Assembly: GCA_019637805.1 (NCBI GenBank) | Contig: JAHBVB010000001.1 | Coordinates: forward strand, 1,033,875-1,097,874 | Source of the DNA: Anaerolineales bacterium | GTDB lineage: Bacteria; Chloroflexota; Anaerolineae; Anaerolineales; UBA11579 | Length of the DNA: 64,000 nucleotides | Direction: 5' to 3' | In this document: positions 1 to 64,000 of the stretch, in pieces | Position numbering within the stretch: the stretch's first letter is position 1 | How the letters are laid out: each line of letters starts with the position of its first letter | Translations under genes and position numbers: made by a program | Notes under the pieces: model-generated | What the model saw: the letters and a program-made list of their open reading frames with translations, nothing else | Told to the model about the DNA's origin: nothing | The model's database searches: none

Positions 1-411
1 CGCCAGGCCCAGGATCGTGCTGCCCGAGGCCAGGAAGTCGTCAATGATCAGCACCCGCTCCCCGCTGGCCAGGTATTCCGGCGAGACGATCAGCTCCACC
101 GTGCGGCCTTTGGTGTGCGAGGGCGCCAGGGTCAGGAACACCTGGTCTGGCATGGTGATCGGCTTGTGCTTGCGGGCATAGACCACCGGGATGCCCAAGT
201 GCTGGGCGGTGGTCAGCGCCGGGGCAATCCCGGAGATCTCGGCGGTCAGCACTTTGCTGGCGCCTATCGAGCCAAACAGGCGGGCAAATTCCTGTCCGCA
301 AGCGTCCATCAATTGGGCGTCCACCTGGTGGTTAATAAAGCCGTCCACCTTCAAGATGCCGTTGCCCAGGTTTTGGCCCTCTTTTAATATGCGCTCTTTA
401 AGTGCTTGCAT
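1..411 (-). CDS. xpt: Xanthine phosphoribosyltransferase, N-terminal 137 codons (gene cut by window edge)
   Basis: Converts xanthine and PRPP to XMP in purine salvage, in the cytoplasm. The minus-strand reading begins MQALKERILKEGQ and continues with NGILKVDGFINHQVD, both typical of Xpt. The PRPP-binding loop is visible near the cut as VLIIDDFLASGST. The family is about 190 residues, so roughly 50 C-terminal residues lie left of the window. The start at 411 is the first ATG and has an AAAGG upstream. It is transcribed divergently from maf across a 102-bp gap. No purine riboswitch can be recognised in that gap. Confidence 0.93.
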   Translation of the reverse strand, partial: MQALKERILKEGQNLGNGILKVDGFINHQVDAQLMDACGQEFARLFGSIGASKVLTAEISGIAPALTTAQHLGIPVVYARKHKPITMPDQVFLTLAPSHTKGRTVELIVSPEYLASGERVLIIDDFLASGSTILGLA

Positions 412-491
412 CCTGGCCTTTCGAATCAGAAGACTGCGTTGTCAGATTTTACAACGGCTTTGGGGCTCTTCATCCGTCTGTAAGGTGGATA

Positions 492-500
492 TGCTAGAAT
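492..500 (+). promoter_or_regulatory. Extended -10 promoter for the maf operon
   Basis: The sequence TGC-TAGAAT (TAGAAT at 495-500) matches an extended -10 box. No good -35 hexamer is visible at 17 bp spacing. The maf ATG at 514 is only 13 nt after the -10 box and has no Shine-Dalgarno, so the transcript would have a leader of about 6 nt. Confidence 0.5.
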
Positions 501-513
501 CGCTGGATTGCTC

Positions 514-1176
514 ATGCCCAAAATCCTCATTCTTGCATCCAGCTCCCCGCGCCGTAAAGAATTGCTGGCTTTGACCCGCCAGCCCTTTGAAGTCCACGCC
601 GCCGATATAAATGAAGACGTTCTCCCAGGCGAAGAACCGCGTGCTTACGTGCGACGTCTGGCAGAGGAGAAGGCCGCCAAGGTTGCCGAGCGCTTTGTCG
701 GGCAGGATGTGATCGTTTTGGCCGCTGATACCACTGTGGCCCAGGGCCAGCGTATTTTGGGCAAACCGGCCGATGCGCAAGAAGCGCGCCAGATGCTGGC
801 CGAGCTGCGCGGCCGCCAGCACTCGGTCTTCAGCGGCATCGCTGTGCTGCGCACGGTGGACGGCCACCTGCACAGCGATGTGGCCGACACCAATGTACCG
901 ATGCGTGATTACACGCAGGCTGAGGTGGAGGCCTATATCGCCACGGGAGACCCTCTGGACAAGGCCGGGGCTTATGCGATACAACATGCGGGCTTCCACC
1001 CGGTAGAGGATCTGCAGGGCTGCCGGGCCAATGTGGTCGGCCTGCCCCTGTGCCACGTGAAGCGCACTATGGAAAAATTCGACCTCTCTTTGCCGCAGGA
1101 CTTGCCTGCGGCTTGCCAGGCTCATCTGGATTACCAATGTCCAGTGAGCGAAGCTATTTTGGAATGGCGCCAATGA
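514..1176 (+). CDS. maf: Maf-family nucleotide pyrophosphatase
   Basis: Hydrolyses non-canonical or modified nucleoside triphosphates (dTTP/UTP or related, depending on subfamily) to monophosphates in the cytoplasm; the family has been linked to septum formation. The protein has 220 residues, the normal size. The N-terminal signature ILASSSPRRKELLAL and the central AADTTV segment with ILGKPADAQEAR are family hallmarks. The ATG at 514 is preferred over an in-frame TTG two codons upstream because the protein then begins MPKILILASSS as in other Maf proteins. It is the first gene of a three-gene unit with a PBP and rsgA; its TGA overlaps the next ATG (ATGA). Confidence 0.95.
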   Translation: MPKILILASSSPRRKELLALTRQPFEVHAADINEDVLPGEEPRAYVRRLAEEKAAKVAERFVGQDVIVLAADTTVAQGQRILGKPADAQEARQMLAELRGRQHSVFSGIAVLRTVDGHLHSDVADTNVPMRDYTQAEVEAYIATGDPLDKAGAYAIQHAGFHPVEDLQGCRANVVGLPLCHVKRTMEKFDLSLPQDLPAACQAHLDYQCPVSEAILEWRQ

Positions 1177-3401
1177 AACCCCTATACCTGCTCCTTTTGA
1201 CCTTACTGCTGGTTGCCTGCGGCGGCCCCGGCGCCCAAGAGCTGCCCACGCCGGTGATCAGCGTGGCCTCTGCGCCAGACCCTGAGGGCGCCGTGCGCGC
1301 CTATCTGGATGCCTGGAACGAAGGCGATTACGCCGCCATGTATCAAATGCTGACCCCGGCCAGCCGCGCGGCGGTCAGCGAAGAAGATTTCCTGGCGCGT
1401 TATGCCATGGTCGCCACCCAAACCAACTTATTCGGCGTGCATTACGAGATTTTGCAGCTGCTGACCCACCCGCGTACGGCCCAGGTGGGCTACCGCGTAA
1501 CGCTCAATTCGGCGGTGGTCGGCGCCATCACCCGCGACACGCAGATGGACCTGGAGTTGGAAGGCGACCGCTGGCTGGTGGTGTGGGATGACCGCATCAT
1601 TCTGCCCGAGCTGGCCGGCGGCAACACACTCAGCCTGGAACGCAGCGTGCCGACCCGCGGCATCATCTACGACCGTGACGGCGAGCCCATCGCCGCCAAT
1701 ACGACCGCCGTGGCAGTAGGCGCCTTCCCCTGGAGCATTGCTGACGACGATGTCAGCCAAGTCGTCTCTGAACTGGCCCGCGTCGGCCAGCGCCCAGCCG
1801 CCGAAGTCAGCGCGCTGCTCTTCCCTGAAGAGGGCGAGGAGCCCTATTACGTGCCCATCGCTGAGGTCTCACGCGAGGAATTTCAGGCGCGTGCCGGCAG
1901 CTGGGAAGGCCTCAGTGGGATCTACTATTTCGAATACAACACCCGCCTGTACTTCAATGGCGCCGCAGCCCCGCAAACCGTGGGCTTTTACGGCGCCATC
2001 CCGGCCGAGGAGATCTCCACCTACATCCCGCTGGGCTACCAAAGCCATGATTGGGTGGGGCGCATGGGCCTCGAAGCCTGGGGAGAAGAATACCTGTCCG
2101 GCACCCGCGGCGGAACCCTTTACGTGCTGGATCCCAATGGTGCCGTGGTGACGCAGTTGGCCCAGGCCGCTTCGCAACCCGCCGCGTCGATCTATTCCAC
2201 CATCGACGTGCAGCTGCAGCGCCAGGCGCAGGACGCCATCAAGGATTTTAGCGGCGCCATCGTGGTCATGGAGCGCGACACCGGCCGCATTTTGGCCATG
2301 GTCTCCTCTCCCGGCTTCAATCAAAACTGGGCAGATCCCAACAACGCCAACAGCTTCTGGAACAATTACTTCCCAGACAATCAGCAGCGCTTTTTCAACC
2401 GCGCCACCCAGGGCCAGTATCCTCCAGGCTCTATCTTCAAGGTCATCACCTTCGCCGCCGGCCTGGAGAGCGGCCTGTACACGCCGGAGGACACCCTGGA
2501 CTGCACCCAGCAGTGGTTCGGCCTCTCGGGCATCGTGCTGGACAACTGGACGGTGGCACGTGAGCTGCCTGCGGACGGCGTGCTCAACTATCTGCAGGGC
2601 CTGATGCGCTCCTGCAACCCCTGGTACTACCAGATCGGCCTGGATCTCTTTAACGCTGGCCAGGAAGATGCCATCACCGAGATGTCGCGCGGCTTTGGCC
2701 TGGGCGCCCTGACCGGCATCCAGGGCGTGCCGGAATCGGCCGGCACTCTGTCCGCGCCCAGCACCGAAGACGGTGACACCGGCCGCAACCAGGCCGTGCA
2801 GCAGGCCTTTGGTCAGGGCACCACCACCATCACGCCGCTGCAGGCCGTGGTCTATGCGGCTGCGGTGGGCAATGGCGGCACGCTCTACCAGCCTCTGCTG
2901 GTGGACCGTGTAGTGGACGCCAACGGGACCGCGCTACTCAGCTTTGAACCCCAAGCGCGCGGCAGCCTGCCGATCAGCGAAGACACCTTGACCAATCTGC
3001 AAACCGCGATGGGCATGGTCACCTCCAACCCGCGCGGCACGGCTTTCCGCCAATTCTCCGGCCTCGGCATTCCTGTGCACGGCAAAACCGGCACAGCCAC
3101 CGCCGGCCAGGGCCTCGATCCGCATGCCTGGTTCATTGGCTACACCAATGCCGGTCGCCAAAACCAGCCGGATATTGCGATTGCCGTGCTGATCGAGAAC
3201 ATTGGCGACGGCTCGGAATTTGCGGCCCCGGTCTGGCGCCGCGTGGCCAGCTATTACTTCTTCGGCAGTCCGGGCACCTTGTATCCGTGGGAGACCAGCT
3301 TCGGCGTCTTGGATCCGGTCTACTTCGACGAAACCCTGCAGGCGCAGGCTACGGAAACTGCCGGCTCAGACAGCCCCGCAGTGATTACGCCGTCGCCATA
3401 A
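1173..3401 (+). CDS. Lipoprotein class B penicillin-binding protein with NTF2-like (MecA_N-type) domain
   Basis: A D,D-transpeptidase that would cross-link peptidoglycan outside the membrane. The 742-residue protein begins with a short hydrophobic stretch ending LLLVACGG, a lipobox rather than a plain membrane anchor. Residues about 28-140 (EGAVRAYLDAWNEGDYAAMY...) are an NTF2-like MecA_N-type domain, followed by a PBP dimerisation region. The transpeptidase domain shows SxxK at Ser420-Lys423 (SIFK), SxN at Ser480-Asn482 (SCN) and KTG at 638-640. The start at 1173 is chosen because its ATGA overlaps the maf stop; an in-frame ATG three codons upstream is possible. The domain order resembles PBP2a/PBP3-type enzymes with low beta-lactam affinity, but resistance cannot be inferred from sequence. 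Confidence 0.92.
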   Translation: MKPLYLLLLTLLLVACGGPGAQELPTPVISVASAPDPEGAVRAYLDAWNEGDYAAMYQMLTPASRAAVSEEDFLARYAMVATQTNLFGVHYEILQLLTHPRTAQVGYRVTLNSAVVGAITRDTQMDLELEGDRWLVVWDDRIILPELAGGNTLSLERSVPTRGIIYDRDGEPIAANTTAVAVGAFPWSIADDDVSQVVSELARVGQRPAAEVSALLFPEEGEEPYYVPIAEVSREEFQARAGSWEGLSGIYYFEYNTRLYFNGAAAPQTVGFYGAIPAEEISTYIPLGYQSHDWVGRMGLEAWGEEYLSGTRGGTLYVLDPNGAVVTQLAQAASQPAASIYSTIDVQLQRQAQDAIKDFSGAIVVMERDTGRILAMVSSPGFNQNWADPNNANSFWNNYFPDNQQRFFNRATQGQYPPGSIFKVITFAAGLESGLYTPEDTLDCTQQWFGLSGIVLDNWTVARELPADGVLNYLQGLMRSCNPWYYQIGLDLFNAGQEDAITEMSRGFGLGALTGIQGVPESAGTLSAPSTEDGDTGRNQAVQQAFGQGTTTITPLQAVVYAAAVGNGGTLYQPLLVDRVVDANGTALLSFEPQARGSLPISEDTLTNLQTAMGMVTSNPRGTAFRQFSGLGIPVHGKTGTATAGQGLDPHAWFIGYTNAGRQNQPDIAIAVLIENIGDGSEFAAPVWRRVASYYFFGSPGTLYPWETSFGVLDPVYFDETLQAQATETAGSDSPAVITPSP

Positions 3402-3403
3402 GC

Positions 3404-4315
3404 ATGACCATCAGCCAGGGTTTGGTCGTCAGCTCGCAGTCGGGTTTCTACACAGTAGAGACCGACCACGGACATATTGTCGCCCGGTTGCGCGGCCGCC
3501 TCAAAAAGGGCCGCGCCACGGGCGACATCGTCGCCTTGGGCGACCGTGTGGAGGTCTCGCACCCCGGCGGGGGCGTGGAGGCGATGATCGAGTCGGTGGA
3601 ACCGCGCAGCCGGGCGCTGGTGCGCCAGGACCCGCGCCCCAACGGGCTCTATGAGCAGGTCATCGTCGCCAACCCAGACCAGGCCCTATTCGTCTTCGCC
3701 TGCGCCAACCCGGAACCTCGGCTGCGCATGCTCGATCGTTTTCTGGTGGTGGCCGAAGCCCAGCAGATCCCCGCCACAGTGGTGGCCAACAAGGTCGATG
3801 TGGTCGGCCAGGCGGCGGCCGAAGAGCAGTTTGGCCATTACGCCGGTCTGGGTTATGGCCTCATTTATGCTTCGGCGGTCACTGGGCAGGGTGTGGAGGA
3901 ACTGCGCCAGTTGTTGCATGGCAAACTGTCTGTGTTGGCCGGGCCTTCCGGCGTAGGCAAATCCAGCCTGATGAACCTGGTCGAACCGGGCCTGGACCTG
4001 CGCGTGGGCGAAGTGCAGCAAAGCTCGGGCAAGGGCAAGCACACCACCGTGGAACGCCGGCTGTTCAAGCTGGCCGCCGGCGGCTATGTCGCCGACACGC
4101 CGGGTCTGAAGGCGTTGGCGCTTTGGGACATTGAACCTGAGGAACTGGACGGCTATTTCCCTGAATTGCGCGCCATGATTCATGACTGTCAATATCGCAG
4201 CTGCCATCATTTTGATGAACCCGGCTGTGCAGTGCGCGCGGCTGTAGAGGTAGGTGACCTGCATCCCGCCCGCTACGAGTCTTATAAACTTCTGCGCCAG
4301 GGCGCCAAGGAATAA
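3404..4315 (+). CDS. rsgA: Small ribosomal subunit biogenesis GTPase RsgA
   Basis: A circularly permuted GTPase that acts late in 30S ribosomal subunit assembly. The 303-residue protein has an N-terminal OB fold, then the permuted G motifs: ANKVD (G4) at about 128-132, the P-loop GPSGVGKSS at 180-188 and DTPG (G3) at 231-234. A C-terminal zinc site is formed by Cys262, Cys267, His269 and Cys275 (C-x4-C-x-H-x5-C). The ATG lies two bases after the PBP stop. It ends the maf-PBP-rsgA unit at a strong terminator. Confidence 0.96.
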   Translation: MTISQGLVVSSQSGFYTVETDHGHIVARLRGRLKKGRATGDIVALGDRVEVSHPGGGVEAMIESVEPRSRALVRQDPRPNGLYEQVIVANPDQALFVFACANPEPRLRMLDRFLVVAEAQQIPATVVANKVDVVGQAAAEEQFGHYAGLGYGLIYASAVTGQGVEELRQLLHGKLSVLAGPSGVGKSSLMNLVEPGLDLRVGEVQQSSGKGKHTTVERRLFKLAAGGYVADTPGLKALALWDIEPEELDGYFPELRAMIHDCQYRSCHHFDEPGCAVRAAVEVGDLHPARYESYKLLRQGAKE

Positions 4316-4343
4316 AAAAACGGGCCATCGGCCCGTTTTTTTA
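4313..4343. terminator. Bidirectional intrinsic terminator between convergent rsgA and the ABC transporter operon
   Basis: The hairpin CGGGCC-ATC-GGCCCG (4321-4335) is flanked by an A-tract on the left and a T-tract on the right, so it can end transcription from both strands. It overlaps the rsgA stop codon. Confidence 0.9.
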
Positions 4344-4344
4344 T

Positions 4345-4587
4345 TCACGATCGCTCGCGGTCTTCGTAATAGTCTTCTTCTTTTCGTTTCTTGATCCGCT
4401 GTACACCGATCATGGCGATGCCGATGATGCCAAAAAGCATCCCAACCAGCGAAGTGCCGTAGGCTAAGAAAGCTAAGAAGAAGTTGATCTTGACTATGCC
4501 CAGGACGAACATATAAGGCATGACGAACCCAAACAGGACCATCAGAAAGCCGTAGACCAAATATTGCTTAGCGCTTAACTGCAGCAA
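4345..4587 (-). CDS. Small two-helix membrane protein, unknown function
   Basis: An 80-residue protein with two hydrophobic helices (about residues 11-34 and 37-62) and a highly charged C-terminal tail of Lys/Arg then Asp/Glu (RIKKRKEEDYYEDRERS). It overlaps the 3' end of the upstream ATPase gene by 20 bases and is the last gene of the ABC transporter operon. I do not recognise a family. The position suggests a role linked to the transporter or its membrane assembly, but this is inference only. Confidence 0.65.
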   Translation of the reverse strand: MLQLSAKQYLVYGFLMVLFGFVMPYMFVLGIVKINFFLAFLAYGTSLVGMLFGIIGIAMIGVQRIKKRKEEDYYEDRERS

Positions 4588-5632
4588 GTTTTACCTCAAG
4601 CTCTGGATCATACAACCAGCACAAGGTTAAGTAATTGCTCTCGGGTTGGGTCTCTGGCGGCTCCTCCACATCACACAGCCCTTCCATAAAGTGAGGGCAG
4701 CGGGGGTGGAAGCGGCAGCCGGTTGGGGGTTTCACCAGGCTGGGGGGCTCGCCAGGGGGCACATCTTTGTAATGCAGGGCATTGTCGGCATCCGGGTCGG
4801 AGGTGGCCGCTAACAGCGCTTGGGTATAGGGATGGCGGGCATTCTTCAGCAGCGCCTCCATCTTGGCTTTTTCGATCAGCTGGCCGGCATACATCACGAA
4901 GATGCGCTCAGAGAAGTAGCGCACGGTCGACAAGTCATGCGTGATGTAGATCACGGCCAGGTTGTGGCTCTCTTGCAGGCCGCGCAGCAGTTTCAGGATC
5001 TCCACGCGTACAGAAGCGTCCAGCATCGAGACCGGCTCGTCGGCCACGATCAACTTGGGCTCCAGGATCATCGCCCGCGCAATTACCACGCGCTGCGCCT
5101 GGCCGCCGCTGATCTGATGGGGGAACTTTGGCAACACCTCCGCCTGGGGCGTCAGTTTCACCTCCTCCATCACTTTGTAAATGCGGCGCATGCGCTCTTC
5201 TTTGTCATTCACGCCGTGAATGATCAGCGGCTCTTCCAAAATGCGCTCGATGGTCATGAAAGGCGGCAGCGAACCAAAGGGGTCCTGCTGTACATAGCCC
5301 ACCTGGGCGCTGTACCAGGACAGGTCTTCACGGTTGAACTTGCTGATATCACGACCTTCGAAAACGATTGAACCTTCAGTGGGCTTATTGATGCCAAGAA
5401 TGGTTTTCATCAGGCTGGATTTACCGCAACCACTTTCGCCCACAATGGCGATCGCCTCACCCTGGTGCAAGTCAAAAGACACGTTATCCACCGCGCGCAC
5501 ATAACCGGCGTTGCCAAAGCCGAAGCGGCGCAGTTCAAACCAAACACGCAGATCTTTGATGGAAAGCAAGGTCTCGCTGGCTTTGCCATTCGGGCTGGCG
5601 GCCTGGGCCGCCTTCTTTGTCTTTGTTGCCAT
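4568..5632 (-). CDS. Oligopeptide/dipeptide ABC transporter ATP-binding protein (OppF/DppF type)
   Basis: One of two cytoplasmic ATPases that power a peptide-type importer. The 354-residue protein has Walker A GESGCGKSS, the signature ISGGQAQRV, Walker B LIVADEPVSMLD and an H-loop ITHD. The C-terminal oligopeptide-transporter domain has a Cys pattern (GCRFHPRCPHF and a later Cys) typical of OppF/DppF. The start MATKTKK at 5632 is chosen because its ATG overlaps the upstream TAA (TAATG); longer in-frame readings run back into the neighbour. The substrate cannot be read from the ATPase. Confidence 0.93.
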   Translation of the reverse strand: MATKTKKAAQAASPNGKASETLLSIKDLRVWFELRRFGFGNAGYVRAVDNVSFDLHQGEAIAIVGESGCGKSSLMKTILGINKPTEGSIVFEGRDISKFNREDLSWYSAQVGYVQQDPFGSLPPFMTIERILEEPLIIHGVNDKEERMRRIYKVMEEVKLTPQAEVLPKFPHQISGGQAQRVVIARAMILEPKLIVADEPVSMLDASVRVEILKLLRGLQESHNLAVIYITHDLSTVRYFSERIFVMYAGQLIEKAKMEALLKNARHPYTQALLAATSDPDADNALHYKDVPPGEPPSLVKPPTGCRFHPRCPHFMEGLCDVEEPPETQPESNYLTLCWLYDPELEVKLAAVKR

Positions 5633-6612
5633 TACTTTTTGCGCTCCTTGCGACCAGGTTCGTACAACCAGCATTTTACTTTACGGCCCTCTTGCTCAAA
5701 GAGCGGCGGGTCTTGATCACATTTGTCAAAACGGTGCGCACAGCGGGCGGCAAAGCGGCAGCCCGTGGGCGGGTTGATCAGGCTGGGGGGCTGCCCGGTG
5801 ATGTATTCCGGTTCCACCGTGGCGCGCAAGCGCGGCACGCTGGCCATCAGCTTTTGTGAGTAAGGGTGCAGCGGATCTTCGAAGAAGCGCCGGGCATCGG
5901 CATCTTCTACGATTTGCCCGGCGTACATCACTACCACGCGGTCGGCCAGCTCGCTGGACGTGGCAATGTCGTGGGTGATTAGAATGAAGCTGGCATCTGT
6001 TTCTTTTTTGACGCGCTTCAGCAGGTTCATGATGTTGGCCTGGGTCAGCAAGTCCAGCGCAGAGGTGGGCTCGTCCAGCACCACCAGCTGTGGGTTGGTT
6101 ACCAGTGCCATGGCGATCGCCACGCGTTGGCGCATACCGCCGCTCAACTCGAAGGCGTAGCGGTCCAGAAAATCCACGGGGACGCCCACCTTCTTGAACA
6201 TCTCTTTGGCGGTCTCCAAGGCGTTTTTCAGGCTCATGCCCATGTGGATGATCAATGGTTCCGCTACCTGGTCGCCCACCTTCAGCACCGGGTTCAGCGA
6301 GTTCATGGCTGCTTGCGGCACCATGGAGATCTTGACCCAGCGTACATCTTCGCGGAAAGCTTCGTCGTCCAAAGCCATCGTGTCCTGCCCGTTCAGGCGG
6401 ACATGCCCGCTGTATTCATGGATATTGCGTGGGATCAGGCGCAGCAAAGCCTTAGCAAAAGATGTTTTCCCGCAGCCGGATTCGCCGATGACCACTACGG
6501 CCTGGTTGGACGGCATCTGGAAATCGACACCATCCACGGCTTGCACCACCCCTTTGGAGGTACGGAAAGACAGCTTCAAGTTCTCTACATCGAGTAGTAC
6601 GTCGTTCTTCAT
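5632..6612 (-). CDS. Oligopeptide/dipeptide ABC transporter ATP-binding protein (OppD/DppD type)
   Basis: The second ATPase of the importer, 326 residues. It shows Walker A GESGCGKTS, signature LSGGMRQRV, Walker B LVVLDEPTSALD and ITHD, plus the C-terminal motif GCRFAARCAHRF of OppD/DppD proteins. It is translationally coupled to the OppF-type gene by a one-base stop-start overlap and lies 30 bp after the permease gene. No strong ribosome-binding site is visible at the start. Confidence 0.93.
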   Translation of the reverse strand: MKNDVLLDVENLKLSFRTSKGVVQAVDGVDFQMPSNQAVVVIGESGCGKTSFAKALLRLIPRNIHEYSGHVRLNGQDTMALDDEAFREDVRWVKISMVPQAAMNSLNPVLKVGDQVAEPLIIHMGMSLKNALETAKEMFKKVGVPVDFLDRYAFELSGGMRQRVAIAMALVTNPQLVVLDEPTSALDLLTQANIMNLLKRVKKETDASFILITHDIATSSELADRVVVMYAGQIVEDADARRFFEDPLHPYSQKLMASVPRLRATVEPEYITGQPPSLINPPTGCRFAARCAHRFDKCDQDPPLFEQEGRKVKCWLYEPGRKERKK

Positions 6613-6642
6613 GAGCGATAACGTTCTTTCTTAGTGAAAGGA

Positions 6643-7989
6643 TTAAATATCCCGCAGGCGGGGGTTGAAGACCCGGTCCATCGCAAAACCTACCATCGCA
6701 AAGGCCAGGCCAGTCACGATCAGCAGGACCGCGGGTTCCAGGATCCAGTAGTAAAAGCCGTTATACACCGCGCCACCCGTTTGCCAGGCATCATAGATCA
6801 CCTTGCCCCAGGTGGGCAGCACCGGGTCGCCCAGGTTCAGGGCCGCCAGAGTGGCTTCCAGGAACACGAAGGTAGGCACACCCAGCACCAATCCGGGGAT
6901 CAGCAGGGGGGTGACACGCGGGATCATGTAGCTGAAGATGATGCGGCCGCTGCTGGCGCCATAAGACTTGGCCGCCTCAATGTAAGGCGATTCTTTGACC
7001 TGCAGGAAGATGGCCCGGTAGCTCTTGATCTCACCACTAAAAATGTTGAGTGCCACCGTAACGACCAGGATCACCCAAATACTGCGTGAATAGAACGTAC
7101 CGATCATGATCAGGATGCTGAGCAAGGGTAGGTTGATACTGATCTCAGTGATGCGTTGGATCAATTCATCCACCCAGCCGCCGAACCACACGCCGATGGC
7201 GGCGAAGATCATCGACAGCACCGACGTTCCGAAAGAAGCCACCAGACCGAAGGCCAAAGCGATGGGGGTGCCCCATAAGATGGCGATGGTCAGGTCGCGG
7301 CGCTGGTTATCCGTGCCGAATAGACCGTGTACCTTGCCGTGCAGAACCACGTCAGATTTGATGATCTGTGAGCCTTCTTCAAAGCTGATGCCGTCGATCA
7401 CAATTTGGTAGGTGCCTTTGAGTACATCGACCGCTTCGGTCTCAGGGTTATCGAAGAGGCCGATCTCCGGGCTCAACCCATTTAGGCGCCGCTGGAGCTT
7501 GGTGTCCTGCACCACCCGATAGGTGGTGTTGTAGTTGATGCCTTGTTCGATCAGGCGGATTTCCCGGCCATCCGGGGTGATCCAGAAAATGCTCACAAAA
7601 GGATTGCGGCTCTTAAAGGTTGCGGTGAAGCTGAAGACAATATCCTGTGGCGCCTCATCAGCTGTGTAGTCAAAGATGTAGGTCACCAACAAGGCCTCGC
7701 CCGGAGCACGCTCGGAAAGCTGCACATCAGTACCCGGGCTGCTGGGGTTAAGAATAATGGTTTCCGGCAACTTCTTGGAGCGAAAGATGTTTGTCCAGGC
7801 AGGCGGGGCCGTCTTGGGGTTCTGTCCCCAGATCGCCTCGCCGCCGCGCCACAAACGTATCGCTTCGTTCCGCGGAATGAAAATTACCGTCAAGATCGAA
7901 GTAATCACTAGCAGCGCGATCAAGATCAGCCCGATCAGCGCTGAGGGGTATTTGATCAGCTGTTTAAAACCGTTGCGTAAACCTTCCAT
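6643..7989 (-). CDS. Peptide-type ABC transporter permease (OppC/DppC type) with large extracytoplasmic insertion
   Basis: An inner-membrane permease of 448 residues, about 130-150 longer than most OppC proteins. TM1 is at about 17-38. The conserved HGLFGTDNQRRD segment that precedes TM2 in OppC lies near residue 221. Between them is an extra polar segment (about residues 60-215), predicted outside the membrane. The cytoplasmic EAA loop reads EAAKSYGASSGRIIF. The last helix is followed by RVFNPRLRDI. The insert looks beta-rich by eye and could contact the binding protein or substrate. Confidence 0.9.
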   Translation of the reverse strand: MEGLRNGFKQLIKYPSALIGLILIALLVITSILTVIFIPRNEAIRLWRGGEAIWGQNPKTAPPAWTNIFRSKKLPETIILNPSSPGTDVQLSERAPGEALLVTYIFDYTADEAPQDIVFSFTATFKSRNPFVSIFWITPDGREIRLIEQGINYNTTYRVVQDTKLQRRLNGLSPEIGLFDNPETEAVDVLKGTYQIVIDGISFEEGSQIIKSDVVLHGKVHGLFGTDNQRRDLTIAILWGTPIALAFGLVASFGTSVLSMIFAAIGVWFGGWVDELIQRITEISINLPLLSILIMIGTFYSRSIWVILVVTVALNIFSGEIKSYRAIFLQVKESPYIEAAKSYGASSGRIIFSYMIPRVTPLLIPGLVLGVPTFVFLEATLAALNLGDPVLPTWGKVIYDAWQTGGAVYNGFYYWILEPAVLLIVTGLAFAMVGFAMDRVFNPRLRDI

Positions 7990-8020
7990 GGAATAGGCAC
8001 CTTACCTTGTTTGTCTTTTT

Positions 8021-9163
8021 TTAATCGCCGATTTTGACCCGAGGGTCTACCAGGGCGTACACAAAATCCAGCAAGAATACGGTCAGCGCCAGTAAGTAAG
8101 CGTAAATGATCGTAATCGCTACGATCACTGGCGTGTCGTACAGACCGATGGCGGTGATGTATGTGCGCCCCAAACCGGGCCACTGGAATACGCCCTCGGT
8201 CAGGATCAAACCGGTCCAGAGCGAGATCACTAGCAAGGCAAAGCTGGTGATGATCGTCGGCAAAGTCGGCCGCAGGATGTAGCGGTTTTGGATGTCTCGA
8301 TCGCCGAGGCCTTTTGCTTTGGCCATTTCCACGTAGTCTTCACTGGAGTAGATCAGGAAGAAGGTGCGCCAATTGTAAATACTGATAAAAATGGAACTGG
8401 TAATGATCGCCGCAGTCGGCAGGATCAAGTGCTTGGCCACATTCAGCGCATACCCCAACTGATCACGCGGCGGCGGCGAATCGATCATGCCGCCGAACGG
8501 CAACCACTTGAGCACAGCCGCGAAAAGCAGAATGAGGAAAAGCCCGTAGAACCAGGATGGCGCAGAAGATGTGGGTGAGAAAGCGATGATCAGCTTGTCC
8601 CAGATATTGCCATAAGATCTTGAGAGCGCCAGGGCCACGCCAATACTTGCGAAGAAAAGTATCAGGTTGGATGCCCCCAGCAGGAGCAAAGTAGGCCCAA
8701 GCCGGTCTAGAATGATCAAACTCACCTGCCGGGAGCCGGTATCGCTTGACATCAGCTGTGCCGTGCCGAAATCCATCCGGATGGCATTCCATAGGAATGC
8801 CAGGCTGCGCACGGCAAAGGGGCGGTCCAGACCATAGCGTTTTTCGGCGCGCTCCACTTGGCTCAGGAAGAAAGCGTTCTTTTCTGCGGGGTCCATCAAT
8901 TGGTATTCTTGATTGGCACGCAACTGCTGGCCAATGAACTCGCGAATCTGACCACGCACGATCTGGTCAACATAGCCACCCATATTCGCAATAAGTATCG
9001 TTAGATATACAGCAATAACCACACTAATAAACAACGTTACCGTCTTAACTGCGGTGTACTTGGTAACGCGTACCAGAGTGCTTGCTCGGCCAGACCCCTT
9101 CTTTGTTACTTGTTCTTGAGGTGCGCCTGGCTGAGCCTCGAGGCTTGTCACATCAACGCTCAT
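8021..9163 (-). CDS. Peptide-type ABC transporter permease (OppB/DppB type)
   Basis: The partner permease, 380 residues. After a 40-residue cytoplasmic N-terminus, TM1 starts near VKTVTLFISVV, followed by an extracytoplasmic loop and the usual five further helices. The EAA-like loop is EMAKAKGLGDRDIQ, and the C-terminus is FVYALVDPRVKIGD, a typical OppB ending. The ATG at 9163 has a GGAG eight bases upstream; longer in-frame readings have no such site. It lies downstream of a terminator that separates it from the binding-protein gene. Confidence 0.92.
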   Translation of the reverse strand: MSVDVTSLEAQPGAPQEQVTKKGSGRASTLVRVTKYTAVKTVTLFISVVIAVYLTILIANMGGYVDQIVRGQIREFIGQQLRANQEYQLMDPAEKNAFFLSQVERAEKRYGLDRPFAVRSLAFLWNAIRMDFGTAQLMSSDTGSRQVSLIILDRLGPTLLLLGASNLILFFASIGVALALSRSYGNIWDKLIIAFSPTSSAPSWFYGLFLILLFAAVLKWLPFGGMIDSPPPRDQLGYALNVAKHLILPTAAIITSSIFISIYNWRTFFLIYSSEDYVEMAKAKGLGDRDIQNRYILRPTLPTIITSFALLVISLWTGLILTEGVFQWPGLGRTYITAIGLYDTPVIVAITIIYAYLLALTVFLLDFVYALVDPRVKIGD

Positions 9164-9252
9164 AGAGATCTCTCCTTGCTCCGTGGTAAGGGGGCAGATA
9201 ATCAATCATACCAAAAAACAACATTTGCACAATGAGAAATGATCTGGCTGGA

Positions 9253-9288
9253 TAAACAAAAGAGGCAGGGCGTTCGCCCTGCCTCTTT
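9253..9288 (-). terminator. Terminator/attenuator between the binding-protein gene and the permease genes
   Basis: A perfect 12-bp stem (9261-9272 with 9275-9286) has a two-base loop, and on the minus strand it is followed by a T-rich tract. It lies just after the substrate-binding-protein stop codon. Such a site commonly lets the binding protein be made in excess over the membrane subunits. Confidence 0.85.
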
Positions 9289-9317
9289 GTTTGGCTTTTA
9301 CGCTTCTAGTTCGTGAG

Positions 9318-11864
9318 TTACTCGGTCACGAAGTCGAAGGTGGCAAAGGCCGGGATGCTGACCGGGATGACCACAACAGCAACTTCCAGCTTGTTGGAGC
9401 CAGCGCCCAGGGCGGAGGTGGAGGCGCTGCTCAGGGTGACGGTGTAATGACCATCAGCAACCGGAGTAGCTTCGCCAGTCTCAACCAGAGTGCCCTCAGC
9501 GTCGTACAGCAAGTAGCTGACGCTGGTGATCTCATCGGCCGGGTACGCATCGCCAGCGAAGGAGACCAACACATCGAAGGTGGCTTCCTCACCCACGGTC
9601 ACGCGGGCAGAACCATCGATCTCAGCGGTGGCAACCTTCGGCGCAGCGAAGGAGGACCATTTGTCAGCCAGGTCAGTGTAGTCGGCGTTGTGCACCAAGA
9701 CGGCGGTCTTCTCTACCAAGAAGGCCTGATCCAGGATGTACGGACCGACACCCACCCACACGTGACCATGGTCGGCGTAGAAGCCGAGCAGGTTGTTGTA
9801 GCGGGCGCTCGCTTCGTCAGCGGTGATGTAATCACCCAAGACGGCAGCGAAAGGCACGTGACCTTCGTCAGCAGCCTGCTGCAGGTAGGTAGCCAGAACT
9901 TCCAGGCTAGGACCACCCACAAAGTTGGTCTGCTCGGTTTCCTGAACCACAGCCTTGTCAGGCGTGTAGGCCAGGTCGCCAGCGGCCTCAGCCAGGTTGG
10001 CAGCGGCAATCGCGTGCCAACCAGCATTGCCGTAGCCGTATTCCGGCCACAGGGTGGCAGCGCCAGCGCCAGCGATCAACTCAGCATCCTGAGTCCACAC
10101 ATCGGTGTAGTACTCGATCGTCAGAGGATCGGTGGAGGTGATGTTCCAACCCTTGAAGCCGCCCTTGAAGGCAGCCAGGCCGCCAGCGGCAGCTTCATCG
10201 TAGATGCTGCTGCCTTCGGTGCCGGTGGCAAAGGTCATGATCGCCGGCATGATGAAGTCAGCCACGGTCATCGGGCTGCCATCGTGCCAAGTGCGGTCAT
10301 ACAGTTCGGAGGGGTAGGTCACCACAGTCTTGACCAGGGAGGTCAGACCGTCGGGGTAAGCCTCGCCCACGGTGATGAAGGTTTCAGCAACGGGATCCCA
10401 ATCGATCCAGGCCTCAGCCGGGACTTCATTGCCATCCACGAAGCTCAGGTCGACCCAGTCATAGGTGGTGCCGATGGGCAGACCTTCCTGAACGTAGACC
10501 TCAGCGCCAGCAATGCGCTGCGGCAGCGGGATACCGGTGTGCGGGTTCAGCAACACAGCGGAGTCACGCGTCAGCAGCTGCCATTGGTTGTCGTAGGTCC
10601 AGTTGCTACCACCAATCGGGTTGGCGGGTTCGACGAACAGGTCAGGGGTACCCCACTGCAGGGTGCCGCCTTCGCGATCATCGAAGCGCAGGGTGAAGGT
10701 GGTCAGCGGGTTGATGTCCACGCCAGCGGCCAAGTCGAACGCCACGGAGACGTTCGGCTGCCAGGGGCTGAAGGCCTGACCGTCGATCAACCAGACATGG
10801 AAAGCGTGCTCAGCAGAGTACTGCAGGGCGCGGCCCACCATTTCCTTGCGCTCATCCAGGTTGGAGTAAGCGGCATTGGCCAGGTCGTTCGCCAGGGCCT
10901 GATACGCAGGATCGATGTGGGTGCCAAACGACTGCCACAGGGTGGTGAAGCCGTAGGCGCTGTCCGGAGAATCAAAGAACTGGAAGTCACCAGCATCGTC
11001 GCGGGTAATACCACCCACGCCCCAGGCACCAGTGTACATGTGCCACAGGCCGTCAGCGGCGTTACCGCTCACCCACAGGGCGGCCAACTCCGAGGAGGTG
11101 CCGTACTGGCGGGTCACTTCGAAACCGATCGACTCGAGCTGGTTGGCGACATAGTCACCCACCGGCACGCGGGTGCCGTCGGCATCGCTGCGGATCAGGA
11201 AGATCAGGTTCAGCGGGGCGCCACTGTGGCTCCACACACCATTGACCAGCTCAGCGCCATCAGCTTCCAGCGCAGCGGAGATTTCCGCCTCGGCGCGGGC
11301 CGGGTCGTAAGCCAAGTCAGCTTCCAGACCACGGATCACGTCCACGTGGCGGGCATAATCCGGGAAGGCGGACACGAACGAGAAGAACTTCGGCGTGCCC
11401 AAGCCGCCATAAACTTCCTGGTTGATGTAGTCGCGGTCAATCAGGTTGTTCATGGCCTTGCGGATGGCCTGGTTGGTGAAGGGGTTGTAGACGCCGGTCG
11501 AGAACTCCGCGGGATTGAAGGTGATCTCGTAGTAGATACCATACTGGAACGAGCGCTCCAAGCCAGCGGCGTCAGCAGCCTGAACGTCCTGGGGGCGGGA
11601 CAGGTTCGACGTGTAGATGTCGATGTCGCCAGCCGCGATCTGGGTGATCGCGGAGTCGCCACCAACAACCTTCATGCCGATCTCATCCAGCCAGCCACCA
11701 CGGCGGGTGGTCTGGGGGGCGGCCTCTTCGGTCGCTTCTTCGGTTGCAACATCATCTCCAGTGGCAACCTCGGTCGCTGCCGGAGCAGGAGCCGCGCAGG
11801 CGCCCAACAGCAGGCTGAGGATAATCAGGCCACTGAACAGCGCCAAAATGCGATTACGGTACAT
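9318..11864 (-). CDS. ABC transporter substrate-binding lipoprotein, family 5 (SBP_bac_5), large form
   Basis: The extracytoplasmic receptor of the peptide-type importer, 848 residues; the family is more often 500-600. It starts with a lipoprotein signal ending LLGACAAP and a Thr/Glu/Ala-rich linker. The middle shows family-5 features such as FNPAEFSTGVYNPFTNQAIRKAM (in part) and YDRTWHDGSPMTVADF. The last 100 residues (from about GSARVTVGEEATF) look like an Ig-like beta domain. The ATG at 11864 has an ideal GGAGG upstream, which decides against a longer reading. Codon use looks strongly biased, consistent with high expression. Substrate unknown: peptides, oligosaccharides and nickel are all possible for the family. 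Confidence 0.9.
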   Translation of the reverse strand: MYRNRILALFSGLIILSLLLGACAAPAPAATEVATGDDVATEEATEEAAPQTTRRGGWLDEIGMKVVGGDSAITQIAAGDIDIYTSNLSRPQDVQAADAAGLERSFQYGIYYEITFNPAEFSTGVYNPFTNQAIRKAMNNLIDRDYINQEVYGGLGTPKFFSFVSAFPDYARHVDVIRGLEADLAYDPARAEAEISAALEADGAELVNGVWSHSGAPLNLIFLIRSDADGTRVPVGDYVANQLESIGFEVTRQYGTSSELAALWVSGNAADGLWHMYTGAWGVGGITRDDAGDFQFFDSPDSAYGFTTLWQSFGTHIDPAYQALANDLANAAYSNLDERKEMVGRALQYSAEHAFHVWLIDGQAFSPWQPNVSVAFDLAAGVDINPLTTFTLRFDDREGGTLQWGTPDLFVEPANPIGGSNWTYDNQWQLLTRDSAVLLNPHTGIPLPQRIAGAEVYVQEGLPIGTTYDWVDLSFVDGNEVPAEAWIDWDPVAETFITVGEAYPDGLTSLVKTVVTYPSELYDRTWHDGSPMTVADFIMPAIMTFATGTEGSSIYDEAAAGGLAAFKGGFKGWNITSTDPLTIEYYTDVWTQDAELIAGAGAATLWPEYGYGNAGWHAIAAANLAEAAGDLAYTPDKAVVQETEQTNFVGGPSLEVLATYLQQAADEGHVPFAAVLGDYITADEASARYNNLLGFYADHGHVWVGVGPYILDQAFLVEKTAVLVHNADYTDLADKWSSFAAPKVATAEIDGSARVTVGEEATFDVLVSFAGDAYPADEITSVSYLLYDAEGTLVETGEATPVADGHYTVTLSSASTSALGAGSNKLEVAVVVIPVSIPAFATFDFVTE

Positions 11865-12004
11865 ATTTTCTCCTCCGTAAACTTTGAAAGTGGGATAGTC
11901 GGGGTAGATCTGTGTCACATGTTCCTTGCGGCAAATCACCTCCTCGGAAATCTAACGCTCTTGCTGGTCATCTGTTTAAAGTGTCAAAATCCAGACCAAC
12001 CAGA

Positions 12005-12027
12005 ACCGCACCGTAACACGATGCGGT
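12005..12027 (-). other. Hairpin in the 5' leader of the binding-protein transcript
   Basis: ACCGCACCGT-AAC-ACGATGCGGT forms a 10-bp stem with one mismatch. It lies between the proposed -10 box (12043-12048) and the binding-protein start, inside a leader of about 170 nt. It has no T-tract, so it is more likely an mRNA-stability or regulatory structure than a terminator. Confidence 0.4.
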
Positions 12028-12042
12028 CTTCATAGTATGAGC

Positions 12043-12088
12043 ATTATAGGGCTTAATTCGCGGAATTATGCCATAGATTCCCGGAATC
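12043..12088 (-). promoter_or_regulatory. Promoter -10 box and tandem palindromic operator upstream of the transporter operon
   Basis: On the minus strand a perfect TATAAT lies at 12048-12043. Immediately upstream are two copies of the palindrome-like ATTCNCGGAAT, at 12056-12066 and 12077-12087, spaced 21 bp (two helical turns). The first extends to TAATTC-GCG-GAATTA and the second to GATTCC-C-GGAATC. No good -35 box is visible, which fits a regulated promoter. The rest of the 304-bp gap (11865-12168) holds the leader hairpin and no gene. Confidence 0.5.
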
Positions 12089-12168
12089 CCTGAAATTTGT
12101 TAATCTAAGCGCCCTAAAAGACCCTAAGAGGCGCATATCCTCGGTTTTAAGCAGGCCCGAGCGGGGAG

Positions 12169-12912
12169 TTAGCGGTTGCTTAGCAGCCCAGGCAGTTCAG
12201 CCAACGTGGCGATCACCGCATCCGGCTGGATGGTCTCGTCGTGGTCGCGGTTGGCCGCTTTGTCGGCCCGCCGCGTGATCCAGATGCTGTACAAGCCGGC
12301 ATTGCGCGCTCCCAGAATGTCGGCGCCCAGCGTGTCGCCCACCATGGCCACCTGGGCGGGGGCCAAGCCCCATTCGTCCAGCCCGGTCTGGAAGATCAGC
12401 GGGTTAGGCTTGCGGATGCCGCAAGCCGCCGAGCTCAGCACGAAGTCCATATAACCGCGCAGGCCAGCCTTGTCCACCAGGGTTTGCACATCGGCGTCGT
12501 CGCTGGCGTTGGAGATAATGGCCATGCGGTAGCCGGCGGCCTGCAGCTGATCGAGCGTGGGCAGGGCATCTTCTTCGGGCTGCCAATGCGCCTGAGAGAC
12601 GGCATACAACTGGCGCAGCGCGGTATTCATTTGCTCCTCAGTCAGGGCCGGTTGCTCCATATCCGCCAGCAAGGTGCGCAAAACATGCGCGGTGGTGTAC
12701 TCCACAAATTCCGCATCGCGTTGGACGTAATAGTCTTGCAAACGGGCGTGGAATTCTTTCAGAAAGCCATCTTCCTTTAAAGGCAGGCCCTGGTCTTGCA
12801 AATAGCTAAGCAATTCCCGCATGGCCGTTTGCATCAGGTCCGGCCAGACCTCATCGCTATAGATCAGGGTGCCGCCCAGGTCGAAGATCACCGCCTTGAT
12901 TTCTGAAGCCAT
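12169..12912 (-). CDS. HAD-superfamily hydrolase with DxGGT motif
   Basis: A 247-residue haloacid-dehalogenase-like protein, probably a small-molecule phosphatase. Motif I reads VIFDLGGTLIYS: the first Asp is present but the second catalytic Asp of DxDxT is Gly. Motif II is IISNAS, the motif III Lys lies near IRKPNP, and motif IV is MVGDTLGAD. FDLGGTL variants are common in HAD families annotated as hydrolases, so loss of the second Asp does not by itself mean inactivity. The ATG at 12912 overlaps the dehydrogenase stop (TGATG), so the two genes are coupled. Confidence 0.85.
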   Translation of the reverse strand: MASEIKAVIFDLGGTLIYSDEVWPDLMQTAMRELLSYLQDQGLPLKEDGFLKEFHARLQDYYVQRDAEFVEYTTAHVLRTLLADMEQPALTEEQMNTALRQLYAVSQAHWQPEEDALPTLDQLQAAGYRMAIISNASDDADVQTLVDKAGLRGYMDFVLSSAACGIRKPNPLIFQTGLDEWGLAPAQVAMVGDTLGADILGARNAGLYSIWITRRADKAANRDHDETIQPDAVIATLAELPGLLSNR

Positions 12913-13931
12913 CAATACCCCCGTTCAAGGTCTGCGCTGCTGATCAACTCCTCGCCAGCCAGATAGCGCTGCAAGTTTTGCTTGAAGAGTTCGAAAGCGC
13001 GGGCCGTGTAGTGCGCGCTGAGCCCGGCCACATGGGGAGAGACGATCACGTTGGGCATGGCCCACAGCGGGCTGTCGGCTGGCAAGGGCTCTTCGGGGAA
13101 TACGTCCAGGCCGGCGCCGGCCAACTGGCCCTTGTCCAGCGCGGCCGCCAAGGCCGTGTGGTCCACCACGCCGCCGCGCGACACATCTACCAGGAACGCG
13201 CCGGGCTTCATCGCTTCCAGCTGCCTGGCGCCGAGCAGGCCGCGCGTCTCGGGGGTCAGCGGCACAGTCACCACCACGAAGTCGCATTCCTTCAATAAGC
13301 TGCGGATCGCCTTGCCGGGATACAGGCGTCGCAGCAATTCTCCGTGTGGGTCGCCCGCGCCCTGGGCCTGGTAGTCGGCCTTGTCTACGTTCAACAGGTC
13401 GCGGCGACTGGCCAGCAGCGTGCAGCCAAAAGGCTGCAGCAGCTGCGCCAGCCGCTGGCCCACGGAGCCATACCCCACAATGCCCACGGTGCTGCCCGCC
13501 AGCTCGCTGGGCACAAAGCGCGTCAACCGTTCTGCAGACCAGTGGCTGCGACCCTGGTCTGCCAGCATTTCCGGCACGCGGTGGCCCAGGGCCAGCAGCA
13601 AGGTCAGCGCATGCTCTGCCACTTGGGGCGAGTTGGCCCCGCTCAGCGTGGTGACCTGCAGGCCTTCCTTGGCCATGATCGGCGCGTCCAAGTAAGCGTC
13701 AATCCCGGCCACATGGAACTGGATCCACTTCAGCTTGGGCGCCTGCTCCGGCGTGGGCAGGGCGCGGGTGGCATACAGCACCTCGGCATGCTCCCAGGTG
13801 CCTTCCGGGATGGACTGATTGTCGCTCTTGGGCAGGTTGCGCACCTGGTAGTCAGGCGCCATCTGGCGCAGCTCGTCCATCTGCTCAGGGCTGAACGGGG
13901 CTGCGATCAGGATTTCTTTCGGATTGCTCAT
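12912..13931 (-). CDS. D-isomer-specific 2-hydroxyacid dehydrogenase
   Basis: An NAD(P)-dependent oxidoreductase of 339 residues that interconverts a 2-hydroxyacid and a 2-oxoacid. The nucleotide-binding motif is VGIVGYGSVGQRLA, the catalytic Arg is in VDVSRGGVVDH, a Glu is in the segment DVFPEEPLP, and the catalytic His is in VSPHVAGLS. It resembles glyoxylate/hydroxypyruvate reductase-like members. It forms a coupled pair with the HAD hydrolase, which suggests one small-acid metabolic step, but the substrate is not evident. Confidence 0.88.
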   Translation of the reverse strand: MSNPKEILIAAPFSPEQMDELRQMAPDYQVRNLPKSDNQSIPEGTWEHAEVLYATRALPTPEQAPKLKWIQFHVAGIDAYLDAPIMAKEGLQVTTLSGANSPQVAEHALTLLLALGHRVPEMLADQGRSHWSAERLTRFVPSELAGSTVGIVGYGSVGQRLAQLLQPFGCTLLASRRDLLNVDKADYQAQGAGDPHGELLRRLYPGKAIRSLLKECDFVVVTVPLTPETRGLLGARQLEAMKPGAFLVDVSRGGVVDHTALAAALDKGQLAGAGLDVFPEEPLPADSPLWAMPNVIVSPHVAGLSAHYTARAFELFKQNLQRYLAGEELISSADLERGY

Positions 13932-13992
13932 GTTCTCATAACGTTCCTACTAGAAGGAGTAACACTCACTGGCATAGAAAGTCTTGCGATTA

Positions 13993-14026
13993 AAAAACAC
14001 TCGCCGACCTCCGGCGAGTGTTTTTG
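13993..14026 (-). terminator. Intrinsic terminator after the NBR1-like lipoprotein gene
   Basis: A 14-bp stem (13993-14006 with 14012-14025) includes A- and T-tracts at its ends, so it can work on the minus strand after the lipoprotein gene. It also insulates the dehydrogenase gene that follows. Confidence 0.88.
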
Positions 14027-14046
14027 TTTGCACAACCGATCACAGC

Positions 14047-14724
14047 CTAGTCTTGGGCAAAGATCTCCACCCAGAACCAAGCGCGCCCGTCCGGGCCCAA
14101 GCCAAAGATGGTGCCGGAGTCGCTGCGCAGCATCCAGTAGCCGCGGTAGATGCCGCGTACATTGGGCGCCTGCATGGCGACGCTCATATCGATGCGCTCA
14201 CCGGGCTGGATGTCTTTGTCAGTGTAGTCTTCAAAACCCTGCACCGATTCGGCGCCCATCAGTTCACCATCCACAAAGATGGCGGCAAAGCCTGGGGTCC
14301 ACGGGCAGGTGCCCACATTCCTCAGCACCCAGCGCTTGCTAAAACTCTTGTTGATCTCCATCTGGGTGCCGTCGGGGATGGTTTCGTAGGTCAGCTCGGC
14401 GCGCAGACAACCCAGGCTGGCACCGCCACCGCCGCCACTCGCCGGGGGCTGGGTGGGCAGCGGAGTGGAAGTGGGCGGCGTGCCCGTCACCGTCGGCGTA
14501 AGCGTGGGCAGTTCCGGCGTATTGGTCGCCGTGGGCGGCACTTCTGTGGGGGTGGCCGTGGGCGGCGCGGCCTGGGCGGTTTGCGTCAGGCTTTGCTCAT
14601 AGATTAAAGCGGCCTCGGTCAGCACCAGGGAAGAAGAATCGGCGCTGGGGCTGCCACCGCAGGCGCTGAGCGCGAGGGCCAACAGGCTGAGGGGGATGAT
14701 GAACAACAGGCGTTTTCGGTTCAT
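14047..14724 (-). CDS. Lipoprotein with Thr/Pro linker and NBR1-like Ig (four-tryptophan) domain
   Basis: A 225-residue secreted lipoprotein of unknown function. The signal ends LALSACGG. Residues about 35-90 are a Thr/Pro-rich linker (APPTATPTEVPPTATNTPE) followed by a Gly run. The C-terminal 115 residues match the NBR1 central 'FW' Ig-like fold: KRWVLRNVGTCPW, later GYWMLRSDSG, and near the end FWVEI. This domain is known in eukaryotic autophagy receptors and occurs in surface lipoproteins of Chloroflexota; its bacterial ligand is not established. It has its own terminator downstream. Confidence 0.75.
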   Translation of the reverse strand: MNRKRLLFIIPLSLLALALSACGGSPSADSSSLVLTEAALIYEQSLTQTAQAAPPTATPTEVPPTATNTPELPTLTPTVTGTPPTSTPLPTQPPASGGGGGASLGCLRAELTYETIPDGTQMEINKSFSKRWVLRNVGTCPWTPGFAAIFVDGELMGAESVQGFEDYTDKDIQPGERIDMSVAMQAPNVRGIYRGYWMLRSDSGTIFGLGPDGRAWFWVEIFAQD

Positions 14725-14811
14725 TGCATATCCTTGGTGGCCCGCAGGCCGGGTTTCTCAAGCCAGGATTATATCCCCCGCGTCCGCCGGATTCTCAGCG
14801 CTAAGTTTCAC

Positions 14812-15045
14812 TTAATCTTCGTGATGGTGAGGGCGGCCCAGCAAGCCCAGCTTGCGCAAGGTGCGGAAAGGCCGTTCCGCCTGGAACGGCCTTTCCGGCT
14901 TGCGCAATATCAGCCAGGCGAAGAGCAGCAGCGCCAGTGAGCCGCCGGCGATCTCCAGTTGGAACTGGCCCACGCTGTAGGCGGCGAAGGTCAGGAACAG
15001 GCCAAACAGCCCAGACCACAGCGCGAACTTCGCCAGGCGTCGCAT
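14812..15045 (-). CDS. Small membrane protein with duplicated ERPF motif
   Basis: A 77-residue protein coupled to the P5C dehydrogenase gene by a TAATG overlap. It has two hydrophobic helices (about residues 7-28 and 32-47), then a basic tail in which ERPF occurs twice and a His-rich end (RPHHHED). The repeated ERPF segment is encoded by the arms of a long DNA palindrome. I do not recognise a family. The reading frame is plausible because of the coupling and the hydrophobic pattern. Confidence 0.55.
   Translation of the reverse strand: MRRLAKFALWSGLFGLFLTFAAYSVGQFQLEIAGGSLALLLFAWLILRKPERPFQAERPFRTLRKLGLLGRPHHHED
14852..14907. repeat. 56-bp imperfect palindrome inside a small membrane-protein gene
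   Basis: The inner arms GGAAAGGCCGTTCC (14865-14878) and GGAACGGCCTTTCC (14883-14896) are exact reverse complements around a 4-base loop. Outer arms TTGCGCAAG (14852-14860) and CTTGCGCAA (14899-14907) also pair. The structure would form a very stable hairpin in the 3' end of the P5C dehydrogenase transcript. There is no T-tract. Confidence 0.8.
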
Positions 15046-16625
15046 TACTCGATGACCGTGTTGACCTGCTCGCGCATGTATTCCTGCACGTAGTAATGGC
15101 CGCCGGCATTCTTGCCGGTGGAGCCGGAACCCTTCCAGCCGCCGAACGGCTGGAAGCCGGGCCAGGCGCCGGTGGTGGCGCCCTGCGGCCGGTTGGCGTA
15201 GGTCACGCCGGCCTCAATGTTCTCGAAGAACCACTGCGCTTCGTCCGGCGCGCCGTAGAAGCCGGCGGTCAGGCCGAAGTCGACGTCGTTGGCCAAGGCC
15301 ATGCCCTCTTCCAGGTTCTTGATCTTGTGCACCATGGTGATCGGCAGGAACATCTCGTGCTTCCACAGGCGGTGCTCCAGCGGCACGTTGGCCGCAATGG
15401 TCGGCTCGCAGAAGTAGCCCTTGCCCAGCTCGCCCTCGGTCAGCACCTTGCCGCCGGTGACGAACTCGCCGGCCTGGGAGAGCTCCTCGGTGTAGCCCTT
15501 GAAGCTCTCGTAGGCGCTCTGGTTGACCACCGGGCCCAGGAAGACTTCTTTGCGGGTCGGGTCCCCGATGTTCAGGCCGCGGGTCACTTCGGCCAGTTTG
15601 GCCAGCAGTTCTTCGTACACTGGCTCTTCTACATATATACGTGAGGCTGCCGAGCACTTCTGGCCCTGGTTGCCGAAGGCCGAGCGATACAGGCCCTGCA
15701 CGGCCCGCTCCAGGTCGGCATTGCGCGAGACCACCGCCGGGTTCTTGCCGCCCATCTCCAGGATGGTTGGCCGCGGGTAGCGGCCCGCCGCAAAGCTGCG
15801 GTAAATGCCCATGCCCACATCCACCGAGCCGGTAAAGGTCACCCCGTCGGTCAGCGGGTTGTCGATCAGTGCCTGGCCCACTACGGAGCCGCGGCCGGTG
15901 ACGTAGTTGACCACGCCGTCGGGGAAGCCGGCATCTCGGAAGCACTCTGCCAGCAGGCGCGAGGTCCACGGGGTCACTTCGGCCGGCTTATACACCACTG
16001 TGTTGCCGGCGATCAGCGCCGCGCCCATCGGGCCGCCGGTCAACGCCGCCGGGAAATTGAACGGGCTAATCACCACCCAAACGCCATAGGGGCGCAGCTT
16101 GGAGGTGTTGCGTGCCTGATACCCCTTGAGCGGGTCCTGGCCCATTTCCACGACGAAGCCGTTATTGGCTTCCATCTGGTCGCAGGCATAGCGCATCAGG
16201 TCAGAGGTCTCGGCCGCGTCGGCCAGGGCTTCCATGCGCGTCTTGCCGCCTTCCAGCGAGATCACTGCCGCGATCTGGTAGACGCGCTGGTCAATGATCT
16301 CGGCCGCTTTGCGCACCAGCGCCACGCGCTCCTGCCAGGGCCGCCGGCCCCAGTCCTTGGCAGCCTGCTTGGCCGCCTGCATCGCCAGTTCGGCCTCGGC
16401 CGGGCCGCCATCCTGAAAAGTGCCTAATATCAGGCTGGTATCGATCGGCGAGCTGTCTTCGGATTTCTTGCTGGTGAACACGTCTTGGCCGCCGATCCAC
16501 ATCGGGTGGTCTTGTCCGGCGGCCGCGCGCATCGTTTCCACTGCCTTTTCGTACCCCGTATGCAATTCTTCCGGGGGATCGAACATGGTGGCATAGGTAA
16601 GTCTAAACTTACTGCTTTCAGCCAT
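15045..16625 (-). CDS. 1-pyrroline-5-carboxylate dehydrogenase
   Basis: Oxidises glutamate-gamma-semialdehyde/P5C to glutamate with NAD+, the second step of proline (and arginine) catabolism. The 526-residue length fits the monofunctional RocA/PruA enzyme. The catalytic Glu290 is in LEMGGKNP and the nucleophile Cys324 in GNQGQKCSAAS; the C-terminus carries GWKGSGSTGKNAGG, typical of P5C dehydrogenases. The ATG at 16625 is preceded by GAGGAG. No proline dehydrogenase gene is in the window. Confidence 0.93.
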   Translation of the reverse strand: MAESSKFRLTYATMFDPPEELHTGYEKAVETMRAAAGQDHPMWIGGQDVFTSKKSEDSSPIDTSLILGTFQDGGPAEAELAMQAAKQAAKDWGRRPWQERVALVRKAAEIIDQRVYQIAAVISLEGGKTRMEALADAAETSDLMRYACDQMEANNGFVVEMGQDPLKGYQARNTSKLRPYGVWVVISPFNFPAALTGGPMGAALIAGNTVVYKPAEVTPWTSRLLAECFRDAGFPDGVVNYVTGRGSVVGQALIDNPLTDGVTFTGSVDVGMGIYRSFAAGRYPRPTILEMGGKNPAVVSRNADLERAVQGLYRSAFGNQGQKCSAASRIYVEEPVYEELLAKLAEVTRGLNIGDPTRKEVFLGPVVNQSAYESFKGYTEELSQAGEFVTGGKVLTEGELGKGYFCEPTIAANVPLEHRLWKHEMFLPITMVHKIKNLEEGMALANDVDFGLTAGFYGAPDEAQWFFENIEAGVTYANRPQGATTGAWPGFQPFGGWKGSGSTGKNAGGHYYVQEYMREQVNTVIE

Positions 16626-17004
16626 TGAATTCTCCTCTTTCGGGTGGTGAGGTCAGTATAGCGTAGCTCATCACGCTCGGCAATTCAGCGAGGCGCATGG
16701 GGCATCTGCGCCTTGTCCGCCCAGCCGTGCTCCTTAACGCAGCGGAGGACCTGCAGCGCGTCTTGCACTCTGTCCTCCTCAGCTCTTCATCCTGAAGGCA
16801 GCGAAGGACCCCGACCCCGGGTATCTTATTGGGGCGGTGCGAATAGATCAGCAGCGGTGATCAGGCATCGGCAATTCCGTAGTTTTGCGTAGTTTCGTTT
16901 GCGGAAAGTTGCACAAACGGCAACCTGTGGTAAAATCCACAAAGTCTATTTTTCGGAGTTCGTCACCTCAAATCCCAAGCCTCTTTGCGGTAAATAAGGA
17001 AGTT
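16626..17004. other. Intergenic region between divergent P5C dehydrogenase and nuoA
   Basis: This 379-bp gap holds no credible gene. It contains one degenerate copy of the dispersed repeat TCATCCTGA-AGGCAGCGAAGG (about 16788-16812) and related fragments from about 16737. The right end carries the nuoA promoter. Confidence 0.7.
16909..16936 (+). promoter_or_regulatory. Sigma70-type promoter of nuoA
   Basis: TTGCAC (16909-16914) and TAAAAT (16931-16936) are 16 bp apart. They lie about 70 bp upstream of the nuoA ATG, giving a leader of about 60 nt with an AAGGAAG ribosome-binding site. Confidence 0.6.
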
Positions 17005-17361
17005 ATGCAAAACACTTGGATATTTATCGGAATTTTTGTCGCTATGGCGGCGGTTTTCCCTCTGCTGCCCATCGTGGTCGCCAAATTCCTGGCGCCAAGC
17101 AAGCCCAACGCCATCAAGCTGGACACCTACGAGTGCGGCATGGAAACCGTCGGCGATACTTGGGTGCAGTTTAAGGTGCAGTACTACATTTATGCCCTCA
17201 TCTTCCTGATCTTTGATATCGAAGTCGCTTTCCTGTTCCCCTTTGCCGTGGCTTTCGATATGCTGCCGCTCTTCGCGGTGGTCGAAGGAATCATCTTTAT
17301 CCTTATTCTGGTTGGCGGTCTGTTTTACGCCTGGCGCAAAGGCGCCCTGGAATGGACTTAG
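17005..17361 (+). CDS. nuoA: NADH-quinone oxidoreductase subunit A
   Basis: A small membrane subunit of respiratory complex I, at the junction of the membrane and peripheral arms. The 118-residue protein has three helices and the family motifs [11 protein letters not shown] and [15 protein letters not shown]. The ATG at 17005 follows AAGGAAG. The next gene is nuoH, so nuoB-G and nuoI, which usually follow nuoA, are missing here. An intrinsic terminator lies just after the gene. Confidence 0.97.
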
Positions 17362-17370
17362 TTCACAGGA

Positions 17371-17405
17371 AGAAGGCTGGTGTTGATCTGCCGGCCTTCT
17401 TTTTT
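17371..17405 (+). terminator. Terminator-like hairpin between nuoA and nuoH
   Basis: AGAAGGCTGG (17371-17380) pairs with CCGGCCTTCT (17391-17400), with one G-T wobble, and is followed by T5-6. It has the form of an intrinsic terminator inside what looks like one operon, so it may act as an attenuator that lowers nuoH-N relative to nuoA. Confidence 0.7.
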
Positions 17406-17429
17406 GTTGCCTGAGGAGCCGAGAAAAAC

Positions 17430-18617
17430 ATGTCGTTTTGGCAAGACCCCGTTGCAGTAATTGGTCAATGGATCCTGGACCTGCTGATCAGCCTCAACCT
17501 GCCTGAGGCTTGGGTGACCTTCATCTACACGCTGCTGGGTGTGATCGTGGTCGCCTCCTTCGGTTTGATCCTGGTCATCTTCCTTATCTGGGTGGAGCGC
17601 AAAGTCGCTGCCCGCTTTCAGGACCGCCTGGGTCCCAACCGCGCCGGCCCTTATGGCTTGCTGCAGACCCTGGCGGACATCGTCAAGCTCCTGACAAAGG
17701 AGGACGTCGTCCCTGAGAAGGCGGACCGGCTGGTCTTCAATATCGCGCCGATCCTTTCCATGGTGGCGGTGCTGCTCATCTGGGCTGTGGTGCCCTTTGC
17801 CCCCGGCTGGATCGGCACCGACTTGAATGTCGGCGTGCTCTACATCGCCGCGGTCGGCTCTTTCGGCATCCTCTCGGTGCTGATGGCGGGCTGGTCCTCC
17901 AACAACAAGTACGCCCTGCTGGGCGCCTTTCGCGCCGTGGCGCAGCTGATCTCCTATGAAGTGCCCATGCTGCTGACCATGCTGGTGCCGGTGCTGCTGG
18001 CACGCGGCATGGGTATGGTGCACATGGTCACCGCCCAGGACACCTGGTTCATTTTCCTGGCCCCCGCCGCCGCAGTCGTCTTCCTGATCTCCTCCATCGC
18101 CGAGTTGGGCCGCACGCCCTTTGACCTGCTCGAAGCCGAATCTGAGATCGTGGCCGGCTACCACACCGAATACACCGGCATGAAGTTCGGCCTGTTCTTT
18201 GCCGCCGAATTCCTGCATGCCTTCACGGTCGGCGTGCTCTTCGCCATCTTCTTCCTGGGCGGTTGGCGCGGCCCGTGGGCGGAGCAGGCCCCCATTCTGG
18301 GTCTCTTCTACCTGATGCTTAAGAGCATCTTCGGCTACTTCATTATCATGTGGGTGCGCAGCACGCTGCCGCGTATCCGCATCGACCACATGCTGGCCTT
18401 CAACTGGAAGTTCCTCACCCCGGTGGCGCTGGCTTTGCTGATCCTCACCGCCTTCCTGGACAAGATCTTCTCCGAGACTGCGCTGCGCATTCCGGTCTTG
18501 CTCATCGCCAATCTGGTGGTGCTGGCGATTGGCTACGTGATCAGCTCGGCCATGACCCGCCGTCAGGCCAAAGAGCGCGTCAAGTTCAAGAAACGCCCGG
18601 TGGCCAAGCCGGCTTAG
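17430..18617 (+). CDS. nuoH: NADH-quinone oxidoreductase subunit H
   Basis: A complex I membrane subunit that forms part of the quinone chamber, 395 residues with eight or more helices. Typical motifs are WVERKVAARFQDRLGPNRAG, the acidic quinone-site loop SIAELGRTPFDLLEAESEIVAG (in part) and a C-terminal RIRIDHMLAFNWKFLTP stretch. A GAGGAG lies upstream of the ATG. The C-terminal tail is basic and slightly longer than usual (MTRRQAKERVKFKKRP). Confidence 0.97.
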   Translation: MSFWQDPVAVIGQWILDLLISLNLPEAWVTFIYTLLGVIVVASFGLILVIFLIWVERKVAARFQDRLGPNRAGPYGLLQTLADIVKLLTKEDVVPEKADRLVFNIAPILSMVAVLLIWAVVPFAPGWIGTDLNVGVLYIAAVGSFGILSVLMAGWSSNNKYALLGAFRAVAQLISYEVPMLLTMLVPVLLARGMGMVHMVTAQDTWFIFLAPAAAVVFLISSIAELGRTPFDLLEAESEIVAGYHTEYTGMKFGLFFAAEFLHAFTVGVLFAIFFLGGWRGPWAEQAPILGLFYLMLKSIFGYFIIMWVRSTLPRIRIDHMLAFNWKFLTPVALALLILTAFLDKIFSETALRIPVLLIANLVVLAIGYVISSAMTRRQAKERVKFKKRPVAKPA

Positions 18618-18643
18618 GCAGCCGCCCAGGAGCAATTTGGTTT

Positions 18644-19162
18644 ATGACTGTTGAACAAGGCATCTTTCTTTTTATCAGCTTCCTCATCCTGTTCTCCGGG
18701 TTCATGATGGTGACGCGCTCCAACCTGGTGCATGCCGCGCTCTACCTGATCCTGGTGCTGTTCGGTGTGGCTGTGCTCTTCGTCTTGCTGAACGCCGGCT
18801 TCCTGGCGGTCGTGCAGATCATCGTCTACATCGGCGCCATCGCCATCCTGATGATCTTCGCCGTCATGCTCACGCGTGGCGACGTGACCGGCGAGGCGAT
18901 CACCATGAACAGTGTCTTCGGCTGGGGTATGCTGCTCTCCTCGTTGTTCGGCTTCGCCCTCATTATTATGCTGGGGCAATGGCCGGCGGTCACATCGCTG
19001 GCTCCCGCTTTGCCCACTGGTTGGAATGAACTGGTGGAGATTGGTGTGGCTTTCCTCTCCCCGCAAGGCTTTGTGATCCCCTTTGAAGTGGCTTCGGTGC
19101 TGCTCCTGGCCGCGCTGATCGGCGCCCTGTATGTTGCCCGCGCGCCCAAGAAGGGTGAGTAG
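18644..19162 (+). CDS. nuoJ: NADH-quinone oxidoreductase subunit J
   Basis: A complex I membrane subunit of 172 residues with five helices. It carries the conserved AVVQIIVYIGAIAILMIFAVML segment (TM3 with its pi-bulge, a known hinge element), here beginning at about residue 50. The ATG at 18644 follows a CCAGGAG site, which decides against the longer upstream reading. It lies 26 bp after nuoH and 7 bp before nuoK. Confidence 0.96.
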   Translation: MTVEQGIFLFISFLILFSGFMMVTRSNLVHAALYLILVLFGVAVLFVLLNAGFLAVVQIIVYIGAIAILMIFAVMLTRGDVTGEAITMNSVFGWGMLLSSLFGFALIIMLGQWPAVTSLAPALPTGWNELVEIGVAFLSPQGFVIPFEVASVLLLAALIGALYVARAPKKGE

Positions 19163-19169
19163 GAGTTAT

Positions 19170-19478
19170 ATGATCCCGCTTTCTTGGTACCTCTATCTCG
19201 CCGCCGGCCTGTTCGCGCTGGGCCTGTTTGGCGCAGTGGCCCGTAAAAATGCCGTGGCCATTTTGATGAGCGTGGAGCTAATGCTCAACGCCGTCAACAT
19301 TAATATCGTCGCCTTTTGGCGTTACCTGGCCCCAGCAGAGATTGGCGGCCAGATCTTCGCCATCATGGTCTTCGCCGTGGCCGCCGCCGAAGTGGCTGTG
19401 GGCCTGGCGCTGTTTATCTCCATCTACAACAGCCGCAAGACCATCGCGGCCGACGAAATCAATCTGATGAAGTGGTAG
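19170..19478 (+). CDS. nuoK: NADH-quinone oxidoreductase subunit K
   Basis: A complex I membrane subunit of 102 residues with three helices. The key acidic residues of the proton path are visible: Glu in ILMSVELMLNAVN (TM2) and Glu in FAVAAAEVAVGLAL (TM3). AGGAG lies just upstream of the ATG at 19170. The gene follows nuoJ closely. Confidence 0.97.
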   Translation: MIPLSWYLYLAAGLFALGLFGAVARKNAVAILMSVELMLNAVNINIVAFWRYLAPAEIGGQIFAIMVFAVAAAEVAVGLALFISIYNSRKTIAADEINLMKW

Positions 19479-19484
19479 GCGCTT

Positions 19485-21650
19485 GTGACGACTGAAACAC
19501 TGATCTGGTTAATCCCGCTGCCGCCCCTGCTGGCGTTCTTCCTTATTCTGCTCTTCACGCGCCGCAACAACGCCCTCAGTCATACGGTGGGCGTGGCCGC
19601 TGCCGCCATTTCCTGGCTGCTGGGCATGCTGGTCTTCATCGCTGCGCTGGGTGTGGACCACTTTGGCGAGCACGTCTTCGCCTCGGCCATCAACTGGCTG
19701 CCCCTGGCGGACGGCTTCTTGTCGATCGGCGTGATGATCGACCCGCTCTCAGCCATCGTCCTGTTCTTCGTGAACTGGACCGTGCTGATGATCTTCATCT
19801 ACAGCATCGGCTATCACAACTTCGGCCAACCGGTAGGAGACCACGACCACCCCGGCCTGCCGCCGCACGGCGCCAAGGATGCGAAGCATCCAGGGCACAC
19901 GGTGCCCTCCATCGAGCCGATGTATGCGCGCTTCTTCGCTTTCATCGCTTTGTTCGCCTTCGGCATGTACACCCTGGTGGTCTCAGACAACCTACTGACC
20001 CTCTTTGTGGGCTGGGAGATCATGGGTTTGTGTTCTTACCTGCTGATCGGCTTCTGGTATGCCAAGCCCTCCGCCCGCGATGCGGCCATGAAAGCCTTCA
20101 TGACCACCCGCATCGGTGACGTCTTCATGCTGCTGGGCATCGTGGCGCTGTACGCCGCCACCGGCACCCTCAATTTCCGTGACATTCTCTACAACGCCGA
20201 GGTGCTGGACATGCTGGCCCACAGCCCCAGCTTCATCGGCGGGCTGTCGCTGGCCGGGCTGATCAGCATTCTGCTCTTCATCGGCACGGTGGGCAAATCA
20301 GCCCAGTGGCCGCTGCACGTCTGGCTGCCGGACGCCATGGAAGGCCCGACCCCGGTTTCGGCCATGATCCATGCCGCCACCATGGTCTCGGCCGGCATTT
20401 ATATGGTGCTGCGCATGTTCCCGCTCATCTCCGCCGGCTGGCACCACGGCGAGCTGACCACCGCCATGACCATCATGGCCTTCATCGGCGCCTTCACGGC
20501 GCTCTTCGCCGCCACCATCGCCGTGGCCCAGCGCGACATCAAGCGTGTCCTGGCCTACTCCACCATTTCGCAGCTGGGCTACATGATCGCCGCCCTCGGC
20601 ATTGGCGCTTACGTGGCGGCCGCCTTCCACCTGGTTACCCACGCCTTCTTCAAGGCGCTGCTCTTCCTCGGTTCCGGTTCGGTCATCCACGGCGTGGAGC
20701 ACGGCGTGCTGCATACCGGCGACCACAAAGTCGACCCGCAGGACATGTTCAATATGGGCGGCCTGAAGGACAAGATGCCCATCACTTTCTGGACTTTCCT
20801 GATCGGCGGGTTGGCTCTTTCCGGCTTCCCGCTGCTCACCTCGGGCTTCTGGTCCAAAGACGAGATTCTGGCCGACGCGTTTGCTCACGGCCATTTCGCT
20901 GTTTTCGTTGTCCTGGCCCTGGCGGCGCTGCTCACCGCCTTCTACACCATGCGCCAGATCACGCTGACCTTCCTCGGCAAGCCGCGCACCAAGGAAGCCG
21001 AGCATGCCAGCGAGAATGTCCCGTCCATGACCGTGCCGCTGGTTGTGCTCTCGGTCTTTGCCGTGGCCGCCGGCTGGGTCGGCATCCCCGAGCACTTCCC
21101 GCTCATCGGCGGCTTGCTGCCCAACTGGTTCCACCACTTCCTGGGTGGCGCGCTGCTGGAGCATCCCTCCGCCGTGGACTTCAACTGGATCCCGCTGATC
21201 GTCTCGCTGGTGGTGGCTCTCGGCGGCTTGGGCCTGGGTTATCTGGTCTATCGCAATGCCGGCCAGACCGACCCGCTGCGCAAGGCGCTGGGCCCGGTCT
21301 ACACCCTGCTGGAAAACAAGTACTACTTCGACGAGCTCTACCAGCGCATCTTTGTCAAACCCGCTCAGGCTTTTTCCGAGAACTTCAGCTATCGCTTCCT
21401 GGACGGCGTGGTGATTGACGGCCTGCTGCACCGGGCCGCCCGCGGCGCTATGGGCCTGGGCCTCATCTTCCGCAACAAGTTTGAAGGCCCCGTGATCGAC
21501 TACGCAGCCGATTTGCTGGCGAGGATCACCCAGGCCGCCGGCCGCCTGCTGCGCATCATCCAAACTGGCCAGGTGCAGCAGTACCTGCTGTGGGTGGCGC
21601 TGGTGGTCTTTGGCGGTTTCTTCTATTACCTGCTCAACATTTTGCAATAG
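19485..21650 (+). CDS. nuoL: NADH-quinone oxidoreductase subunit L, with His-rich loop insertion
   Basis: The distal antiporter-like proton-pumping subunit of complex I, 721 residues (E. coli about 613). The TM5 Glu is in LFVGWEIMGLCSYLL, the TM7 Lys in GTVGKSAQWPLHVWLPDAM and the TM8 segment in IHAATMVSAG. The long C-terminal lateral helix region is present (after about residue 590). A 30-residue His/Gly/Asp-rich loop (about residues 113-147: GDHDHPGLPPHGAKDAKHPG) replaces a short loop before PMYARFFAF. The start is GTG at 19485. Confidence 0.96.
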   Translation: MTTETLIWLIPLPPLLAFFLILLFTRRNNALSHTVGVAAAAISWLLGMLVFIAALGVDHFGEHVFASAINWLPLADGFLSIGVMIDPLSAIVLFFVNWTVLMIFIYSIGYHNFGQPVGDHDHPGLPPHGAKDAKHPGHTVPSIEPMYARFFAFIALFAFGMYTLVVSDNLLTLFVGWEIMGLCSYLLIGFWYAKPSARDAAMKAFMTTRIGDVFMLLGIVALYAATGTLNFRDILYNAEVLDMLAHSPSFIGGLSLAGLISILLFIGTVGKSAQWPLHVWLPDAMEGPTPVSAMIHAATMVSAGIYMVLRMFPLISAGWHHGELTTAMTIMAFIGAFTALFAATIAVAQRDIKRVLAYSTISQLGYMIAALGIGAYVAAAFHLVTHAFFKALLFLGSGSVIHGVEHGVLHTGDHKVDPQDMFNMGGLKDKMPITFWTFLIGGLALSGFPLLTSGFWSKDEILADAFAHGHFAVFVVLALAALLTAFYTMRQITLTFLGKPRTKEAEHASENVPSMTVPLVVLSVFAVAAGWVGIPEHFPLIGGLLPNWFHHFLGGALLEHPSAVDFNWIPLIVSLVVALGGLGLGYLVYRNAGQTDPLRKALGPVYTLLENKYYFDELYQRIFVKPAQAFSENFSYRFLDGVVIDGLLHRAARGAMGLGLIFRNKFEGPVIDYAADLLARITQAAGRLLRIIQTGQVQQYLLWVALVVFGGFFYYLLNILQ

Positions 21651-21656
21651 GCGACC

Positions 21657-23231
21657 ATGGACTTTATTAATCAAAACATCCTCTCCCTGATTTTGTTCAG
21701 CCCCTTGCTGGCGGCTCTGGTGGTGCTTTTGCTGCCTGGGCAGAACAAAGACCTGGCCCGCCGGGTCGCCTTTGCCCTCAGCCTGGTGCCGCTGGCCTTC
21801 ACGCTGATCGCCTGGTTCGGCTTCGGCGCCGCGCCTGAGGTGGACGGTTTCCGCATGCAGGAACAGCACGTCTGGTTCCCGGCCATCAATGCCAGCTATC
21901 ACCTCGGCATTGACGGCCTTTCCCTCAGCATGGTGCTGCTCACCGTCATCTTGACCCCGCTGGCCATCCTGGCCTCTTTCAGCGTGGATGACAAGGTCAA
22001 GGCCTACATGGCCCTGTTCCTGGCCCTGGAAACCGGCATGCTGGGCGTCTTTCTCTCGCTGGACCTGCTGCTCTTCTTCGTCTTCTGGGAAATTGGCCTG
22101 GTGCCGATGTATTTCCTGATCGACCAGTGGGGCAGCAAGGGCGGCGAGCGCCAGCTGTGGAACGGCATCAAGATGCCTTCCCGCCGCTACGCCGCCTTCA
22201 AGTTCATGGTCTACACCATGGCGGGCTCCCTGGGCCTGCTGGCCGCCATCCAAATGCTCGGTGTGGTGTCCGGCAGCTTCGACCTGCTGGCCCTCTACCA
22301 AAGCTGGCCGGCTCTGACCGGCACGCTTTTTGGCTATGAGATCGGCACGGTCAAGGCCGTGGCCTTCTGGGCTTTCGCCGTCGCCTTCGCCATCAAGGTG
22401 CCTATTTGGCCCTTCCACACCTGGCTGCCGGATGCGCACACCGAGGCGCCCACGGCCGGCTCCATGATCCTGGCGGGTGTGCTGCTCAAGCTAGGCGCCT
22501 ACGGTTTCCTGCGCCTGGTGCTGCCGCTCTACCCGGAGCAGGCCCAGCAGTATGCCCCGGTGCTGGCCGCCCTGGCCACCGCCGCCATCATCTTCGGCGC
22601 CTTCTCCGCTTTTGCCCAAACTGACTTCAAGCGCCTGGTGGCTTACTCTTCGGTCAACCACATGGGCTTCGTCGTTCTCGGCATCGCCGCCGCGGCCTTC
22701 GCCGCCGGCACCGAAAGCGCCAACATCGCCGTCAACGGCGCCGTGCTGCAGATGTTCAACCACGGCATCTCGGCCGCCGCCATGTTCTTCATGGTCGGCA
22801 TCATTTACGAACGCACCCACACCCGCAACCTGGAAGAGTGGGGCGGTTTGTTTGCCATCGTGCCGGTCTTCGGCGCGCTGCTGATCCTTAGCTCCATGGC
22901 TTCCTTGGGCCTGCCCGGCCTCAATGGCTTTGTTTCGGAATTCTTGGTGGTGCGCGGCGCCTGGCCTATCTTCACGTTCTACACCGCCCTCAGCATGCTC
23001 GGCCTGCTCTTTACCGGCGCCTACATTCTGAAAGGCATCGCCAAGAGCCTGCACGGCCCGCTCAACGAGAAGTGGCGTGTGGCCGAAGGCCACGCAGGCC
23101 ACTTTGAGGATGTCACCCGCCGCGAGCTGCTGGTGCTTTCCCCGCTGGTTGTGCTGATGCTCTGGTTGGGCATTTGGCCGGCCTGGCTGCTGGACGTCAT
23201 TAATCAAGCCATGTTGAAAATCTTTGGCTAG
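21657..23231 (+). CDS. nuoM: NADH-quinone oxidoreductase subunit M (first copy)
   Basis: An antiporter-like complex I subunit of 524 residues. All key residues are present: Glu in FFVFWEIGLVPMYFLI (TM5), Lys in FAIKVPIWPFHTWLPDAH (TM7), Lys in GVLLKLGAYGFLR (TM8) and Glu in FVSEFLVVRG (TM12). It starts 7 bp after nuoL. A direct neighbour encodes a second, more divergent NuoM. Confidence 0.96.
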   Translation: MDFINQNILSLILFSPLLAALVVLLLPGQNKDLARRVAFALSLVPLAFTLIAWFGFGAAPEVDGFRMQEQHVWFPAINASYHLGIDGLSLSMVLLTVILTPLAILASFSVDDKVKAYMALFLALETGMLGVFLSLDLLLFFVFWEIGLVPMYFLIDQWGSKGGERQLWNGIKMPSRRYAAFKFMVYTMAGSLGLLAAIQMLGVVSGSFDLLALYQSWPALTGTLFGYEIGTVKAVAFWAFAVAFAIKVPIWPFHTWLPDAHTEAPTAGSMILAGVLLKLGAYGFLRLVLPLYPEQAQQYAPVLAALATAAIIFGAFSAFAQTDFKRLVAYSSVNHMGFVVLGIAAAAFAAGTESANIAVNGAVLQMFNHGISAAAMFFMVGIIYERTHTRNLEEWGGLFAIVPVFGALLILSSMASLGLPGLNGFVSEFLVVRGAWPIFTFYTALSMLGLLFTGAYILKGIAKSLHGPLNEKWRVAEGHAGHFEDVTRRELLVLSPLVVLMLWLGIWPAWLLDVINQAMLKIFG

Positions 23232-23250
23232 TCGGACATAAGGTGAATTG

Positions 23251-24729
23251 ATGCAAATCCCCTATCTCCTAAGCGCCATCGTTCTGCTGCCCATTTTGGC
23301 CGGCGCGGTGATGCTTTTCCTGCCCCCCAAGAACCGTGATCTGATCTATCGCTTCGCGCTGGGCGCGGCTTTCGTCACCTTCCTGCTGACGCTGGTGGTC
23401 TACTTCGGTTTTGATGCCGCTGGACCGCAATATCAATTCATTGAGGATTATGCTTGGTTGCCGGCCTTGGGCATCTCGTTCAAGCTGGGCGTGGACGGCA
23501 TCAGCGCCCCCTTGGTGCTGCTGACCGGCGTGGTCATTTTCACCGGCGTGATCATTTCGCAGCGCATCGAAGACCGCGTGCGGGAATTCTTCGCTTTCTT
23601 GTTCATTTTGGCCAGCGGTGTCTTCGGCGTCTTTGTGGCGCTGGACATGTTCGCCCTGTTCTTCTTCTATGAGATCGCCGTGTTCCCCATGTACCTGCTG
23701 ATTGCGATGTGGGGCTGGAAGCAGACCCGGGAGTACGCCGCCATGAAGCTGACGCTCTACCTCTTCGTCGGCTCGGTGGTCGCCCTGGTTGGCGCTTTGG
23801 CGATGTACTTCGCCTCTGGTCTCAATACCTTCGATATGACACTGCTGGCGACGGCCAATTTCTCGCCGGCTTTCCAGAACCTGTGGTTCCCCTTCGTCTT
23901 CTTCGGCTTCGCCGTCCTGGGCGGCATCTTCCCCTTCCACAACTGGAGCCCGGTCGGCCATGTGGCCGCCCCCACGGCGGTGTCCATGTTCCACGCTGGC
24001 GTGCTGATGAAGCTGGGCGCTTTCGCCGCCCTGCGTGTCGGCATTATGCTGCTCCCCATCGGCGCCCAGACCCACATGTGGTGGATCATCCTGCTCACTC
24101 TGGTCAATGTGGTCTACGGCGCCTTTATCGCCATGACCCAAACTGACTTCAAGTACATGATCGGTTACTCCTCTGTCTCGCACATGGGCCTGGTGGCCAT
24201 GGGCTTCGCCACCCTGGACTACAACGGCCTGGTGGGCGCCAGCGTGCAGATGGTTTCCCACGGCGTGATGACCGCCCTCTTCTTCGCGGTGGTCGGCATG
24301 ATCTACGACCAGGCCCACACCCGTGAAATTCCCAAGCTGGGCGGGCTGATGAAGATCATGCCTTTCGCCGGCGTGGGCTTCATCATCGGCGGTCTGGTCT
24401 CCATGGGCATGCCCGGCTTCTCCGGCTTCATCGCCGAGTTCCCGATCTTCATGGGCCTGTGGGCCGCCAATTACCCTTGGATCGCCATCATCAGTGTGGT
24501 TTCCATCGCCGTCACCGCCGCCTATATCCTGCGGGCGGTGGGGCAGGTCTTCTTCGGTGAGCTGCCGGCGGACTTGGAAGGCCACATGCACGATGTCAAG
24601 CCTTCGGAAAAATTGGCCATCGGCATCCTCTGCTTCATCATGATTGCCATCGGTATTTACCCCAATGTGATTATGCCCATGGTGCAGCACGGCGTGAACG
24701 CCGTGTTGGCCCTGCTGGGAGGCGCATAA
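23251..24729 (+). CDS. Second NuoM-type subunit lacking the TM7 lysine
   Basis: A 492-residue antiporter-like subunit in tandem with nuoM. The TM5 Glu (FFFYEIAVFPMYLLIAMWG), TM8 Lys (GVLMKLGAFAALR) and TM12 Glu (FIAEFPIFMG) are kept. In TM7 the usual Lys is Leu223 (GFAVLGGIFPFHNWSPVGH), and the following LPDAH signature is changed to SPVGH. The ATG at 23251 is preferred over an adjacent TTG. Two-NuoM forms of complex I are known; here the second copy may be an altered or non-pumping module. Confidence 0.92.
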   Translation: MQIPYLLSAIVLLPILAGAVMLFLPPKNRDLIYRFALGAAFVTFLLTLVVYFGFDAAGPQYQFIEDYAWLPALGISFKLGVDGISAPLVLLTGVVIFTGVIISQRIEDRVREFFAFLFILASGVFGVFVALDMFALFFFYEIAVFPMYLLIAMWGWKQTREYAAMKLTLYLFVGSVVALVGALAMYFASGLNTFDMTLLATANFSPAFQNLWFPFVFFGFAVLGGIFPFHNWSPVGHVAAPTAVSMFHAGVLMKLGAFAALRVGIMLLPIGAQTHMWWIILLTLVNVVYGAFIAMTQTDFKYMIGYSSVSHMGLVAMGFATLDYNGLVGASVQMVSHGVMTALFFAVVGMIYDQAHTREIPKLGGLMKIMPFAGVGFIIGGLVSMGMPGFSGFIAEFPIFMGLWAANYPWIAIISVVSIAVTAAYILRAVGQVFFGELPADLEGHMHDVKPSEKLAIGILCFIMIAIGIYPNVIMPMVQHGVNAVLALLGGA

Positions 24730-26178
24730 ATGTTTTCTTCGATTACTGCTGACATGCTGTTGGCTATCCTCCCGGAAATTTCTCTGCTGTTGCTGATGCT
24801 GGTCGTCTTTGTTGCCGACCTGGTGCTGCACGGCAAGAACAGCCCCTTGCCGGCCTGGATCACGATTGGCGGCCTGGGCCTGACCCTGCTGGCCACCATC
24901 GCCTTTGCCCAGCCCGCCGCGCAGCCGCAGCTGCTATGGGGCGGCATGCTGCGCCATGACTGGCTGGCCTTCATCTTCAAGGTCATCTTCCTCTTCTCGG
25001 CTCTGCTGGTTACCTTGCTGACCGTGGGTTGGCAGAAGCTCTGGTATAAGGGCGAATACTACATCCTGCTGCTGGCCTCCACCATGGGCATGACCCTGAT
25101 GGGCGCTTCGGCCGATCTGGTTATGCTCTTCCTGGCCATTGAGACCACCTCCATCCCGCTCTACATCCTGGCCGGCTTCGTGACCACCGACCGCAAGTCC
25201 AACGAAGCGGGCTTCAAGTATCTGCTCTTCGGCGCGGTCACCACTGGCATCATGCTCTACGGCTTTAGCCTGCTCTATGGCTTTGCCGGCACCACCAACC
25301 TGTACGGCATCGCCAGCGGCATGGCCGCCTCCGGCGTGCCCATTCCGGTCATCGTCGGCGCCCTGCTGTTGGTGCTGGTCGGTTTCGGCTTCAAGGTCTC
25401 CATGGCGCCTCTGCACTTCTGGGCGCCGGATGTCTACGAAGGGTCCCCCACGCCCATCACCGCCTTCCTCTCCACCGCCTCCAAGGCGGCCGGTCTGGCG
25501 GTGCTGATGCGCGTCATGCTGGCGGCCTTCCCCGGCATTCAGCCGGAATGGCAGAACATCATTGCCGTCGGTTCGGCCCTCACCATGACCATCGGCAACC
25601 TCATCGCCCTCAGCCAGCACAACATCAAGCGTCTCCTGGCCTACTCCTCCATCGCCCACGCCGGCTATTCGCTGCTGGCCGTGGCCGCCGCTTCGGAGTT
25701 GGGCGTGCTCAGCGTGGTCTACTACCTGCTGGTCTACACCGTCACCCAGATCGCCGCCTTCGCCGTGGTCATTGTGGTCTCCAACGTCACCGGGTCAGAC
25801 GAGATCGCAGACTTTGCGGGCCTGCATCGCCGCAACCCCATGCTCGCGCTGGCTTTGCTGCTCTCCTTCCTCTCGCTGGCCGGCATCCCGCCCCTGGGCG
25901 GCTTCATCGCCAAGGTGCTGGCCTTCGCCGCTGCGGTGCAGGCGGGCCTGATCTGGCTGGCCGTGGTGGGCGTGCTCAACTCCATCGTCGGCCTCTACTA
26001 CTACCTGATCGTGCTCAAAGTTGCCTACCTGGATGAACCCAAGGGCGAGGCCGTCATTGCGCCCAGCCGCCCGCAGGCGGCCACTTTGGTGGTCTCCATC
26101 GTCCTGGTGCTTATCCTGGGCGTAGTGATTGCGCCCTGGTACAACTGGGCCGCTTCTGGCGCTGGCGGGCTTTTCTAG
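24730..26178 (+). CDS. nuoN: NADH-quinone oxidoreductase subunit N
   Basis: The antiporter-like complex I subunit nearest the NuoA/J/K end, 482 residues and about 14 helices. The TM7 Lys is in VGFGFKVSMAPLHFWAPDVYEG, and KAAGLAVLMR marks TM8. The ATG follows the previous TAA directly with no gap. It is the last nuo gene; a GGCGGGC/GCCCGCC hairpin (26164-26184) overlaps its end, with only a weak T-tract. Confidence 0.96.
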   Translation: MFSSITADMLLAILPEISLLLLMLVVFVADLVLHGKNSPLPAWITIGGLGLTLLATIAFAQPAAQPQLLWGGMLRHDWLAFIFKVIFLFSALLVTLLTVGWQKLWYKGEYYILLLASTMGMTLMGASADLVMLFLAIETTSIPLYILAGFVTTDRKSNEAGFKYLLFGAVTTGIMLYGFSLLYGFAGTTNLYGIASGMAASGVPIPVIVGALLLVLVGFGFKVSMAPLHFWAPDVYEGSPTPITAFLSTASKAAGLAVLMRVMLAAFPGIQPEWQNIIAVGSALTMTIGNLIALSQHNIKRLLAYSSIAHAGYSLLAVAAASELGVLSVVYYLLVYTVTQIAAFAVVIVVSNVTGSDEIADFAGLHRRNPMLALALLLSFLSLAGIPPLGGFIAKVLAFAAAVQAGLIWLAVVGVLNSIVGLYYYLIVLKVAYLDEPKGEAVIAPSRPQAATLVVSIVLVLILGVVIAPWYNWAASGAGGLF

Positions 26179-26196
26179 CCCGCCTCGCCGGTTTTA

Positions 26197-26224
26197 TTGA
26201 CAGCTTTTTCGATTGTGATACAAT
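26197..26224 (+). promoter_or_regulatory. Strong promoter of the atp F0 operon
   Basis: A perfect TTGACA (26197-26202) and TACAAT (26219-26224) are 16 bp apart. The atpI ATG is at 26234, so a start site 6-8 nt after the -10 box leaves a leader of at most a few bases. No Shine-Dalgarno sequence is present between them. Confidence 0.8.
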
Positions 26225-26233
26225 TCTCGAACG

Positions 26234-26530
26234 ATGGGCCAAGCCAACAAACCTGGGCAGAATGACGCCCGCAGTCCGATTTCCTTGGCTTTGTTGGCGG
26301 CTGCTGCACTGGCCGGGCTCCTCACAGTTGCTATCATTTTCCTAGCTCTGTTCGCCGGATTATGGCTAGACAACTACTTTGCAGTGGAAAACCACATGTA
26401 CACCTTCGGTTTGGTGTGTGCAAGTGTGCCCGTTACGCTAATGGCTATGCTGTGGGTCACGCGCGTGATTACCAAGCGTTTTGTGCCCACCAATTTACCG
26501 AAAGACGAGGAGGACGCGGCTAGTGGCTAA
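26234..26530 (+). CDS. AtpI/AtpZ-like F0 assembly protein
   Basis: A 98-residue protein with two hydrophobic helices (about residues 18-43 and 52-78), placed immediately before atpB as AtpI/AtpZ genes are. The first helix ends in FAGLWLDNYF, similar to the GLWLD pattern of the AtpZ/AtpI family. These proteins help assemble the c-ring or carry Mg/Ca. The start lies 9 nt after a consensus -10 box, so its mRNA is probably leaderless. It overlaps the atpB start by 8 bases. Confidence 0.8.
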   Translation: MGQANKPGQNDARSPISLALLAAAALAGLLTVAIIFLALFAGLWLDNYFAVENHMYTFGLVCASVPVTLMAMLWVTRVITKRFVPTNLPKDEEDAASG

Positions 26531-27551
26531 AGAAGAAGCCCCCCGCAAGTGGAAGTATGGCGTTAAGCGCTGGATTGCTCTGGCGATTATTGCCATTAAT
26601 GTTTACCTGGTAGGGAAGATTCCCCCTCTGCGCCCGTACATTCAGTTGCCTGCAGAGCCGATCACCGGGACCCTGTTCACTTTCCCCTTCACTGGCGAGC
26701 CTTTTTACCTGACCAACACCATGTTGGCAGTCATCATCGCGGACATTTTGCTGCTGGGCGTGGCTTTTTTCGTCATTCGCCCGGCGCTTAAGTCTGGCAA
26801 GCAGGTCTTTACCGGCATCGTGGGTGTCATCGAAGCTCTGCTCGAGGGCATTTACAACCTGACCGAAGGCACTGCCGGCAAGTGGGCCAAGACCATCTTC
26901 CCCATCTTCGCCACGATTACCTTGCTGGTGCTGACCGTCAACTGGATGGAGCTCATCCCCGGTGTGGACAGTATCGGCGTGATCAACGAAGCCACCTACG
27001 AGCATGCCCACCACGTCGACCATGACCTGGACATCGCCAACGACTGCACCCAGGACGAGCTGTTCCGCATTGGCAGCCTGCCGGTGGTGGCGGTCAACGG
27101 CGTCACCAGCTGCGGCGCCATCATGGCACCCTTTGTGCGTGCTGCCGCCACAGACCTGAACTTCACCGTGGGCCTCGCAATTGTGTCTTTCCTGGCCATT
27201 CAGGTCATCGGTGTCCGCTCCCTGGGGCTGGGCTACTTTGAGAAGTTCATCAACATCCGTGCGCTGGGCAAGCCCGGCATGGGCAAGATCGATTTCATCG
27301 TCGGTATCTTCGAGATCGTCTCGGAATTCTCCAAGATCATTTCGTTCTCTTTCCGTCTGTTCGGCAATATCTTCGCCGGCATGATCTTGCTGTTGGTTAT
27401 CGGTACGCTTGTTCCGGTCGCGGCTCAGACCGGTGTGTTGCTGCTGGAATTTGGTGTGGGTCTCATTCAGGCTGTGGTGTTCGGTATGCTCACCATGATC
27501 TTTATGGCTCAGGCCACCCATTCGCATCACGGCGAAGAAGAACATCACTAA
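26523..27551 (+). CDS. atpB: ATP synthase subunit a
   Basis: The stator channel subunit of F0 that passes protons to the c-ring, 342 residues, longer than E. coli (271). The essential Arg is in SFSFRLFGNIFAGM. A polar, His/Asp-rich insertion lies between helices (about residues 158-200, including EHAHHVDHDLDIAND), and the C-terminus ends HSHHGEEEHH. The GTG start at 26523 has a GGAGG at a good distance, and the gene is coupled to atpI by overlap. Confidence 0.94.
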   Translation: MAKEEAPRKWKYGVKRWIALAIIAINVYLVGKIPPLRPYIQLPAEPITGTLFTFPFTGEPFYLTNTMLAVIIADILLLGVAFFVIRPALKSGKQVFTGIVGVIEALLEGIYNLTEGTAGKWAKTIFPIFATITLLVLTVNWMELIPGVDSIGVINEATYEHAHHVDHDLDIANDCTQDELFRIGSLPVVAVNGVTSCGAIMAPFVRAAATDLNFTVGLAIVSFLAIQVIGVRSLGLGYFEKFINIRALGKPGMGKIDFIVGIFEIVSEFSKIISFSFRLFGNIFAGMILLLVIGTLVPVAAQTGVLLLEFGVGLIQAVVFGMLTMIFMAQATHSHHGEEEHH

Positions 27552-27586
27552 AAAATTGTCTCATCTTTGATGGAGGTTGAAGAAAC

Positions 27587-27811
27587 ATGGAAGCTGATGC
27601 CGCAAAAATGATTGGTGCAGGAATTGCCATGATCGGCGCAATGGGCGCCGGCTTGGGCGTGGGTTTGGCCGCTTATGGCGGCGTGCAGGGCATTGCCCGC
27701 AACCCGGACGCCGCGGGCACCATCCAAACCAGCATGATTCTGGGTATCGTGTTCACTGAAGCTATCGCCATTTACTGTCTGGTGGTAGCCATGCTCGTTC
27801 TGTTCGTCTAA
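27587..27811 (+). CDS. atpE: ATP synthase subunit c
   Basis: The rotor-ring proteolipid, 74 residues in two helices. The first helix has the glycine motif GAGLGVGLA, the loop is ARNPDA, and the ion-binding Glu is in VFTEAIAIYCLV. The residue after Glu is Ala rather than Ser, and the Gln typical of Na+ rings is not evident, so a proton ring is more likely (inference). A GGAGG ribosome-binding site precedes the ATG. Confidence 0.96.
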   Translation: MEADAAKMIGAGIAMIGAMGAGLGVGLAAYGGVQGIARNPDAAGTIQTSMILGIVFTEAIAIYCLVVAMLVLFV

Positions 27812-27850
27812 GCGGACAGGCGAGAGACACGATAGGAAAGGAGCCCTACA

Positions 27851-28588
27851 TTGGAAGCCTTAGGTATTAATCTGGGTTTTCTGATCGTTCAGATCTGCAG
27901 CTTCTTGCTGTTGATGATCGCCTTGCGCGCTTGGGTGTTTACACCCATCACCAATATGTTGGAGCGCCGCCGCGAGACCATCAGCAAGGGTCTTGAGGAC
28001 GCTGCCATCGCCGCCGAGGCGCGTGCCAACGCGGAGAAGGAAGCCGAAAAGCTGCTGAACGACGCTCGTACCAAGGCAGCTACCGAGGCCCGCGAGGTTA
28101 CCACCCGCGCCGAAGAGCAAGCCAAACAGATCCGCGCCGCCGCCGAGGCCACCGCTGGCAAAGCCCGCGAAGAAGCCCTGGCTGAGGTCGACGCTGAGCG
28201 CGCCCGCGTGCTTAGCGATGTGCGCGGTCAAGTTGGCGCCCTGGCGATTGCCGCCGCTCAGAAGCTCATCGGCGACGCGATGGACGAGAAGAAGCAGAAA
28301 GCCCTCATCGATGAATTCTTCTCCGGCGTCAAGTCCGGCAAGGTCACTGTGCTGGAAGGCGCCAGCGTCAGCGGCGCGGCCGCTACGGTCACCAGCGCCC
28401 TGCCGCTCAGCAAGTCCGAGCAGGATGATGTGCAGAAGCAGGTCCTGGCCGCCATTGGTGGCAAGGGCGAGGTCAGCTTCAAGGTCGACCCCAACATCTT
28501 GGGCGGCATTGTGGTGCGCGTGGGCGATAAGGTCCTGGACGGTTCTGTGTCCGGCCAGCTCAACTCCATGCGCCAGAACCTGCGCTGA
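27851..28588 (+). CDS. ATP synthase subunit b fused to the C-terminal part of delta
   Basis: A 245-residue peripheral-stalk protein. Residues 1-25 are the membrane anchor of subunit b, followed by a long charged coiled coil (about 30-165). From about residue 183 the sequence switches to a delta/OSCP C-terminal domain: LPLSKSEQDDVQKQV, then DPNILGGIVVRVGDKVLDGSV and QLNSMRQNL. The N-terminal six-helix bundle of delta, which binds F1 alpha, is absent. The start is a rare TTG at 27851 with GGAG upstream. No atpH, A, G, D or C follows; the operon ends here at a terminator. Confidence 0.88.
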   Translation: MEALGINLGFLIVQICSFLLLMIALRAWVFTPITNMLERRRETISKGLEDAAIAAEARANAEKEAEKLLNDARTKAATEAREVTTRAEEQAKQIRAAAEATAGKAREEALAEVDAERARVLSDVRGQVGALAIAAAQKLIGDAMDEKKQKALIDEFFSGVKSGKVTVLEGASVSGAAATVTSALPLSKSEQDDVQKQVLAAIGGKGEVSFKVDPNILGGIVVRVGDKVLDGSVSGQLNSMRQNLR

Positions 28589-28607
28589 TCTTTTGCAGAC
28601 AGCTTAC

Positions 28608-28637
28608 AGGACGCCCAGCAATGGGCGTCCTTTTGTT
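28608..28637 (+). terminator. Intrinsic terminator at the end of the atp F0 operon
   Basis: AGGACGCCCA (28608-28617) pairs exactly with TGGGCGTCCT (28622-28631) around GCAA, and is followed by a T-rich tract. It separates the atp genes from murE. Confidence 0.92.
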
Positions 28638-28642
28638 ATCAT
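28634..28642 (+). promoter_or_regulatory. Possible extended -10 promoter of murE
   Basis: TGT-TATCAT (TATCAT at 28637-28642) fits an extended -10 box lying in the T-tract of the atp terminator. The murE ATG is 12 nt downstream with no clear Shine-Dalgarno sequence. Confidence 0.35.
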
Positions 28643-28654
28643 GGGCGGGTCGCC

Positions 28655-30193
28655 ATGCTCAACTTATCTGAACTGCTAGGGGAGGTCACCAACGTCGCCC
28701 TGCCGGATGTGCAGGTCGGCGGCCTGGCCTTGGACTCGCGCCTGGTCAAGCCGGGCGACGTTTTCTTCGCCATTGTGCAGGGCGTGGACCGTTACCAGTT
28801 CCTTGATGAAGTGCTGGCCCGCGGCGCCGTTGCCGTGGTCGGCGAGCGCGCCGGCGTGCAGCTGCCCATCCCGCACATCCAGGTCGCCGATGCGCGCGCC
28901 GCCCTGGCCGCCGCCGCCGCCGCCCTCTACCGCTACCCGGCTCGCGACCTGACCATCATCGGCGTCACCGGCACGGACGGCAAGACCACCACATCCAATT
29001 TTATCTACCAGATCCTGCAGGCGGCCGGCTTGGGCACCGGCATGATCTCCACCGTCAACGCCCAGATCGGCGAGCAGGTGTTGGACACCGGCTTCCACGT
29101 CACCACACCAGAGGCCTTTGACACCCAGGGCTACCTGCGCCAAATGGCCGACGCTGGGCTGAGCCACGCCGTGCTGGAAATGACCTCCATCGGCCTGGCC
29201 CAGCAGCGCGGCGCCCGTCCCGCAGAATTTGATATTGGCGTGGTGACCAACATCACCCACGAGCACCTCAACGACCACGGCACCTACGAGGCCTATTTCG
29301 ATGCCAAAGCCAGGCTCTTTGACGGCCTGGCGCAGCCGGCCCACAAAACGCGCCCGGTGGGCCGCCTGGCCGTGCTCAACCGTGACGACCGCTCCTACGC
29401 TGGGCTGGCCGCCAGGGTGACCGCCCGGCAGCTGGCCTACGGCCTGCATGCCGAGGCCGACCTGCGCGCCGAGGACGTGGTCAACCAGCCGGGCAGCCTC
29501 AGCTTCACCGCTGTAGGTCCTGGCGGACTGCGTTTTCCGGTGCACACGCCCATGTTTGGCGCCTACAACGTCTCCAACGCCCTGGCCGCCATCGGCAGCA
29601 CCGTCATCGGCCTCGGGCTGCCGGTAGAGGCGGCTCAGCAGGGCATCGCCGCCCTGCGGGGCGTGCCCGGCCGCATGGAGCGCATTGAGATGGGCCAGGA
29701 CTTCAACGCCATCGTCGACTTTGCCCACACGCCCTTCGCCCTCATCGCCGCCTTGCAGGCCGGCCGCCAACTCACGGCTGGCAAGCTCATCGCCGTCTTC
29801 GGCTCCGCCGGCCTGCGCGACAAGGCCAAACGCCGCATGATGGCTGAGGCCGCCGCCGAACTGGCCGACATCAGCGTGCTGACCGCCGAAGACCCGCGCA
29901 CCGAATCGTTGGATGGCATCCTCGAAGAAATGGCCGCTGGGGCACGGCATAAGGGTGGGGTGGAGGGCAAAAGCTTCTTCCGCGTCCCCGACCGCGGCGC
30001 GGCGATCTCCTTTGCCCTGCTGCAAGCCCAGCCCGGCGATCTGGTCATCGTCCTCGGCAAAGGCCATGAGCAGTCCATGTGCTTCGGCGAGACCGAGTAT
30101 CCTTGGGACGATCGCATTGCTTTGCGCGCCGCCCTGGCCGAATATCTGGGCGTCCCCGGCCCGGAAATGCCCAAACTGCCGACGAGTGGGTAG
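28655..30193 (+). CDS. murE: UDP-N-acetylmuramyl-tripeptide synthetase
   Basis: Adds the third amino acid (a diamino acid) to UDP-MurNAc-L-Ala-D-Glu in peptidoglycan synthesis, in the cytoplasm. The 512-residue protein has the ATP loop GVTGTDGKTTT (about 103-113), the LEMTS segment and the carbamylated-Lys region FDAKARLFDGL. The amino-acid recognition motif is EDPR at 412-415; meso-DAP enzymes usually have DNPR and Lys enzymes DDPN. The third amino acid is therefore uncertain, and ornithine, known in Chloroflexota, is possible. Confidence 0.93.
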   Translation: MLNLSELLGEVTNVALPDVQVGGLALDSRLVKPGDVFFAIVQGVDRYQFLDEVLARGAVAVVGERAGVQLPIPHIQVADARAALAAAAAALYRYPARDLTIIGVTGTDGKTTTSNFIYQILQAAGLGTGMISTVNAQIGEQVLDTGFHVTTPEAFDTQGYLRQMADAGLSHAVLEMTSIGLAQQRGARPAEFDIGVVTNITHEHLNDHGTYEAYFDAKARLFDGLAQPAHKTRPVGRLAVLNRDDRSYAGLAARVTARQLAYGLHAEADLRAEDVVNQPGSLSFTAVGPGGLRFPVHTPMFGAYNVSNALAAIGSTVIGLGLPVEAAQQGIAALRGVPGRMERIEMGQDFNAIVDFAHTPFALIAALQAGRQLTAGKLIAVFGSAGLRDKAKRRMMAEAAAELADISVLTAEDPRTESLDGILEEMAAGARHKGGVEGKSFFRVPDRGAAISFALLQAQPGDLVIVLGKGHEQSMCFGETEYPWDDRIALRAALAEYLGVPGPEMPKLPTSG

Positions 30194-30223
30194 CCAGGGC
30201 CGACGAAGCAATCTCCACCATTA

Positions 30224-30425
30224 ATTGCAAATCGTGTTGCCCTGAGCGCAAGCGAAGGCTTTTATTGCGCGTGTTCGCTCAGGCCCTCTCGTTTGCAAGC
30301 CGCCCTCTACTGCCGGATCCCGTCATCCTGAGCGTCGCGAAGGATCCCACTGCATATTGCCCAATTCGTGTCGCCCTGAGCGCAAGCGAAGGGCTTTCAA
30401 TCCGCTTGTTAAACAGTCGTGCTCA
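30224..30425. repeat. Dispersed CCTGAGCG...GCGAAGG repeat cluster, left of the DHFR-like gene
   Basis: The gap 30194-30566 has no gene. It holds three copies of the short element CCTGAGCG-(n)-GCGAAGG, set in longer repeated context: GCCCTGAGCGCAAGCGAAGG near 30239-30258 and 30373-30392, and GTCATCCTGAGCG with GCGAAGGATCC near 30323-30347. Surrounding words such as CATATTGCCCAATTCGTGTCG and GCCCTCTCGTTTG recur in the cluster at 31113-31325. A hairpin can form from CCCT/AGGG ends. Intergenic elements of this kind are frequent in several bacterial phyla. Confidence 0.8.
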
Positions 30426-30566
30426 CTGACACCGTGCAGACAAAACGCGTAGAAGGCTTAAGCTTGGCCAGCCAAGGATTTCCCCACAACCATAGTGCTA
30501 AAATCCTGCTGGCGGTTGGAACCCAGCCTGCTATAGCCCTGCCCAACGATCTCAGGAGAATAACAA

Positions 30567-31109
30567 ATGGGAAAAGTGATCTTTGCCATCAACATCACCA
30601 TTGACGGCTACTGCGGCCATGAGTCGGGGATGCCGGATGACGAAACCAACCAGTATTTCACACAGCTCCTCCGAGAGACAGATGTCGAAATCCTGGGCCG
30701 CAAGACCTACCAGCTGATGTACCCGTACTGGCATGACGTGGCGGTGGCCCAATCGGGCAGCCAGACCGAAAATGCATTCGCCAGCGCATTTGACGCGCTG
30801 CCGAAGATCGTCTTTTCTACCACCCTGGAACGGGCCGAGTGGAACAACACTACGCTGCTGCGCTCAAATCTGCGCGAAGAAATTCTGAAGTGGAAACAAC
30901 AGCCGGGGAAGACTATCGCCATCGGTGGACTGAACATTGGATCGCAAGTTGCCCAATGGGACCTGATCGATGAATATCGCTTCGTGGTGCACCCGGTCAT
31001 TGCCGGCAAAGGCCCGCGTCTGTTCGAAGCAGGCGGGGAACATACCCTAAAGCTTGTTGAAACAAAAACCTTCCGTTCCGGGATTGTTGCCCTTCATTAC
31101 CAAAAGTAA
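30567..31109 (+). CDS. Dihydrofolate-reductase-like / RibD C-terminal-domain protein
   Basis: A 180-residue NADPH-type reductase fold of unknown substrate. The N-terminus IFAINITIDGYCGHESG and the central ILGRKTYQLMYPYW are typical of the 'DHFR family protein' group (COG0262), as are IGGLNIGSQVAQWDLIDEY and VIAGKGPRLF. AGGAG lies 9 bases before the ATG. The gene stands alone and is bracketed by two clusters of the same intergenic repeat, so it may have been inserted as a unit. Confidence 0.85.
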   Translation: MGKVIFAINITIDGYCGHESGMPDDETNQYFTQLLRETDVEILGRKTYQLMYPYWHDVAVAQSGSQTENAFASAFDALPKIVFSTTLERAEWNNTTLLRSNLREEILKWKQQPGKTIAIGGLNIGSQVAQWDLIDEYRFVVHPVIAGKGPRLFEAGGEHTLKLVETKTFRSGIVALHYQK

Positions 31110-31112
31110 TGT

Positions 31113-31325
31113 TTGCGCGTAGGGGCGGCTTGCAAGCCGTCTCTGCCTAATCCCGCGTCATCCTGAGCGGCAGCGAAGGTCCCCCCGTATATTGCTCAAT
31201 TCGTGTCGCCCTGAGCGCAGCGAGGGGCTTTCATTACGCTTGTTTTGCTCATGCCCTCTCGTTTGTATGCCGCCTCAACCGTAAGCCAACCCATCATCCT
31301 GAACGCAGCGAAGGATCCTCATAAC
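31113..31325. repeat. Dispersed CCTGAGCG...GCGAAGG repeat cluster, right of the DHFR-like gene
   Basis: The 310-bp gap 31110-31419 has no gene. It repeats the left cluster with the same order of words: GGCTTGCAAGCCG, GTCATCCTGAGCGGCAGCGAAGG, TATATTGCTCAATTCGTGTCG, CCTGAGCGCAGCGAGGGGC, GCCCTCTCGTTTG and CATCCTGAACGCAGCGAAGG. Differences are single bases and small indels, so the copies are old relatives rather than a recent duplication. Confidence 0.8.
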
Positions 31326-31419
31326 GCCGGTACCAAGCTTCGCTGGATGGAGCGATTCCAGCCAGGCTTCTCACTGTAACTTTTCCCCACCAACTGCATA
31401 TACTCCATGGAAGGCACTC

Positions 31420-31902
31420 ATGGATTTCCATCAAGTCTACGACCGCTACGCCCCCGCCGTGCAGCGCTTCGCTTTCTGGCTCTGCGGCGACGTCCACCTG
31501 GCCCAGGACCTGACCAGCGAGACCTTCGTGCGCGCCTGGCTGCGCATCGATACCCTGCGCCAACCCACCCTGCGGTCGTACCTTTTCGCCATCACCCGCA
31601 ACCTCTACCTCGAGGACCGGCGCAAACATCGCCGCCAGGTCGAACTGGCCGAGAACTTGCCTGCTTCGCTAGTCTCCCCGCTGGTCGCTCTTGAGCAGGC
31701 TGAGCAGTTCGCCTCGGCCGGCCAGGCTCTCAGCCAACTCGGCCAGCGTGAGCGCACCGCGCTCCTGCTGCGCGCCGTGGAGCAGATGAGCTATGCCGAG
31801 ATCGCCGCCGCCCTCGGCCTCAGCCTCTCGACGGCCAAAGTGGTGGTCCACCGCGCTCGCCTTAAGCTTCTGCTGGCCCGCCAACAATTGGAGGAAAAAT
31901 GA
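31420..31902 (+). CDS. ECF-type RNA polymerase sigma factor
   Basis: A 160-residue alternative sigma factor. Region 2 contains AQDLTSETFVRAWLRID and RSYLFAITRNLYLEDRRK; region 4 contains the helix-turn-helix MSYAEIAAALGLSLSTAKVVVHRAR. The gene overlaps its downstream neighbour by ATGA, the standard layout of a sigma factor and its membrane anti-sigma. A GGAAGG lies upstream of the ATG. The regulon is unknown, and no matching promoter pair could be recognised by eye. Confidence 0.92.
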   Translation: MDFHQVYDRYAPAVQRFAFWLCGDVHLAQDLTSETFVRAWLRIDTLRQPTLRSYLFAITRNLYLEDRRKHRRQVELAENLPASLVSPLVALEQAEQFASAGQALSQLGQRERTALLLRAVEQMSYAEIAAALGLSLSTAKVVVHRARLKLLLARQQLEEK

Positions 31903-32363
31903 ACATCGAACGCGAAGTGATTATCGACTTGTTGCCCCTCTACAGCGCTGGGGAACTCAGCCCGGCCAGCCGCCGCCTGGTGGAGGAAGCTCTGGCGCAG
32001 GATGCTTCTCTCCGCCAGCTGGCCAACACACTGCAAAACACCACTGGGGCAGGGGATTTGAACCGGGAGAGCGGCTTGCAACAGCTCGACCGTGAACTCG
32101 ACAATCTGCTGGGGAGTCCGCCTGCCCCCACGGCGGAGGAAGAAAAGCGCACTTTCTCGCAAACTCGTCTGCGCATGGCTGTCCGTGGTGGGCTTGTCGG
32201 GGCAGCCATCTTTGCCACCTTGTCGATTTTTGCCTTCTGGTTTGACGGCAATTCCATCACCCTGTTCAAAGAGGCTTTTCCGCAGTTGGTGCCTCCCTTG
32301 CTTGTGGCCGCAGCCGCCCTGTGGGGCCTGGTGCTGCTCAACAGCTGGTTGGGCCGCAACTAG
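31899..32363 (+). CDS. Probable membrane anti-sigma factor without zinc ligands
   Basis: A 154-residue protein coupled to the ECF sigma gene. The N-terminal 45 residues (VIIDLLPLYSAGELSPASRRLVEEAL) align with the LLPLYLDGELSPEE segment of zinc-finger anti-sigma factors, but no Cys or His of the HxxxCxxC zinc site is present. Two helices follow at about 88-110 and 121-145. It would hold the sigma factor at the membrane. Assignment rests on the coupling and N-terminal pattern. Confidence 0.7.
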   Translation: MNIEREVIIDLLPLYSAGELSPASRRLVEEALAQDASLRQLANTLQNTTGAGDLNRESGLQQLDRELDNLLGSPPAPTAEEEKRTFSQTRLRMAVRGGLVGAAIFATLSIFAFWFDGNSITLFKEAFPQLVPPLLVAAAALWGLVLLNSWLGRN

Positions 32364-32472
32364 CCGGATACTCTATAGCTAGAATAGATGGGCGGGCAGC
32401 CAGCCTGCCCCATCTCTATCTTTGCAACGCAACACTCAACCATCGCATGGCCGCCCTCGCTTGTAAGGAACG

Positions 32473-34764
32473 CTAGCAGTCCGACCCCAGCCAGTTCTGC
32501 ACCACATCCTCGACCAGCATCGGGCCGGCTTCGATCACCAAGCTGCGCGGCGCCGTCTCGACGCAATTGGCGCCGCGCTCGACCCGCTCCCAGTCGCCTA
32601 GATTGTAGGCATAGCGGATCTCCTCGCCCACCGGCAGGTCCACCGTCACCCGGTAGGCGTTGCCGCTGGGCTGCAGCAGCACACTCCACGGCGTCCAGGG
32701 CGGGATGCCGGGATGCCGCAGGTCCCCGCCCAGGAAGATCTCCGGCCCCGAACCGGCCGGCGCCTCAACCTGAAACGTGACCGCCACCATTTGCGGCAGC
32801 GGTTGTCCGCTCAGCGAGCTCGACTCGCAGTCCCCGGAGAGCGCCATGTCCTCAGCTGCGGCCCACAAGCCGCCGCCGACCCGCAGCCACTGGCTGCCGT
32901 CCGCCGCGTTGTCCCGCCCATCCAGGAGCGCCAGCTGCCCCGCGCTCAGTTGCGAGGCCCTCGGCTGTTCACTGCCCGGCCAGCGGTGCAGTGGGGCGCT
33001 TCCCAGTGCCTGGCCAATGCAAGCCTCTGCCTCTGGCGCCGGCGCGGAGACCACTTCGATCTCGCGCCATGCCACCCAGGCCGGGCTTTCCAAGGTCAGG
33101 ATGCGCACCGCGCTCACCCCCGCCAGCGGGATCGGCAGGCGGTAGACCAGCCGCCCGTCAATACTGGTGAAGCCGTAGAACTCGGCCACCAACACTTGCC
33201 TGCCGTCTTCCAGCCGGGCCCAAACCTGGTGGCGGGTGTGGCCCGGCGGCCACTGCTCGATGCTCATGCCCACCTGTTGAATGACGGTCGCTTCATCCAG
33301 CGTGATCTCGATCCATTGCGGCGGGTAGTTGCCGGAGTTCCATGGCGTGCTTCCGCCATCCACCGCCGCCCGCGCCGGGTTCTCCGCCAATTGGCTGGAG
33401 AATTGGGCCGCCCGCCCCAGCGCCACGTTGGCGCGTTCCTGCGCCGGTACGACGCAGGGGTCCGGCTGCTGGGCCGGCGACATGGCTTGTAGCATCAGTT
33501 CGTCTTCTTCCAGCACGGTCCACGGTTTGCCGTCCAGGTCCTCCGGCCAGGGGTAATAACCCCAGTGCAGCCAGCCGTCAAAGCCCACCGCACAGGAATC
33601 GGCGATGTATTGCAGCCCGATGCTCAACGCCGTGAAGGCCGAGGGGAAGATGGCATGCCCGGAGCCGGTCTCACCCATGATCACCGGTTTTTCTTCATGG
33701 CCCGGCATGCCGAAGTTTTCCGCCTGCTGCTCTACGCTCAGGTCGGTATCGTAATAGGCGTGGAAGTCCCAAAAGTCCACCGCCTCGCTCTCGATCAGCG
33801 GGGCCGTATCCACGTACCAGTCCCCGCCGATCTCGGTCGGGTGGGGGAACTGCGGCGCAAAGAAGCCCACGGTCACCAATCCCTGCGGGTCGTGCTCTTT
33901 GACGATCGCCGCCACTTCGTCGATATAAAATAGCACGCCATCCACCACCATCTGGCGTTTTTGTGCTTGGTCGGCCATGTCGTAGCTCTTGCCGTTGGAA
34001 ATCGTGACATGGCCTTCATCCAATGACAGCGGCGGCACATGTTTCCACAGCCACAGCTCGTTGGTCAGCTGCCAGCCCAACATCACTTCGAAAGGTGCGT
34101 CGCGTGCCACCATCCCCGCCATCAGGTCTTGCCAAAAGCGCCGTTTGATCTCAACGCCCGCCGGGTGCAGCCAATCCGCATTGCGATAATCCTCGAACCC
34201 GAAGCGCGCGTCGGCACTATAGATTTGCTGGTCAAAATACGCCCAGTAGCCGCCGTGCTCCGGCACCGAATTGGCCGTGAAGATAATGTAGATGCCTTCC
34301 TCGCCAGCGATCTGCATCAGGTCCACCATATTGTCGAGATAAGCGGGGTTCAGGCCCGTGCCGGCCGGGTTGCCGATGCAGAATGGCCCGCCGCCGCAGG
34401 TGTCGAAGAAGATGCGCACCGTGTTGTAGCCATGTTGCGCCAGCTGCCGGAACGCCGTCCGCACCCGCTGTGGGTCGTAGACATTGGTGGCCATCAGGCG
34501 GTCTTCGTAACCCCCGTGCTCCGCCCGGTAAAAGTCGACATAGTTGACCCCGCGCGGCACGAAAGGCTCGCCGCTGCGTGAGTTGTAGAATTCCCCGCGG
34601 CCCTCCACCACCCGAATCTGGATGCGGGGCACATCCAGGGCCGGCCGGTTTGTCGCCTCAGTCTCGGCCGGTTGCGCTTCAAGCGGGTTTGCTGCCGCGC
34701 CCGGCGAGCAGGCGGCCAATACCAGCGCCAAAAGACAAAGACCAAAATCGTATAAAGATCGCAT
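32473..34764 (-). CDS. Secreted GH5-like glycoside hydrolase lipoprotein with carbohydrate-binding-like domains
   Basis: A 763-residue extracytoplasmic lipoprotein (signal ending LVLAACSPG). Residues about 45-430 form a clan-A TIM barrel with the acid/base Glu236 in WQLTNELWLW and the probable nucleophile Glu365 in IMGETGSG, as in GH5 beta-mannanase/endoglucanase-like enzymes. A discoidin/F5-8-type domain follows at about 445-570 (NVALGRAAQFSSQLAENP). The C-terminal 110 residues (VAVTFQVEAP..., IRYAYNLGDWERVE) resemble a starch-binding or CBM20-like fold. The polysaccharide target is unknown. It stands alone on the minus strand, convergent to the anti-sigma gene. Confidence 0.8.
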   Translation of the reverse strand: MRSLYDFGLCLLALVLAACSPGAAANPLEAQPAETEATNRPALDVPRIQIRVVEGRGEFYNSRSGEPFVPRGVNYVDFYRAEHGGYEDRLMATNVYDPQRVRTAFRQLAQHGYNTVRIFFDTCGGGPFCIGNPAGTGLNPAYLDNMVDLMQIAGEEGIYIIFTANSVPEHGGYWAYFDQQIYSADARFGFEDYRNADWLHPAGVEIKRRFWQDLMAGMVARDAPFEVMLGWQLTNELWLWKHVPPLSLDEGHVTISNGKSYDMADQAQKRQMVVDGVLFYIDEVAAIVKEHDPQGLVTVGFFAPQFPHPTEIGGDWYVDTAPLIESEAVDFWDFHAYYDTDLSVEQQAENFGMPGHEEKPVIMGETGSGHAIFPSAFTALSIGLQYIADSCAVGFDGWLHWGYYPWPEDLDGKPWTVLEEDELMLQAMSPAQQPDPCVVPAQERANVALGRAAQFSSQLAENPARAAVDGGSTPWNSGNYPPQWIEITLDEATVIQQVGMSIEQWPPGHTRHQVWARLEDGRQVLVAEFYGFTSIDGRLVYRLPIPLAGVSAVRILTLESPAWVAWREIEVVSAPAPEAEACIGQALGSAPLHRWPGSEQPRASQLSAGQLALLDGRDNAADGSQWLRVGGGLWAAAEDMALSGDCESSSLSGQPLPQMVAVTFQVEAPAGSGPEIFLGGDLRHPGIPPWTPWSVLLQPSGNAYRVTVDLPVGEEIRYAYNLGDWERVERGANCVETAPRSLVIEAGPMLVEDVVQNWLGSDC

Positions 34765-35099
34765 TAGATACTTCTACTGCCTGACTTAAGTATATAGTAC
34801 CCACCCCGCTGCTAACCTTACAGTCACCCACTTGACAGGGTTCCATCAGTTCCACACCAAACGTCCGATCGCCTGCACTTTGCTTCATTCTGCGAAGAAT
34901 TACCCAGAACTCGTCAACAAGAATACAGTTTGATGCTCAACATGCATAGAATAAAATACTGCCCATCATTGCGACTAAGCAATCTCGAAAGGTCACCGAT
35001 TTGGCAGAGCGTTTCATTGACTAGGCTTCGCCGCAATGACTAATGGAAGCCCATTTGAATTGTGGATACTCTTGATACAATAAGAATCTGGAGAGGTAA
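34765..35099. other. AT-rich intergenic region
   Basis: A 335-bp gap between the divergent GH5-like and SHOCT genes, with lower GC than its surroundings. No gene, tRNA or strong hairpin is visible. It holds candidate promoters for both sides, including TACAAT at 35076-35081. Confidence 0.6.
35055..35081 (+). promoter_or_regulatory. Candidate promoter of the SHOCT gene
   Basis: TTGAAT (35055-35060) and TGA-TACAAT (TACAAT at 35076-35081) are 15 bp apart; the extended -10 may compensate for short spacing. The ATG is at 35100, after GAGAGG. Confidence 0.4.
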
Positions 35100-35828
35100 A
35101 TGAAAGATTTAGAACAAAGATTGCTTGACTTAGCAACTCATCATGAAGAGTATCTAAAAGAGCAGCTTTCAAATACCGAAGGCACCAAGCAAGACTGGTA
35201 TTCAATTATTCACGAACACTATGAACGCGAGCTCCTACCTTCCTTGGAAGAAAACAATGAGGCCTTTGTAGAGTATTGGCCGTGTAGTTTTATTTGGGAT
35301 GAGACTTCTCAATTGCGAACATATTCAACTAGATCCTACAGAGTGCTAAGAGGCTCGTACGGGACTGGATATCTGGCCGTTAGTTCTTTCGGTCTTTACA
35401 TATGTGTCTTTGACAAACTGTCAAAAGACTATCCTCCAGTACCTTCTAGCTTGGCCTATCAAGTGTTGTCTGGAGTTGGCGGTGAGCGAGATGATCGAAA
35501 ACGCTATAAAGGTGATCAGATTTGGCGTATTTCTTTCGAAGAAATTCATGGAACGCACGCCGTTGATGAAAGAATATTGCGTGTCGTAACTACGACGAGC
35601 GAGTGGAAGATAGCACGACACTTTAAGGGAGATTTGGAGCTAATTCAAACTTCTATTTCAATGGGCAAAAATAATCTTTTCAGAAAAAATGAAGCTCTTA
35701 TGGCTGACAACACTAATAGAGAAATTTTGGCGACAATTGAAGAATTAGCAAAACTACGAGAATCAGGCGCTATTTCTAACGATGACTATGAATCGCAAAA
35801 GAATAAATTGTTGGGGCGATTGAAATAA
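35100..35828 (+). CDS. AT-rich protein with C-terminal SHOCT domain
   Basis: A 242-residue cytoplasmic protein of unknown function. The last 35 residues (EILATIEELAKLRESGAISNDDYESQKNKLLGRL) are a SHOCT domain, a short element often found at protein ends and thought to mediate oligomerisation. The middle (SYRVLRGSYGTGYLAVSSFGLYICVF) looks like a PH-like/bPH fold, a frequent SHOCT partner. Codon use is clearly AT-rich compared with all neighbours, which suggests recent transfer. GAGAGG precedes the ATG. Confidence 0.8.
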   Translation: MKDLEQRLLDLATHHEEYLKEQLSNTEGTKQDWYSIIHEHYERELLPSLEENNEAFVEYWPCSFIWDETSQLRTYSTRSYRVLRGSYGTGYLAVSSFGLYICVFDKLSKDYPPVPSSLAYQVLSGVGGERDDRKRYKGDQIWRISFEEIHGTHAVDERILRVVTTTSEWKIARHFKGDLELIQTSISMGKNNLFRKNEALMADNTNREILATIEELAKLRESGAISNDDYESQKNKLLGRLK

Positions 35829-35840
35829 GTATCTAGACAA

Positions 35841-35874
35841 AAACAGCCCCGCCAGATGACGGGGCTGTTTGATT
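35841..35874. terminator. Bidirectional terminator between the SHOCT gene and pnp
   Basis: AAACAGCCCCG (35841-35851) pairs with CGGGGCTGTTT (35860-35870), with a T-rich right flank and an A-rich left flank. It serves both convergent genes. Confidence 0.88.
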
Positions 35875-35895
35875 TTACTTGGAAACTGCAGAGGC

Positions 35896-38127
35896 CTAGC
35901 GCCGGCCGCGGAAACCACCGCCGCGATCGCCACGGTCGCGGCCGCCCCCACCGCCACGCCGGTCGCCGCCGCGGCCACCACCCCCGCCGCCGCTGGGCCG
36001 CCCGCCCTTGTCCTTCTCGCGGGCTTCCTCGGCCGTCCAGCCTTCCAGCACGGCCTGGCGGCTCAGGCGGATCTTGCCGCTGGGGTCAATATCCGTGATC
36101 ATCACGGACACTTCATCGCCCATCTGCACCACGCTCTCCACGCTTTCCACGTGGCCGCTGTCCAACTGCGAGATGTGCACCAGGCCGTCCGTGCCGGGCA
36201 TGATCTCGATGAAGGCGCCAAAGTCGGTGATGCGCACCACCTTGCCGGTGTAGATCCGGCCGATCTCCGGCGTCTCGGTCAGCGCCTCAATGCGTTCGCG
36301 GGCGATCTGCGCTGCTTCGGCATTGTCAGAGGCGATGAACACCGTGCCGTCATCGGAGATGTCGATCTTGGCGCCGCTCTCTTCCTGAATGGCGCGGATC
36401 GTCTTGCCGCCTGGGCCGATCACCGCGCCAATCTTCTCGATCGGCACCATCACCGTGGTGATGCGTGGGGCGTGCGCCTTCAGGTCCGGCCGCGGGGCCG
36501 GCAGGGTCTCCAGCATCTTGTCCAGGATGTGCTTGCGCCCGGCCTTGGCTTGCTGCAGCGCCTCAGCCATCATCTGCGTCGTCAGGCCCGAGATCTTAAT
36601 GTCCATCTGCAGGGCGGTAATGCCCTTGTCCGTGCCGGCCACTTTGAAGTCCATGTCACCCAGGTGGTCTTCAATGCCCTGGATGTCGCTGAGGATCTGG
36701 TACTTGCTGCCGTCCGTGATCAGCCCCATCGCAATCCCGGAAACCGGCGCCTTGATCGGCACGCCGGTGTCCATCAGCGCCAGGGTCGAAGCGCACACCG
36801 AGCCCATCGAAGTCGAGCCGTTCGAGGACAAGCACTCGGAGACCAGGCGCAGCGTGTAGGGGAATTCTTTTTCGGAAGGGATCACCGCCACCAGGGCGCG
36901 CTCAGCCAGCGCGCCGTGGCCGATCTCCCGGCGGGAGGAGCCGCGCAGCGGCCGCGCCTCGCCGGTGGAGAAGGGCGGGAAGTTGTAATGATGCATGTAG
37001 CGCTTTTCTTTGATCGGCGTCAGCGTGTCCAGCTCCTGCGCCTCGCGCGGGGTGCCCAGCGTGGCCAGGGTCAGCACCTGCGTTTCGCCGCGGGTGAAAA
37101 TGCCGGAACCGTGCGCCCGCGGGCTGTAGTCCACCTCGCACCAGATCGGGCGGATATCGGTCGGGGTGCGGCCGTCAGGGCGCTTGCCCTGCTCGATGAT
37201 CCGGCGGCGCACCACCGCCTTCTCGGCAGAACCGTAGGCCTCTTTTACTTGCCCAGCCAGCTCGGCGTCGTCTCCGGCCAGTTCGGCCACCACCGTGTCG
37301 CGCAGCGCGTCGATGGCGCCGTATTGATCGGTTTTGCCGATCTGCTGGTCAAAGATCTGCTCCAGTTCAGCCTGGGTGCGTTCCAGCACCGTGGCCTTCA
37401 AGGCCTCATCCACCTTGAAGCTCTGGTAGGCGCGCTTGGGTTTGCCCACCTGCTCGGCCATCTGTACCTGCATATCAATGATCGGCTGCATCGCCTGGTG
37501 GGCGGCTTCCAGCGCCGCCACCATCGTGTCTTCATCCACTTCGTTGGCGCCGCACTCCACCATCAGGATCGCGTCGCGCGTACCGGCCACCCGCAGGTCC
37601 AGGTCGGACTCTTTCAATTGCGAATAGGTCGGGTTGATCACCAGTTGGCCGTCCACGCGGCCTACGCGCACCGCGCCCACCGGCCCATTCCAGGGGATGT
37701 CGGAAATGCTCAGCGCCGCAGAAGCCGCATTGACCGCGATCACGTCGATCACGTTCTCTTCGTCGGCGGAGAGGGCATACATGATCACCTGCACATCGTT
37801 GCGCAGGTCCTTGGGAAACAGCGGGCGCAGCGGTCGGTCGGTCAGGCGCGCCGTCAGAATGGCGCCCTCGCTGGGGCGGCCCTCACGGCGGAAGAACGAA
37901 CCGGGGATCTTGCCGCCGGCGTACATGCGCTCTTCGTAATCCACGCTCAGCGGGAAGAAGTCGATCCCGCTGCGCGGGTTGGCCGACATGGTGGCGGTCG
38001 CCAGGATCAGCGTATCGCCCAGGCGGGCCGTTACCGCGCCGCCGGCCAGTTGGGCGACCTTGCCCGTGGAAAATGTCAGCGTCTGGTTACCCACTTGGGC
38101 GCTAAAGTCTTTGGACTCGGGTTTCAT
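35896..38127 (-). CDS. pnp: Polyribonucleotide nucleotidyltransferase
   Basis: A 3'-5' phosphorolytic exoribonuclease of the RNA degradosome, 743 residues. Two RNase PH domains (about 1-230 and 310-545) flank a helical linker; then come a KH domain ([16 protein letters not shown]) and an S1 domain ([20 protein letters not shown]). The second PH domain shows [14 protein letters not shown]. The C-terminus is a Gly/Arg/Asp-rich tail of about 45 residues, likely for RNA contact. AAAGGAG precedes the ATG. It lies downstream of rpsO, the common order. Confidence 0.97.
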
Positions 38128-38305
38128 AAATCTCCTTTTGCGAAGGCCGCAGCGCTTCGCACAGGCCCGTTAGCCCAGGAACTGGAAACTGGTCACAAGC
38201 AGGCTTATGAGCAAGTTCCAATGCCCTGGCCAACGAGCAATGATGGGTTTAGGTTAGAGGCAATTATAGTATTTTCTGCGCTGGAATGTCCTCCTGCAGC
38301 GAAAC

Positions 38306-38357
38306 AAAAAAAGAGGCGGCTGGCATAAGCTGGGCCTATGCGAAGCCGCCTCTTTTT
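38306..38357 (-). terminator. Terminator after rpsO
   Basis: AAAAAGAGGCGGCT (left arm, ending 38321) pairs with AGCCGCCTCTTTTT (38344-38357), with a 22-base apical region that can pair further (GGCATA/TATGC). On the minus strand it follows the rpsO stop. The gap 38128-38362 to pnp holds nothing else recognisable. Confidence 0.85.
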
Positions 38358-38362
38358 GAAGG

Positions 38363-38638
38363 CTAAGCCTTGCGGCGGATCTTGAGCTTGTCCGCCAGCG
38401 ACACATACTTCTCGTAGTCGTGCCTGCGCACATACTCCAGCAGGCGGCGGCGCTGGCCCACCAGCTTCAGCAGGCCGCGGCGGGAGGAATGGTCCTTGCT
38501 GTGGGTCTGCAGGTGGCCGGTCAGCTGCTCAATCCGGCTGGTCAGCAGGGCAATCTGCACTTCAGGCGAACCTGTGTCGCCTTCGGCGCGCTTGTATTCG
38601 CCAATTACGGCTTGTTTCTTTTCTTGAGGTAATGGCAT
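38363..38638 (-). CDS. rpsO: 30S ribosomal protein S15
   Basis: A 91-residue primary 16S rRNA-binding protein of the small subunit. Typical motifs are [31 protein letters not shown] and [13 protein letters not shown]. The start at 38638 gives the normal length; a longer in-frame reading adds 21 residues that do not belong to the family. An A-tract and GGAG lie upstream. Confidence 0.97.
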
Positions 38639-38738
38639 GACGTTCTGCACTCCTTTTTTGCAGGTCTCCAGGCAGCTAGCCAAGGCCAGCCTGCTGGTCA
38701 AGTCAACGCCAGATTATAACCGCAAGCCCGGCGGAAAT

Positions 38739-39530
38739 CTAGAGCAGCGGCCGCAGCCGCGCCTGGCTGACGGCTGGCAGCACCTTGTACACTTGGCGCG
38801 CGATCCAGCGGCAGCCCGGGTCCAGATCCGGCTGCTGCAGGGCTTGCTGCAAGAAATACTCCGTCTCTTTGGGGCTTTGGCGGCCCAGCTCGCTCAGCAG
38901 GTCCGCCAGATCGGGGCGGATCTTGCGGTCGGCGCTGCGTACCGGCGCCTCCAGCAGCGTGTAGATCGCTGGCAGGTTGGCGTAACCCGGGCCTTGCAGC
39001 AGGTGCTGCAGGGCGGCCAGCGCCAGGCTTTGCTGGCGGCTGTGGCCGCCGGCCAGCAGCTGGCCAGCCCAGGTGATCAGCGCTTCCGCATGCTGTTTCT
39101 GCAGGCCCTGCGTGCCGGCCTGGGCCAGTTCGGGGGCCAGCCAGGGTTCCTGGTTCTCCTCTGCCCAGGCGGCCAGGCGGGCGGTCACTTCGTGCGCTTC
39201 GGCCGGCGTGGCGCCCAGCAGGCGGGCGGCCAGCTGGCGTGTCTCAATGCTGCGCCGCGCCCACAGCCCATCGGCCACCTGCAGTGCGGTGGCGGGGTCT
39301 TCTTCGGCCAACTGGCTCATCTCCAATTGCAGTTGGCGCAGCAGCGGGGTTGGCACCTCGTAGGTTTTGAGCACCGGCCGCAGGCCGCGCACTTCGCCCA
39401 GGCGGTTGACCGGCATCGAATAGGCTTCCAGCAGGCGCTCCAGCTCGCGCAAATAGCCGGGCGGATCGCTAAAGTGCTGGGACAAAAGCGCCGCCTCTTG
39501 TTTCAGGCGGCCCAGTTCAATGGTTGGCAC
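38739..39530 (-). CDS. Alpha-helical repeat protein, possibly AlkD-like
   Basis: A 263-residue, almost fully helical, Leu/Ala/Gln-rich protein with HEAT-like helix pairs (for example ATALQVADGLWARRSIETRQLAARLLG and QQSLALAALQHLLQ). DNA-alkylation-repeat (AlkD/AlkC) proteins and other HEAT proteins share this pattern; Trp and Asp/Glu residues expected of an AlkD active site cannot be placed with confidence. The GTG start at 39530 lies 4 bases after the O-methyltransferase stop, so the two are co-transcribed. Function unknown. Confidence 0.6.
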   Translation of the reverse strand: MPTIELGRLKQEAALLSQHFSDPPGYLRELERLLEAYSMPVNRLGEVRGLRPVLKTYEVPTPLLRQLQLEMSQLAEEDPATALQVADGLWARRSIETRQLAARLLGATPAEAHEVTARLAAWAEENQEPWLAPELAQAGTQGLQKQHAEALITWAGQLLAGGHSRQQSLALAALQHLLQGPGYANLPAIYTLLEAPVRSADRKIRPDLADLLSELGRQSPKETEYFLQQALQQPDLDPGCRWIARQVYKVLPAVSQARLRPLL

Positions 39531-39534
39531 AGGG

Positions 39535-40188
39535 TTATTCTACGATAGTCAGGGCGAAACCGTCGTAGCCCTTGCTGCCCACCGTCTGCAGCACCGCGCT
39601 GTCCCCACGGTTGCCCAGGGCTTGCAGCAGGCTGCGGGCGCCCTGGCTGCTGGCGTCTGTGCCGTTCAGCACCTGGCCGCCGCGCACCACATTGTCGCTG
39701 AGGATCAGGCCGCCCTTGCGCGTCAGCCGGCGTGCCCAGTCGAAGTAGGCCGGCAGGTTGGCTTTGTCGGCGTCCAGGAAGCACAGGTCAAAGCCGGCTT
39801 CATACTCCGCCAACAGCGTGGGCAGCGTTTCCAGTGCTGGGCCTACATGCAGCCTGACGCGTTCGCTCACTCCAGCCGCGGCGAAGTTGGCTGCCGCCAC
39901 CTCGGCGTGCTTGGCCTCCGCCTCCAGCGTCACCAACTGGCCGCCGTCGGGCAAGGCCCGCGCCAGCCAAATGCCGCTGTAGCCGCCCAGCGTGCCCAGT
40001 TCCAAAATGCGCCGCGCGCCGATGGCGCGGGCCAGGATGTGCAGGAACTGGGCCTGCATGCGCGAGACCTGGATGGCGGGCAGTCCGGCCGCTTCAGCGG
40101 AGGCCAGGGCTGAGGCCAAGCCGGGGTCATCCGGGGCCATAAGGTTTTCGAGAAAATCATCCACTTGCTGCCAGGTAGGATTGTCCAT
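39535..40188 (-). CDS. Class I SAM-dependent O-methyltransferase
   Basis: A 217-residue catechol-O-methyltransferase-type enzyme. The SAM motif is ILELGTLGGYSGIWLA, followed by LVTLEAEAKHAEVAAANF; the metal-binding region includes DLCFLDADKANLPAYFDWA and ILSDNVVRGG. The substrate is unknown. The ATG at 40188 follows CGGAG, which decides against a longer reading. It is divergent from the heme-motif lipoprotein gene across 120 bp. Confidence 0.88.
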   Translation of the reverse strand: MDNPTWQQVDDFLENLMAPDDPGLASALASAEAAGLPAIQVSRMQAQFLHILARAIGARRILELGTLGGYSGIWLARALPDGGQLVTLEAEAKHAEVAAANFAAAGVSERVRLHVGPALETLPTLLAEYEAGFDLCFLDADKANLPAYFDWARRLTRKGGLILSDNVVRGGQVLNGTDASSQGARSLLQALGNRGDSAVLQTVGSKGYDGFALTIVE

Positions 40189-40308
40189 GCGTTCTCCGTG
40201 TGGTGCTAAAAATCGGCCTGAGTTAGGCTGGCATACTTTCAAGCAATCGTAGCATAATCCTGCCATGGCAGGCTGGTCAGGACGAGTAGTCGCCTACGAA
40301 GAGGACTT

Positions 40309-41940
40309 ATGTTGACGGTAAAGCGTGCATGCTTGGTATTGATACTTGGTCTTTGTGCCTGTGGTCCTGCGCCGGCCGCACCAACAACCGCTACTACCTC
40401 GCCTGAAGTAATTGTGACCACCCAGACCGATTTTGTGGGCGCAGTCCAGGGCCGGGTCACGCAGGCCGGCACCAGCAACCCGGTGCCCTTCGCCTTTGTG
40501 CAGGCCAAAAACGACCGTGGGGTGACCGTAACGGTCTTTTCGGACGGAGATGGCCGCTATGCCCTGCCCGGTCTGGCGGCTGGGGATTATGTGATTTCCT
40601 CCCATGGGTTTGGTTATCAATATTCCCTGCCGCACAATGTCACAATCACCTCCGCCGCTGCGCTTGAGATCGACCTGAGCCTGCCGCCCACCGCGGACAT
40701 TCGCGACCAGGTCAGCGGCGCCGAATGGCTAAGCGTCCTGCCGGACGATGCCCAAACCCGGCAGTTTATTTTGGACTGCCAGGGTTGTCACCAGCTCGGC
40801 TGGCCGCGTAAGGCCTACAACGGCTGGCCCACGGAAACCCAGTGGCAAGCGTCCATCCGCAAGATGCTGAGCTTTTACGGGCCACAGAGCGGGTTCCCGA
40901 TCATCGGGCCTCTGGATGTGGAGGAAACGGCTGCCTGGCTGGCGCACTATCTGACTGCGGAAACCCAGCCGCCGCTGCCGCAGCCTGTGACCGCCCAGGC
41001 CGCCAAGGTACGCATGACCGAGTATGACTTCCCTGGCGCTGGCCCTCACGACCTGGTGCTCGACTCAAACGGGCAGATCATCATTACCGGCATGTTCAGC
41101 CACAACATGTATTCGTTGGACCCGGAGAGCGGCGAATTTACCCGCTATGCTTTAAAGCCCAACGCCAACCCCCGCGCGCTGGAGCTGGATGCCGAGGGGA
41201 ACTGGTGGATCGTCTTTGGCAGCCCGCACCAATTGGCCCTCTTCGACCCGCTCACCGCGGAATTCGAAACCTACTCCATTGACATGTACGCGCACAGCGT
41301 CGCGCTCGATTCCAAAGGCAATGCTTGGGTTAATGGGCATTTCCTCTCCGACCCTGGCAAGGTCATCCGGGTCAGTCCGGATGGTTCTCGCTTGGTTTTT
41401 GACATCCCCGACAATAACGTCTCCAACCTGGCCGGATTGCCGATCTCTTACGAGATTCGGGTAGGTCCGGACAACATGGTGTGGGTCTCAGACTTGAACT
41501 GGAACCGGATCTATAAGCTGCATCCTGAGACTGGCGAAGTGGCTTACTATGAGTTCCCGCATGACACCAGTGGTCCGCGGCGGTTTGATATTGATGCTGA
41601 CGGCAAACTGTGGATTCCCGAGTTTTCCGGCGGCCGCCTGGCGATGTTTGACCCGGTCACGGAAACCTTTACGGAGTGGGAAGTGCCCACCAAGAATGCC
41701 GAGCCCTATGTGGTCAAGATTGACCACCAGCGCGGCCTGGTCTGGATCGGCTATGCAGCCGGCAACCGCGTGGCCAGTTTTGACCCGCTGACCGAAACTT
41801 TTGTGGAATATCCGCTGCCCACGCCGTATGCCCTGATCCGGCATATGGCCATTGACAGCGGCAACGGCGATGTTTGGGTCAGCTATCACCATGTGCCCAC
41901 TTCAGACGACAAGATCGTGCGTTTGCAGTTTGGGACTTAG
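40309..41940 (+). CDS. Lipoprotein with carboxypeptidase-regulatory-like domain, CxxCH heme motif and Vgb-like beta-propeller
   Basis: A 543-residue extracytoplasmic lipoprotein (signal ending LGLCACGPA). Residues about 45-130 form a carboxypeptidase-regulatory-like beta-sandwich (GAVQGRVTQAGTSNPVPF, LPGLAAGDYVISS). Residues 157-161 are CQGCH, a c-type heme attachment motif, in a helical stretch up to about 220. Residues about 225-540 are a streptogramin-lyase (Vgb)-like propeller with repeated WIPEF/VWVS-type blades. No lyase activity can be inferred. The order resembles secreted proteins that bind a small ligand or electron carrier. Its stop overlaps that of the convergent methyltransferase gene. 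Confidence 0.8.
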   Translation: MLTVKRACLVLILGLCACGPAPAAPTTATTSPEVIVTTQTDFVGAVQGRVTQAGTSNPVPFAFVQAKNDRGVTVTVFSDGDGRYALPGLAAGDYVISSHGFGYQYSLPHNVTITSAAALEIDLSLPPTADIRDQVSGAEWLSVLPDDAQTRQFILDCQGCHQLGWPRKAYNGWPTETQWQASIRKMLSFYGPQSGFPIIGPLDVEETAAWLAHYLTAETQPPLPQPVTAQAAKVRMTEYDFPGAGPHDLVLDSNGQIIITGMFSHNMYSLDPESGEFTRYALKPNANPRALELDAEGNWWIVFGSPHQLALFDPLTAEFETYSIDMYAHSVALDSKGNAWVNGHFLSDPGKVIRVSPDGSRLVFDIPDNNVSNLAGLPISYEIRVGPDNMVWVSDLNWNRIYKLHPETGEVAYYEFPHDTSGPRRFDIDADGKLWIPEFSGGRLAMFDPVTETFTEWEVPTKNAEPYVVKIDHQRGLVWIGYAAGNRVASFDPLTETFVEYPLPTPYALIRHMAIDSGNGDVWVSYHHVPTSDDKIVRLQFGT

Positions 41941-42827
41941 CTGCCTTTAGCGATGCGAGCCTCGGCCAGCTGGATGTAATCCCGGCTGGTTTCGTAGCCC
42001 ACATAGCTGCGGCCTGCTTTGCGAGCCGCTAGCGCCGTGGTGCCGCTGCCCATAAACGGGTCCAGCACCACATCGCCTGTAAAGCTGTACAGCTGGATCA
42101 GGCGGGCGGGTAGTTCTTCGGGGAAGGGGGCCGGGTGGCCCACCCGCCGGGCGGACACTGCCGGAAAGCTCCATACGCTTTTGCTGTTTTGCAGAAAATC
42201 TTCCTTGGCGATCGTATCCTCGCCGCCGGCCGGTTTGGCCCGGCCAAATGCGCCCTTGCTGAAGACCAGGATGTATTCATGCACATCGCGCAGGGTGGGG
42301 TTGCTGGCCGACAGCCAGGATCCCCAGGCAGTGGAAGCGCTGGCGCTGGAGCCCTTGTCCCAGATGATCTCGCCGCGCATCAGGTAACCCAGGGCCAACA
42401 TATCCTGGATGATGAAGGCATGCAGCGGGATGTAGGGCTTGCGACCTAAGTTCGCCACGTTGATGCAGGCCCGCCCGCCCGGGGCCAGGGTCCGGTAGGT
42501 CTCGGCCCATACCCGGCGCAGCAGACCCAGGTAGTCCTCCAGGTTTAGGTCCTGGTCGTATTCCTTGCCGGCGTTGTAGGGGGGTGAGGTGACCATCAGA
42601 TGCACACTGCCGTCAGGCAGTTCCGGCATCTGCTCGCTGCTGTGGCCGAAAATACGGTTGTGCGCTGCTTCGGGGAGAGGGTTGTCGCTCAGGCTATCGG
42701 GAGTTGCGGCGTTCTGCTGGCTGTATAGGGCGCTGTTGTAAAAAGTGCTGGCGTCGTGGTTGACGCGCCCAGCCGTGCCAAACGCGGAACTGCGTGTGCC
42801 TTTACGGTCTGTCTTCTTCCCGGCCAC
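41937..42827 (-). CDS. Orphan DNA (cytosine-N4 or adenine-N6) methyltransferase
   Basis: About 296 residues. Motif IV is TSPPYNAGKEYD and motif I is LDPFMGSGTTALAARKAG, in the order IV then I, which is the beta class. Serine in SPPY fits N4-cytosine enzymes, though some N6-adenine enzymes share it. The start is uncertain: GTG at 42827 is chosen because longer readings run into the upstream gene, and the region before MPELPDGSV is poorly constrained. No restriction endonuclease gene is adjacent. Confidence 0.85.
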   Translation of the reverse strand: MAGKKTDRKGTRSSAFGTAGRVNHDASTFYNSALYSQQNAATPDSLSDNPLPEAAHNRIFGHSSEQMPELPDGSVHLMVTSPPYNAGKEYDQDLNLEDYLGLLRRVWAETYRTLAPGGRACINVANLGRKPYIPLHAFIIQDMLALGYLMRGEIIWDKGSSASASTAWGSWLSASNPTLRDVHEYILVFSKGAFGRAKPAGGEDTIAKEDFLQNSKSVWSFPAVSARRVGHPAPFPEELPARLIQLYSFTGDVVLDPFMGSGTTALAARKAGRSYVGYETSRDYIQLAEARIAKGS

Positions 42828-42900
42828 GGCTTCACTGTAACCCAAAGCGCGCGGCGCGGCAAGTTTTAAGGCTTGAGCAGGCTGGCAGAGCCAGCCTAAC

Positions 42901-43995
42901 TCAGCCAGGCCAGACGGCCCCGGCGCGCACCACGCCGCCGGGAGGCACATCGCTCTTGACCGTGGCGCCGTTGCCCACCCGGGCGCCGGCGCCAATCGTC
43001 ACCCCCAGATTGACGGTGACGCCCATGCCAATCAGCGCGCCTTCGCCCACTTGCACCCCGCCCGCTAGGATGACGCCAGGCGCCAGGTTAACCATATCTG
43101 CCAGCACGCAATCGTGCGAGACGATGGCGCCGGTGTTGATGATGCCGCCAAAGCCGATTTGCGCATCTGAGCCAATGTAGGCGTGCGGGAAGATTTGCCC
43201 GCCGTCATTGAGCTGGACGCTGGGTTCCAGCACGGCGCTGGGGTGCACCAGGCTGGGGAATTCAAACCCGGCGCCGCGTAGGATTTCGAATACGTGTATG
43301 CGGCTGCTCATCGCGCCAATACCGCCCACGGCATTGGCGGCCAGCCGGCTGCCTGCCGCGCGCAGCGCGCTCAGCAAGCCCTGGCCGCCCAGCACCAGCA
43401 CATCCAACACCTGCTCGCCGGGCTGGCGGCCGTCATCCAATACCCCTGCCGGGGTGTAGCTTCCGGTGGCGCGTATCAGGTCGATCACCGCTTTGCCGTG
43501 GCCGCCGCCGCCGTAGACCAATACGGCGTTGCTGGCGGCCACACTGGGCGGAATTTCAATATCTGCAACTGTGGCCCCGCCCAGCGCGCCCCGCACCTGC
43601 GCCTCGGTGATGATCGGCCCGATCGGCAATTGGCTCAGGTCCAGGCCTTCTTGCTGCGCCAGCAGCAAGGCGGGCTGGGTAATACGCAGCCCTTCCGGAA
43701 CTTCACCGGGCTGGCTGCTCTTCTGTTCGGTCTTGGGGGCTTCCCAGTCCGAGGTCGGGGCCAGGTAGCAGAACAAGGCCCCGGCGCGCAGCTTGCCGCC
43801 GGGTTGGGCCTGTAAGCCGGCCACAAAGCCGTCCGCCTCGGCGATCAGCTCAAAGGTCGACTTGGTGGTCTCCAGGGTAGCCAGCAGCGCTCCCGTTTTT
43901 ACCGCCTGGCCGTCTTTAACGTGCAATGCGGCCACACGGGCTTCATTTTCGTTGGGGTTGATCAGCGGAATGGTGATCGCCAGGGCTGCGCTCAT
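42901..43995 (-). CDS. Lipoyl domain + subunit-binding domain + NeuD/PglD-type sugar O/N-acyltransferase fusion
   Basis: A 364-residue three-part protein. Residues 1-80 are a lipoyl (biotinyl-like) domain with the modified-lysine motif ETTKSTFEL (Lys45). Residues about 103-138 match a peripheral subunit-binding domain (TQPALLLAQQEGLDLSQLP, then ITEAQVRGAL), which in 2-oxoacid dehydrogenases binds E1 or E3. Residues about 156-364 are a NeuD/PglD-type acyltransferase: Rossmann-like VLVYGGGGHGKAVIDL, then a left-handed beta-helix with the catalytic-type His294 in NTGAIVSHDCVL. No 2-oxoacid E2 catalytic domain (HxxxDG) is present. It follows E1-beta by 11 bp. It probably moves an acyl group from lipoate to a sugar. 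Confidence 0.9.
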   Translation of the reverse strand: MSAALAITIPLINPNENEARVAALHVKDGQAVKTGALLATLETTKSTFELIAEADGFVAGLQAQPGGKLRAGALFCYLAPTSDWEAPKTEQKSSQPGEVPEGLRITQPALLLAQQEGLDLSQLPIGPIITEAQVRGALGGATVADIEIPPSVAASNAVLVYGGGGHGKAVIDLIRATGSYTPAGVLDDGRQPGEQVLDVLVLGGQGLLSALRAAGSRLAANAVGGIGAMSSRIHVFEILRGAGFEFPSLVHPSAVLEPSVQLNDGGQIFPHAYIGSDAQIGFGGIINTGAIVSHDCVLADMVNLAPGVILAGGVQVGEGALIGMGVTVNLGVTIGAGARVGNGATVKSDVPPGGVVRAGAVWPG

Positions 43996-44006
43996 ATCTG
44001 GCGCGG

Positions 44007-45026
44007 TTATACCATTTTTTGCGCGGTTGCCAGGATGTCCTCAACATCCGGCAGGGCGGCTTCTTCCAACGGGCGTGAGGCCGGGATCGGCGCGTCGGCG
44101 GCAGCCAAGCGCGCGGCGGTTTTCAGCCTGCCTGGCAGGGCCTGCGCGGCGCGGGCCAGCACCTCGGCGCCCCAGCCCAGGGTGTAGCTGCCTTCTTCTA
44201 TGGCCAGCAGCCGGCCGCTCTTGCTCAGCGAGGCGGCCAGGGCCGCGTCCAGCGCGCCGCCTGCCGCCAGGGGGGCCAGCTGGGTCGGCACCACCAGCTC
44301 GCAGAAGACCTCGTGTTCAAAGGCCAGGCGCAGCTGCGCCTGACGGGCCAGTTCCGCCATGTAGCCATAGGCGGTCAGGGTCAGCGCCGGGGCCGGGGCG
44401 CCTTTGAGCCGCAGCGTGTGCGTGGTCGCATAGGCTCCAGGCGGGGTATGTAATTCCATTTCGAAATCTTGCAAATCCTCAGCCGTCAGAACCGGCTGTA
44501 AATACAGCAGCTTGTTCTCTATAAAGAAGACCGGGCCGTCGTCTTCGAGGATCGCCTGGCGCAGCAGTTCACCGGGGTCGCTGAGTGCGTTGGCCGCCAG
44601 GGTGCGCAGGCCAGGCACCCCCAAAAAGAGCTTCTCCAGCGTTTGGCTGTGGGTCGGGCCGTAGCCGCGCCGACCGCCCATCGGCGTGCGCACCACCAGC
44701 GGCACCTGCACTGCCCCGCCATACATGCTGCCAAATTTGCTGATGCTGTTGATCATCTGGTCGGCGATCAACGTGCTGAAGTCGCCGAACATGATCTCGA
44801 CCACCGGGCGCAGGCCGCGCAGCGCCATGCCCGCCGCCACGCCGGCCAGCCCGGCCTCAGAGACTGGGCTGGTCCAGACGCGTTCGGGGTAGGCGGTCGA
44901 AAGCCCCTGACTGACCTTGAAAGCGCCGCCGTAGGGGTCCAGCACATCCTCGCCCAGCAGGTAGACGCGCGAGTCCTGGAAGGCGGCGTGCAGCCCGCGG
45001 TTGAGCGCTTGCAGCACGCTGGTCAC
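44007..45026 (-). CDS. 2-oxoacid dehydrogenase E1 component, beta subunit
   Basis: The 339-residue partner of E1-alpha in a thiamine-diphosphate-dependent 2-oxoacid decarboxylase. Typical features are LGEDVLDPYGGAFKVSQGL, the TPP-activating Glu in SPVSEAGLAGVAAGMA, GRRGYGPTHSQTLE, and near the end ALPDVEDILATA, where E1-beta proteins usually have ALPT/SAEDI. The GTG start at 45026 overlaps the E1-alpha TGA (GTGA), so the two are made together. The 2-oxoacid (pyruvate, branched chain or other) is not evident. Confidence 0.92.
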   Translation of the reverse strand: MTSVLQALNRGLHAAFQDSRVYLLGEDVLDPYGGAFKVSQGLSTAYPERVWTSPVSEAGLAGVAAGMALRGLRPVVEIMFGDFSTLIADQMINSISKFGSMYGGAVQVPLVVRTPMGGRRGYGPTHSQTLEKLFLGVPGLRTLAANALSDPGELLRQAILEDDGPVFFIENKLLYLQPVLTAEDLQDFEMELHTPPGAYATTHTLRLKGAPAPALTLTAYGYMAELARQAQLRLAFEHEVFCELVVPTQLAPLAAGGALDAALAASLSKSGRLLAIEEGSYTLGWGAEVLARAAQALPGRLKTAARLAAADAPIPASRPLEEAALPDVEDILATAQKMV

Positions 45027-45925
45027 GGGAGCGCCTCCGGGAATGGGTCGGCCTCGGCCTGGCCAAAAGCGGCGGCCACTTCGGCCTCCACCTCGGCCTC
45101 CAGGGCGGCGCGCTCGGCGTCGGCCAGTGCGGGGGCCAGCAGCGCCAGCGGGTCCCGCCGCGTCCGAATTTCGGCCATGGTGGCCTCATCGCGCGTATCG
45201 TCGCCTTTGGAATGCGGGCCAAAGCGCTGGGTGTCCAGCACCAGCGCTCGCGGCCCTGGGGCCGCCCGCAGCGCAGCCAGCTCAGCGCCGGCCAGCGTGT
45301 GGATCTCGAGGGCGTCGCTGCTGTCCAGTCGCTGGCAGGGGATGCCGAAGGCGCTGAAACGAGCGGCGATGTCGCCGGCCAGGGCCAGCTCAATGGGTGT
45401 GGTTTGGGCGATGTGGTTGTTTTCCACCACAAACAGGATCGGCGCGCCCCACAGGCTGGCCATATTGAGGCTCTCGTAGACCGTGCCCTCGCCCAAGGCC
45501 CCATCGCCCAGGAAGAGGATCGCCACGGCCGGGTTGCCTTTGGCCTTCTCGGCCAGGGCGGTACCCACGGCGATAGGCGCCGTGCTGCCCAGCACCCCGT
45601 TGGAATAGAAGTTGCGCCAGTGCAGGTGCTGCGAGCCGCCCAGGCCGCCGCACACACCGGTGGCCTTGCCCATCAGTTCGGCGAACAGGGCCCGCAGGTC
45701 GCCACCGTAGGCAATGAAGTGCCCGTGGCAGCGGTGGTTGCTGAAGACGATGTCTTGCGCGCCCAGGTGGGCCAGCACGCCGGCCGCGTTGGCCTCCTGC
45801 CCGATATATGTATGCGTCGTGCCGTAGAAGAGGCCCTTGGGGAACGCGTCCAGCACGGTTTCTTCGAAGCGGCGGATGCGATACATCTGCCGGTACAGGC
45901 CGACCTGGTCTGGCATGGGCGGCAT
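45023..45925 (-). CDS. 2-oxoacid dehydrogenase E1 component, alpha subunit
   Basis: The 300-residue E1-alpha carries the TPP pyrophosphate/Mg motif from Gly140 (GDGALGEG) to Asn169-Asn170 (VVENN). Other marks are YIGQEANAAGVLAHL, SNHRCHGHFIAYGGD and GGSQHL, typical of acetoin/pyruvate-type E1-alpha. The phosphorylation-loop region is DTQRFGPHSKGDDTRDE. The start at 45925 is chosen because its ATG overlaps the preceding TAA (TAATG); an ATG three codons later is an alternative. The gene is embedded in a sugar-transfer operon rather than beside E2 and E3 genes. Confidence 0.92.
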   Translation of the reverse strand: MPPMPDQVGLYRQMYRIRRFEETVLDAFPKGLFYGTTHTYIGQEANAAGVLAHLGAQDIVFSNHRCHGHFIAYGGDLRALFAELMGKATGVCGGLGGSQHLHWRNFYSNGVLGSTAPIAVGTALAEKAKGNPAVAILFLGDGALGEGTVYESLNMASLWGAPILFVVENNHIAQTTPIELALAGDIAARFSAFGIPCQRLDSSDALEIHTLAGAELAALRAAPGPRALVLDTQRFGPHSKGDDTRDEATMAEIRTRRDPLALLAPALADAERAALEAEVEAEVAAAFGQAEADPFPEALP

Positions 45926-46578
45926 TATACTCGCCGCCCTTCCTGGCCCTGGCTGCCCATAAATTCCACGGCTGTGGCGTTGCCCGGCTGGTTGATGCCC
46001 TCGCGGCGCAGCACCTTCAACGGGGTGAGCAGCAAGATCTTGAGGTCCAGCCACAGCGACCAGTGGTCCACGTACCACACGTCCAAGGCGAACTTGTCCT
46101 CCCAGGAAACGTTGTTGCGCCCGTTGACCTGCGCCCAGCCGGTCAGCCCGGGCAGTGCCTGCATGCGCCGTGCCTGCTCGGCAGTGTAGCGGTCCAGGTA
46201 GCGCATTAGCAGCGGCCGCGGCCCCACCAGGCTCATTTCGCCGCGCAGTACATTGTATAGCTCGGGCAGCTCATCCAGGCTGGAGGCGCGCAGCAGGCGG
46301 CCCAGCGCCGTCAGTCGCTCGGCATCCGGGCGTAGTTCGCCGTCCGGCCCGCGCAGGTCTTTCATCGTGCGGAATTTGTAGAGGGTGAAGGGCAGGCCGC
46401 GGTAGCCAGGGCGTTCCTGCCGAAAGAGCACCGGCCGCCCCAGAAAGAGGCGCACCACCAGAGCCACCAACCCGGCCAGGGGCAATGCGAAAGGCAGCGC
46501 CAGCAGGGTCAGGCTGATGTCTAAGATGCGTTTGCTGCGGGGGATGCCCGCAGGCAGCTTGGTCGGCGCCACATTCAA
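45925..46578 (-). CDS. PglC/WcaJ-type phosphoglycosyltransferase
   Basis: A monotopic membrane enzyme of 217 residues that moves a sugar-1-phosphate from a UDP-sugar to undecaprenyl phosphate, the first step of a glycan. The membrane hairpin is at about residues 17-45 (LDISLTLLALPFALPLAG). Family motifs are FRQERPGYRGLPFTLYKFRTM, the catalytic Asp-Glu dyad in SSLDELPEL, and MSLVGPRPLL with GLTGWAQVNGRN. The C-terminus is extended by about 20 residues. It lies between the ATP-grasp and E1-alpha genes, in the same operon. Confidence 0.94.
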   Translation of the reverse strand: MNVAPTKLPAGIPRSKRILDISLTLLALPFALPLAGLVALVVRLFLGRPVLFRQERPGYRGLPFTLYKFRTMKDLRGPDGELRPDAERLTALGRLLRASSLDELPELYNVLRGEMSLVGPRPLLMRYLDRYTAEQARRMQALPGLTGWAQVNGRNNVSWEDKFALDVWYVDHWSLWLDLKILLLTPLKVLRREGINQPGNATAVEFMGSQGQEGRRV

Positions 46579-46603
46579 ATTCTATCAGGCAGGCGCCTGC
46601 CGC

Positions 46604-47566
46604 TCAGGCGTCGAACATGCGCTCAATCGCTCTGGCATAGATCGCCTTGGCGGTGGCGCGGTGTTCCGGCTGGCTCCGCACAAAATGCTCCATCATCACA
46701 CCGGAGTTGATCTCCAGCACGCGGTGCTCGCCCTGCACTTCCACAACATCCACCGAAGCAAAACGGATGTTGATCGCTTGCTGCGCTTGGCGCGCTAGGC
46801 GGCTCAATTGGCTGGCTAAGGGGCCGTCGCTCAGCTGCTGCGGGGTGGAACCGGCGCCCAGATTGTGCTTCCACCCCAGTACCACTTCTTCCCCCGCGGC
46901 AGGCACCGTTTGCAGGTCGTTCTGTTTGCCTTCGATGGCTTGCCCGGCTGCCTCCGCCGACAGCTGCCCGCCAGCCTGCGCAGCCTGAATGAGCTGCATC
47001 AGGCTGGCTTGCCCGTCACCCACCACGTGGGGGCGGCGCTTGGTGTAGAGCAGCTGCAGTTCCCCGTCCAGCATGATGGCGCGGAACTCCTGGTCGATCT
47101 CCAGATAAGGCGAAAAGCTGATGCTGCGGTGTTTTTGAAACAAGGTGTACACGGCCAACTCCAGCTCGGCCACGTTGTTCACCAGGGTTACCCCTAAGCC
47201 GCCCGTGCCTCCGTTAGGCTTGCACACCAGCGGATAGCCGAATTCCTCTGCAGAAGCTAACATGGCAGGCCAGTTGCCTTTGGCAGGGACATAGCCGCTC
47301 AGCCGCGGGTGCAAAAACAAGCGATGCGGAACGTTGGCAATGCCCTGGTGGGCCAACAGGTCGGCGATGGCGGCTTTGTCTGCGGCCAGTAATTCGGCCG
47401 TGGCTGAGTTGATCTCGAAGTTGTAGCCAAAAATATGCCGGGTGGCCCCGTTCTTTTCCAAGCGCAAGATCCAGTCATGTGAGAAACGGGTCAGGCCGTA
47501 TCCTTGGTCTGCGGCGATCTCTTTGATCAGCTCGACCAGGACGCGTTGGCTGTTGGCTTCTGTCAT
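46604..47566 (-). CDS. ATP-grasp carboxylate-amine ligase-like protein (RimK/cyanophycin-synthetase type)
   Basis: A 320-residue ATP-grasp enzyme, expected to join a carboxylate to an amine using ATP. Motifs include GYPLVCKPNGGTGGLGVTLV (ATP-binding lid), SPYLEIDQEFRAIMLDGELQLLYTK and the metal-binding end VDVVEVQGEHRVLEINSGVMMEHF. The substrate is unknown; similar proteins act on amino acids or peptides. It is the first gene of the five-gene sugar-modification operon, 25 bp before the phosphoglycosyltransferase, and follows a terminator. Its ATG lies 7 nt after a TACAAT box. Confidence 0.85.
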   Translation of the reverse strand: MTEANSQRVLVELIKEIAADQGYGLTRFSHDWILRLEKNGATRHIFGYNFEINSATAELLAADKAAIADLLAHQGIANVPHRLFLHPRLSGYVPAKGNWPAMLASAEEFGYPLVCKPNGGTGGLGVTLVNNVAELELAVYTLFQKHRSISFSPYLEIDQEFRAIMLDGELQLLYTKRRPHVVGDGQASLMQLIQAAQAGGQLSAEAAGQAIEGKQNDLQTVPAAGEEVVLGWKHNLGAGSTPQQLSDGPLASQLSRLARQAQQAINIRFASVDVVEVQGEHRVLEINSGVMMEHFVRSQPEHRATAKAIYARAIERMFDA

Positions 47567-47573
47567 ACGGCTG

Positions 47574-47579
47574 ATTGTA
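47574..47579 (-). promoter_or_regulatory. -10 box of the sugar-modification operon
   Basis: On the minus strand TACAAT (47579-47574) is followed after 7 bases by the ATG of the ATP-grasp gene. No Shine-Dalgarno is present, so the mRNA is probably leaderless. No clear -35 box is visible; the upstream DNA is the lexA terminator. Confidence 0.5.
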
Positions 47580-47596
47580 ACGGCAAGCGGAAAGAG

Positions 47597-47622
47597 AAAA
47601 GCCCGCCAGACGGCGGGCTTTT
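47597..47622 (-). terminator. Intrinsic terminator after lexA
   Basis: AAAAGCCCGCC (47597-47607) pairs with GGCGGGCTTTT (47612-47622) around AGAC. On the minus strand it follows the lexA stop and separates lexA from the sugar-modification operon. Confidence 0.9.
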
Positions 47623-47650
47623 CTGCTCCACGGAGGAGGAGCGAACACGA

Positions 47651-48367
47651 TTAGTTGGGAGATGCGTCCATCTGGCGGATGACCATCACCACTTTGCCTT
47701 GCACTTGCACCGCACGGGGGTTATCCACAAAGATGGGCTGCATGGTGGGGTTGGCAGGCTGCAACCGAATGCCGCCGTTCTCTTTGTAGAAGTACTTCAA
47801 AGTGGTCTCGTCGCGGTCGGTCAGCCACACGGCCACCATCTCGCCGTTGCGGGCGTCTTGCGAGCGTTTCATCACCACGATGTCGCCATCATTGACCATG
47901 GCGTCGATCATCGAGTCACCCTGTACTTCCAGAGCAAACAGGTCTTCTTCTTTGTCGCCAGGAGCCAGCAGACTGCGGGCAATTTCCACGCCGCTTTCCG
48001 GGTCGTAGTAACCGAAGTCAGAGGTGGGCACCGGCATGGGTTCGCCGGCGACAATGCGGCCGATCACGGGCACGCGGATCAGGTCCTCGATGGCGCTGCG
48101 CACCTTCTCTGCGGCCTCTTCCAGCTGCCCGGTGAGGCCTTTCACCAGGCGCACACCGCGAGAGATCTTGCGGTCGCGCTCAATGTAGCCTTCTTCTTCC
48201 AGCTGGTTTAAATAGTAATTAACCACGGAGGTCGAGGAGATGCCGGTTTGTTTGCCAATCTCGCGGATGGAGGGTGGGTAGCCGGTCTCGGTCTGGTACT
48301 TCTCCAGCACCTCCAGGATCTTCTTATGTCGTTCGCTTAGCCCCTTGCGGCGTTTGGCCATCATCAT
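47651..48367 (-). CDS. lexA: SOS repressor LexA
   Basis: A self-cleaving repressor of DNA-damage genes, 238 residues. The N-terminal winged helix includes GYPPSIREIGKQTGISSTSVV. The cleavage site is Ala107-Gly108 (RIVAGEP), and the Ser-Lys dyad is Ser152 (QGDSMIDAM) and Lys191 (TTLKYFYKE). It starts with three consecutive Met codons; the first is chosen because AGGAG is best placed for it. Its promoter carries a LexA-type box, so it should repress itself. Confidence 0.97.
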   Translation of the reverse strand: MMMAKRRKGLSERHKKILEVLEKYQTETGYPPSIREIGKQTGISSTSVVNYYLNQLEEEGYIERDRKISRGVRLVKGLTGQLEEAAEKVRSAIEDLIRVPVIGRIVAGEPMPVPTSDFGYYDPESGVEIARSLLAPGDKEEDLFALEVQGDSMIDAMVNDGDIVVMKRSQDARNGEMVAVWLTDRDETTLKYFYKENGGIRLQPANPTMQPIFVDNPRAVQVQGKVVMVIRQMDASPN

Positions 48368-48405
48368 TTTGGCTCTCCTCGCAAAATTCGTTCATTTGTG
48401 CTAAA

Positions 48406-48434
48406 ACTATACACGAACGTCCGTTCTACGTCAA
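48406..48434 (-). promoter_or_regulatory. lexA promoter with SOS box between -35 and -10
   Basis: On the minus strand TTGACG (48434-48429) and TATAGT (48411-48406) are exactly 17 bp apart. Between them lies CGAACGTCCGTTCT on the plus strand (48414-48427), which matches the Gram-positive-type SOS box CGAAC-N4-GTTCG except for the last base. Bound LexA would block RNA polymerase. Confidence 0.85.
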
Positions 48435-48518
48435 GTTGTTTGCCCGGCCTATTGTTTTCCGACAAGCTGTGCAATAATACGCGTTCCCCATCATCTACAG
48501 CCTATTCTCAGGAGCAAG

Positions 48519-49529
48519 ATGCAGAAAAATGCCATTCTGATCACTGGCGCCGCCGGAGAAATTGGCCAGGCTCTACTGGCCGATCTGGCGGCCGGGGGCA
48601 AAGGCCCTCTGGTGACCCTGGACTTGCAAGCCATGCCGGCCGGGGCACAGCTGAGCCAGCATGTGCAGGGCAGCGTGGCGGATCAAGCCCTATTGGCAGG
48701 TTTGGCTGAGCAGTACCAGTTTGCCCAGATCTTTCATTTGGCCGCCCTGCTTTCCACCAGCGCAGAGCGCAAACCGTCCTTGGCCCACCAGGTCAATGTG
48801 GATGCCAGTGTGCTTCTGCTGGAACTGGCCGCCCGCCAGTCCATGGAGGGTGGCCAACCGGTGCAGGTTATTTTCCCCAGCTCAATCGCCGTCTACGGAA
48901 TGCCTGACCTGGCAACCAAAGCCGCGCACGCCAAAGTAGGCGAGGGCGACTTTAATGACCCGACCACCATGTACGGCTGCAACAAATTGGCCGTGGAAAA
49001 ATTGGGGGCCTACTACTCCAGCCAGTACGGGCAGCTGCAGGCGGAGATTCCCACCCGGCTGGACTTTCGCTCCCTGCGTTTCCCGGGACTGATCAGCGCC
49101 CACACCGCGCCCACGGGCGGCACCAGCGACTACGGCCCGGAGATGCTGCATGCCGCCGCCCAGGGCCAGGCCTATGCCTGCTTCGTGCGGCCGGATACGA
49201 CGATTCCCTTCATGGCCATGCCAGACGCCGTGCGCGCCCTGCTGGGGTTGGCCGCCGCGCCGGCTGCCGCGCTTAGCCGCCGCGCCTACAATGTGGGCGC
49301 CTTTAGCCTGTCGGCCGAAGCCTTTGCCGGCCAGGTGCAGGCCGCCTTCCCCAGGGCTGAGATCAGCTATGCGCCCAATGCGCCTCGCCAGGGTATTGTG
49401 GATACCTGGCCGCTGGATGTGGATGACCGCGCCGCCCGCGCCGACTGGGGCTGGGCGTCCCAGTATGACTTGCAGCGTTGTTTTGATGAGTACTTGGTGC
49501 CGAATATTCGCCAGCGGTATCAGGCATAA
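48519..49529 (+). CDS. NAD-dependent SDR protein, L-threonine 3-dehydrogenase-like
   Basis: A 336-residue extended short-chain dehydrogenase. The NAD motif is LITGAAGEIGQALL; the catalytic Tyr-Lys is YGCNKLAVEK, with Ser in FPSSIAVYG. The middle and end (RSLRFPGLIS, GGTSDYGPEMLHAA, TIPFMAMPDAVRALL) match SDR-type L-threonine dehydrogenases, which oxidise threonine to 2-amino-3-oxobutyrate, rather than sugar epimerases. AGGAG precedes the ATG. No kbl gene is next to it. Confidence 0.85.
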   Translation: MQKNAILITGAAGEIGQALLADLAAGGKGPLVTLDLQAMPAGAQLSQHVQGSVADQALLAGLAEQYQFAQIFHLAALLSTSAERKPSLAHQVNVDASVLLLELAARQSMEGGQPVQVIFPSSIAVYGMPDLATKAAHAKVGEGDFNDPTTMYGCNKLAVEKLGAYYSSQYGQLQAEIPTRLDFRSLRFPGLISAHTAPTGGTSDYGPEMLHAAAQGQAYACFVRPDTTIPFMAMPDAVRALLGLAAAPAAALSRRAYNVGAFSLSAEAFAGQVQAAFPRAEISYAPNAPRQGIVDTWPLDVDDRAARADWGWASQYDLQRCFDEYLVPNIRQRYQA

Positions 49530-49601
49530 GGCTGGACTTTTTGGTTAGGAAATTGTTAAGTGGAGATTTAGCGGTTTGCCTTAGACTTTTGTAGTCAGAA
49601 A

Positions 49602-51632
49602 ATGAATATTGCCGGCAGAACCAGAAGGTTGATTCTCATAACTGGGCTTGGATTGCTTCTGATCCTAGCAATCTATTCCGTCGCGATTCAGGTTCTAACT
49701 AGAGTAACAGAGGAAAGAGTCGCGGCTGTTCTGACCACTGTTCAAAACAGTACTTTGGTGGGTTTATTGGATTGGATGGATGGCGCCAAAGAGCATGTAA
49801 ATGCTTGGGCCGAATCGAGGGCGATTGTTGCCCAAGTTGAACAGTTAACCAGTAATTCTGAAGTTTCACAGTCCTCGTCTCATGCTTTTCTGCAAGCCAG
49901 CCTCAGCCCAATTACGGCTGATACTCATTTCTTTGGTTATGCCATTATCAGTCCGGAAAATATTGTCCTCGCTTCCTCAGGGGTGGAAGAGATCGGAACA
50001 TCGAGTCTACTGGGCCAAAATACAGGGCGTTTGGACCGTGTGCGTTCTGGCATAAGTTTGGTCACAACACCAATCAAAAGAACTGATTCTGAAGAGGCTG
50101 TGCCGGTTATCTTAGCTGCGGCACCGGTTCGAGGCAGCGATCAGGTTGTGATCGCGGCACTGGTCTTTTTTATTGATCCCTCACAGGATTTTTCCACGAT
50201 CCTTCAACGCGGCAGGTTGCTGAATTCTGGGGAGACGTACGCAATTGATAGTGACGGGGTTTTGGTCAGCGAGAGTCGCTTTGGAGAAGCACTCAGAGAT
50301 ATTGGTTTAATTGGCCCGGAGGATGCCTCCATCCTCAGCATTCAAGTCAGGGATCCGGGAGCTAACTTGCTGACCAGCCAGAGTCCCGTTTCAGTTGACC
50401 AGCGACCTTTGACGCGTGCGGCAGGAAGTCTTGTATTAGGCCAGTCCGGGATGGATGTGAGCGGTTATCGTGATTACCGCGGGGTAGAGGTGGTGGGCGC
50501 CTGGATCTGGAACGAGGAATACAATTTTGGGATCATCACAGAGACGGATTGGGATGAATCATTCTCCAATGTAGAATCAGTAAGGCTGGCTTTACTTTCT
50601 CTGGGTCTGCTTTCGGGCCTGGCCTTGGTAGGCTCTGTGGTTGTTTCCAGCCTGGCTGATCAAAAAGAGCAACTGGAAAAAGCGCGCTACGAGTTGACTG
50701 TTGAAGGTGCGCGGGAGGCAATTCTTTCATTCAATTCTTTAAATCAAATCACAGCATGGAATGCAGAGGCAGAGCATATTTTTGGACGCAAAAAAGAGGA
50801 GGTGCTTTTCAAAGAAATTGCTCATCTGATTCTTCCTAAAGAAAACCAGCAGTTTTACTTGCACCAACTCGAAGAGACACGCCGGAACCCTCAGGCTTTC
50901 CTAAACCGTGAGCGTACAGAGCTTGAGATGCTGCGCAAAGATGGAAGCAGATTCCCGGTGGATGTCTTTTTGGTGCCTATTAATATTGGAAGGGACCAGG
51001 GGTTCTCTGCAATCATTCGTGATCTTACTGAGGTCAAAGAGGCGTATCAGCAGCTCAAAGATTCGCGTGACCAATTGGCCATAGCTTATGACGAAACATT
51101 GCGCGGATGGACTGCTGCATTGGATCTGCGTGACAATGAAACTGAAGGACATACGCAGAGGGTGGCCGATGCGGCACTGCGTTTGGCTGAAGCGTTAGGC
51201 GTTCCAGAAGACGAGCAGGTGCACTTGTATCGTGGCGCCCTGCTTCACGATATTGGCAAAATTGGCATCCCAGACCAAATCCTGCAAAAGCCAGGACCTT
51301 TAGACCATAAAGAGTGGGCGGTGATGAAGCGGCACCCCGTATACGCTTATGAATTTCTCAAACAGATCCCGTATCTGGTGCCTGCCTTGGATATCCCCTA
51401 TTCTCATCATGAGAAATGGGATGGAAGCGGCTACCCGAACGGTCTGCGCGGACAAGACATCCCGTATTTTGCCAGAATGTTTGCGCTGGTTGATGTTTGG
51501 GATGCATTAACGTCTGATCGGCCCTATCGTAAAGCTTGGCCAGTGGGAAAAGTCCGCGAATACATTCTGGAGCAACGTGGTAAGCACTTTGATCCTGAGC
51601 TTACGGATGCTTTCTTTGCGAGCTTTTTGTAG
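49602..51632 (+). CDS. Membrane sensor with PAS domain and HD-GYP phosphodiesterase output
   Basis: A 676-residue signalling protein that probably hydrolyses cyclic di-GMP. TM1 (about 8-30) and TM2 (about 326-348) enclose a Cache-like extracytoplasmic sensor. A PAS domain is at about 365-485 (ILSFNSLNQITAWNAEAEHIFG), followed by a short coiled coil. The HD-GYP domain has HDIGKIGIPDQIL (His549-Asp550), KRHPVYAYEFL, HHEKWDGSGYPNG and FALVDVWDALTS, all expected of active members. Codons are less GC-rich than most neighbours. No clear Shine-Dalgarno precedes the ATG. Confidence 0.9.
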   Translation: MNIAGRTRRLILITGLGLLLILAIYSVAIQVLTRVTEERVAAVLTTVQNSTLVGLLDWMDGAKEHVNAWAESRAIVAQVEQLTSNSEVSQSSSHAFLQASLSPITADTHFFGYAIISPENIVLASSGVEEIGTSSLLGQNTGRLDRVRSGISLVTTPIKRTDSEEAVPVILAAAPVRGSDQVVIAALVFFIDPSQDFSTILQRGRLLNSGETYAIDSDGVLVSESRFGEALRDIGLIGPEDASILSIQVRDPGANLLTSQSPVSVDQRPLTRAAGSLVLGQSGMDVSGYRDYRGVEVVGAWIWNEEYNFGIITETDWDESFSNVESVRLALLSLGLLSGLALVGSVVVSSLADQKEQLEKARYELTVEGAREAILSFNSLNQITAWNAEAEHIFGRKKEEVLFKEIAHLILPKENQQFYLHQLEETRRNPQAFLNRERTELEMLRKDGSRFPVDVFLVPINIGRDQGFSAIIRDLTEVKEAYQQLKDSRDQLAIAYDETLRGWTAALDLRDNETEGHTQRVADAALRLAEALGVPEDEQVHLYRGALLHDIGKIGIPDQILQKPGPLDHKEWAVMKRHPVYAYEFLKQIPYLVPALDIPYSHHEKWDGSGYPNGLRGQDIPYFARMFALVDVWDALTSDRPYRKAWPVGKVREYILEQRGKHFDPELTDAFFASFL

Positions 51633-51637
51633 CTGAA

Positions 51638-51979
51638 CTACAGATATTGCACAAACTTATTGTTCTCATCCACCAGGATGAAATGGGTTTCCACGGGGGT
51701 ATCTGTAATTTCGAAGGCGATGATGATGATCTCTTCGCCAGGCTTGATCAGATGCGCGGCGGCGCCATTCATCGTGATCTCTCCGCTGCCTCGTTTGCCC
51801 ACGATCACATAGGTTTCCAGGCGCGCCCCACTAGTGTTGCTGACCACCAGCACTTTTTCGCCTGGCCACAGACCGGCCTTCTCGATCAGGTCTTCATCAA
51901 TTGTGATGCTGCCGACGTAGTTCACATCCGCGTCGGTGACGATGGCTTTGTGGATCTTAGAGCGTGCCAGAATGCGCAT
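51638..51979 (-). CDS. panD: Aspartate 1-decarboxylase
   Basis: Makes beta-alanine from aspartate for pantothenate and CoA synthesis. The 113-residue proenzyme has the self-cleavage pair Gly23-Ser24 in YVGSITID, which forms the pyruvoyl group, plus [23 protein letters not shown] and [18 protein letters not shown] lies 6 bases before the ATG, and a TAGAAT -10 box is at 52005-52000 on the minus strand. It is monocistronic and convergent to the HD-GYP gene. Confidence 0.97.
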
Positions 51980-52021
51980 TGCGTTCTCCTTGGGCGGTTA
52001 TTCTACTCGGCTCAGCAGATG

Positions 52022-52042
52022 GGCGCAGCATGAGTCTGCGCC
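52022..52042. other. Inverted repeat between divergent panD and the lipoprotein gene
   Basis: GGCGCAG (52022-52028) and CTGCGCC (52036-52042) form a perfect 7-bp inverted repeat, directly upstream of the TATAAT at 52064. It could be an operator or a hairpin; no T-tract is present. Confidence 0.4.
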
Positions 52043-52063
52043 ATTCAGCTCGGCCAGCATCGC

Positions 52064-52069
52064 TATAAT
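52064..52069 (+). promoter_or_regulatory. Consensus -10 box of a leaderless lipoprotein gene
   Basis: A perfect TATAAT is followed after 8 bases by a GTG that opens a lipoprotein reading frame. No Shine-Dalgarno sequence lies between. A -35 box is not obvious. Confidence 0.55.
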
Positions 52070-52077
52070 TGCGCCTT

Positions 52078-52836
52078 GTGAATGCCCGTCTGCTCAAGAC
52101 CCTTGGCCTGCTGACGTTGCTGTGGCTGACCGGCTGCCGGGTCACTTTTGCGCCGCCGTCGCCCACCGAGGCGCCAACGCCGCTGCCTAGCGCCACGCCC
52201 ACCCCGGTGTGGTTCCCCCCCACCGCGCAGCCCACTAGTTTCCCCACGCCGCAGCTGCAACCCACGGCGGACATGCGTCCGGGCATTGGCGACCTGCTGC
52301 TGGAAGACGACTTTAGCGACGCGGCGCTGTGGACCACTGGGGGCGACCGGGATGCGGTTGTGGCCGTCTCCAACAATACGGTGCATCTTACGCTCAACCT
52401 GGCCCGCAATTATCTGTTTAGCACGCGCTCCCAGCCGGTTCTGGGCAATTTCTATACTGAGATCACCGCTGAACCCAGCCTGTGCCGCGGCAGCGATGAG
52501 TACGGCCTGCTGCTGCGCGTCCAGAATGGTGACCATTACCGTTTCGCCCTGAGCTGCGATGGGAGCGCCAAGGTGGACCGCTACCTGGGCGGCAGCCTGA
52601 CCCGTCACGCAGGCTGGGCCAGCAACCGCATCATCCCCAGCCTGGCCCCCAGCAGCGTACGCCTGGGGGTGTGGGCGCGCGGCAGCCAAATGCACTTCTT
52701 TATCAACGACATGTATTTCTTCAGCGTGAGCGATACCCAGCTTTACCAAGGCACTCTGGGTGTCTTCGTGCACACCACGGGCGAAGGGGATGTCTCGGTG
52801 AGTTTTTCCAATCTTCAGGTCTGGGGCCTGGAATAG
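52078..52836 (+). CDS. Lipoprotein with LamG/DUF1080-like beta-sandwich domain
   Basis: A 252-residue secreted lipoprotein (signal ending WLTGC). Residues about 28-65 are a Pro/Thr-rich linker. The C-terminal 180 residues (LLEDDFSDAALWTTGG, EYGLLLRVQNGDHYRFALSCDG, GTLGVFVHTTGEGDVSVSFSNLQVW) match concanavalin-like/LamG-type 3-keto-disaccharide hydrolase-family sandwiches, which often bind glycans; no catalytic residues can be named. The GTG at 52078 is preferred over a TTG three codons upstream because the -10 box ends at 52069. Confidence 0.75.
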   Translation: MNARLLKTLGLLTLLWLTGCRVTFAPPSPTEAPTPLPSATPTPVWFPPTAQPTSFPTPQLQPTADMRPGIGDLLLEDDFSDAALWTTGGDRDAVVAVSNNTVHLTLNLARNYLFSTRSQPVLGNFYTEITAEPSLCRGSDEYGLLLRVQNGDHYRFALSCDGSAKVDRYLGGSLTRHAGWASNRIIPSLAPSSVRLGVWARGSQMHFFINDMYFFSVSDTQLYQGTLGVFVHTTGEGDVSVSFSNLQVWGLE

Positions 52837-52852
52837 CAATCTGGCCAGGCGC

Positions 52853-52881
52853 TTGACTTTCAAGCGCGTACCCTGTATCCT
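52853..52881 (+). promoter_or_regulatory. Promoter of the DEAD-box helicase gene
   Basis: TTGACT (52853-52858) and TATCCT (52876-52881) are 17 bp apart. The start codon is at 53002, so the leader is about 115 nt. Long leaders are common in cold-shock-type RNA-helicase genes; no clear riboswitch fold was recognised. Confidence 0.55.
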
Positions 52882-53001
52882 AGTCCGGTCTTATCCACTA
52901 GCAACTTTATTCGGCAGTCGCCGCTGTTCTTGTCTGAACTTAGTCTTATTTCTCTGTTCATTCCCAAACACCCGCTTGACTTCTGAATAACAAAGGAATA
53001 T

Positions 53002-54237
53002 ATGCAATTCACTGAGTTCAACCTTGATGCTCGCCTTCAAGTGGGCATCCAACGCGCCGGTTTCGTGCAACCCACGCCGATCCAGGCCCAGGCCATTCCA
53101 TTGGCCTTGCAAGGCGCAGACATCATCGGCACGGCCCAAACCGGCACAGGCAAGACTGCAGCTTTCGTGCTGCCTTTGCTCAACAAACTGCTGGACGGTC
53201 CGCGCCGCCAAACGCGCGCCCTTATCGTCACCCCGACCCGTGAGCTGGCCGAGCAGATCCACGAAACCGTGAAGCTGCTGGCTACCGGCACGGGTCTGCG
53301 TTCCGTCACCGTCTACGGTGGCGTGGGCGCCCGCCCGCAGGCCCAGGCGCTGCGCAACGGCACCGAGATCATCGTGGCCTGCCCCGGTCGTTTGCTCGAC
53401 CTGGCAGGGCAGGGCGCCGCGCGCCTTAACAAGGTCGAAGTGCTGGTGCTGGACGAGGCCGACCGCATGTTTGACATGGGCTTCCTGCCTGATGTGCGCC
53501 GCATCCTCAACCTGGTCCCAGACCAGCGCCAGACGCTGTTCTTTTCCGCCACCTTCCCCAAAGAAGTGCGTGAGCTGGCCGAACAGGCCCTGCACGACCC
53601 GCAGCGGGTGGCAGTCGGCATTAGCGCTCCGGCTCACACCGTTTCACACGCGCTCTACCCGGTTTCCAACGGCGCCAAGACGCGTTTCCTGGTGGAACTG
53701 CTGACGCAGTCGGCCACCAACTCGGTGCTGATCTTTACCCGCACCAAGCACCGCGCTCAGAAGGTAGCCCGCCAGCTGGAGACGTCTGGCTATCGAGTCA
53801 CCAGCCTGCACGGCAACCGCACCCAGGGCCAGCGCCAAGCGGCCATCAAGGGCTTCCGCGAGGGCCGCTTCCAGATCATGGTGGCTACCGACATTGCCGC
53901 CCGCGGCCTGGACATTCAGTCCATTTCGCATGTGATCAACTACGACATGCCGGATACCACGGACGCTTACATCCACCGCATTGGGCGCACCGGCCGCGCG
54001 GAACGCAGCGGCGACGCTTATACCCTGGTGACCCCGGAGGACAAATCAGCCCTGCGCAGCTTGGAGCGCGTGCTGGGCAAGCCCATCGAGCGCCGCAAAC
54101 TGGAAGGTTTTGACTACGGCAGCGAGCCGCAGCTGGCCGCTGCCGGGCCGGAACCCGCATTTCCCCGCGGCCCGCGCCGCGCCCAGCGCAATCGGCGTGG
54201 TGAAGACTACGCCAAGCGTCTGGCTTCCTATCGCTAA
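53002..54237 (+). CDS. DEAD-box ATP-dependent RNA helicase (RhlE-like)
   Basis: An RNA-remodelling helicase of 411 residues, likely in ribosome assembly or mRNA decay. Motifs in order are the Q motif (FVQPTPIQAQAIPLAL), I (AQTGTGKT), Ia (PTRELAEQ), II (VLDEADRM), III (FSATFP), IV-V (LIFTRTK, ATDIAARGLD) and VI (YIHRIGRTGRAER). The tail is short and basic. AAAGGA lies before the ATG. It is monocistronic with a terminator downstream. Confidence 0.96.
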   Translation: MQFTEFNLDARLQVGIQRAGFVQPTPIQAQAIPLALQGADIIGTAQTGTGKTAAFVLPLLNKLLDGPRRQTRALIVTPTRELAEQIHETVKLLATGTGLRSVTVYGGVGARPQAQALRNGTEIIVACPGRLLDLAGQGAARLNKVEVLVLDEADRMFDMGFLPDVRRILNLVPDQRQTLFFSATFPKEVRELAEQALHDPQRVAVGISAPAHTVSHALYPVSNGAKTRFLVELLTQSATNSVLIFTRTKHRAQKVARQLETSGYRVTSLHGNRTQGQRQAAIKGFREGRFQIMVATDIAARGLDIQSISHVINYDMPDTTDAYIHRIGRTGRAERSGDAYTLVTPEDKSALRSLERVLGKPIERRKLEGFDYGSEPQLAAAGPEPAFPRGPRRAQRNRRGEDYAKRLASYR

Positions 54238-54253
54238 TTCAGAATTCAAGTCA

Positions 54254-54284
54254 AAGCCCGCGCCGTATGGCGCGGGCTTGACTT
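54254..54284 (+). terminator. Terminator after the DEAD-box helicase
   Basis: AAGCCCGCGCC (54254-54264) pairs with GGCGCGGGCTT (54269-54279) around GTAT. The right flank GACTTT is only partly T-rich and also contains the -35 box of the next gene. Confidence 0.8.
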
Positions 54285-54316
54285 TGTAACTCTTTGGGCT
54301 ACACTCCTATCGGAGT
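54278..54316 (+). promoter_or_regulatory. Promoter and palindromic operator of the Rrf2-family regulator gene
   Basis: TTGACT (54278-54283) and TACACT (54300-54305) are 16 bp apart. ACTCC-TATC-GGAGT (54303-54316) is a perfect 5-4-5 palindrome that overlaps the -10 box and start site and includes the ribosome-binding GGAG. It is well placed for autorepression by the Rrf2 protein. The core TCCGATAG (reverse strand) occurs again at 57992-57999, upstream of the sulfurtransferase gene. Confidence 0.65.
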
Positions 54317-54328
54317 TATCACCTTTCT

Positions 54329-54736
54329 ATGAAACTGACCGCCCGTAGTGAATACGCTTTGCTGGCTTTGGTGTACCTGGCGCGCAACAGCGAGATCTCA
54401 CACATCCCTGTGGAGACCATCGCTAAAGCGCAGGGTATCCCGCCGCGTTTTTTGGAGCAGATTTTGCTTTCGCTGAAGCGCGCACATGTGGTGCGCAGTG
54501 TGAAAGGCCAGCGCGGCGGGTACAGCCTGGCCCGCCCGGCCAACGAGATCTTCCTCGCAGATATCATCCGCGTCTTTGATGGCGCACTGGCGCCCACCGA
54601 ATCGGTGAGCAAGAACTTTTACGAAGCCACGCCCGTGGAAAAAGAAGAGGGATTGCTGCGCGTGTTCCGCGATATTCGCGATTACACCTCGAACAAGATG
54701 GAAACTACTTCCCTGGCAGATGTAGTTGTGTCATAA
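54329..54736 (+). CDS. Rrf2-family transcriptional regulator without Fe-S cysteines
   Basis: A 135-residue winged-helix repressor. The N-terminus MKLTARSEYALLALVYLA and SVKGQRGGYSLARPANEI are hallmarks of Rrf2 proteins. No cysteine is present, so it cannot bind an Fe-S cluster like IscR or NsrR and is more like CymR, the cysteine-metabolism repressor. Its 3' end overlaps the convergent thioredoxin-like gene by 6 bases, and the neighbours are sulfur-transfer genes, which suggests a sulfur-responsive role. Confidence 0.9.
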   Translation: MKLTARSEYALLALVYLARNSEISHIPVETIAKAQGIPPRFLEQILLSLKRAHVVRSVKGQRGGYSLARPANEIFLADIIRVFDGALAPTESVSKNFYEATPVEKEEGLLRVFRDIRDYTSNKMETTSLADVVVS

Positions 54737-55138
54737 CTGCTGCAGTTGTTCCAGCAGTTTTTCCAAACGAACCACGCCGTAATTGGCGTGTTTCATTTCC
54801 CCTTGACGATTAAACAGATAGGTCGTAGGCACACTCAGCACTCCCCAGCGCGAGGCCAGCTCCGGCTGGGCCTGGGCGTCGATCTCGATCACCTCAAGCT
54901 CAGTCCCCAAGCTTTGTTTGGCGTCTTCGATCGCCGGGCGTTGGATGGTCTTGCAGGGTATGCAGGTGGGCGTGGTGAAGTAGACTAGCACCTTGCCGGC
55001 CCGTCGTCCCGCCCGGCGCAATTCGGAGAGTCGAGCTGCACCGCGGCGGGACGCCTGCTGGGTCAGTACACGCAGCGCGGCCCAGCTGACGGCGATGATC
55101 GCCGCCGCCAACAGGGCGCGCCACAGCCAGTCTGGCAT
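54731..55138 (-). CDS. Membrane-anchored thioredoxin-family protein
   Basis: A 135-residue protein with an N-terminal helix (about 4-24) and a thioredoxin domain with active site TPTCIPCKTIQ (Cys-Ile-Pro-Cys) and the cis-Pro loop GVLSVPTTYLF. Because the anchor is followed by a basic stretch (SRRGAARLSELRRAGRRAG), the domain is probably cytoplasmic. It is the last gene of the minus-strand sulfur cluster, one base after the DUF4395 gene. It likely reduces persulfides or disulfides. Confidence 0.88.
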   Translation of the reverse strand: MPDWLWRALLAAAIIAVSWAALRVLTQQASRRGAARLSELRRAGRRAGKVLVYFTTPTCIPCKTIQRPAIEDAKQSLGTELEVIEIDAQAQPELASRWGVLSVPTTYLFNRQGEMKHANYGVVRLEKLLEQLQQL

Positions 55139-55139
55139 A

Positions 55140-55619
55140 CTAACTGGCCTTGGGTTTCATGCCTGGGGTCACGCCAGCCGGCGGCTGTTTGCTGAACCCA
55201 GGTATCTGGAGGCGAGCCAACCAGTAGTAGATGGCGCAGCCGACGCAAAAGCCGCCGAAAGCGTTCAGCGCCGCCAGACCCACCACCAGCCACACCAGCA
55301 CCCAGCCGGTGGCTGAGCCGCTGAACAGCAGCACAGCCCCAACCCCCAAGACGAAGAAGCCGATCGTCTGGGCGAAGCGGTGCGGCTCAGGGTTGTCATC
55401 CAGCACATCCGGCTTCAGCAGCCCGGCGGGCTTGAGCACCTTTTGGTACAGGAGCAGGAAGCCCGGCACCTTGAGCAGGCTGCCAATCCCCATCACCGCC
55501 GCCACAAAGGCCGCCAGCCAGGGCTGGTTGAGGATGAAAGCCAATATGCTCAGGGTGATGATGGTGAGCTGGTTGGCTTTTAATGCGGCGTGGTCCACTT
55601 TTTGAAGTTTGTTTGTCAT
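55140..55619 (-). CDS. DUF4395 membrane protein
   Basis: A 159-residue protein with four hydrophobic helices and the family motif FGGFCVGCAIYYWLAR, a CxxC pair at a membrane edge. DUF4395 proteins are often found with rhodaneses and thioredoxins, as here, and may relay thiols or import sulfur compounds; this is inference. It lies between the thioredoxin-like gene and the persulfide dioxygenase-like gene. Confidence 0.85.
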   Translation of the reverse strand: MTNKLQKVDHAALKANQLTIITLSILAFILNQPWLAAFVAAVMGIGSLLKVPGFLLLYQKVLKPAGLLKPDVLDDNPEPHRFAQTIGFFVLGVGAVLLFSGSATGWVLVWLVVGLAALNAFGGFCVGCAIYYWLARLQIPGFSKQPPAGVTPGMKPKAS

Positions 55620-55633
55620 CTTTCCGCTCCGTG

Positions 55634-57058
55634 TTAGTTGTCGCTGCCTTTGACGGTTTCGTAGCCGGCCATCATCCAGGCCTGGATGCCGTCGCGCAGC
55701 ATGTAGAGGTTTTCGTATCCCTGGCGCTCCAGCAGCGAGATGGCCACCGTGGAGCGCGAGCCCGCCTTGCAGTGCACCACCAGGGGGCTGTCCTTGGCGG
55801 GCAGCTGCTCGGGGCTGGCGTGGGGTAGCCAGCCTGCTTCCAGGTGCTGCGCTCCCGCCAGACGGTTGGCTTGGAATTCATGTTTGAAACGCACGTCCAG
55901 GATCTCCGGCGGGCTGGTTTGCTCCAGCCAGTCCTTCAAGCGTTCGGCGTCCAGGTTCTCGACGCGGTTGACGGGGTAGCCGGCGGCTTCCCAGGCAGTC
56001 ACGCCGTTCTCCAGGAACCCCACGAAGTTGTCGTAGCCGATGCGGATCAACTGCAGCACCGCCTCACGGCGTTCTGTCGGCGCCTCTCCCACAATGATCA
56101 GTTTGGCATCTGGCGGGATGACCCAGCCGGCCCAGGCGCATAAGGGGGTGAAGACCGGGATGCCGTACGAATTGGGGATGTGTTTGGCCAGATAGCTTTC
56201 GCTGTCGCGTACATCCAGCAACAAGGCGCCTTCTTCCAGGGCCTGGGCCACTTGTTGGGCGCTGAGCGGCGTGAGTTCCGGCACGCCACCCAGCACCCGC
56301 GCACCGGTCAGGTTCACGGCCGGCAGGCGCTCGTAGTGGCTGGGAAAGCTGGAGAGGTGCGCCAGCGCTTCCGTCACGAACAAGTCTTCCTGGTCATACT
56401 TGAAGAAGGGATTCTCCTGGCGCTCTTTGGCTATGGTCGAGACGCGTTCCGAGCTGGTGGTGGTATTGCAGAAGGAGCCGGCTCCGTGGGTGGGGTACAC
56501 CACAACCGCGTCCGGCAGGCCGGCCAGCTTGTGATGCAGGGTGTTGAAGAGATCCTGGGCCAGGGGGCGCGTATTGTGCTCGCCGTGCAGGTCAGTGCGG
56601 CCGGTGCCGCCGACGATCAGCGAGCCACCGCTGAACAGCATCAACGGTTCCGGCTGGTCGTTCAGATAGGCCAGGAAGCTGATGTGCTCTTTGCTGTGGC
56701 CGGGCGTGGCCAGCACTTCCAATTCCACATCACCGAGGGAGATGCGGTCGCCTTCGGCCAGCGGCAGGTGTGGGAACAGTGAACCGCCTGCCGCGCTGAC
56801 AGCGATCTGATAGTCAGTTGAGCCGCTTTGCTGCAAGGCGTGGCCCAACTCGTGCACGCCGGAGATGAAATCCGCGTGCAGGTGGGTTTCCAGGCCGTAG
56901 ACGATTTGCAAACCGCGCTCCTGGGCCGCCTGCAGGTACTTTTCCACATCCCGCTCCGGGTCGATCACGGCGGCTTTGCCGCTCTCCGCAGAGGCAATGA
57001 TGAAAGAAGAATTGCCCAGCTCAGGATTTACGAACTGTTTGACAAGCAGTTTGCTCAT
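55634..57058 (-). CDS. Metallo-beta-lactamase-fold persulfide dioxygenase-like protein with two rhodanese domains
   Basis: A 474-residue fusion. Residues 1-230 are an ETHE1/persulfide-dioxygenase-like metal-binding domain with ETHLHADFISG (His59, His61, Asp63), TPGHSKEHISF and VVYPTHGAGS. Two rhodanese domains follow (about 260-355 and 370-470). The first lacks the catalytic Cys (IIVGEAPTERRE in the loop position), and the second has Cys430 in HCKAGSRST. Such fusions oxidise glutathione- or protein-bound persulfide to sulfite and transfer sulfur. It is 20 bp after the sulfurtransferase gene. Confidence 0.9.
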   Translation of the reverse strand: MSKLLVKQFVNPELGNSSFIIASAESGKAAVIDPERDVEKYLQAAQERGLQIVYGLETHLHADFISGVHELGHALQQSGSTDYQIAVSAAGGSLFPHLPLAEGDRISLGDVELEVLATPGHSKEHISFLAYLNDQPEPLMLFSGGSLIVGGTGRTDLHGEHNTRPLAQDLFNTLHHKLAGLPDAVVVYPTHGAGSFCNTTTSSERVSTIAKERQENPFFKYDQEDLFVTEALAHLSSFPSHYERLPAVNLTGARVLGGVPELTPLSAQQVAQALEEGALLLDVRDSESYLAKHIPNSYGIPVFTPLCAWAGWVIPPDAKLIIVGEAPTERREAVLQLIRIGYDNFVGFLENGVTAWEAAGYPVNRVENLDAERLKDWLEQTSPPEILDVRFKHEFQANRLAGAQHLEAGWLPHASPEQLPAKDSPLVVHCKAGSRSTVAISLLERQGYENLYMLRDGIQAWMMAGYETVKGSDN

Positions 57059-57078
57059 AATGCTTCCCTCAATTTCGG

Positions 57079-57921
57079 TTATTTTTCAATGGGCGAGTTG
57101 ACCAGATTGCCCCATTCGGTCCACGAGCCATCGTAATTGCGCACTTGGGGATACCCCAGCAGCTGGGTCAGCACGAACCAGGTGTGGCTGGAGCGTTCCC
57201 CGATGCGGCAGTAGGTGATGATGTCTTTGTCGGGGGTAAAGCCCTGGGCTTCGTAAAGGGTTTTCAGCTCCTCGACGGACTTGAAGGTGCCGTCCTCACG
57301 CACGGCACTGGCCCAGGGGATGTTCTTGGCACCGGGGATGTGCCCGCCGCGCAGCGAACCCTCCTGCGGGTATTCCGGCATGTGCAGTTTTTCGCCGGAG
57401 AACTCGGCGGCAGAGCGCACATCCACCAAGGGTAGGCCCTGGTCCTGGTGTGTAAGCACCTGGTCGCGGAAGGCGCGGATGCTGACGTCGTCGCGGGCCG
57501 GGGCGGTATAGCTGCCTTTGGGGAAGCTGGGCACCTCGCTGGTGTAAGGGCGGCCTTCGGCCTCCCACTTCTGGCGGCCGCCGTCCAGGATGCGCACATC
57601 CGGATGGCCGAAGAGTTTGAAGACCCAGAACGTGTAGGTGGCCCACCAGTTGTTCTTGTCGCCGTACAGCACTACAGTGGTGTCGTTCGAGATGCCTTTG
57701 GACTCCAGTAGGGCGGCGAACTGCTCTGCGTTCAGGTAGTCGCGCACCAGCGGGTCGTTCAGCTCAGTGTGCCAGTTGATCGCCTGGGCGCCGGGGATGT
57801 GGCCTTTGTCATACAAGGTGACATCCTCGTTGGATTCCAGCAGCCGGATGGCCGGGTCGTTCAGACGCTCCACCACCCAGTGAGTGTTTACCAATACTTC
57901 AGGAATTGCAGGGGTGCTCAT
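57079..57921 (-). CDS. Thiosulfate/3-mercaptopyruvate sulfurtransferase (two-domain rhodanese)
   Basis: A 280-residue enzyme that moves sulfane sulfur from thiosulfate or mercaptopyruvate to an acceptor. The inactive N-terminal rhodanese domain has [13 protein letters not shown], and the catalytic domain has [12 protein letters not shown] and the loop CRIGERSS with Cys238. CRxGERSS fits thiosulfate sulfurtransferases rather than mercaptopyruvate enzymes. The ATG at 57921 has an ideal GGAGG, so longer readings are rejected. It is the first gene of the four-gene sulfur operon. Confidence 0.93.
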
Positions 57922-57954
57922 ACAACCTCCAAGTTCAAGTATTTTGTCAATGGA

Positions 57955-57999
57955 ATTAGTCAGTTTAAGAGGCAAATAAAAAATTGACTAATCCGATAG
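57955..57999 (-). promoter_or_regulatory. Inverted repeat and Rrf2-like core upstream of the sulfur operon
   Basis: ATTAGTCA (57955-57962) and TGACTAAT (57985-57992) are exact reverse complements 22 bp apart, directly upstream of the sulfurtransferase gene. TCCGATAG (57992-57999) matches the core of the operator at the Rrf2 gene. A possible minus-strand promoter has TTGTCT at 58003-57998 and a weak -10 at about 57980-57975. Confidence 0.45.
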
Positions 58000-58027
58000 A
58001 CAAAACTTTATATCGCGCTTCTGGGCG

Positions 58028-58073
58028 AGAGTCAAGCGCAGGGTTGACTCTCTTCGCACATTTGGTCTATACT
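58028..58073 (+). promoter_or_regulatory. ssb operon promoter with inverted repeat over the -35 box
   Basis: TTGACT (58044-58049) and TATACT (58068-58073) are 18 bp apart. The -35 lies in the right arm of a perfect 8-bp inverted repeat, AGAGTCAA (58028-58035) and TTGACTCT (58044-58051), a candidate repressor or activator site. Confidence 0.65.
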
Positions 58074-58079
58074 CTAAAC

Positions 58080-58251
58080 CTAAGCCGGTGAGTGAATTTT
58101 CCCTGACCGCGGCGAGTTACGCCGTGGAACTTAACCAAGCCGCTCACCCGAAAGGAGCCCCATTCCCAGCCAATCGCATACAGCTCAAGCTTGTTCGACC
58201 CTGCACCATCTGGGTCTGTTGCCGCGTCCATTCTGAACCTGAGGAGAGAAC
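58080..58251 (+). other. Structured 5' leader of the ssb transcript
   Basis: About 170 nt lie between the predicted start site and ssb. CCGCGGCG (58107-58114) pairs with CGCCGTGG (58120-58127) around AGTTA. GTGAG (58087-58091) can pair with CTCAC (58143-58147) to enclose it. An AAAGGAG follows at about 58151, far from ssb, and GAGGAGAG lies directly before the ssb ATG. No known riboswitch was recognised. Confidence 0.45.
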
Positions 58252-58689
58252 ATGTCATACCAAAAGATCACCATTGTCGGAAACCTGGGTCGTGATCCCG
58301 AAATGCGCTACACCCCGGGCGGCCAGGCCGTCACCAATTTTTCGGTGGCCTCCAATCGCCAATACACCAGTTCCACCGGTGAAAAAGTGAAGGAAACCGT
58401 CTGGTTCCGCGTATCTGCCTGGGGTCGCCAGGCCGAAACCGTCAACCAGTTCCTTAAGACGGGCAGCCAGGTGCTGGTGGAGGGCCGCCTAACCCCGGAC
58501 AAAGCCAGCGGCGGACCGCGTATTTGGACTCGCCAGGACGGCACCCCGGCCTCTTCCTTCGAGATCACCGCCGAACGCGTGGTCTTCCTGGGTGGCCGCG
58601 GCGATGGCAGCGCCCCAGGCGGCGGACCGGACAATTACCAGTCCGCGCCGATGATGGATGACGGCTTTGAAGACGAAATCCCCTTCTAG
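58252..58689 (+). CDS. ssb: Single-stranded DNA-binding protein
   Basis: Binds ssDNA during replication and repair. The 145-residue protein has an OB fold (SYQKITIVGNLGRDPEMRYT, VWFRVSAWGRQAE, VLVEGRLTPD) and a short flexible tail ending DGFEDEIPF, the protein-interaction tip. It is shorter than many SSBs because the Gly/Gln linker is brief. It starts an operon that runs through DUF3467, translin-like, Cas4-like, nadK, B-box and recN genes. Confidence 0.96.
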   Translation: MSYQKITIVGNLGRDPEMRYTPGGQAVTNFSVASNRQYTSSTGEKVKETVWFRVSAWGRQAETVNQFLKTGSQVLVEGRLTPDKASGGPRIWTRQDGTPASSFEITAERVVFLGGRGDGSAPGGGPDNYQSAPMMDDGFEDEIPF

Positions 58690-58698
58690 GCGGTGAGC

Positions 58699-59064
58699 AT
58701 GCCTGATCCCAAGCCCAAACCGGAACAAGAAAAAGGGCCGGGCGTTCCCGGCGCCCTGCGCCCGCGGCTGGTGCCGCGGCCGGGCCTGGCGGGAGAAGCG
58801 GTGTATGCCAATGTGGTGCGCATCTCGCATGCGCCCTCTGAACTGGTTTTCGACTTCGCCCATTCTTTGCCCGGCGAGCTGGACGTGCCGATCAAGGCGC
58901 GGGTGGTGCTTTCGCCGCTCAGCGCCAAGTTACTGCAGCGCGCCCTGGCGGACAGCCTGGCCAAATATGAAACGGCCTTCGGCGTTGTAAATGTGCCGCA
59001 AGGAAAATCTTTGGCCGATGACTTGTTTCGCTCCCCAGAGACCCCGAAACCGGAGAGCGAATGA
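58699..59064 (+). CDS. DUF3467 protein
   Basis: A 121-residue protein with a Pro-rich N-terminus. Residues about 33-105 (EAVYANVVRISHAPSELVFDFAHSLPG, RVVLSPLSAKLLQRALADSLAKYE) match DUF3467, a small protein family of unknown function found in many bacteria and archaea. The ATG at 58699 is chosen; a GTG two codons upstream is an alternative. It overlaps the translin-like gene start by ATGA and lies 10 bp after ssb. Confidence 0.82.
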   Translation: MPDPKPKPEQEKGPGVPGALRPRLVPRPGLAGEAVYANVVRISHAPSELVFDFAHSLPGELDVPIKARVVLSPLSAKLLQRALADSLAKYETAFGVVNVPQGKSLADDLFRSPETPKPESE

Positions 59065-59702
59065 GCCGTTTGGACGAGATCACCAAATCGATCCATGCCA
59101 GCTTTGAGGCGCAGACCGCCGCGCGCGACGCGGCCCTGGCACAGACCCGCCAACTGACCCGGCATTGTGCCCACGCCATCCGCGCCATCCATCGCGATGA
59201 AGCCGCCACCGCCCAGACCGAGCTGGCAGCCGCCAGTCAGCTGGCCGCCCAGTTGCGCAATGGCCTGGCGGGCTTCCCCGACTTGTACTTTGCCGGCTAT
59301 ACACAGGATGCGCTCAAAGAGTTTGCCGAAGCGGTGATTGTGGATGCCCTGGTGGCTGGCAAAGAACTGCCTTCTCCCGGAGAGCTGCAGGTGGAGCCGG
59401 CCACCTACATGCAGGGCCTGGCGGAAGCCGCCGGAGAACTGCGCCGCCGCTGCCTGGACATCCTGCGCCACGGCCATTCAGATGAAGCTGAACGGCTGCT
59501 GGAGCAGATGGACGACATCTACGCTGCCTTGGTCACCATGGATTATCCTGACGCGGTCACGCGCGGCCTGCGGCGCCTGACGGACATCTGCCGCAGCCTG
59601 GTGGAACGCACCCGCGGCGATATGACCATCAGCCTGCGCCAGCAGGGCTTGGAGGCCAGCTTGCGCAGGCTGGAGGAGCGCCTGGGGGGCGAAGCTTCGT
59701 AA
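59061..59702 (+). CDS. Translin/TRAX-family protein
   Basis: A 213-residue all-helical protein of the translin superfamily, which in eukaryotes binds ssDNA/RNA and, as TRAX, cleaves RNA. The pattern ALKEFAEAVIVDALV matches the TRAX metal-site helix (Glu87, Glu90), and YMQGLAEAAGELRR gives Glu122 and Glu126 where TRAX has Asp and Glu. The C-terminus has DYPDAVTRGLRRLTDICRSLVERTRGDMTISL, diagnostic of the family. It lies in the ssb-recN operon, just before the Cas4-like genes. An RNA- or DNA-end role is inferred. Confidence 0.85.
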   Translation: MSRLDEITKSIHASFEAQTAARDAALAQTRQLTRHCAHAIRAIHRDEAATAQTELAAASQLAAQLRNGLAGFPDLYFAGYTQDALKEFAEAVIVDALVAGKELPSPGELQVEPATYMQGLAEAAGELRRRCLDILRHGHSDEAERLLEQMDDIYAALVTMDYPDAVTRGLRRLTDICRSLVERTRGDMTISLRQQGLEASLRRLEERLGGEAS

Positions 59703-59704
59703 GC

Positions 59705-59941
59705 ATGCAGCGCCAGTGGATCAAAGCCTCGGAGATCGGCGAATACTTGTACTGCCGGCGCGCCTGGTGGTTCCGCCAGCAGGGGCAAGCCAGCGCCAAC
59801 CAGGCAGCCTTGCAAGCCGGCGGCCAGGCCCATGCGGCCCACGGCCGCAGCCTGCGCCTGACCGGCTGGTTGCGCTGGTTGGCCCTCGCGCTGGCGTTGC
59901 TGGCCCTGGGCTTGCTTTGGGCGCAGTGGGGTACGCCGTGA
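59705..59941 (+). CDS. Cas4-like protein, N-terminal part with first Fe-S cysteine and membrane helix
   Basis: A 78-residue protein. Residues 6-22 (IKASEIGEYLYCRRAWW) match the N-terminal segment of Cas4/RecB-like nucleases, where Cys17 is the first ligand of the Fe-S cluster. A helix at about 54-74 follows (RWLALALALLALGLLWAQW). The gene ends in the TGA of a GTGA overlap with the next gene, which carries the nuclease domain and the three other cysteines. It is either one half of a split enzyme or a frameshifted gene. Confidence 0.75.
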   Translation: MQRQWIKASEIGEYLYCRRAWWFRQQGQASANQAALQAGGQAHAAHGRSLRLTGWLRWLALALALLALGLLWAQWGTP

Positions 59942-60456
59942 ACCCAGCCGTTTTCGCTTTGTTGTTGCTGCTGGCGGCCGGTCTGCTCTTTTGGTGGGCC
60001 AGCCGCCAGCAGCGTCGCCTGGGCCTGCCCAGCGGCCGCCTGCTTTATGAAGACAGCGGCGCGCAGGAGCAGCTGCAAGACGTGCTCCTGGCCGAGGACC
60101 TGGGCTTGCTGGGCCGGCCGGATTACCTGGTGCAGGCCAAGGAAGGTTTGGTGCCGGTTGAGGTCAAGAGCGGGCGCACCCCTCAGCGACCGTTCGAGAC
60201 GCACATCCTGCAGCTGGCCGCCTACTGCGCGCTGGTGCAGCGCAACTACAACCAGCGCCCGCCCTATGGCATCATCCGTTACCCGGAGCGCAGCTTCAAC
60301 GTGCCTTTCACGACAGAGTTGGAGGCTCGTTTAATCGCCGTGCTGAGTGAAATGCACACCGCCCTGGCGACAGGGGTGGAGCAACACCGTTCCCATACCA
60401 TGGCGGCGCGCTGCCGGGCCTGCGGTTACCGAGACGTGTGCGTAGAACAGCTCTAG
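59938..60456 (+). CDS. Cas4-like membrane-anchored nuclease, catalytic part
   Basis: A 172-residue protein starting with a helix (about 4-20, VFALLLLLAAGLLFWW). The PD-(D/E)XK nuclease core is complete: Asp62 in GRPDYLVQAKEG, Glu75 and Lys77 in LVPVEVKSGR, and the QxxxY motif at Gln92-Tyr96 (LQLAAYCALV). The C-terminus has three cysteines, Cys159, Cys162 and Cys168 (CRACGYRDVC), as in Cas4, but the fourth ligand is on the preceding small protein. The GTG start at 59938 overlaps its TGA. No CRISPR or cas genes are near, so the role is probably DNA repair. Confidence 0.8.
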   Translation: MNPAVFALLLLLAAGLLFWWASRQQRRLGLPSGRLLYEDSGAQEQLQDVLLAEDLGLLGRPDYLVQAKEGLVPVEVKSGRTPQRPFETHILQLAAYCALVQRNYNQRPPYGIIRYPERSFNVPFTTELEARLIAVLSEMHTALATGVEQHRSHTMAARCRACGYRDVCVEQL

Positions 60457-60473
60457 ACACGGACGCAAACGGT

Positions 60474-60479
60474 TAAGAT
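60474..60479 (+). promoter_or_regulatory. Possible internal -10 box for nadK
   Basis: TAAGAT is followed after 7 bases by the nadK ATG, and no Shine-Dalgarno is present. This suggests an internal leaderless promoter in the ssb-recN operon. The -35 region is not recognisable. Confidence 0.35.
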
Positions 60480-60486
60480 AGTCGCC

Positions 60487-61377
60487 ATGCCCAATCCCGC
60501 CCGCTCTCCGCAGTTTCAGCATGCCGCGGTACTCTCGCGCAGTTTGGAAGGGGAGCCGATGGCGCAAACCTTGCAGGTGGCCGCCTTTCTTGGGGAACTG
60601 GGTTTGCAGGCTACTCCTCTGTATATGCATGCCGTGGAAGTGCCGGAACGCGTGGCTGCTGGCGAATTCGATCTGATTATTGCTCTGGGCGGCGACGGCA
60701 CCATGCTGCGCGCCGGCCATTTTTGCGCCCCAGCAGGCATCCCGCTGTTAGGCATCAATGAAGGCAACTTTGGCTTCCTGATCGAACTGGAGCGGCACAC
60801 CTGGCGCGAGATGCTGCCGCGCTTGCTCAGCGGCGAATATCGCCTCGAAAAACGCATGTTGATTCATGCCGAGCTGTGGCGGGAAGGCAAGCAGATCGGC
60901 GCCTGGGAGGCGCTGAACGAAGCCATGATCGGCCGCGGCCGCCTGGCGCGGCCGGTGCACCTGGCCGCCAGCCTGGACGGCCAGCCGCTGACCACCTACG
61001 TGGCTGATGGGCTGATCATCGCCACCGCCACCGGCTCCACGGCCTACGCCCTGGCCGCCGGCGGCCCGGTACTGCCGCCTGAGCTGCGAAATATGGTGCT
61101 GGTGCCTGTGGCCGCCCACCTCAGCATGGAACGCGCCATTGTGCTGGCTGAAGGGTCGGTCATTCGCGTGGAGATGAAGCGCGGCGTGGAGCCGGTGCTG
61201 ACCATCGACGGCCAGCAGCCGATCGAGGTGCAGCTGGGCGACTGGGTAGAACTGCGCGCCAGCTCGCACAGCCTTAATTTCCTGCGTTTCAAAGACCCCG
61301 GCGACTTTTACGCCCGCCTCTTGCATATTATGGACAACAATCCGGCCGCCCAGGCAACTGACACGGAGACGCGATGA
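60487..61377 (+). CDS. nadK: NAD kinase
   Basis: Phosphorylates NAD to NADP. The 296-residue protein has the GGDGT motif (residues 68-72, IALGGDGTMLRAG), the Asn-Glu pair in GINEGNFGFL and the ATATGSTAYALAAGGP motif. The order nadK-(small gene)-recN is common in bacteria. The ATG has no ribosome-binding site and lies 30 bp after the Cas4-like gene. It overlaps the next gene by ATGA. Confidence 0.95.
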   Translation: MPNPARSPQFQHAAVLSRSLEGEPMAQTLQVAAFLGELGLQATPLYMHAVEVPERVAAGEFDLIIALGGDGTMLRAGHFCAPAGIPLLGINEGNFGFLIELERHTWREMLPRLLSGEYRLEKRMLIHAELWREGKQIGAWEALNEAMIGRGRLARPVHLAASLDGQPLTTYVADGLIIATATGSTAYALAAGGPVLPPELRNMVLVPVAAHLSMERAIVLAEGSVIRVEMKRGVEPVLTIDGQQPIEVQLGDWVELRASSHSLNFLRFKDPGDFYARLLHIMDNNPAAQATDTETR

Positions 61378-61892
61378 GCACTGCCACCTATTGCGCCAAC
61401 CATCCTGACCGGGAGACCGGCCTGCGTTGCAACAACTGTGACAAATACATTTGCATACAATGTGCGGTACACACGCCCACGGGCTACCGCTGCAAGGAAT
61501 GTGTGCGCGGCCAAAGCAAAGTCTTTGAGACCGCCCGACCCCTGGATTTCGTGCTGGGTTTTGGTGTGGCTTTGGTACTTTCATTTATTGCCGGTCTAAT
61601 CGCCAGCCGGATTGGCTTTTTCATCATCCTGCTGGCGCCCGCGGCGGGTTCCATCATCGCCGAGGTCGTGCGCGCCATCACCGGCCGGCGGCGCTCACTG
61701 CGCTTGTTTCGCCTGGTGGCGATTGCCGTGGCTTTGGGCGGCCTGTGGTTTGTGTTGCCCGTGGGGTTTTCCATCCTGGCGGGCGGCGGGCTGATGAATT
61801 TGATGGCCCTGCTGTGGCCGGTTCTCTACACTGTGTTGGCCACCTCCTCGGCTTACTACCGCCTGTCAGGCATTCAAATTGGGGGGCGCTAG
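61374..61892 (+). CDS. B-box zinc-finger membrane protein
   Basis: A 172-residue protein. The N-terminal 45 residues are a B-box-type zinc finger with His and Cys ligands (YCANHPDRETGLRC, CDKYICIQCAVHTP, GYRCKECVRGQ). Three or four hydrophobic helices follow (about 57-80, 82-95, 105-125, 130-160). Such bacterial B-box membrane proteins are often grouped with rhomboid-like proteins, but no protease motif is visible. Function unknown; it is translationally coupled to nadK. Confidence 0.82.
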   Translation: MSTATYCANHPDRETGLRCNNCDKYICIQCAVHTPTGYRCKECVRGQSKVFETARPLDFVLGFGVALVLSFIAGLIASRIGFFIILLAPAAGSIIAEVVRAITGRRRSLRLFRLVAIAVALGGLWFVLPVGFSILAGGGLMNLMALLWPVLYTVLATSSAYYRLSGIQIGGR

Positions 61893-61895
61893 CCC

Positions 61896-63623
61896 ATGCT
61901 CACCGAGCTGCGCATTCACAATATCGCCATTATCGAGGACCTGACCCTGGAATGGGGTCCGGGCCTGATCATGCTCAGCGGTGAGACCGGCGCGGGCAAA
62001 TCCATTGTGCTGGACGCGGTGGAAACCCTGCTGGGGGTGCGCGCCGACACCAACTTGATCCGCGCCGGTGAAGACCGTGCCAGCGTGGAGGGCACCTTTA
62101 AGATCCCGGAGGCGCTCAAAGGCCAGATCCATGCCATTTTGCAGCGTGAAGAGCTGCTGGACGACCCGGACTACCTCAGCATCCAACGCGAGTTTCGCCG
62201 CGAGGGCCGCAATCTGGCGCGCGTCAACGGCCGCCCGGCCACGGTGGCTTTGGTCAAAGAATTGGGCGAACTGTTGATCGACCTGCACGGCCAGTCGGAG
62301 CACCTCTCTCTGCTGCGCGTACCTGCCCACCGCGGCCTGCTGGATCGCTATGCAGGCGTAGAGCGCGAGCTGGCCGCCTACCAAAGCGTCTATGCCAGCT
62401 TGCAGGATGTACGCCGTGAGCTGGGCAACCTGCGCGAGGCGGAAGCGGATGCTGCCCGGCGGATTGAGCTGCTCAGCTTCCAGGTGCAGGAGATTGATGC
62501 CGCCCGCTTGCAGGTGGACGAAGAACAGTCCTTAAAGGAAGAACGCACCCGCCTGGCCAATGCCGAAGCGCTGGCGGCCAACGCCAATCAGGCGCTGGCC
62601 GCGCTGGATGAAGGCGAGGGCGAGGCGCCCTCCGCAAATGATCGCCTGGGCGCCGCCCAGGGCGCCCTGGCCCAGCTGGCCAAAGTGGACCCCTCGCGGG
62701 CCGAGCTGCACACCCGGGCGGAGGGCTTGTTCGACGAACTGAGTGAGCTGACCCGTGATCTGCGTGACTATCTGGAACAGATCGAGTTCAACCCGCGCAG
62801 ACTGGAAGAGGTGGAAGAGCGCCTGGGCCTCCTGCAGAACCTCAAGCGCAAATACGGTGAGGACATCCCCGCCATCCTGGCGTTCGCCGAGCGCGCCCGC
62901 AAGGACCTGGACAATATTTCCAACGCCGAAGAGCGCCTGGCGCAGTTGGAGGCTCAGGAAGCTGAGCTGCTGCTGCAGCTGGCTGCCGCGGCGGCGGCGC
63001 TCTCCGCCAAGCGCCATGCGGCTGCCAAGACGCTCAGTGAAGCTGTGGAAGTCGAGTTGGACGACCTGAAGATGGAAGCCGCCCGCTTCGGCGTGGACTT
63101 TGCCCACCGTGAAGACCCCGCCGGGTTGCCGTTGGATGGCAAGCATTATGCTTTCGACCCATACGGCCATGAAACTGCGGAATTCATGGTGGCCCCCAAC
63201 CCCGGGGAAGGCCTCAAGCCCCTGGTCAAGGTGGCCTCTGGCGGCGAAACCGCCCGGCTGATGTTGGCGCTCAAGAACGTGCTGGCCCGCGCCGACCAAA
63301 CGCCCACCCTGATCTTTGATGAGATCGACCAGGGCATTGGCGGCCGCGTGGGCAGTGTGGTCGGCGAGAAGCTGTGGCGTCTGGCGCGCCAGCACCAGGT
63401 GCTGTGCGTCACGCATCTGCCGCAGCTGGCCGCCTACGGCGACCAGCATTTCAAAGTGGAGAAGGTCGTCCAGGGCGGTCGCACCAGCACCCAGGTGAGC
63501 TTGCTGCAAGGCGAGCCGCGCGTGGTGGAGCTGGCCCATATGCTGGGGGAAGTCAGCGAAGGGACTTTGCAGTCCGCCCTGGAGATTTTGGATACGGTCC
63601 ACAGCACCACAGTTTCAGGCTAG
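61896..63623 (+). CDS. recN: DNA repair protein RecN
   Basis: An SMC-like ATPase that tethers DNA ends in double-strand-break repair, 575 residues. The N-terminal Walker A is LSGETGAGKSIVLDAV (about 28-43). The long coiled coil spans about 150-380. The C-terminal signature ASGGETARLMLALK is followed by Walker B TLIFDEIDQGIGGRVGSVVG and VTHLPQLAAYGD. It begins 3 bp after the B-box gene. No LexA box was seen near the operon. Confidence 0.95.
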   Translation: MLTELRIHNIAIIEDLTLEWGPGLIMLSGETGAGKSIVLDAVETLLGVRADTNLIRAGEDRASVEGTFKIPEALKGQIHAILQREELLDDPDYLSIQREFRREGRNLARVNGRPATVALVKELGELLIDLHGQSEHLSLLRVPAHRGLLDRYAGVERELAAYQSVYASLQDVRRELGNLREAEADAARRIELLSFQVQEIDAARLQVDEEQSLKEERTRLANAEALAANANQALAALDEGEGEAPSANDRLGAAQGALAQLAKVDPSRAELHTRAEGLFDELSELTRDLRDYLEQIEFNPRRLEEVEERLGLLQNLKRKYGEDIPAILAFAERARKDLDNISNAEERLAQLEAQEAELLLQLAAAAAALSAKRHAAAKTLSEAVEVELDDLKMEAARFGVDFAHREDPAGLPLDGKHYAFDPYGHETAEFMVAPNPGEGLKPLVKVASGGETARLMLALKNVLARADQTPTLIFDEIDQGIGGRVGSVVGEKLWRLARQHQVLCVTHLPQLAAYGDQHFKVEKVVQGGRTSTQVSLLQGEPRVVELAHMLGEVSEGTLQSALEILDTVHSTTVSG

Positions 63624-63686
63624 AGGTATTTCACTAAAATCAAGCGCGGAATTTTCCGGCGTCTTTGCGAAAGGAACCTTGAATGC

Positions 63687-63878
63687 ATGAGCGATACGGT
63701 TTGTCTCTCTTGTGATGGCAAGATCAGCGTGAAAAACACCCCCAAGATCGGCGCACGCGTGCAGTGCCCGGCTTGTGACGCGGAGTTTGAAGTGGTTTGG
63801 TTAAGCCCGCTGCAGCTGGATTGGCCGGTGGACGACTTTGAAGATGAATATGATGATGCAGGCTACGACGAAGACTAA
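63687..63878 (+). CDS. LysW-like zinc-ribbon acidic carrier-type protein
   Basis: A 63-residue protein. The first half is a zinc ribbon with two CxxC pairs (VCLSCDG and VQCPACDAEF). The second half is acidic (LDWPVDDFEDEYDDAGYDED), as in LysW, the amino-group carrier of lysine and arginine synthesis. LysW ends in EDWGE, and its last Glu holds the substrate; here the end is GYDED, so carrier function is uncertain. No lysX or other lys/arg genes are nearby. GAAAGGAA precedes the start. Confidence 0.75.
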   Translation: MSDTVCLSCDGKISVKNTPKIGARVQCPACDAEFEVVWLSPLQLDWPVDDFEDEYDDAGYDED

Positions 63879-63883
63879 GCCAT

Positions 63884-63915
63884 AAAAAAGAGCCGGGATT
63901 TCCCGGCTCTTTTTA
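63884..63915. terminator. Bidirectional terminator between the LysW-like gene and sigA
   Basis: AAAAAGAGCCGGGA pairs with TCCCGGCTCTTTTT (63901-63914) around TT. A- and T-tracts on each side allow termination of both convergent genes. Confidence 0.9.
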
Positions 63916-63926
63916 TGTCACAAACC

Positions 63927-64000
63927 TTAGCTTCCGCCCAGGTATTCGCGCAGTTGGTGGCTGCGGGTGGGGTGGCGCAGTTTGCGCAGGGCCTTGGCTT
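63927..64000 (-). CDS. sigA: Primary RNA polymerase sigma factor, C-terminal 23 residues (cut by window edge)
   Basis: The minus strand reads KALRKLRHPTRSHQLREYL, then GGS and a stop at 63927-63929. ALRKLRHPxRSxxLRxYL is the conserved C-terminus of the housekeeping sigma factor (region 4.2 end). The rest lies right of the window. It converges on the LysW-like gene at a shared terminator. Confidence 0.9.
   Translation of the reverse strand, partial: AKALRKLRHPTRSHQLREYLGGS

Follow-up and report, generated by a model that had tools for sequence, protein, structure and literature searches.

In models of complex I, a buried Glu-Lys pair in each antiporter-like subunit opens and closes and in this way passes the signal on. 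To our knowledge, the Lys of this pair is treated in such models as universally conserved.

Mutation of K234 in NuoM, K229 in NuoL or K217 in NuoN of E. coli leads to loss of function (PMC3046159), which bears out the need for K234 named in a preliminary description of the DNA analysed here. In Nqo13 of Thermus, the Glu123-Lys204 pair sets the barrier and Lys235, His292 and Glu377 form the path, while the exchange E123Q raises proton conduction (PMC11496545). NuoL has a further element: its His254 is the meeting place of three proton routes, and in one of its positions it points to the Lys-Glu pair, toward which it swings in simulations as well as in structures (PMC13358369). This helix VIII His feature is stated to be absent from NuoM (PMC4938563, PMC7419157), and a His in TM8 is described as peculiar to NuoL and MrpA. 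Complex I forms with two NuoM (2M), correctly named as already described in the preliminary description, are known from Chloroflexi. Their layout, with nuoL and nuoN on either side of a pair of nuoM genes, nuoBCDI apart and nuoCD fused, is given in PMC7117926, citing Chadwick et al. 2018, and the insertion in the lateral helix of NuoL in PMC9040806. The passages of PMC7117926 on this complex treat the extra NuoM as an ordinary pump and mention neither a TM7 Lys nor a TM8 His; it is in these residues that the locus described here differs.

Operon and host genome of the two NuoM

The window, i.e. the whole stretch of 64,000 nucleotides analysed, carries nuoA-H-J-K-L-M1-M2-N at 16885-26178 on the + strand, with ATP synthase genes after it:

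16885..17361, + strand, nuoA (family search)
17430..18617, + strand, nuoH (family search)
18644..19162, + strand, nuoJ (family search)
19131..19478, + strand, nuoK (family search)
19485..21650, + strand, nuoL (family search)
21657..23231, + strand, nuoM1, Lys-type NuoM with TM7 Lys247, of a clade other than that of M2 (family search, alignment, trees)
23251..24729, + strand, nuoM2, Lys-less NuoM (TM7 Leu, TM8 His), 492 aa (translation, family search, alignment)
24730..26178, + strand, nuoN (family search)

The product of nuoM2 (M2) is a NuoM according to the NCBIfam model NDH_I_M (TIGR01972; 442.1 bits, curated cut-off 263.8). The host genome (G000) comprises 2.34 Mb in 5 contigs; nuoB, a fused nuoCD (604 aa) and nuoI are located on a separate contig, C2 (locus L208). 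A second nuo operon of the same genome, with one NuoM, is found at C1:1108-1122 kb, its nuoE, F and G being named from order and length without a family search. With two NuoM genes flanked by nuoL and nuoN, nuoB, nuoCD and nuoI away from the operon and a long lateral-helix insertion in NuoL, the window operon corresponds to the 2M complex I known from Chloroflexi. Among the best 80 of 554 matches (the named loci), the whole L-M1-M2-N row was present in 71, outer genes being absent from the other nine, and the relatives were labelled Anaerolineales, Anaerolineae or Chloroflexi/Chloroflexota throughout.

The lateral (HL) helix was measured between conserved anchors in NuoL:

21327..21584, + strand, HL region of the window NuoL, 79 aa (anchor alignment)
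L129:9092-11185, corresponding to G000:C1 about 1117.1-1119.2 kb, NuoL of the one-NuoM operon of G000, HL region 80 aa (anchor alignment)

The region was 76-80 aa long in 18/18 NuoL of 2M operons and 50-52 aa in 26 of 28 NuoL of one-NuoM operons (E. coli, 47); in the window, the helix exceeds that of most one-NuoM relatives by about 28 residues. The two exceptions, NuoL of the host's own one-NuoM operon and of L194 (81 aa), weaken helix length as a stand-alone mark of 2M operons, and as a proof of 2M assembly it holds only in part. Key residues were kept in the same loci in 47/47 NuoN and 46/47 NuoL (one D to E).

Among the adjacent ATP synthase genes, the b subunit (27851-28588, 245 aa) has 70 final residues which match delta-type models. 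The next long open reading frame (28655-30193) resembles murE by its translation and does not look like an F1 gene.

Residues of M2 and a Lys-less class of NuoM

Residues of M2 were matched to those of E. coli K-12 NuoM by alignment:

23671..23673, + strand, codon of Glu141, TM5 Glu (E. coli E144), kept (alignment)
23917..23919, + strand, codon CTG of Leu223, at the site of E. coli K234, the TM7 Lys (alignment)
23992..23994, + strand, codon of His248, TM8 (E. coli NuoM L259; NuoL His254) (three MAFFT methods)
24010..24012, + strand, codon of Lys254, TM8 Lys (E. coli K265), kept (alignment)
24436..24438, + strand, codon of Glu396, TM12 Glu (E. coli E407), kept (alignment)

Of the four residues of the canonical proton module, the TM5 Glu, TM8 Lys and TM12 Glu are thus present in M2 and the TM7 Lys is not, in agreement with the preliminary description, which had read the tandem copies by eye; His311 is retained as well. 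A Lys at a shifted position in TM7, which that description had set as the case against its claim, or a misalignment was ruled out by three alignment methods and by a scan of TM7 in 126 distinct Lys-less NuoM (see below), none of which has K or R from M2 position 213 to 242. The column of Leu223 was likewise unchanged in HMMER alignments with the top two solved NuoM/NdhD chains. Since Leu223 is invariant among relatives, in 30/30 M2 loci of this and the nearest genomes and in 29/29 sequences of alignment A2, chance or a sequencing slip can be excluded, and the loss, whose fixation among M2 the preliminary description had put up for checking, is fixed. The exchange of LPDAH for SPVGH, noted at the same time, is real in M2 of the window but does not hold as a general motif, most relatives having SPDGH.

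By all three alignments, His248 shares a column with His254 of E. coli NuoL. M2 resembles the subunits with a switch histidine, NuoL and MrpA (PMC13358369, PMC4938563), in having this His at the same aligned TM8 position, whereas the Lys of the Lys-Glu pair, the partner of the switch, is missing (L223). The arrangement is reversed between the two proteins: NuoL has the TM7 Lys, with Thr260 at the TM8 site in E. coli, while M2 has Leu in TM7 and Lys in TM8. With canonical NuoM/ND4/Nqo13, M2 has in common the fold, the TM5 Glu, TM8 Lys, TM11 His and TM12 Glu, but it differs from them in having Leu for the TM7 Lys and His for the TM8 Leu, and at about a dozen linked sites.

NuoM sequences were collected from the 80 named loci, 28 further loci and 39 phylum-wide stretches, and the window, the one-NuoM operon of G000 and E. 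coli were also compared. Pieces shorter than 420 aa (Chloroflexota-wide loci) or than 85% of the reference length (named loci) were dropped before alignment, and removal of 13 duplicate rows reduced 259 to 246 distinct NuoM, all of them from Chloroflexota except E. coli. Seven NuoM from other phyla (three Bacteroidota, Sinorhizobium, Mycobacterium, Paenibacillus and Legionella) and M2 of the nearest genomes (30 loci) were typed apart from these.

The TM7 Lys was present in 120 of the 246 NuoM and absent from 126, which had Leu (124) or Thr (2) instead. A His at the site of His248 was found in 122/126 Lys-less proteins versus 0/120 of the Lys-type, where the site is occupied by Leu (119) or Val (1). 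The Lys-less class, labelled LH in this analysis, keeps H311, E396 and K166 in 126/126, K254 in 124/126 and E141 in 123/126. Four of the 126 have neither TM7 Lys nor TM8 His, so the His is not strictly required; these are L160 and L157 (both Thr/Leu at the two sites), L152 (Leu/Leu) and L177 (Leu/Ala, with Asp in place of the TM5 Glu at position 141), the last being the sole NuoM of its operon. A near relative of the window, L039, has Leu together with a Glu that precedes the TM8 Lys by two residues. M2 of L162 and L170, sister rows in the tree, have lost the TM8 Lys as well (Asn and Ala, respectively) and keep Leu and His. The His motif, searched for as an exact DNA pattern, matched in 87/400 Chloroflexota genomes and 44/223 genera (reversed control, 0 matches); as such a pattern overlooks variants, at least this number of genomes carry it.

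At fifteen sites, a state that is near-fixed in LH is rare in the Lys-type. The changed sites cluster from TM5 to TM8 (TM5, 140 and 143; TM6, 167 and 171; TM7, 223, 233, 236 and 239; TM8, 248 and 253; further, 225), and most LH-specific changes surround the buried Glu-Lys pair. The exchange of TM7 Pro236 for Gly, Ala or Ser is a further LH switch. Beyond the Lys and the His, LH shows neither gain nor loss of a strongly conserved titratable residue, with K166, K254, D299, K301, H311, H337 and E396 unaltered. The LH class contradicts both the stated absence of the helix VIII His from NuoM and a universal TM7 Lys: in this large natural branch, the two rules are broken together while the rest of the proton path is kept. 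The branch provides a natural test of whether the requirement is for a charge in TM7 or for a titratable partner of the TM5 Glu of whatever kind. It appears to be previously undescribed, as does the fact that the loss of the Lys is not tied to an "extra" module; no report of a Lys-less NuoM branch was found in the literature at title, abstract or passage level, a scope outside which Chadwick et al. 2018 and most subscription papers lie.

Occurrence in one-NuoM operons and phylogeny

LH NuoM is found in two settings: it is M2 in 2M operons and the sole NuoM in A-B-C-D-H-I-J-K-L-M-N operons. In the phylum-wide stretches, some of which end at contig ends, 15 LH loci and the Leu/Ala locus have it as the only NuoM. 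The HL region of NuoL is 51 aa long in 14/14 LH one-NuoM operons in which NuoL was read, which gives no sign of space for a hidden fourth module. A second NuoM above the family cut-off was present in 11 of 12 chosen Chloroflexota genomes with Lys-less one-NuoM clusters (11/12 carry the LH pattern), so that those cells do not depend on LH NuoM alone.

Outside Chloroflexota, LH-type sole NuoM were found in plasmid records of the Bacteroidota B. finegoldii, P. nigrescens and P. massiliensis; as the record of the latter is without annotation, its NuoM was typed alone and not its other nuo genes. NuoM of Sinorhizobium meliloti, Legionella adelaidensis and Mycobacterium paragordonae are of the Lys-type. 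Paenibacillus cellulosilyticus (L203) has TM7 Lys and TM8 His together, on a long branch, and possibly represents an intermediate state. The 11-subunit NUO of Bacteroides and Prevotella shares with the window an LH-type NuoM (43-46% identity to M2), but differs in having one NuoM and the genes A-B-CD-H-I-J-K-L-M-N in a single operon. The finding also bears on gut Bacteroidota. In Bacteroides fragilis, a candidate carrier of LH NuoM, deletion of nuo left NADH dehydrogenase activity and mouse colonisation unchanged (PMC7002350); that nuo contributes no NADH dehydrogenase activity is expected, because nuoEFG are absent (PMC7002350). In the parts of the literature covered, no demonstration of proton pumping by any LH complex was found.

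Two trees were calculated after removal of the TM7-TM8 columns that hold the trait. In a quick tree of 90 rows rooted on NuoN, all 44 Lys-less rows lay on one side of a single branch (SH-aLRT 100), with one change of the Lys state. In a careful tree of 72 rows, for which 18 of the 90 were dropped (outgroup, long or near-identical; Paenibacillus was kept), the 38 Lys-less rows were separated by one branch with 100/100 support, and 200/200 bootstrap trees agreed. The loss of the Lys has a single origin on both trees. All three rows of the NuoN outgroup have K at this site and so do the other NuoM, which makes the TM7 Lys ancestral. M1 proteins, whether from Anaerolineae or from other 2M families, fall in the Lys part of the tree, away from M2; M1 and M2 are in separate supported clades and are not recent duplicates, so a recent tandem duplication can be discarded. 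The 2M complex appears to have formed by joining an LH-type NuoM with a Lys-type NuoM. As the M2 kind also lives alone and M1 comes from the Lys branch, M2 is likely the older resident NuoM and M1 the newcomer, which would invert the usual view of the second NuoM in 2M complexes.

Across the 55 loci with all four genes, mean identity to the window copy was 70.8% for L, 68.9% for M1, 69.2% for M2 and 57.0% for N, and M2 was more conserved than NuoN in 55/55. No sign of decay of M2 was seen, its identity over these loci equalling that of M1. Taken together, one-NuoM operons, the single origin, the gain of the TM8 His and a conservation equal to that of M1 show that the loss of the Lys is not specific to the second module. 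The preliminary description had linked it to an extra module with changed stoichiometry or a structural role only; this finds no support, since the sole NuoM of one-NuoM operons shares the loss, although altered pumping per module is still conceivable.

Proton path and alternative readings

A rather probable explanation is that M2 belongs to an old LH branch as the resident NuoM, to which M1 was added while the NuoL helix was lengthened, and that its proton path works with His248 gating Glu141. The residues, the clade, the operons and the helix length on which it builds are observed; judged by sequence, M2 would be expected to pump, with His248 as its gate. In the buried Glu-Lys pair, Leu has taken the place of the TM7 Lys, and the TM8 Leu has given way to His at the position of the NuoL/MrpA switch; the LH NuoM would be the resident subunit in a lineage with complex I of the 11-subunit type. 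To this, the 2M complex would have added a Lys-type M1 from the other branch, together with the longer lateral helix of NuoL. With the Lys254-His311-Glu396 path intact, protons would still be carried; His248 may take over from the lost Lys as titratable partner of Glu141 and act as gate from the lateral axis to the central Lys. On the best reading, M2 would be a working proton module in which the Glu-Lys gate has been rebuilt around His, and no degenerate spacer.

It is quite unlikely that M2 is a structural element which takes up space in the longer arm and has ceased to move protons. In E. coli, function is lost when the Lys missing here is mutated (PMC3046159), the complex also contains the Lys-type M1, and two M2 have lost the TM8 Lys too; but the same type of NuoM serves as the only one in one-NuoM operons, H311 and E396 are invariant with K254 kept in 124/126, and M2 is conserved as well as M1 and above NuoN in 55/55 loci. 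Doubtful, too, is a pump with altered coupling, in which the pair would be permanently open, conduction freer and less than one proton moved per cycle. Opening of the pair in Thermus Nqo13 by E123Q does lead to more proton conduction (PMC11496545), yet an open pair has no need of the TM5 Glu, which is kept in 123/126, and a leaky sole NuoM would presumably waste energy in one-NuoM complexes.

A loss of the Lys by drift after duplication, confined to 2M complexes, is barely credible: the Lys-less gene is indeed the second of two tandem genes, but M1 and M2 lie in separate supported clades and the loss is common to one-NuoM operons and Bacteroidota, members which refute any 2M-specific decay. 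It is very improbable that the TM8 His signals a different ion, e.g. Na+, and not a different gate; the helix VIII stretch with His254 has been proposed as an ion-specificity feature of NuoL and MrpA (PMC4938563), whereas nothing was found in favour of Na+ and the other residues of the proton path are unaltered.

The reading of M2 as a working module with a His-based gate can be widened, tentatively though as a serious possibility from the sequences at hand, to a natural class of complex I in which the central module pumps without a TM7 Lys by means of a Glu-His gate, formed by introducing the NuoL/MrpA switch histidine in NuoM. The class would have arisen once, perhaps via a Lys-plus-His stage like that of Paenibacillus, and would be resident in the 11-subunit complexes of Chloroflexota and Bacteroidota and placed beside a Lys-type module in 2M complexes. 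If true, 2M complexes hold two differently gated pumps in series.

An AlphaFold model of M2 (pTM 0.82, pLDDT 79.7) has an antiporter-like fold, with pLDDT below 50 at 228-241, where the TM7 break is unreliable; the model of M1 reached a pLDDT of 84.6. In a Foldseek comparison, carried out with the M2 model only, the closest PDB folds were NdhD/NuoM chains with a TM score of 0.89.

Follow-up and report, generated by a model that had tools for sequence, protein, structure and literature searches.

A Cas4-like nuclease of Chloroflexota probably built from two membrane-tethered halves encoded by separate genes

According to the main text of PMC5704561, all Cas4 proteins carry four cysteines and solo-Cas4 is monophyletic in many Chloroflexi; the same text does not speak of split Cas4 proteins or of transmembrane segments. 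The histidine of RecB motif I corresponds to His62 in SSO0001 and to His94 in Pcal_0546; in SSO0001, it coordinates the catalytic metal together with Asp99 and Glu113, and the H80A mutant of SSO1391 is inactive (PMC4176176). The literature we searched, to which most subscription papers did not belong, yielded no description of a split or membrane-anchored Cas4.

Here, we analyzed a 64,000-nucleotide stretch of the genome of an Anaerolineales bacterium (hereafter, the window; assembly GCA_019637805.1, contig JAHBVB010000001.1, positions 1,033,875 to 1,097,874), in which two overlapping genes very probably encode complementary N- and C-terminal portions of a single Cas4/RecB-type nuclease, a heterodimer tethered to the membrane and oriented towards the cytoplasm. 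The relevant features are as follows:

59061..59702, + strand: translin-family-like gene, often found upstream of ORF1 in the class; Pfam Translin barely above cut-off
59705..59941, + strand: ORF1, proposed small subunit (78 aa, ATG start), N-terminal Cas4 segment plus one transmembrane (TM) helix
59753..59755, + strand: codon of Cys17, putative lone N-terminal Fe-S cysteine, present in 213/214 aligned ORF1s (the remaining one is gapped there)
59819..59833, + strand: G39xxxH43, RecB motif I with a putative metal-site His; His46 is invariant, too, in ORF1 profile A1
59870..59926, + strand: TM helix of ORF1 (approximate), predicted N-in/C-out from its flanking charges (positive-inside rule)
59938..59941, + strand: GTGA stop-start overlap of ORF1 and ORF2, without a canonical slippery heptamer; ATGA in the relative L121
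59938..60456, + strand: ORF2, proposed large subunit (172 aa, GTG start), one N-terminal TM helix, PD-(D/E)XK core and three cysteines
59947..60003, + strand: TM helix of ORF2 (approximate), predicted N-out/C-in
60121..60123, + strand: Asp62, motif II, in 216/220 aligned ORF2s
60160..60168, + strand: Glu75-x-Lys77, motif III, Glu in 217/220 and Lys in 219/220 aligned ORF2s
60211..60225, + strand: Gln92xxxTyr96, QhxxY motif, Gln in 219/220 and Tyr in 212/220 aligned ORF2s
60412..60441, + strand: Cys159, Cys162 and Cys168, three putative C-terminal Fe-S cysteines, in 217-218/220 ORF2s (the remainder mostly gaps)

ORF1 begins MQRQWIKASEIGEYLYC17RRAWW and continues through G39GQAH43AAH46 into a hydrophobic helix; ORF2 opens with a hydrophobic helix, followed by D62, E75-x-K77, Q92xxxY96 and C159xxC162xxxxxC168. 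Both genes are thus as a first-pass annotation had read them, namely an N-terminal Cas4 segment with Cys17 and one helix, and a second gene starting at an overlapping GTGA with one helix, the nuclease residues and three C-terminal cysteines. Pfam Cas_Cas4 (PF01930) recognized ORF2 over profile positions 33-159 (42.8 bits vs a cut-off of 22.7) and ORF1 below cut-off over positions 3-40 (13.6 bits). With the NCBIfam model TIGR00372, ORF2 scored 70.7 bits (cut-off 65; positions 53-179) and ORF1 18.3 bits (positions 2-44), which is below cut-off when taken alone; together, the two ORFs tile consecutive parts of this single Cas4 profile. The best PDB match shared by the separate profiles of both halves was Cas4 8d3l, whose chain residues 12-48 were matched weakly by the ORF1 profile (E 0.15) and residues 103-201 by the ORF2 profile (E 1.1e-6), even though a phmmer search of the PDB with the ORF2 sequence alone gave no match. 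Each ORF is under purifying selection in its own frame, with dN/dS values against the relatives L121 and L122 of 0.145 and 0.25 for ORF1, and of 0.10 and 0.18 for ORF2.

The complete set of RecB motifs, i.e. I (GxxxH), II (D), III (ExK) and QhxxY, is present and nearly invariant, motif I being encoded by ORF1 and the remaining three by ORF2. In 30 ORF1s, the invariant positions were the Cys, a Trp and all three specified residues of GxxxHxxH. Alignment of the ORF1 profile to 8d3l would make the ORF1 His the equivalent of His62 in SSO0001. Since ORF1 carries motif I, the split appears to divide the active site as well as the cluster, with one metal-site residue and one cysteine probably contributed by ORF1 and the remaining ones by ORF2. 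The first-pass annotation had correctly placed the Fe-S cysteines on two chains, one on ORF1 and three on ORF2, in agreement with the four cysteines of the Cas4 family, but had overlooked the division of the catalytic site. Characterized Cas4 members are single polypeptides, whereas among the loci examined with both halves all but three have two genes, and we therefore refer to a split variant rather than to an ordinary Cas4.

The two halves are retained together. Across 396 genomes of the class (calls at E<1e-10 for ORF2 and E<1e-5 for ORF1), profile A1 matched in 264, and 255 genomes held both halves, six ORF2 only, nine ORF1 only and 126 neither (phi 0.915; Fisher p = 1e-83, a statistic that ignores phylogeny). 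Outside the class, an ORF1 match was also present in 58 of 65 selected genomes of the phylum with ORF2. Re-searching the 15 exceptions for the missing half, with nearly every candidate scored, failed to find it; the sole traces were a weak G166 match at 8e-8 and a G354 fragment. Many of the 15 are incomplete, but fairly complete genomes among them include G316 (99%) without ORF2 and G284 (96%) without ORF1. In families f3, f40, f41, f42 and f46, genera without either half exist alongside genera with the two, which suggests repeated joint loss or gain, as judged from a listing rather than a tree. Distance matrices of the halves correlated to a similar degree whether the genes were linked (0.60) or unlinked (0.64), yet we set this correlation aside because a shared species tree yields the same.

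Three natural fusions, L246 (353 aa), L251 (379 aa) and L256 (330 aa), join the halves in a single frame in the order ORF1, helix, short turn, helix, ORF2. All belong to family f77, which is probably Ktedonobacter-like (f72, f82 and f108 are probably Chloroflexia-like). The fusions therefore identify the halves as one architecture and the split point as the turn of a helix hairpin, precisely where the split had been proposed to fall. At several f77 loci, L231-L237 among them, ORF1 measures ~150 aa and an insertion separates its Cys motif from GxxxH.

Residues on the two chains also decay together. Among 196 loci with both halves, 181 have an intact D/E/K triad and GxxxH, two an intact triad without GxxxH, 11 a changed triad without GxxxH, and two a changed triad with GxxxH; put differently, GxxxH is gone from ORF1 in 11 of the 13 loci where D/E residues of ORF2 are lost. 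Like those for co-occurrence, these are raw counts of loci or genomes, uncorrected for phylogeny, and the independent decay events are few, since the 11 loci include the three fusions and sit in few lineages (mainly f77 and f69). As for the discordant loci, two each way (L261 and L240; L244 and L172), the change in L240 is a conservative D to E, and the ORF1 of L172 seems to have been misread. Taken most simply, the pattern means that the ORF1 His and the ORF2 D/E residues serve one site. The cysteines are kept in nearly all of the 11 doubly decayed loci, and the decayed copies are probably dead nucleases with a retained scaffold. Catalytic residues changed with Fe-S cysteines kept were seen in L235, L242, L246, L247, L251-L254, L256, L258, L259 and L270.

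In about two dozen relatives, ORF1 and ORF2 lie in the same frame with a single stop between them, and reading that stop as Gly provided paired alignment rows (A3) from natural loci. AlphaFold modeling of the corresponding read-through chain of L010 (stop replaced by Gly) gave a pLDDT of 93.8 and a pTM of 0.89, with a long helix (36-83) predicted to connect motif I with the membrane and a return helix (89-113). VIA-align superimposed the model on 7mi4 with a Z of 20.9 (2.7 A, 183 residues of model 2-257), followed by 8d3l (18.8), AdnAB (14.2), EXO5 (13.7), SSO0001 (13.5) and Dna2 (11.7); among Cas4 structures, the Z was 13.5 for 4ic1 and 10.7 for 4r5q. The joined pair is thus confidently predicted to adopt a Cas4 fold, though a read-through chain with Gly for the stop, modeled from paired rows, shows compatibility of the halves and not their association. 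The 15 residues preceding the ORF1 helix hold a mean of 3.1 K+R and those following it 0.5; for the ORF2 helix the order is reversed, with 0.4 ahead of the helix and 3.3 behind it. By this charge distribution, both soluble parts should be cytoplasmic.

We propose that each part is held in the membrane by its one helix and that the two helices would pair as the hairpin seen in the fusions; a cut at the extracytoplasmic turn would leave both soluble parts in the cytoplasm, able to assemble. As motifs and cysteines are divided between ORF1 and ORF2, neither chain alone would suffice for the metal site or the Fe-S 'staple', both of which would need the heterodimer. The first of the two options put forward in the first-pass annotation, that two membrane-anchored halves assemble one nuclease and one cluster, draws strong support from the two genes found phylum-wide and often unlinked, their co-retention, the fusions, the correlated decay and the predicted fold, all computed here, as were conservation and charge topology; the chains would accordingly be expected to associate, bind a cluster and cut DNA. 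We consider it rather unlikely, though worth raising, that the pair is an obligate two-gene nuclease in which helix pairing (or cluster loss) serves as an on/off switch at the cytoplasmic face, with the nuclease dead and only a cluster-bearing scaffold remaining in some lineages.

ORF1 might instead be a partner or regulator with a function of its own, and ORF2 catalytically complete, perhaps as a homodimer. Indeed, ORF2 passes the Cas4 cut-off without ORF1, and Pcal_0546 remains active when cysteine mutations abolish its cluster (PMC4176176), so that the ORF1 cysteine need not be essential. Such self-sufficiency is nonetheless improbable: the His of motif I, a metal ligand in SSO0001, lies on ORF1, and the ORF1 GxxxH decays jointly with the ORF2 D/E residues; the fusions place ORF1 exactly at its Cas4 position, and the joined pair is predicted as a single confident Cas4 fold.

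Given that the ORF2 family is annotated as cas4, the pair could also represent the Cas4 of a CRISPR adaptation module. This is very improbable, as we found no Cas1 in the window's genome, and across 150 class genomes Cas1 and the split Cas4 were not associated (65/41 vs 25/19, p 0.71). Moreover, the neighbors are of another kind, the gene order in window 58252-63623 being SSB, DUF3467, translin-like, ORF1, ORF2, NAD kinase, zf-B_box/membrane protein and RecN. The SSB-to-RecN order is frequent in Anaerolineae, with each member recurring in 28-40 of 80 Chloroflexota loci; outside Anaerolineae, the neighbors of ORF1 and ORF2 vary between groups, so the context says little on function. The translin-like family occurs in 136/150 class genomes, which renders its co-occurrence uninformative. 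Even at some loci with unlinked ORF1 and ORF2, its gene is still next to ORF1, and the product of window 59061-59702 is named 'haloacid dehalogenase superfamily' by NCBIfam PRK14562 models.

Other associations were tried and rejected. A search of viral contigs confirmed no relative that would speak for a phage origin, a plasmid search returned only four remote Cas4/PD-(D/E)XK matches, and ComEC, considered for a link to competence, is present in 137/150 genomes and too common to inform. Three fairly complete genomes of genus g52 (G038, G070 and G136) lack ComEC and the translin-like gene, and in G038 and G070 ORF1 is missing as well, as is any clear ORF2; this genus is possibly reduced or misplaced. 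The split nuclease was found in about three quarters of good class genomes (172/234), which suggests a housekeeping role. From family and context, our tentative guess is a membrane-tethered nuclease that acts on single strands or DNA ends, trimming the ends or degrading DNA at the inner membrane face, outside CRISPR adaptation, an assignment weaker than that of the heterodimer.

In the window, ORF2 overlaps ORF1 and lies in the -1 frame relative to it, and single-chain fusions occur elsewhere, as would suit the second option of the first-pass annotation, a programmed -1 frameshift that fuses both ORFs into one hairpin-anchored nuclease. The relatives leave this option an exceedingly slim chance. 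Among 199 linked split loci (from two collections, with some genomes counted twice), 65 overlap (47 by NTGA), 83 are within 60 nt, 33 within 300 nt and 18 farther apart; the gap spans -28 to +1402 nt, and all three frame relations occur (94/56/49). The N-terminal piece is a separate ORF wherever it was detected nearby (90 loci of the class), and about a dozen loci have a whole gene between the halves. The intervening gene is mostly an L,D-transpeptidase (YkuD; L061, L064-L066, L073, L074, L076, L084, L089) and in one locus NADPH-FMN reductase-like. In several single-contig genomes, the halves are about 390-710 kb apart. Positions of unlinked halves on single contigs are 3,641,360 and 3,206,954 in G228; 85,761 and 472,566 in G236; 5,163,582 and 4,454,267 in G384; 2,366,037 and 2,776,787 in G300; and 3,051,906 and 244,724 in G010; the halves are unlinked in G648, too.

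The orthologue comparison suggested at the outset thus returned two genes phylum-wide and a single uninterrupted gene in the three fusions only. The accompanying check for a slippery site or a conserved GTGA found no slippery heptamer upstream of the ORF1 stop in the window sequence; the overlap recurs as ATGA in L121 and as NTGA in 47 of the 65 overlaps. L121, an independent MAG at 93% identity, has the same two genes, as does L122 (81% identity), whose junction differs from both the window and L121. That a sequencing error or a recent pseudogene broke one gene, for which only the adjacency of the ORFs and a possible assembly indel speak, deserves practically no credence, as the split recurs in L121, L122 and phylum-wide and dN/dS is 0.10-0.25 across both frames. 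Frameshift and error models fail, in sum, because the genes are separate or unlinked and under purifying selection, the junctions in L121 and L122 differ, and there is no heptamer.

Fe-S clusters bridging two subunits occur in other enzymes. Unexpected here is that so small a nuclease domain is divided within its active site and encoded, phylum-wide, by separate or even unlinked genes. The 'Cas4' annotation of ORF2 in Chloroflexota would then cover half an enzyme, and ORF2 expressed without ORF1 may fail. Can two membrane proteins between them build one Fe-S cluster and one metal site, why did the fission of the hairpin persist, and what is the job of a membrane-bound Cas4-type nuclease outside CRISPR?

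ORF2 may be the solo-Cas4 protein meant in the main text of PMC5704561. Like Cas4 and solo-Cas4 proteins (SSO0001, Pcal_0546), the pair has all RecB motifs, one N-terminal and three C-terminal cysteines, and the predicted fold; unlike them, it comprises two polypeptides from two genes, with a predicted membrane hairpin in mid-domain and no tie to Cas1. The 'iron staple' nucleases AddAB, AdnAB, Dna2 and EXO5 are likewise RecB-type, with one distant N-terminal and three C-terminal cysteines and matching folds, but their nuclease domains are soluble, single and unsplit, and those of AddAB, AdnAB and Dna2 reside within large helicase proteins, whereas ORF1 and ORF2 come without a helicase. The TTV1 nucleocapsid protein TP1, described in PMC5704561 and PMC4625639 as an inactivated Cas4, resembles the Ktedonobacter-like copies in apparently having kept the Cas4 fold and lost catalysis, yet is a single-chain viral structural protein. 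Comparable in its genetic layout is split cox2 (COXIIA/COXIIB), whose complementary genes are parted by other ORFs and whose products are thought to be heterodimeric (PMC5374615). There, too, a membrane protein is divided into complementary genes, but that protein is a mitochondrial respiratory subunit, whereas here the split is of a bacterial nuclease, phylum-wide, and would divide both a metal site and a cluster.
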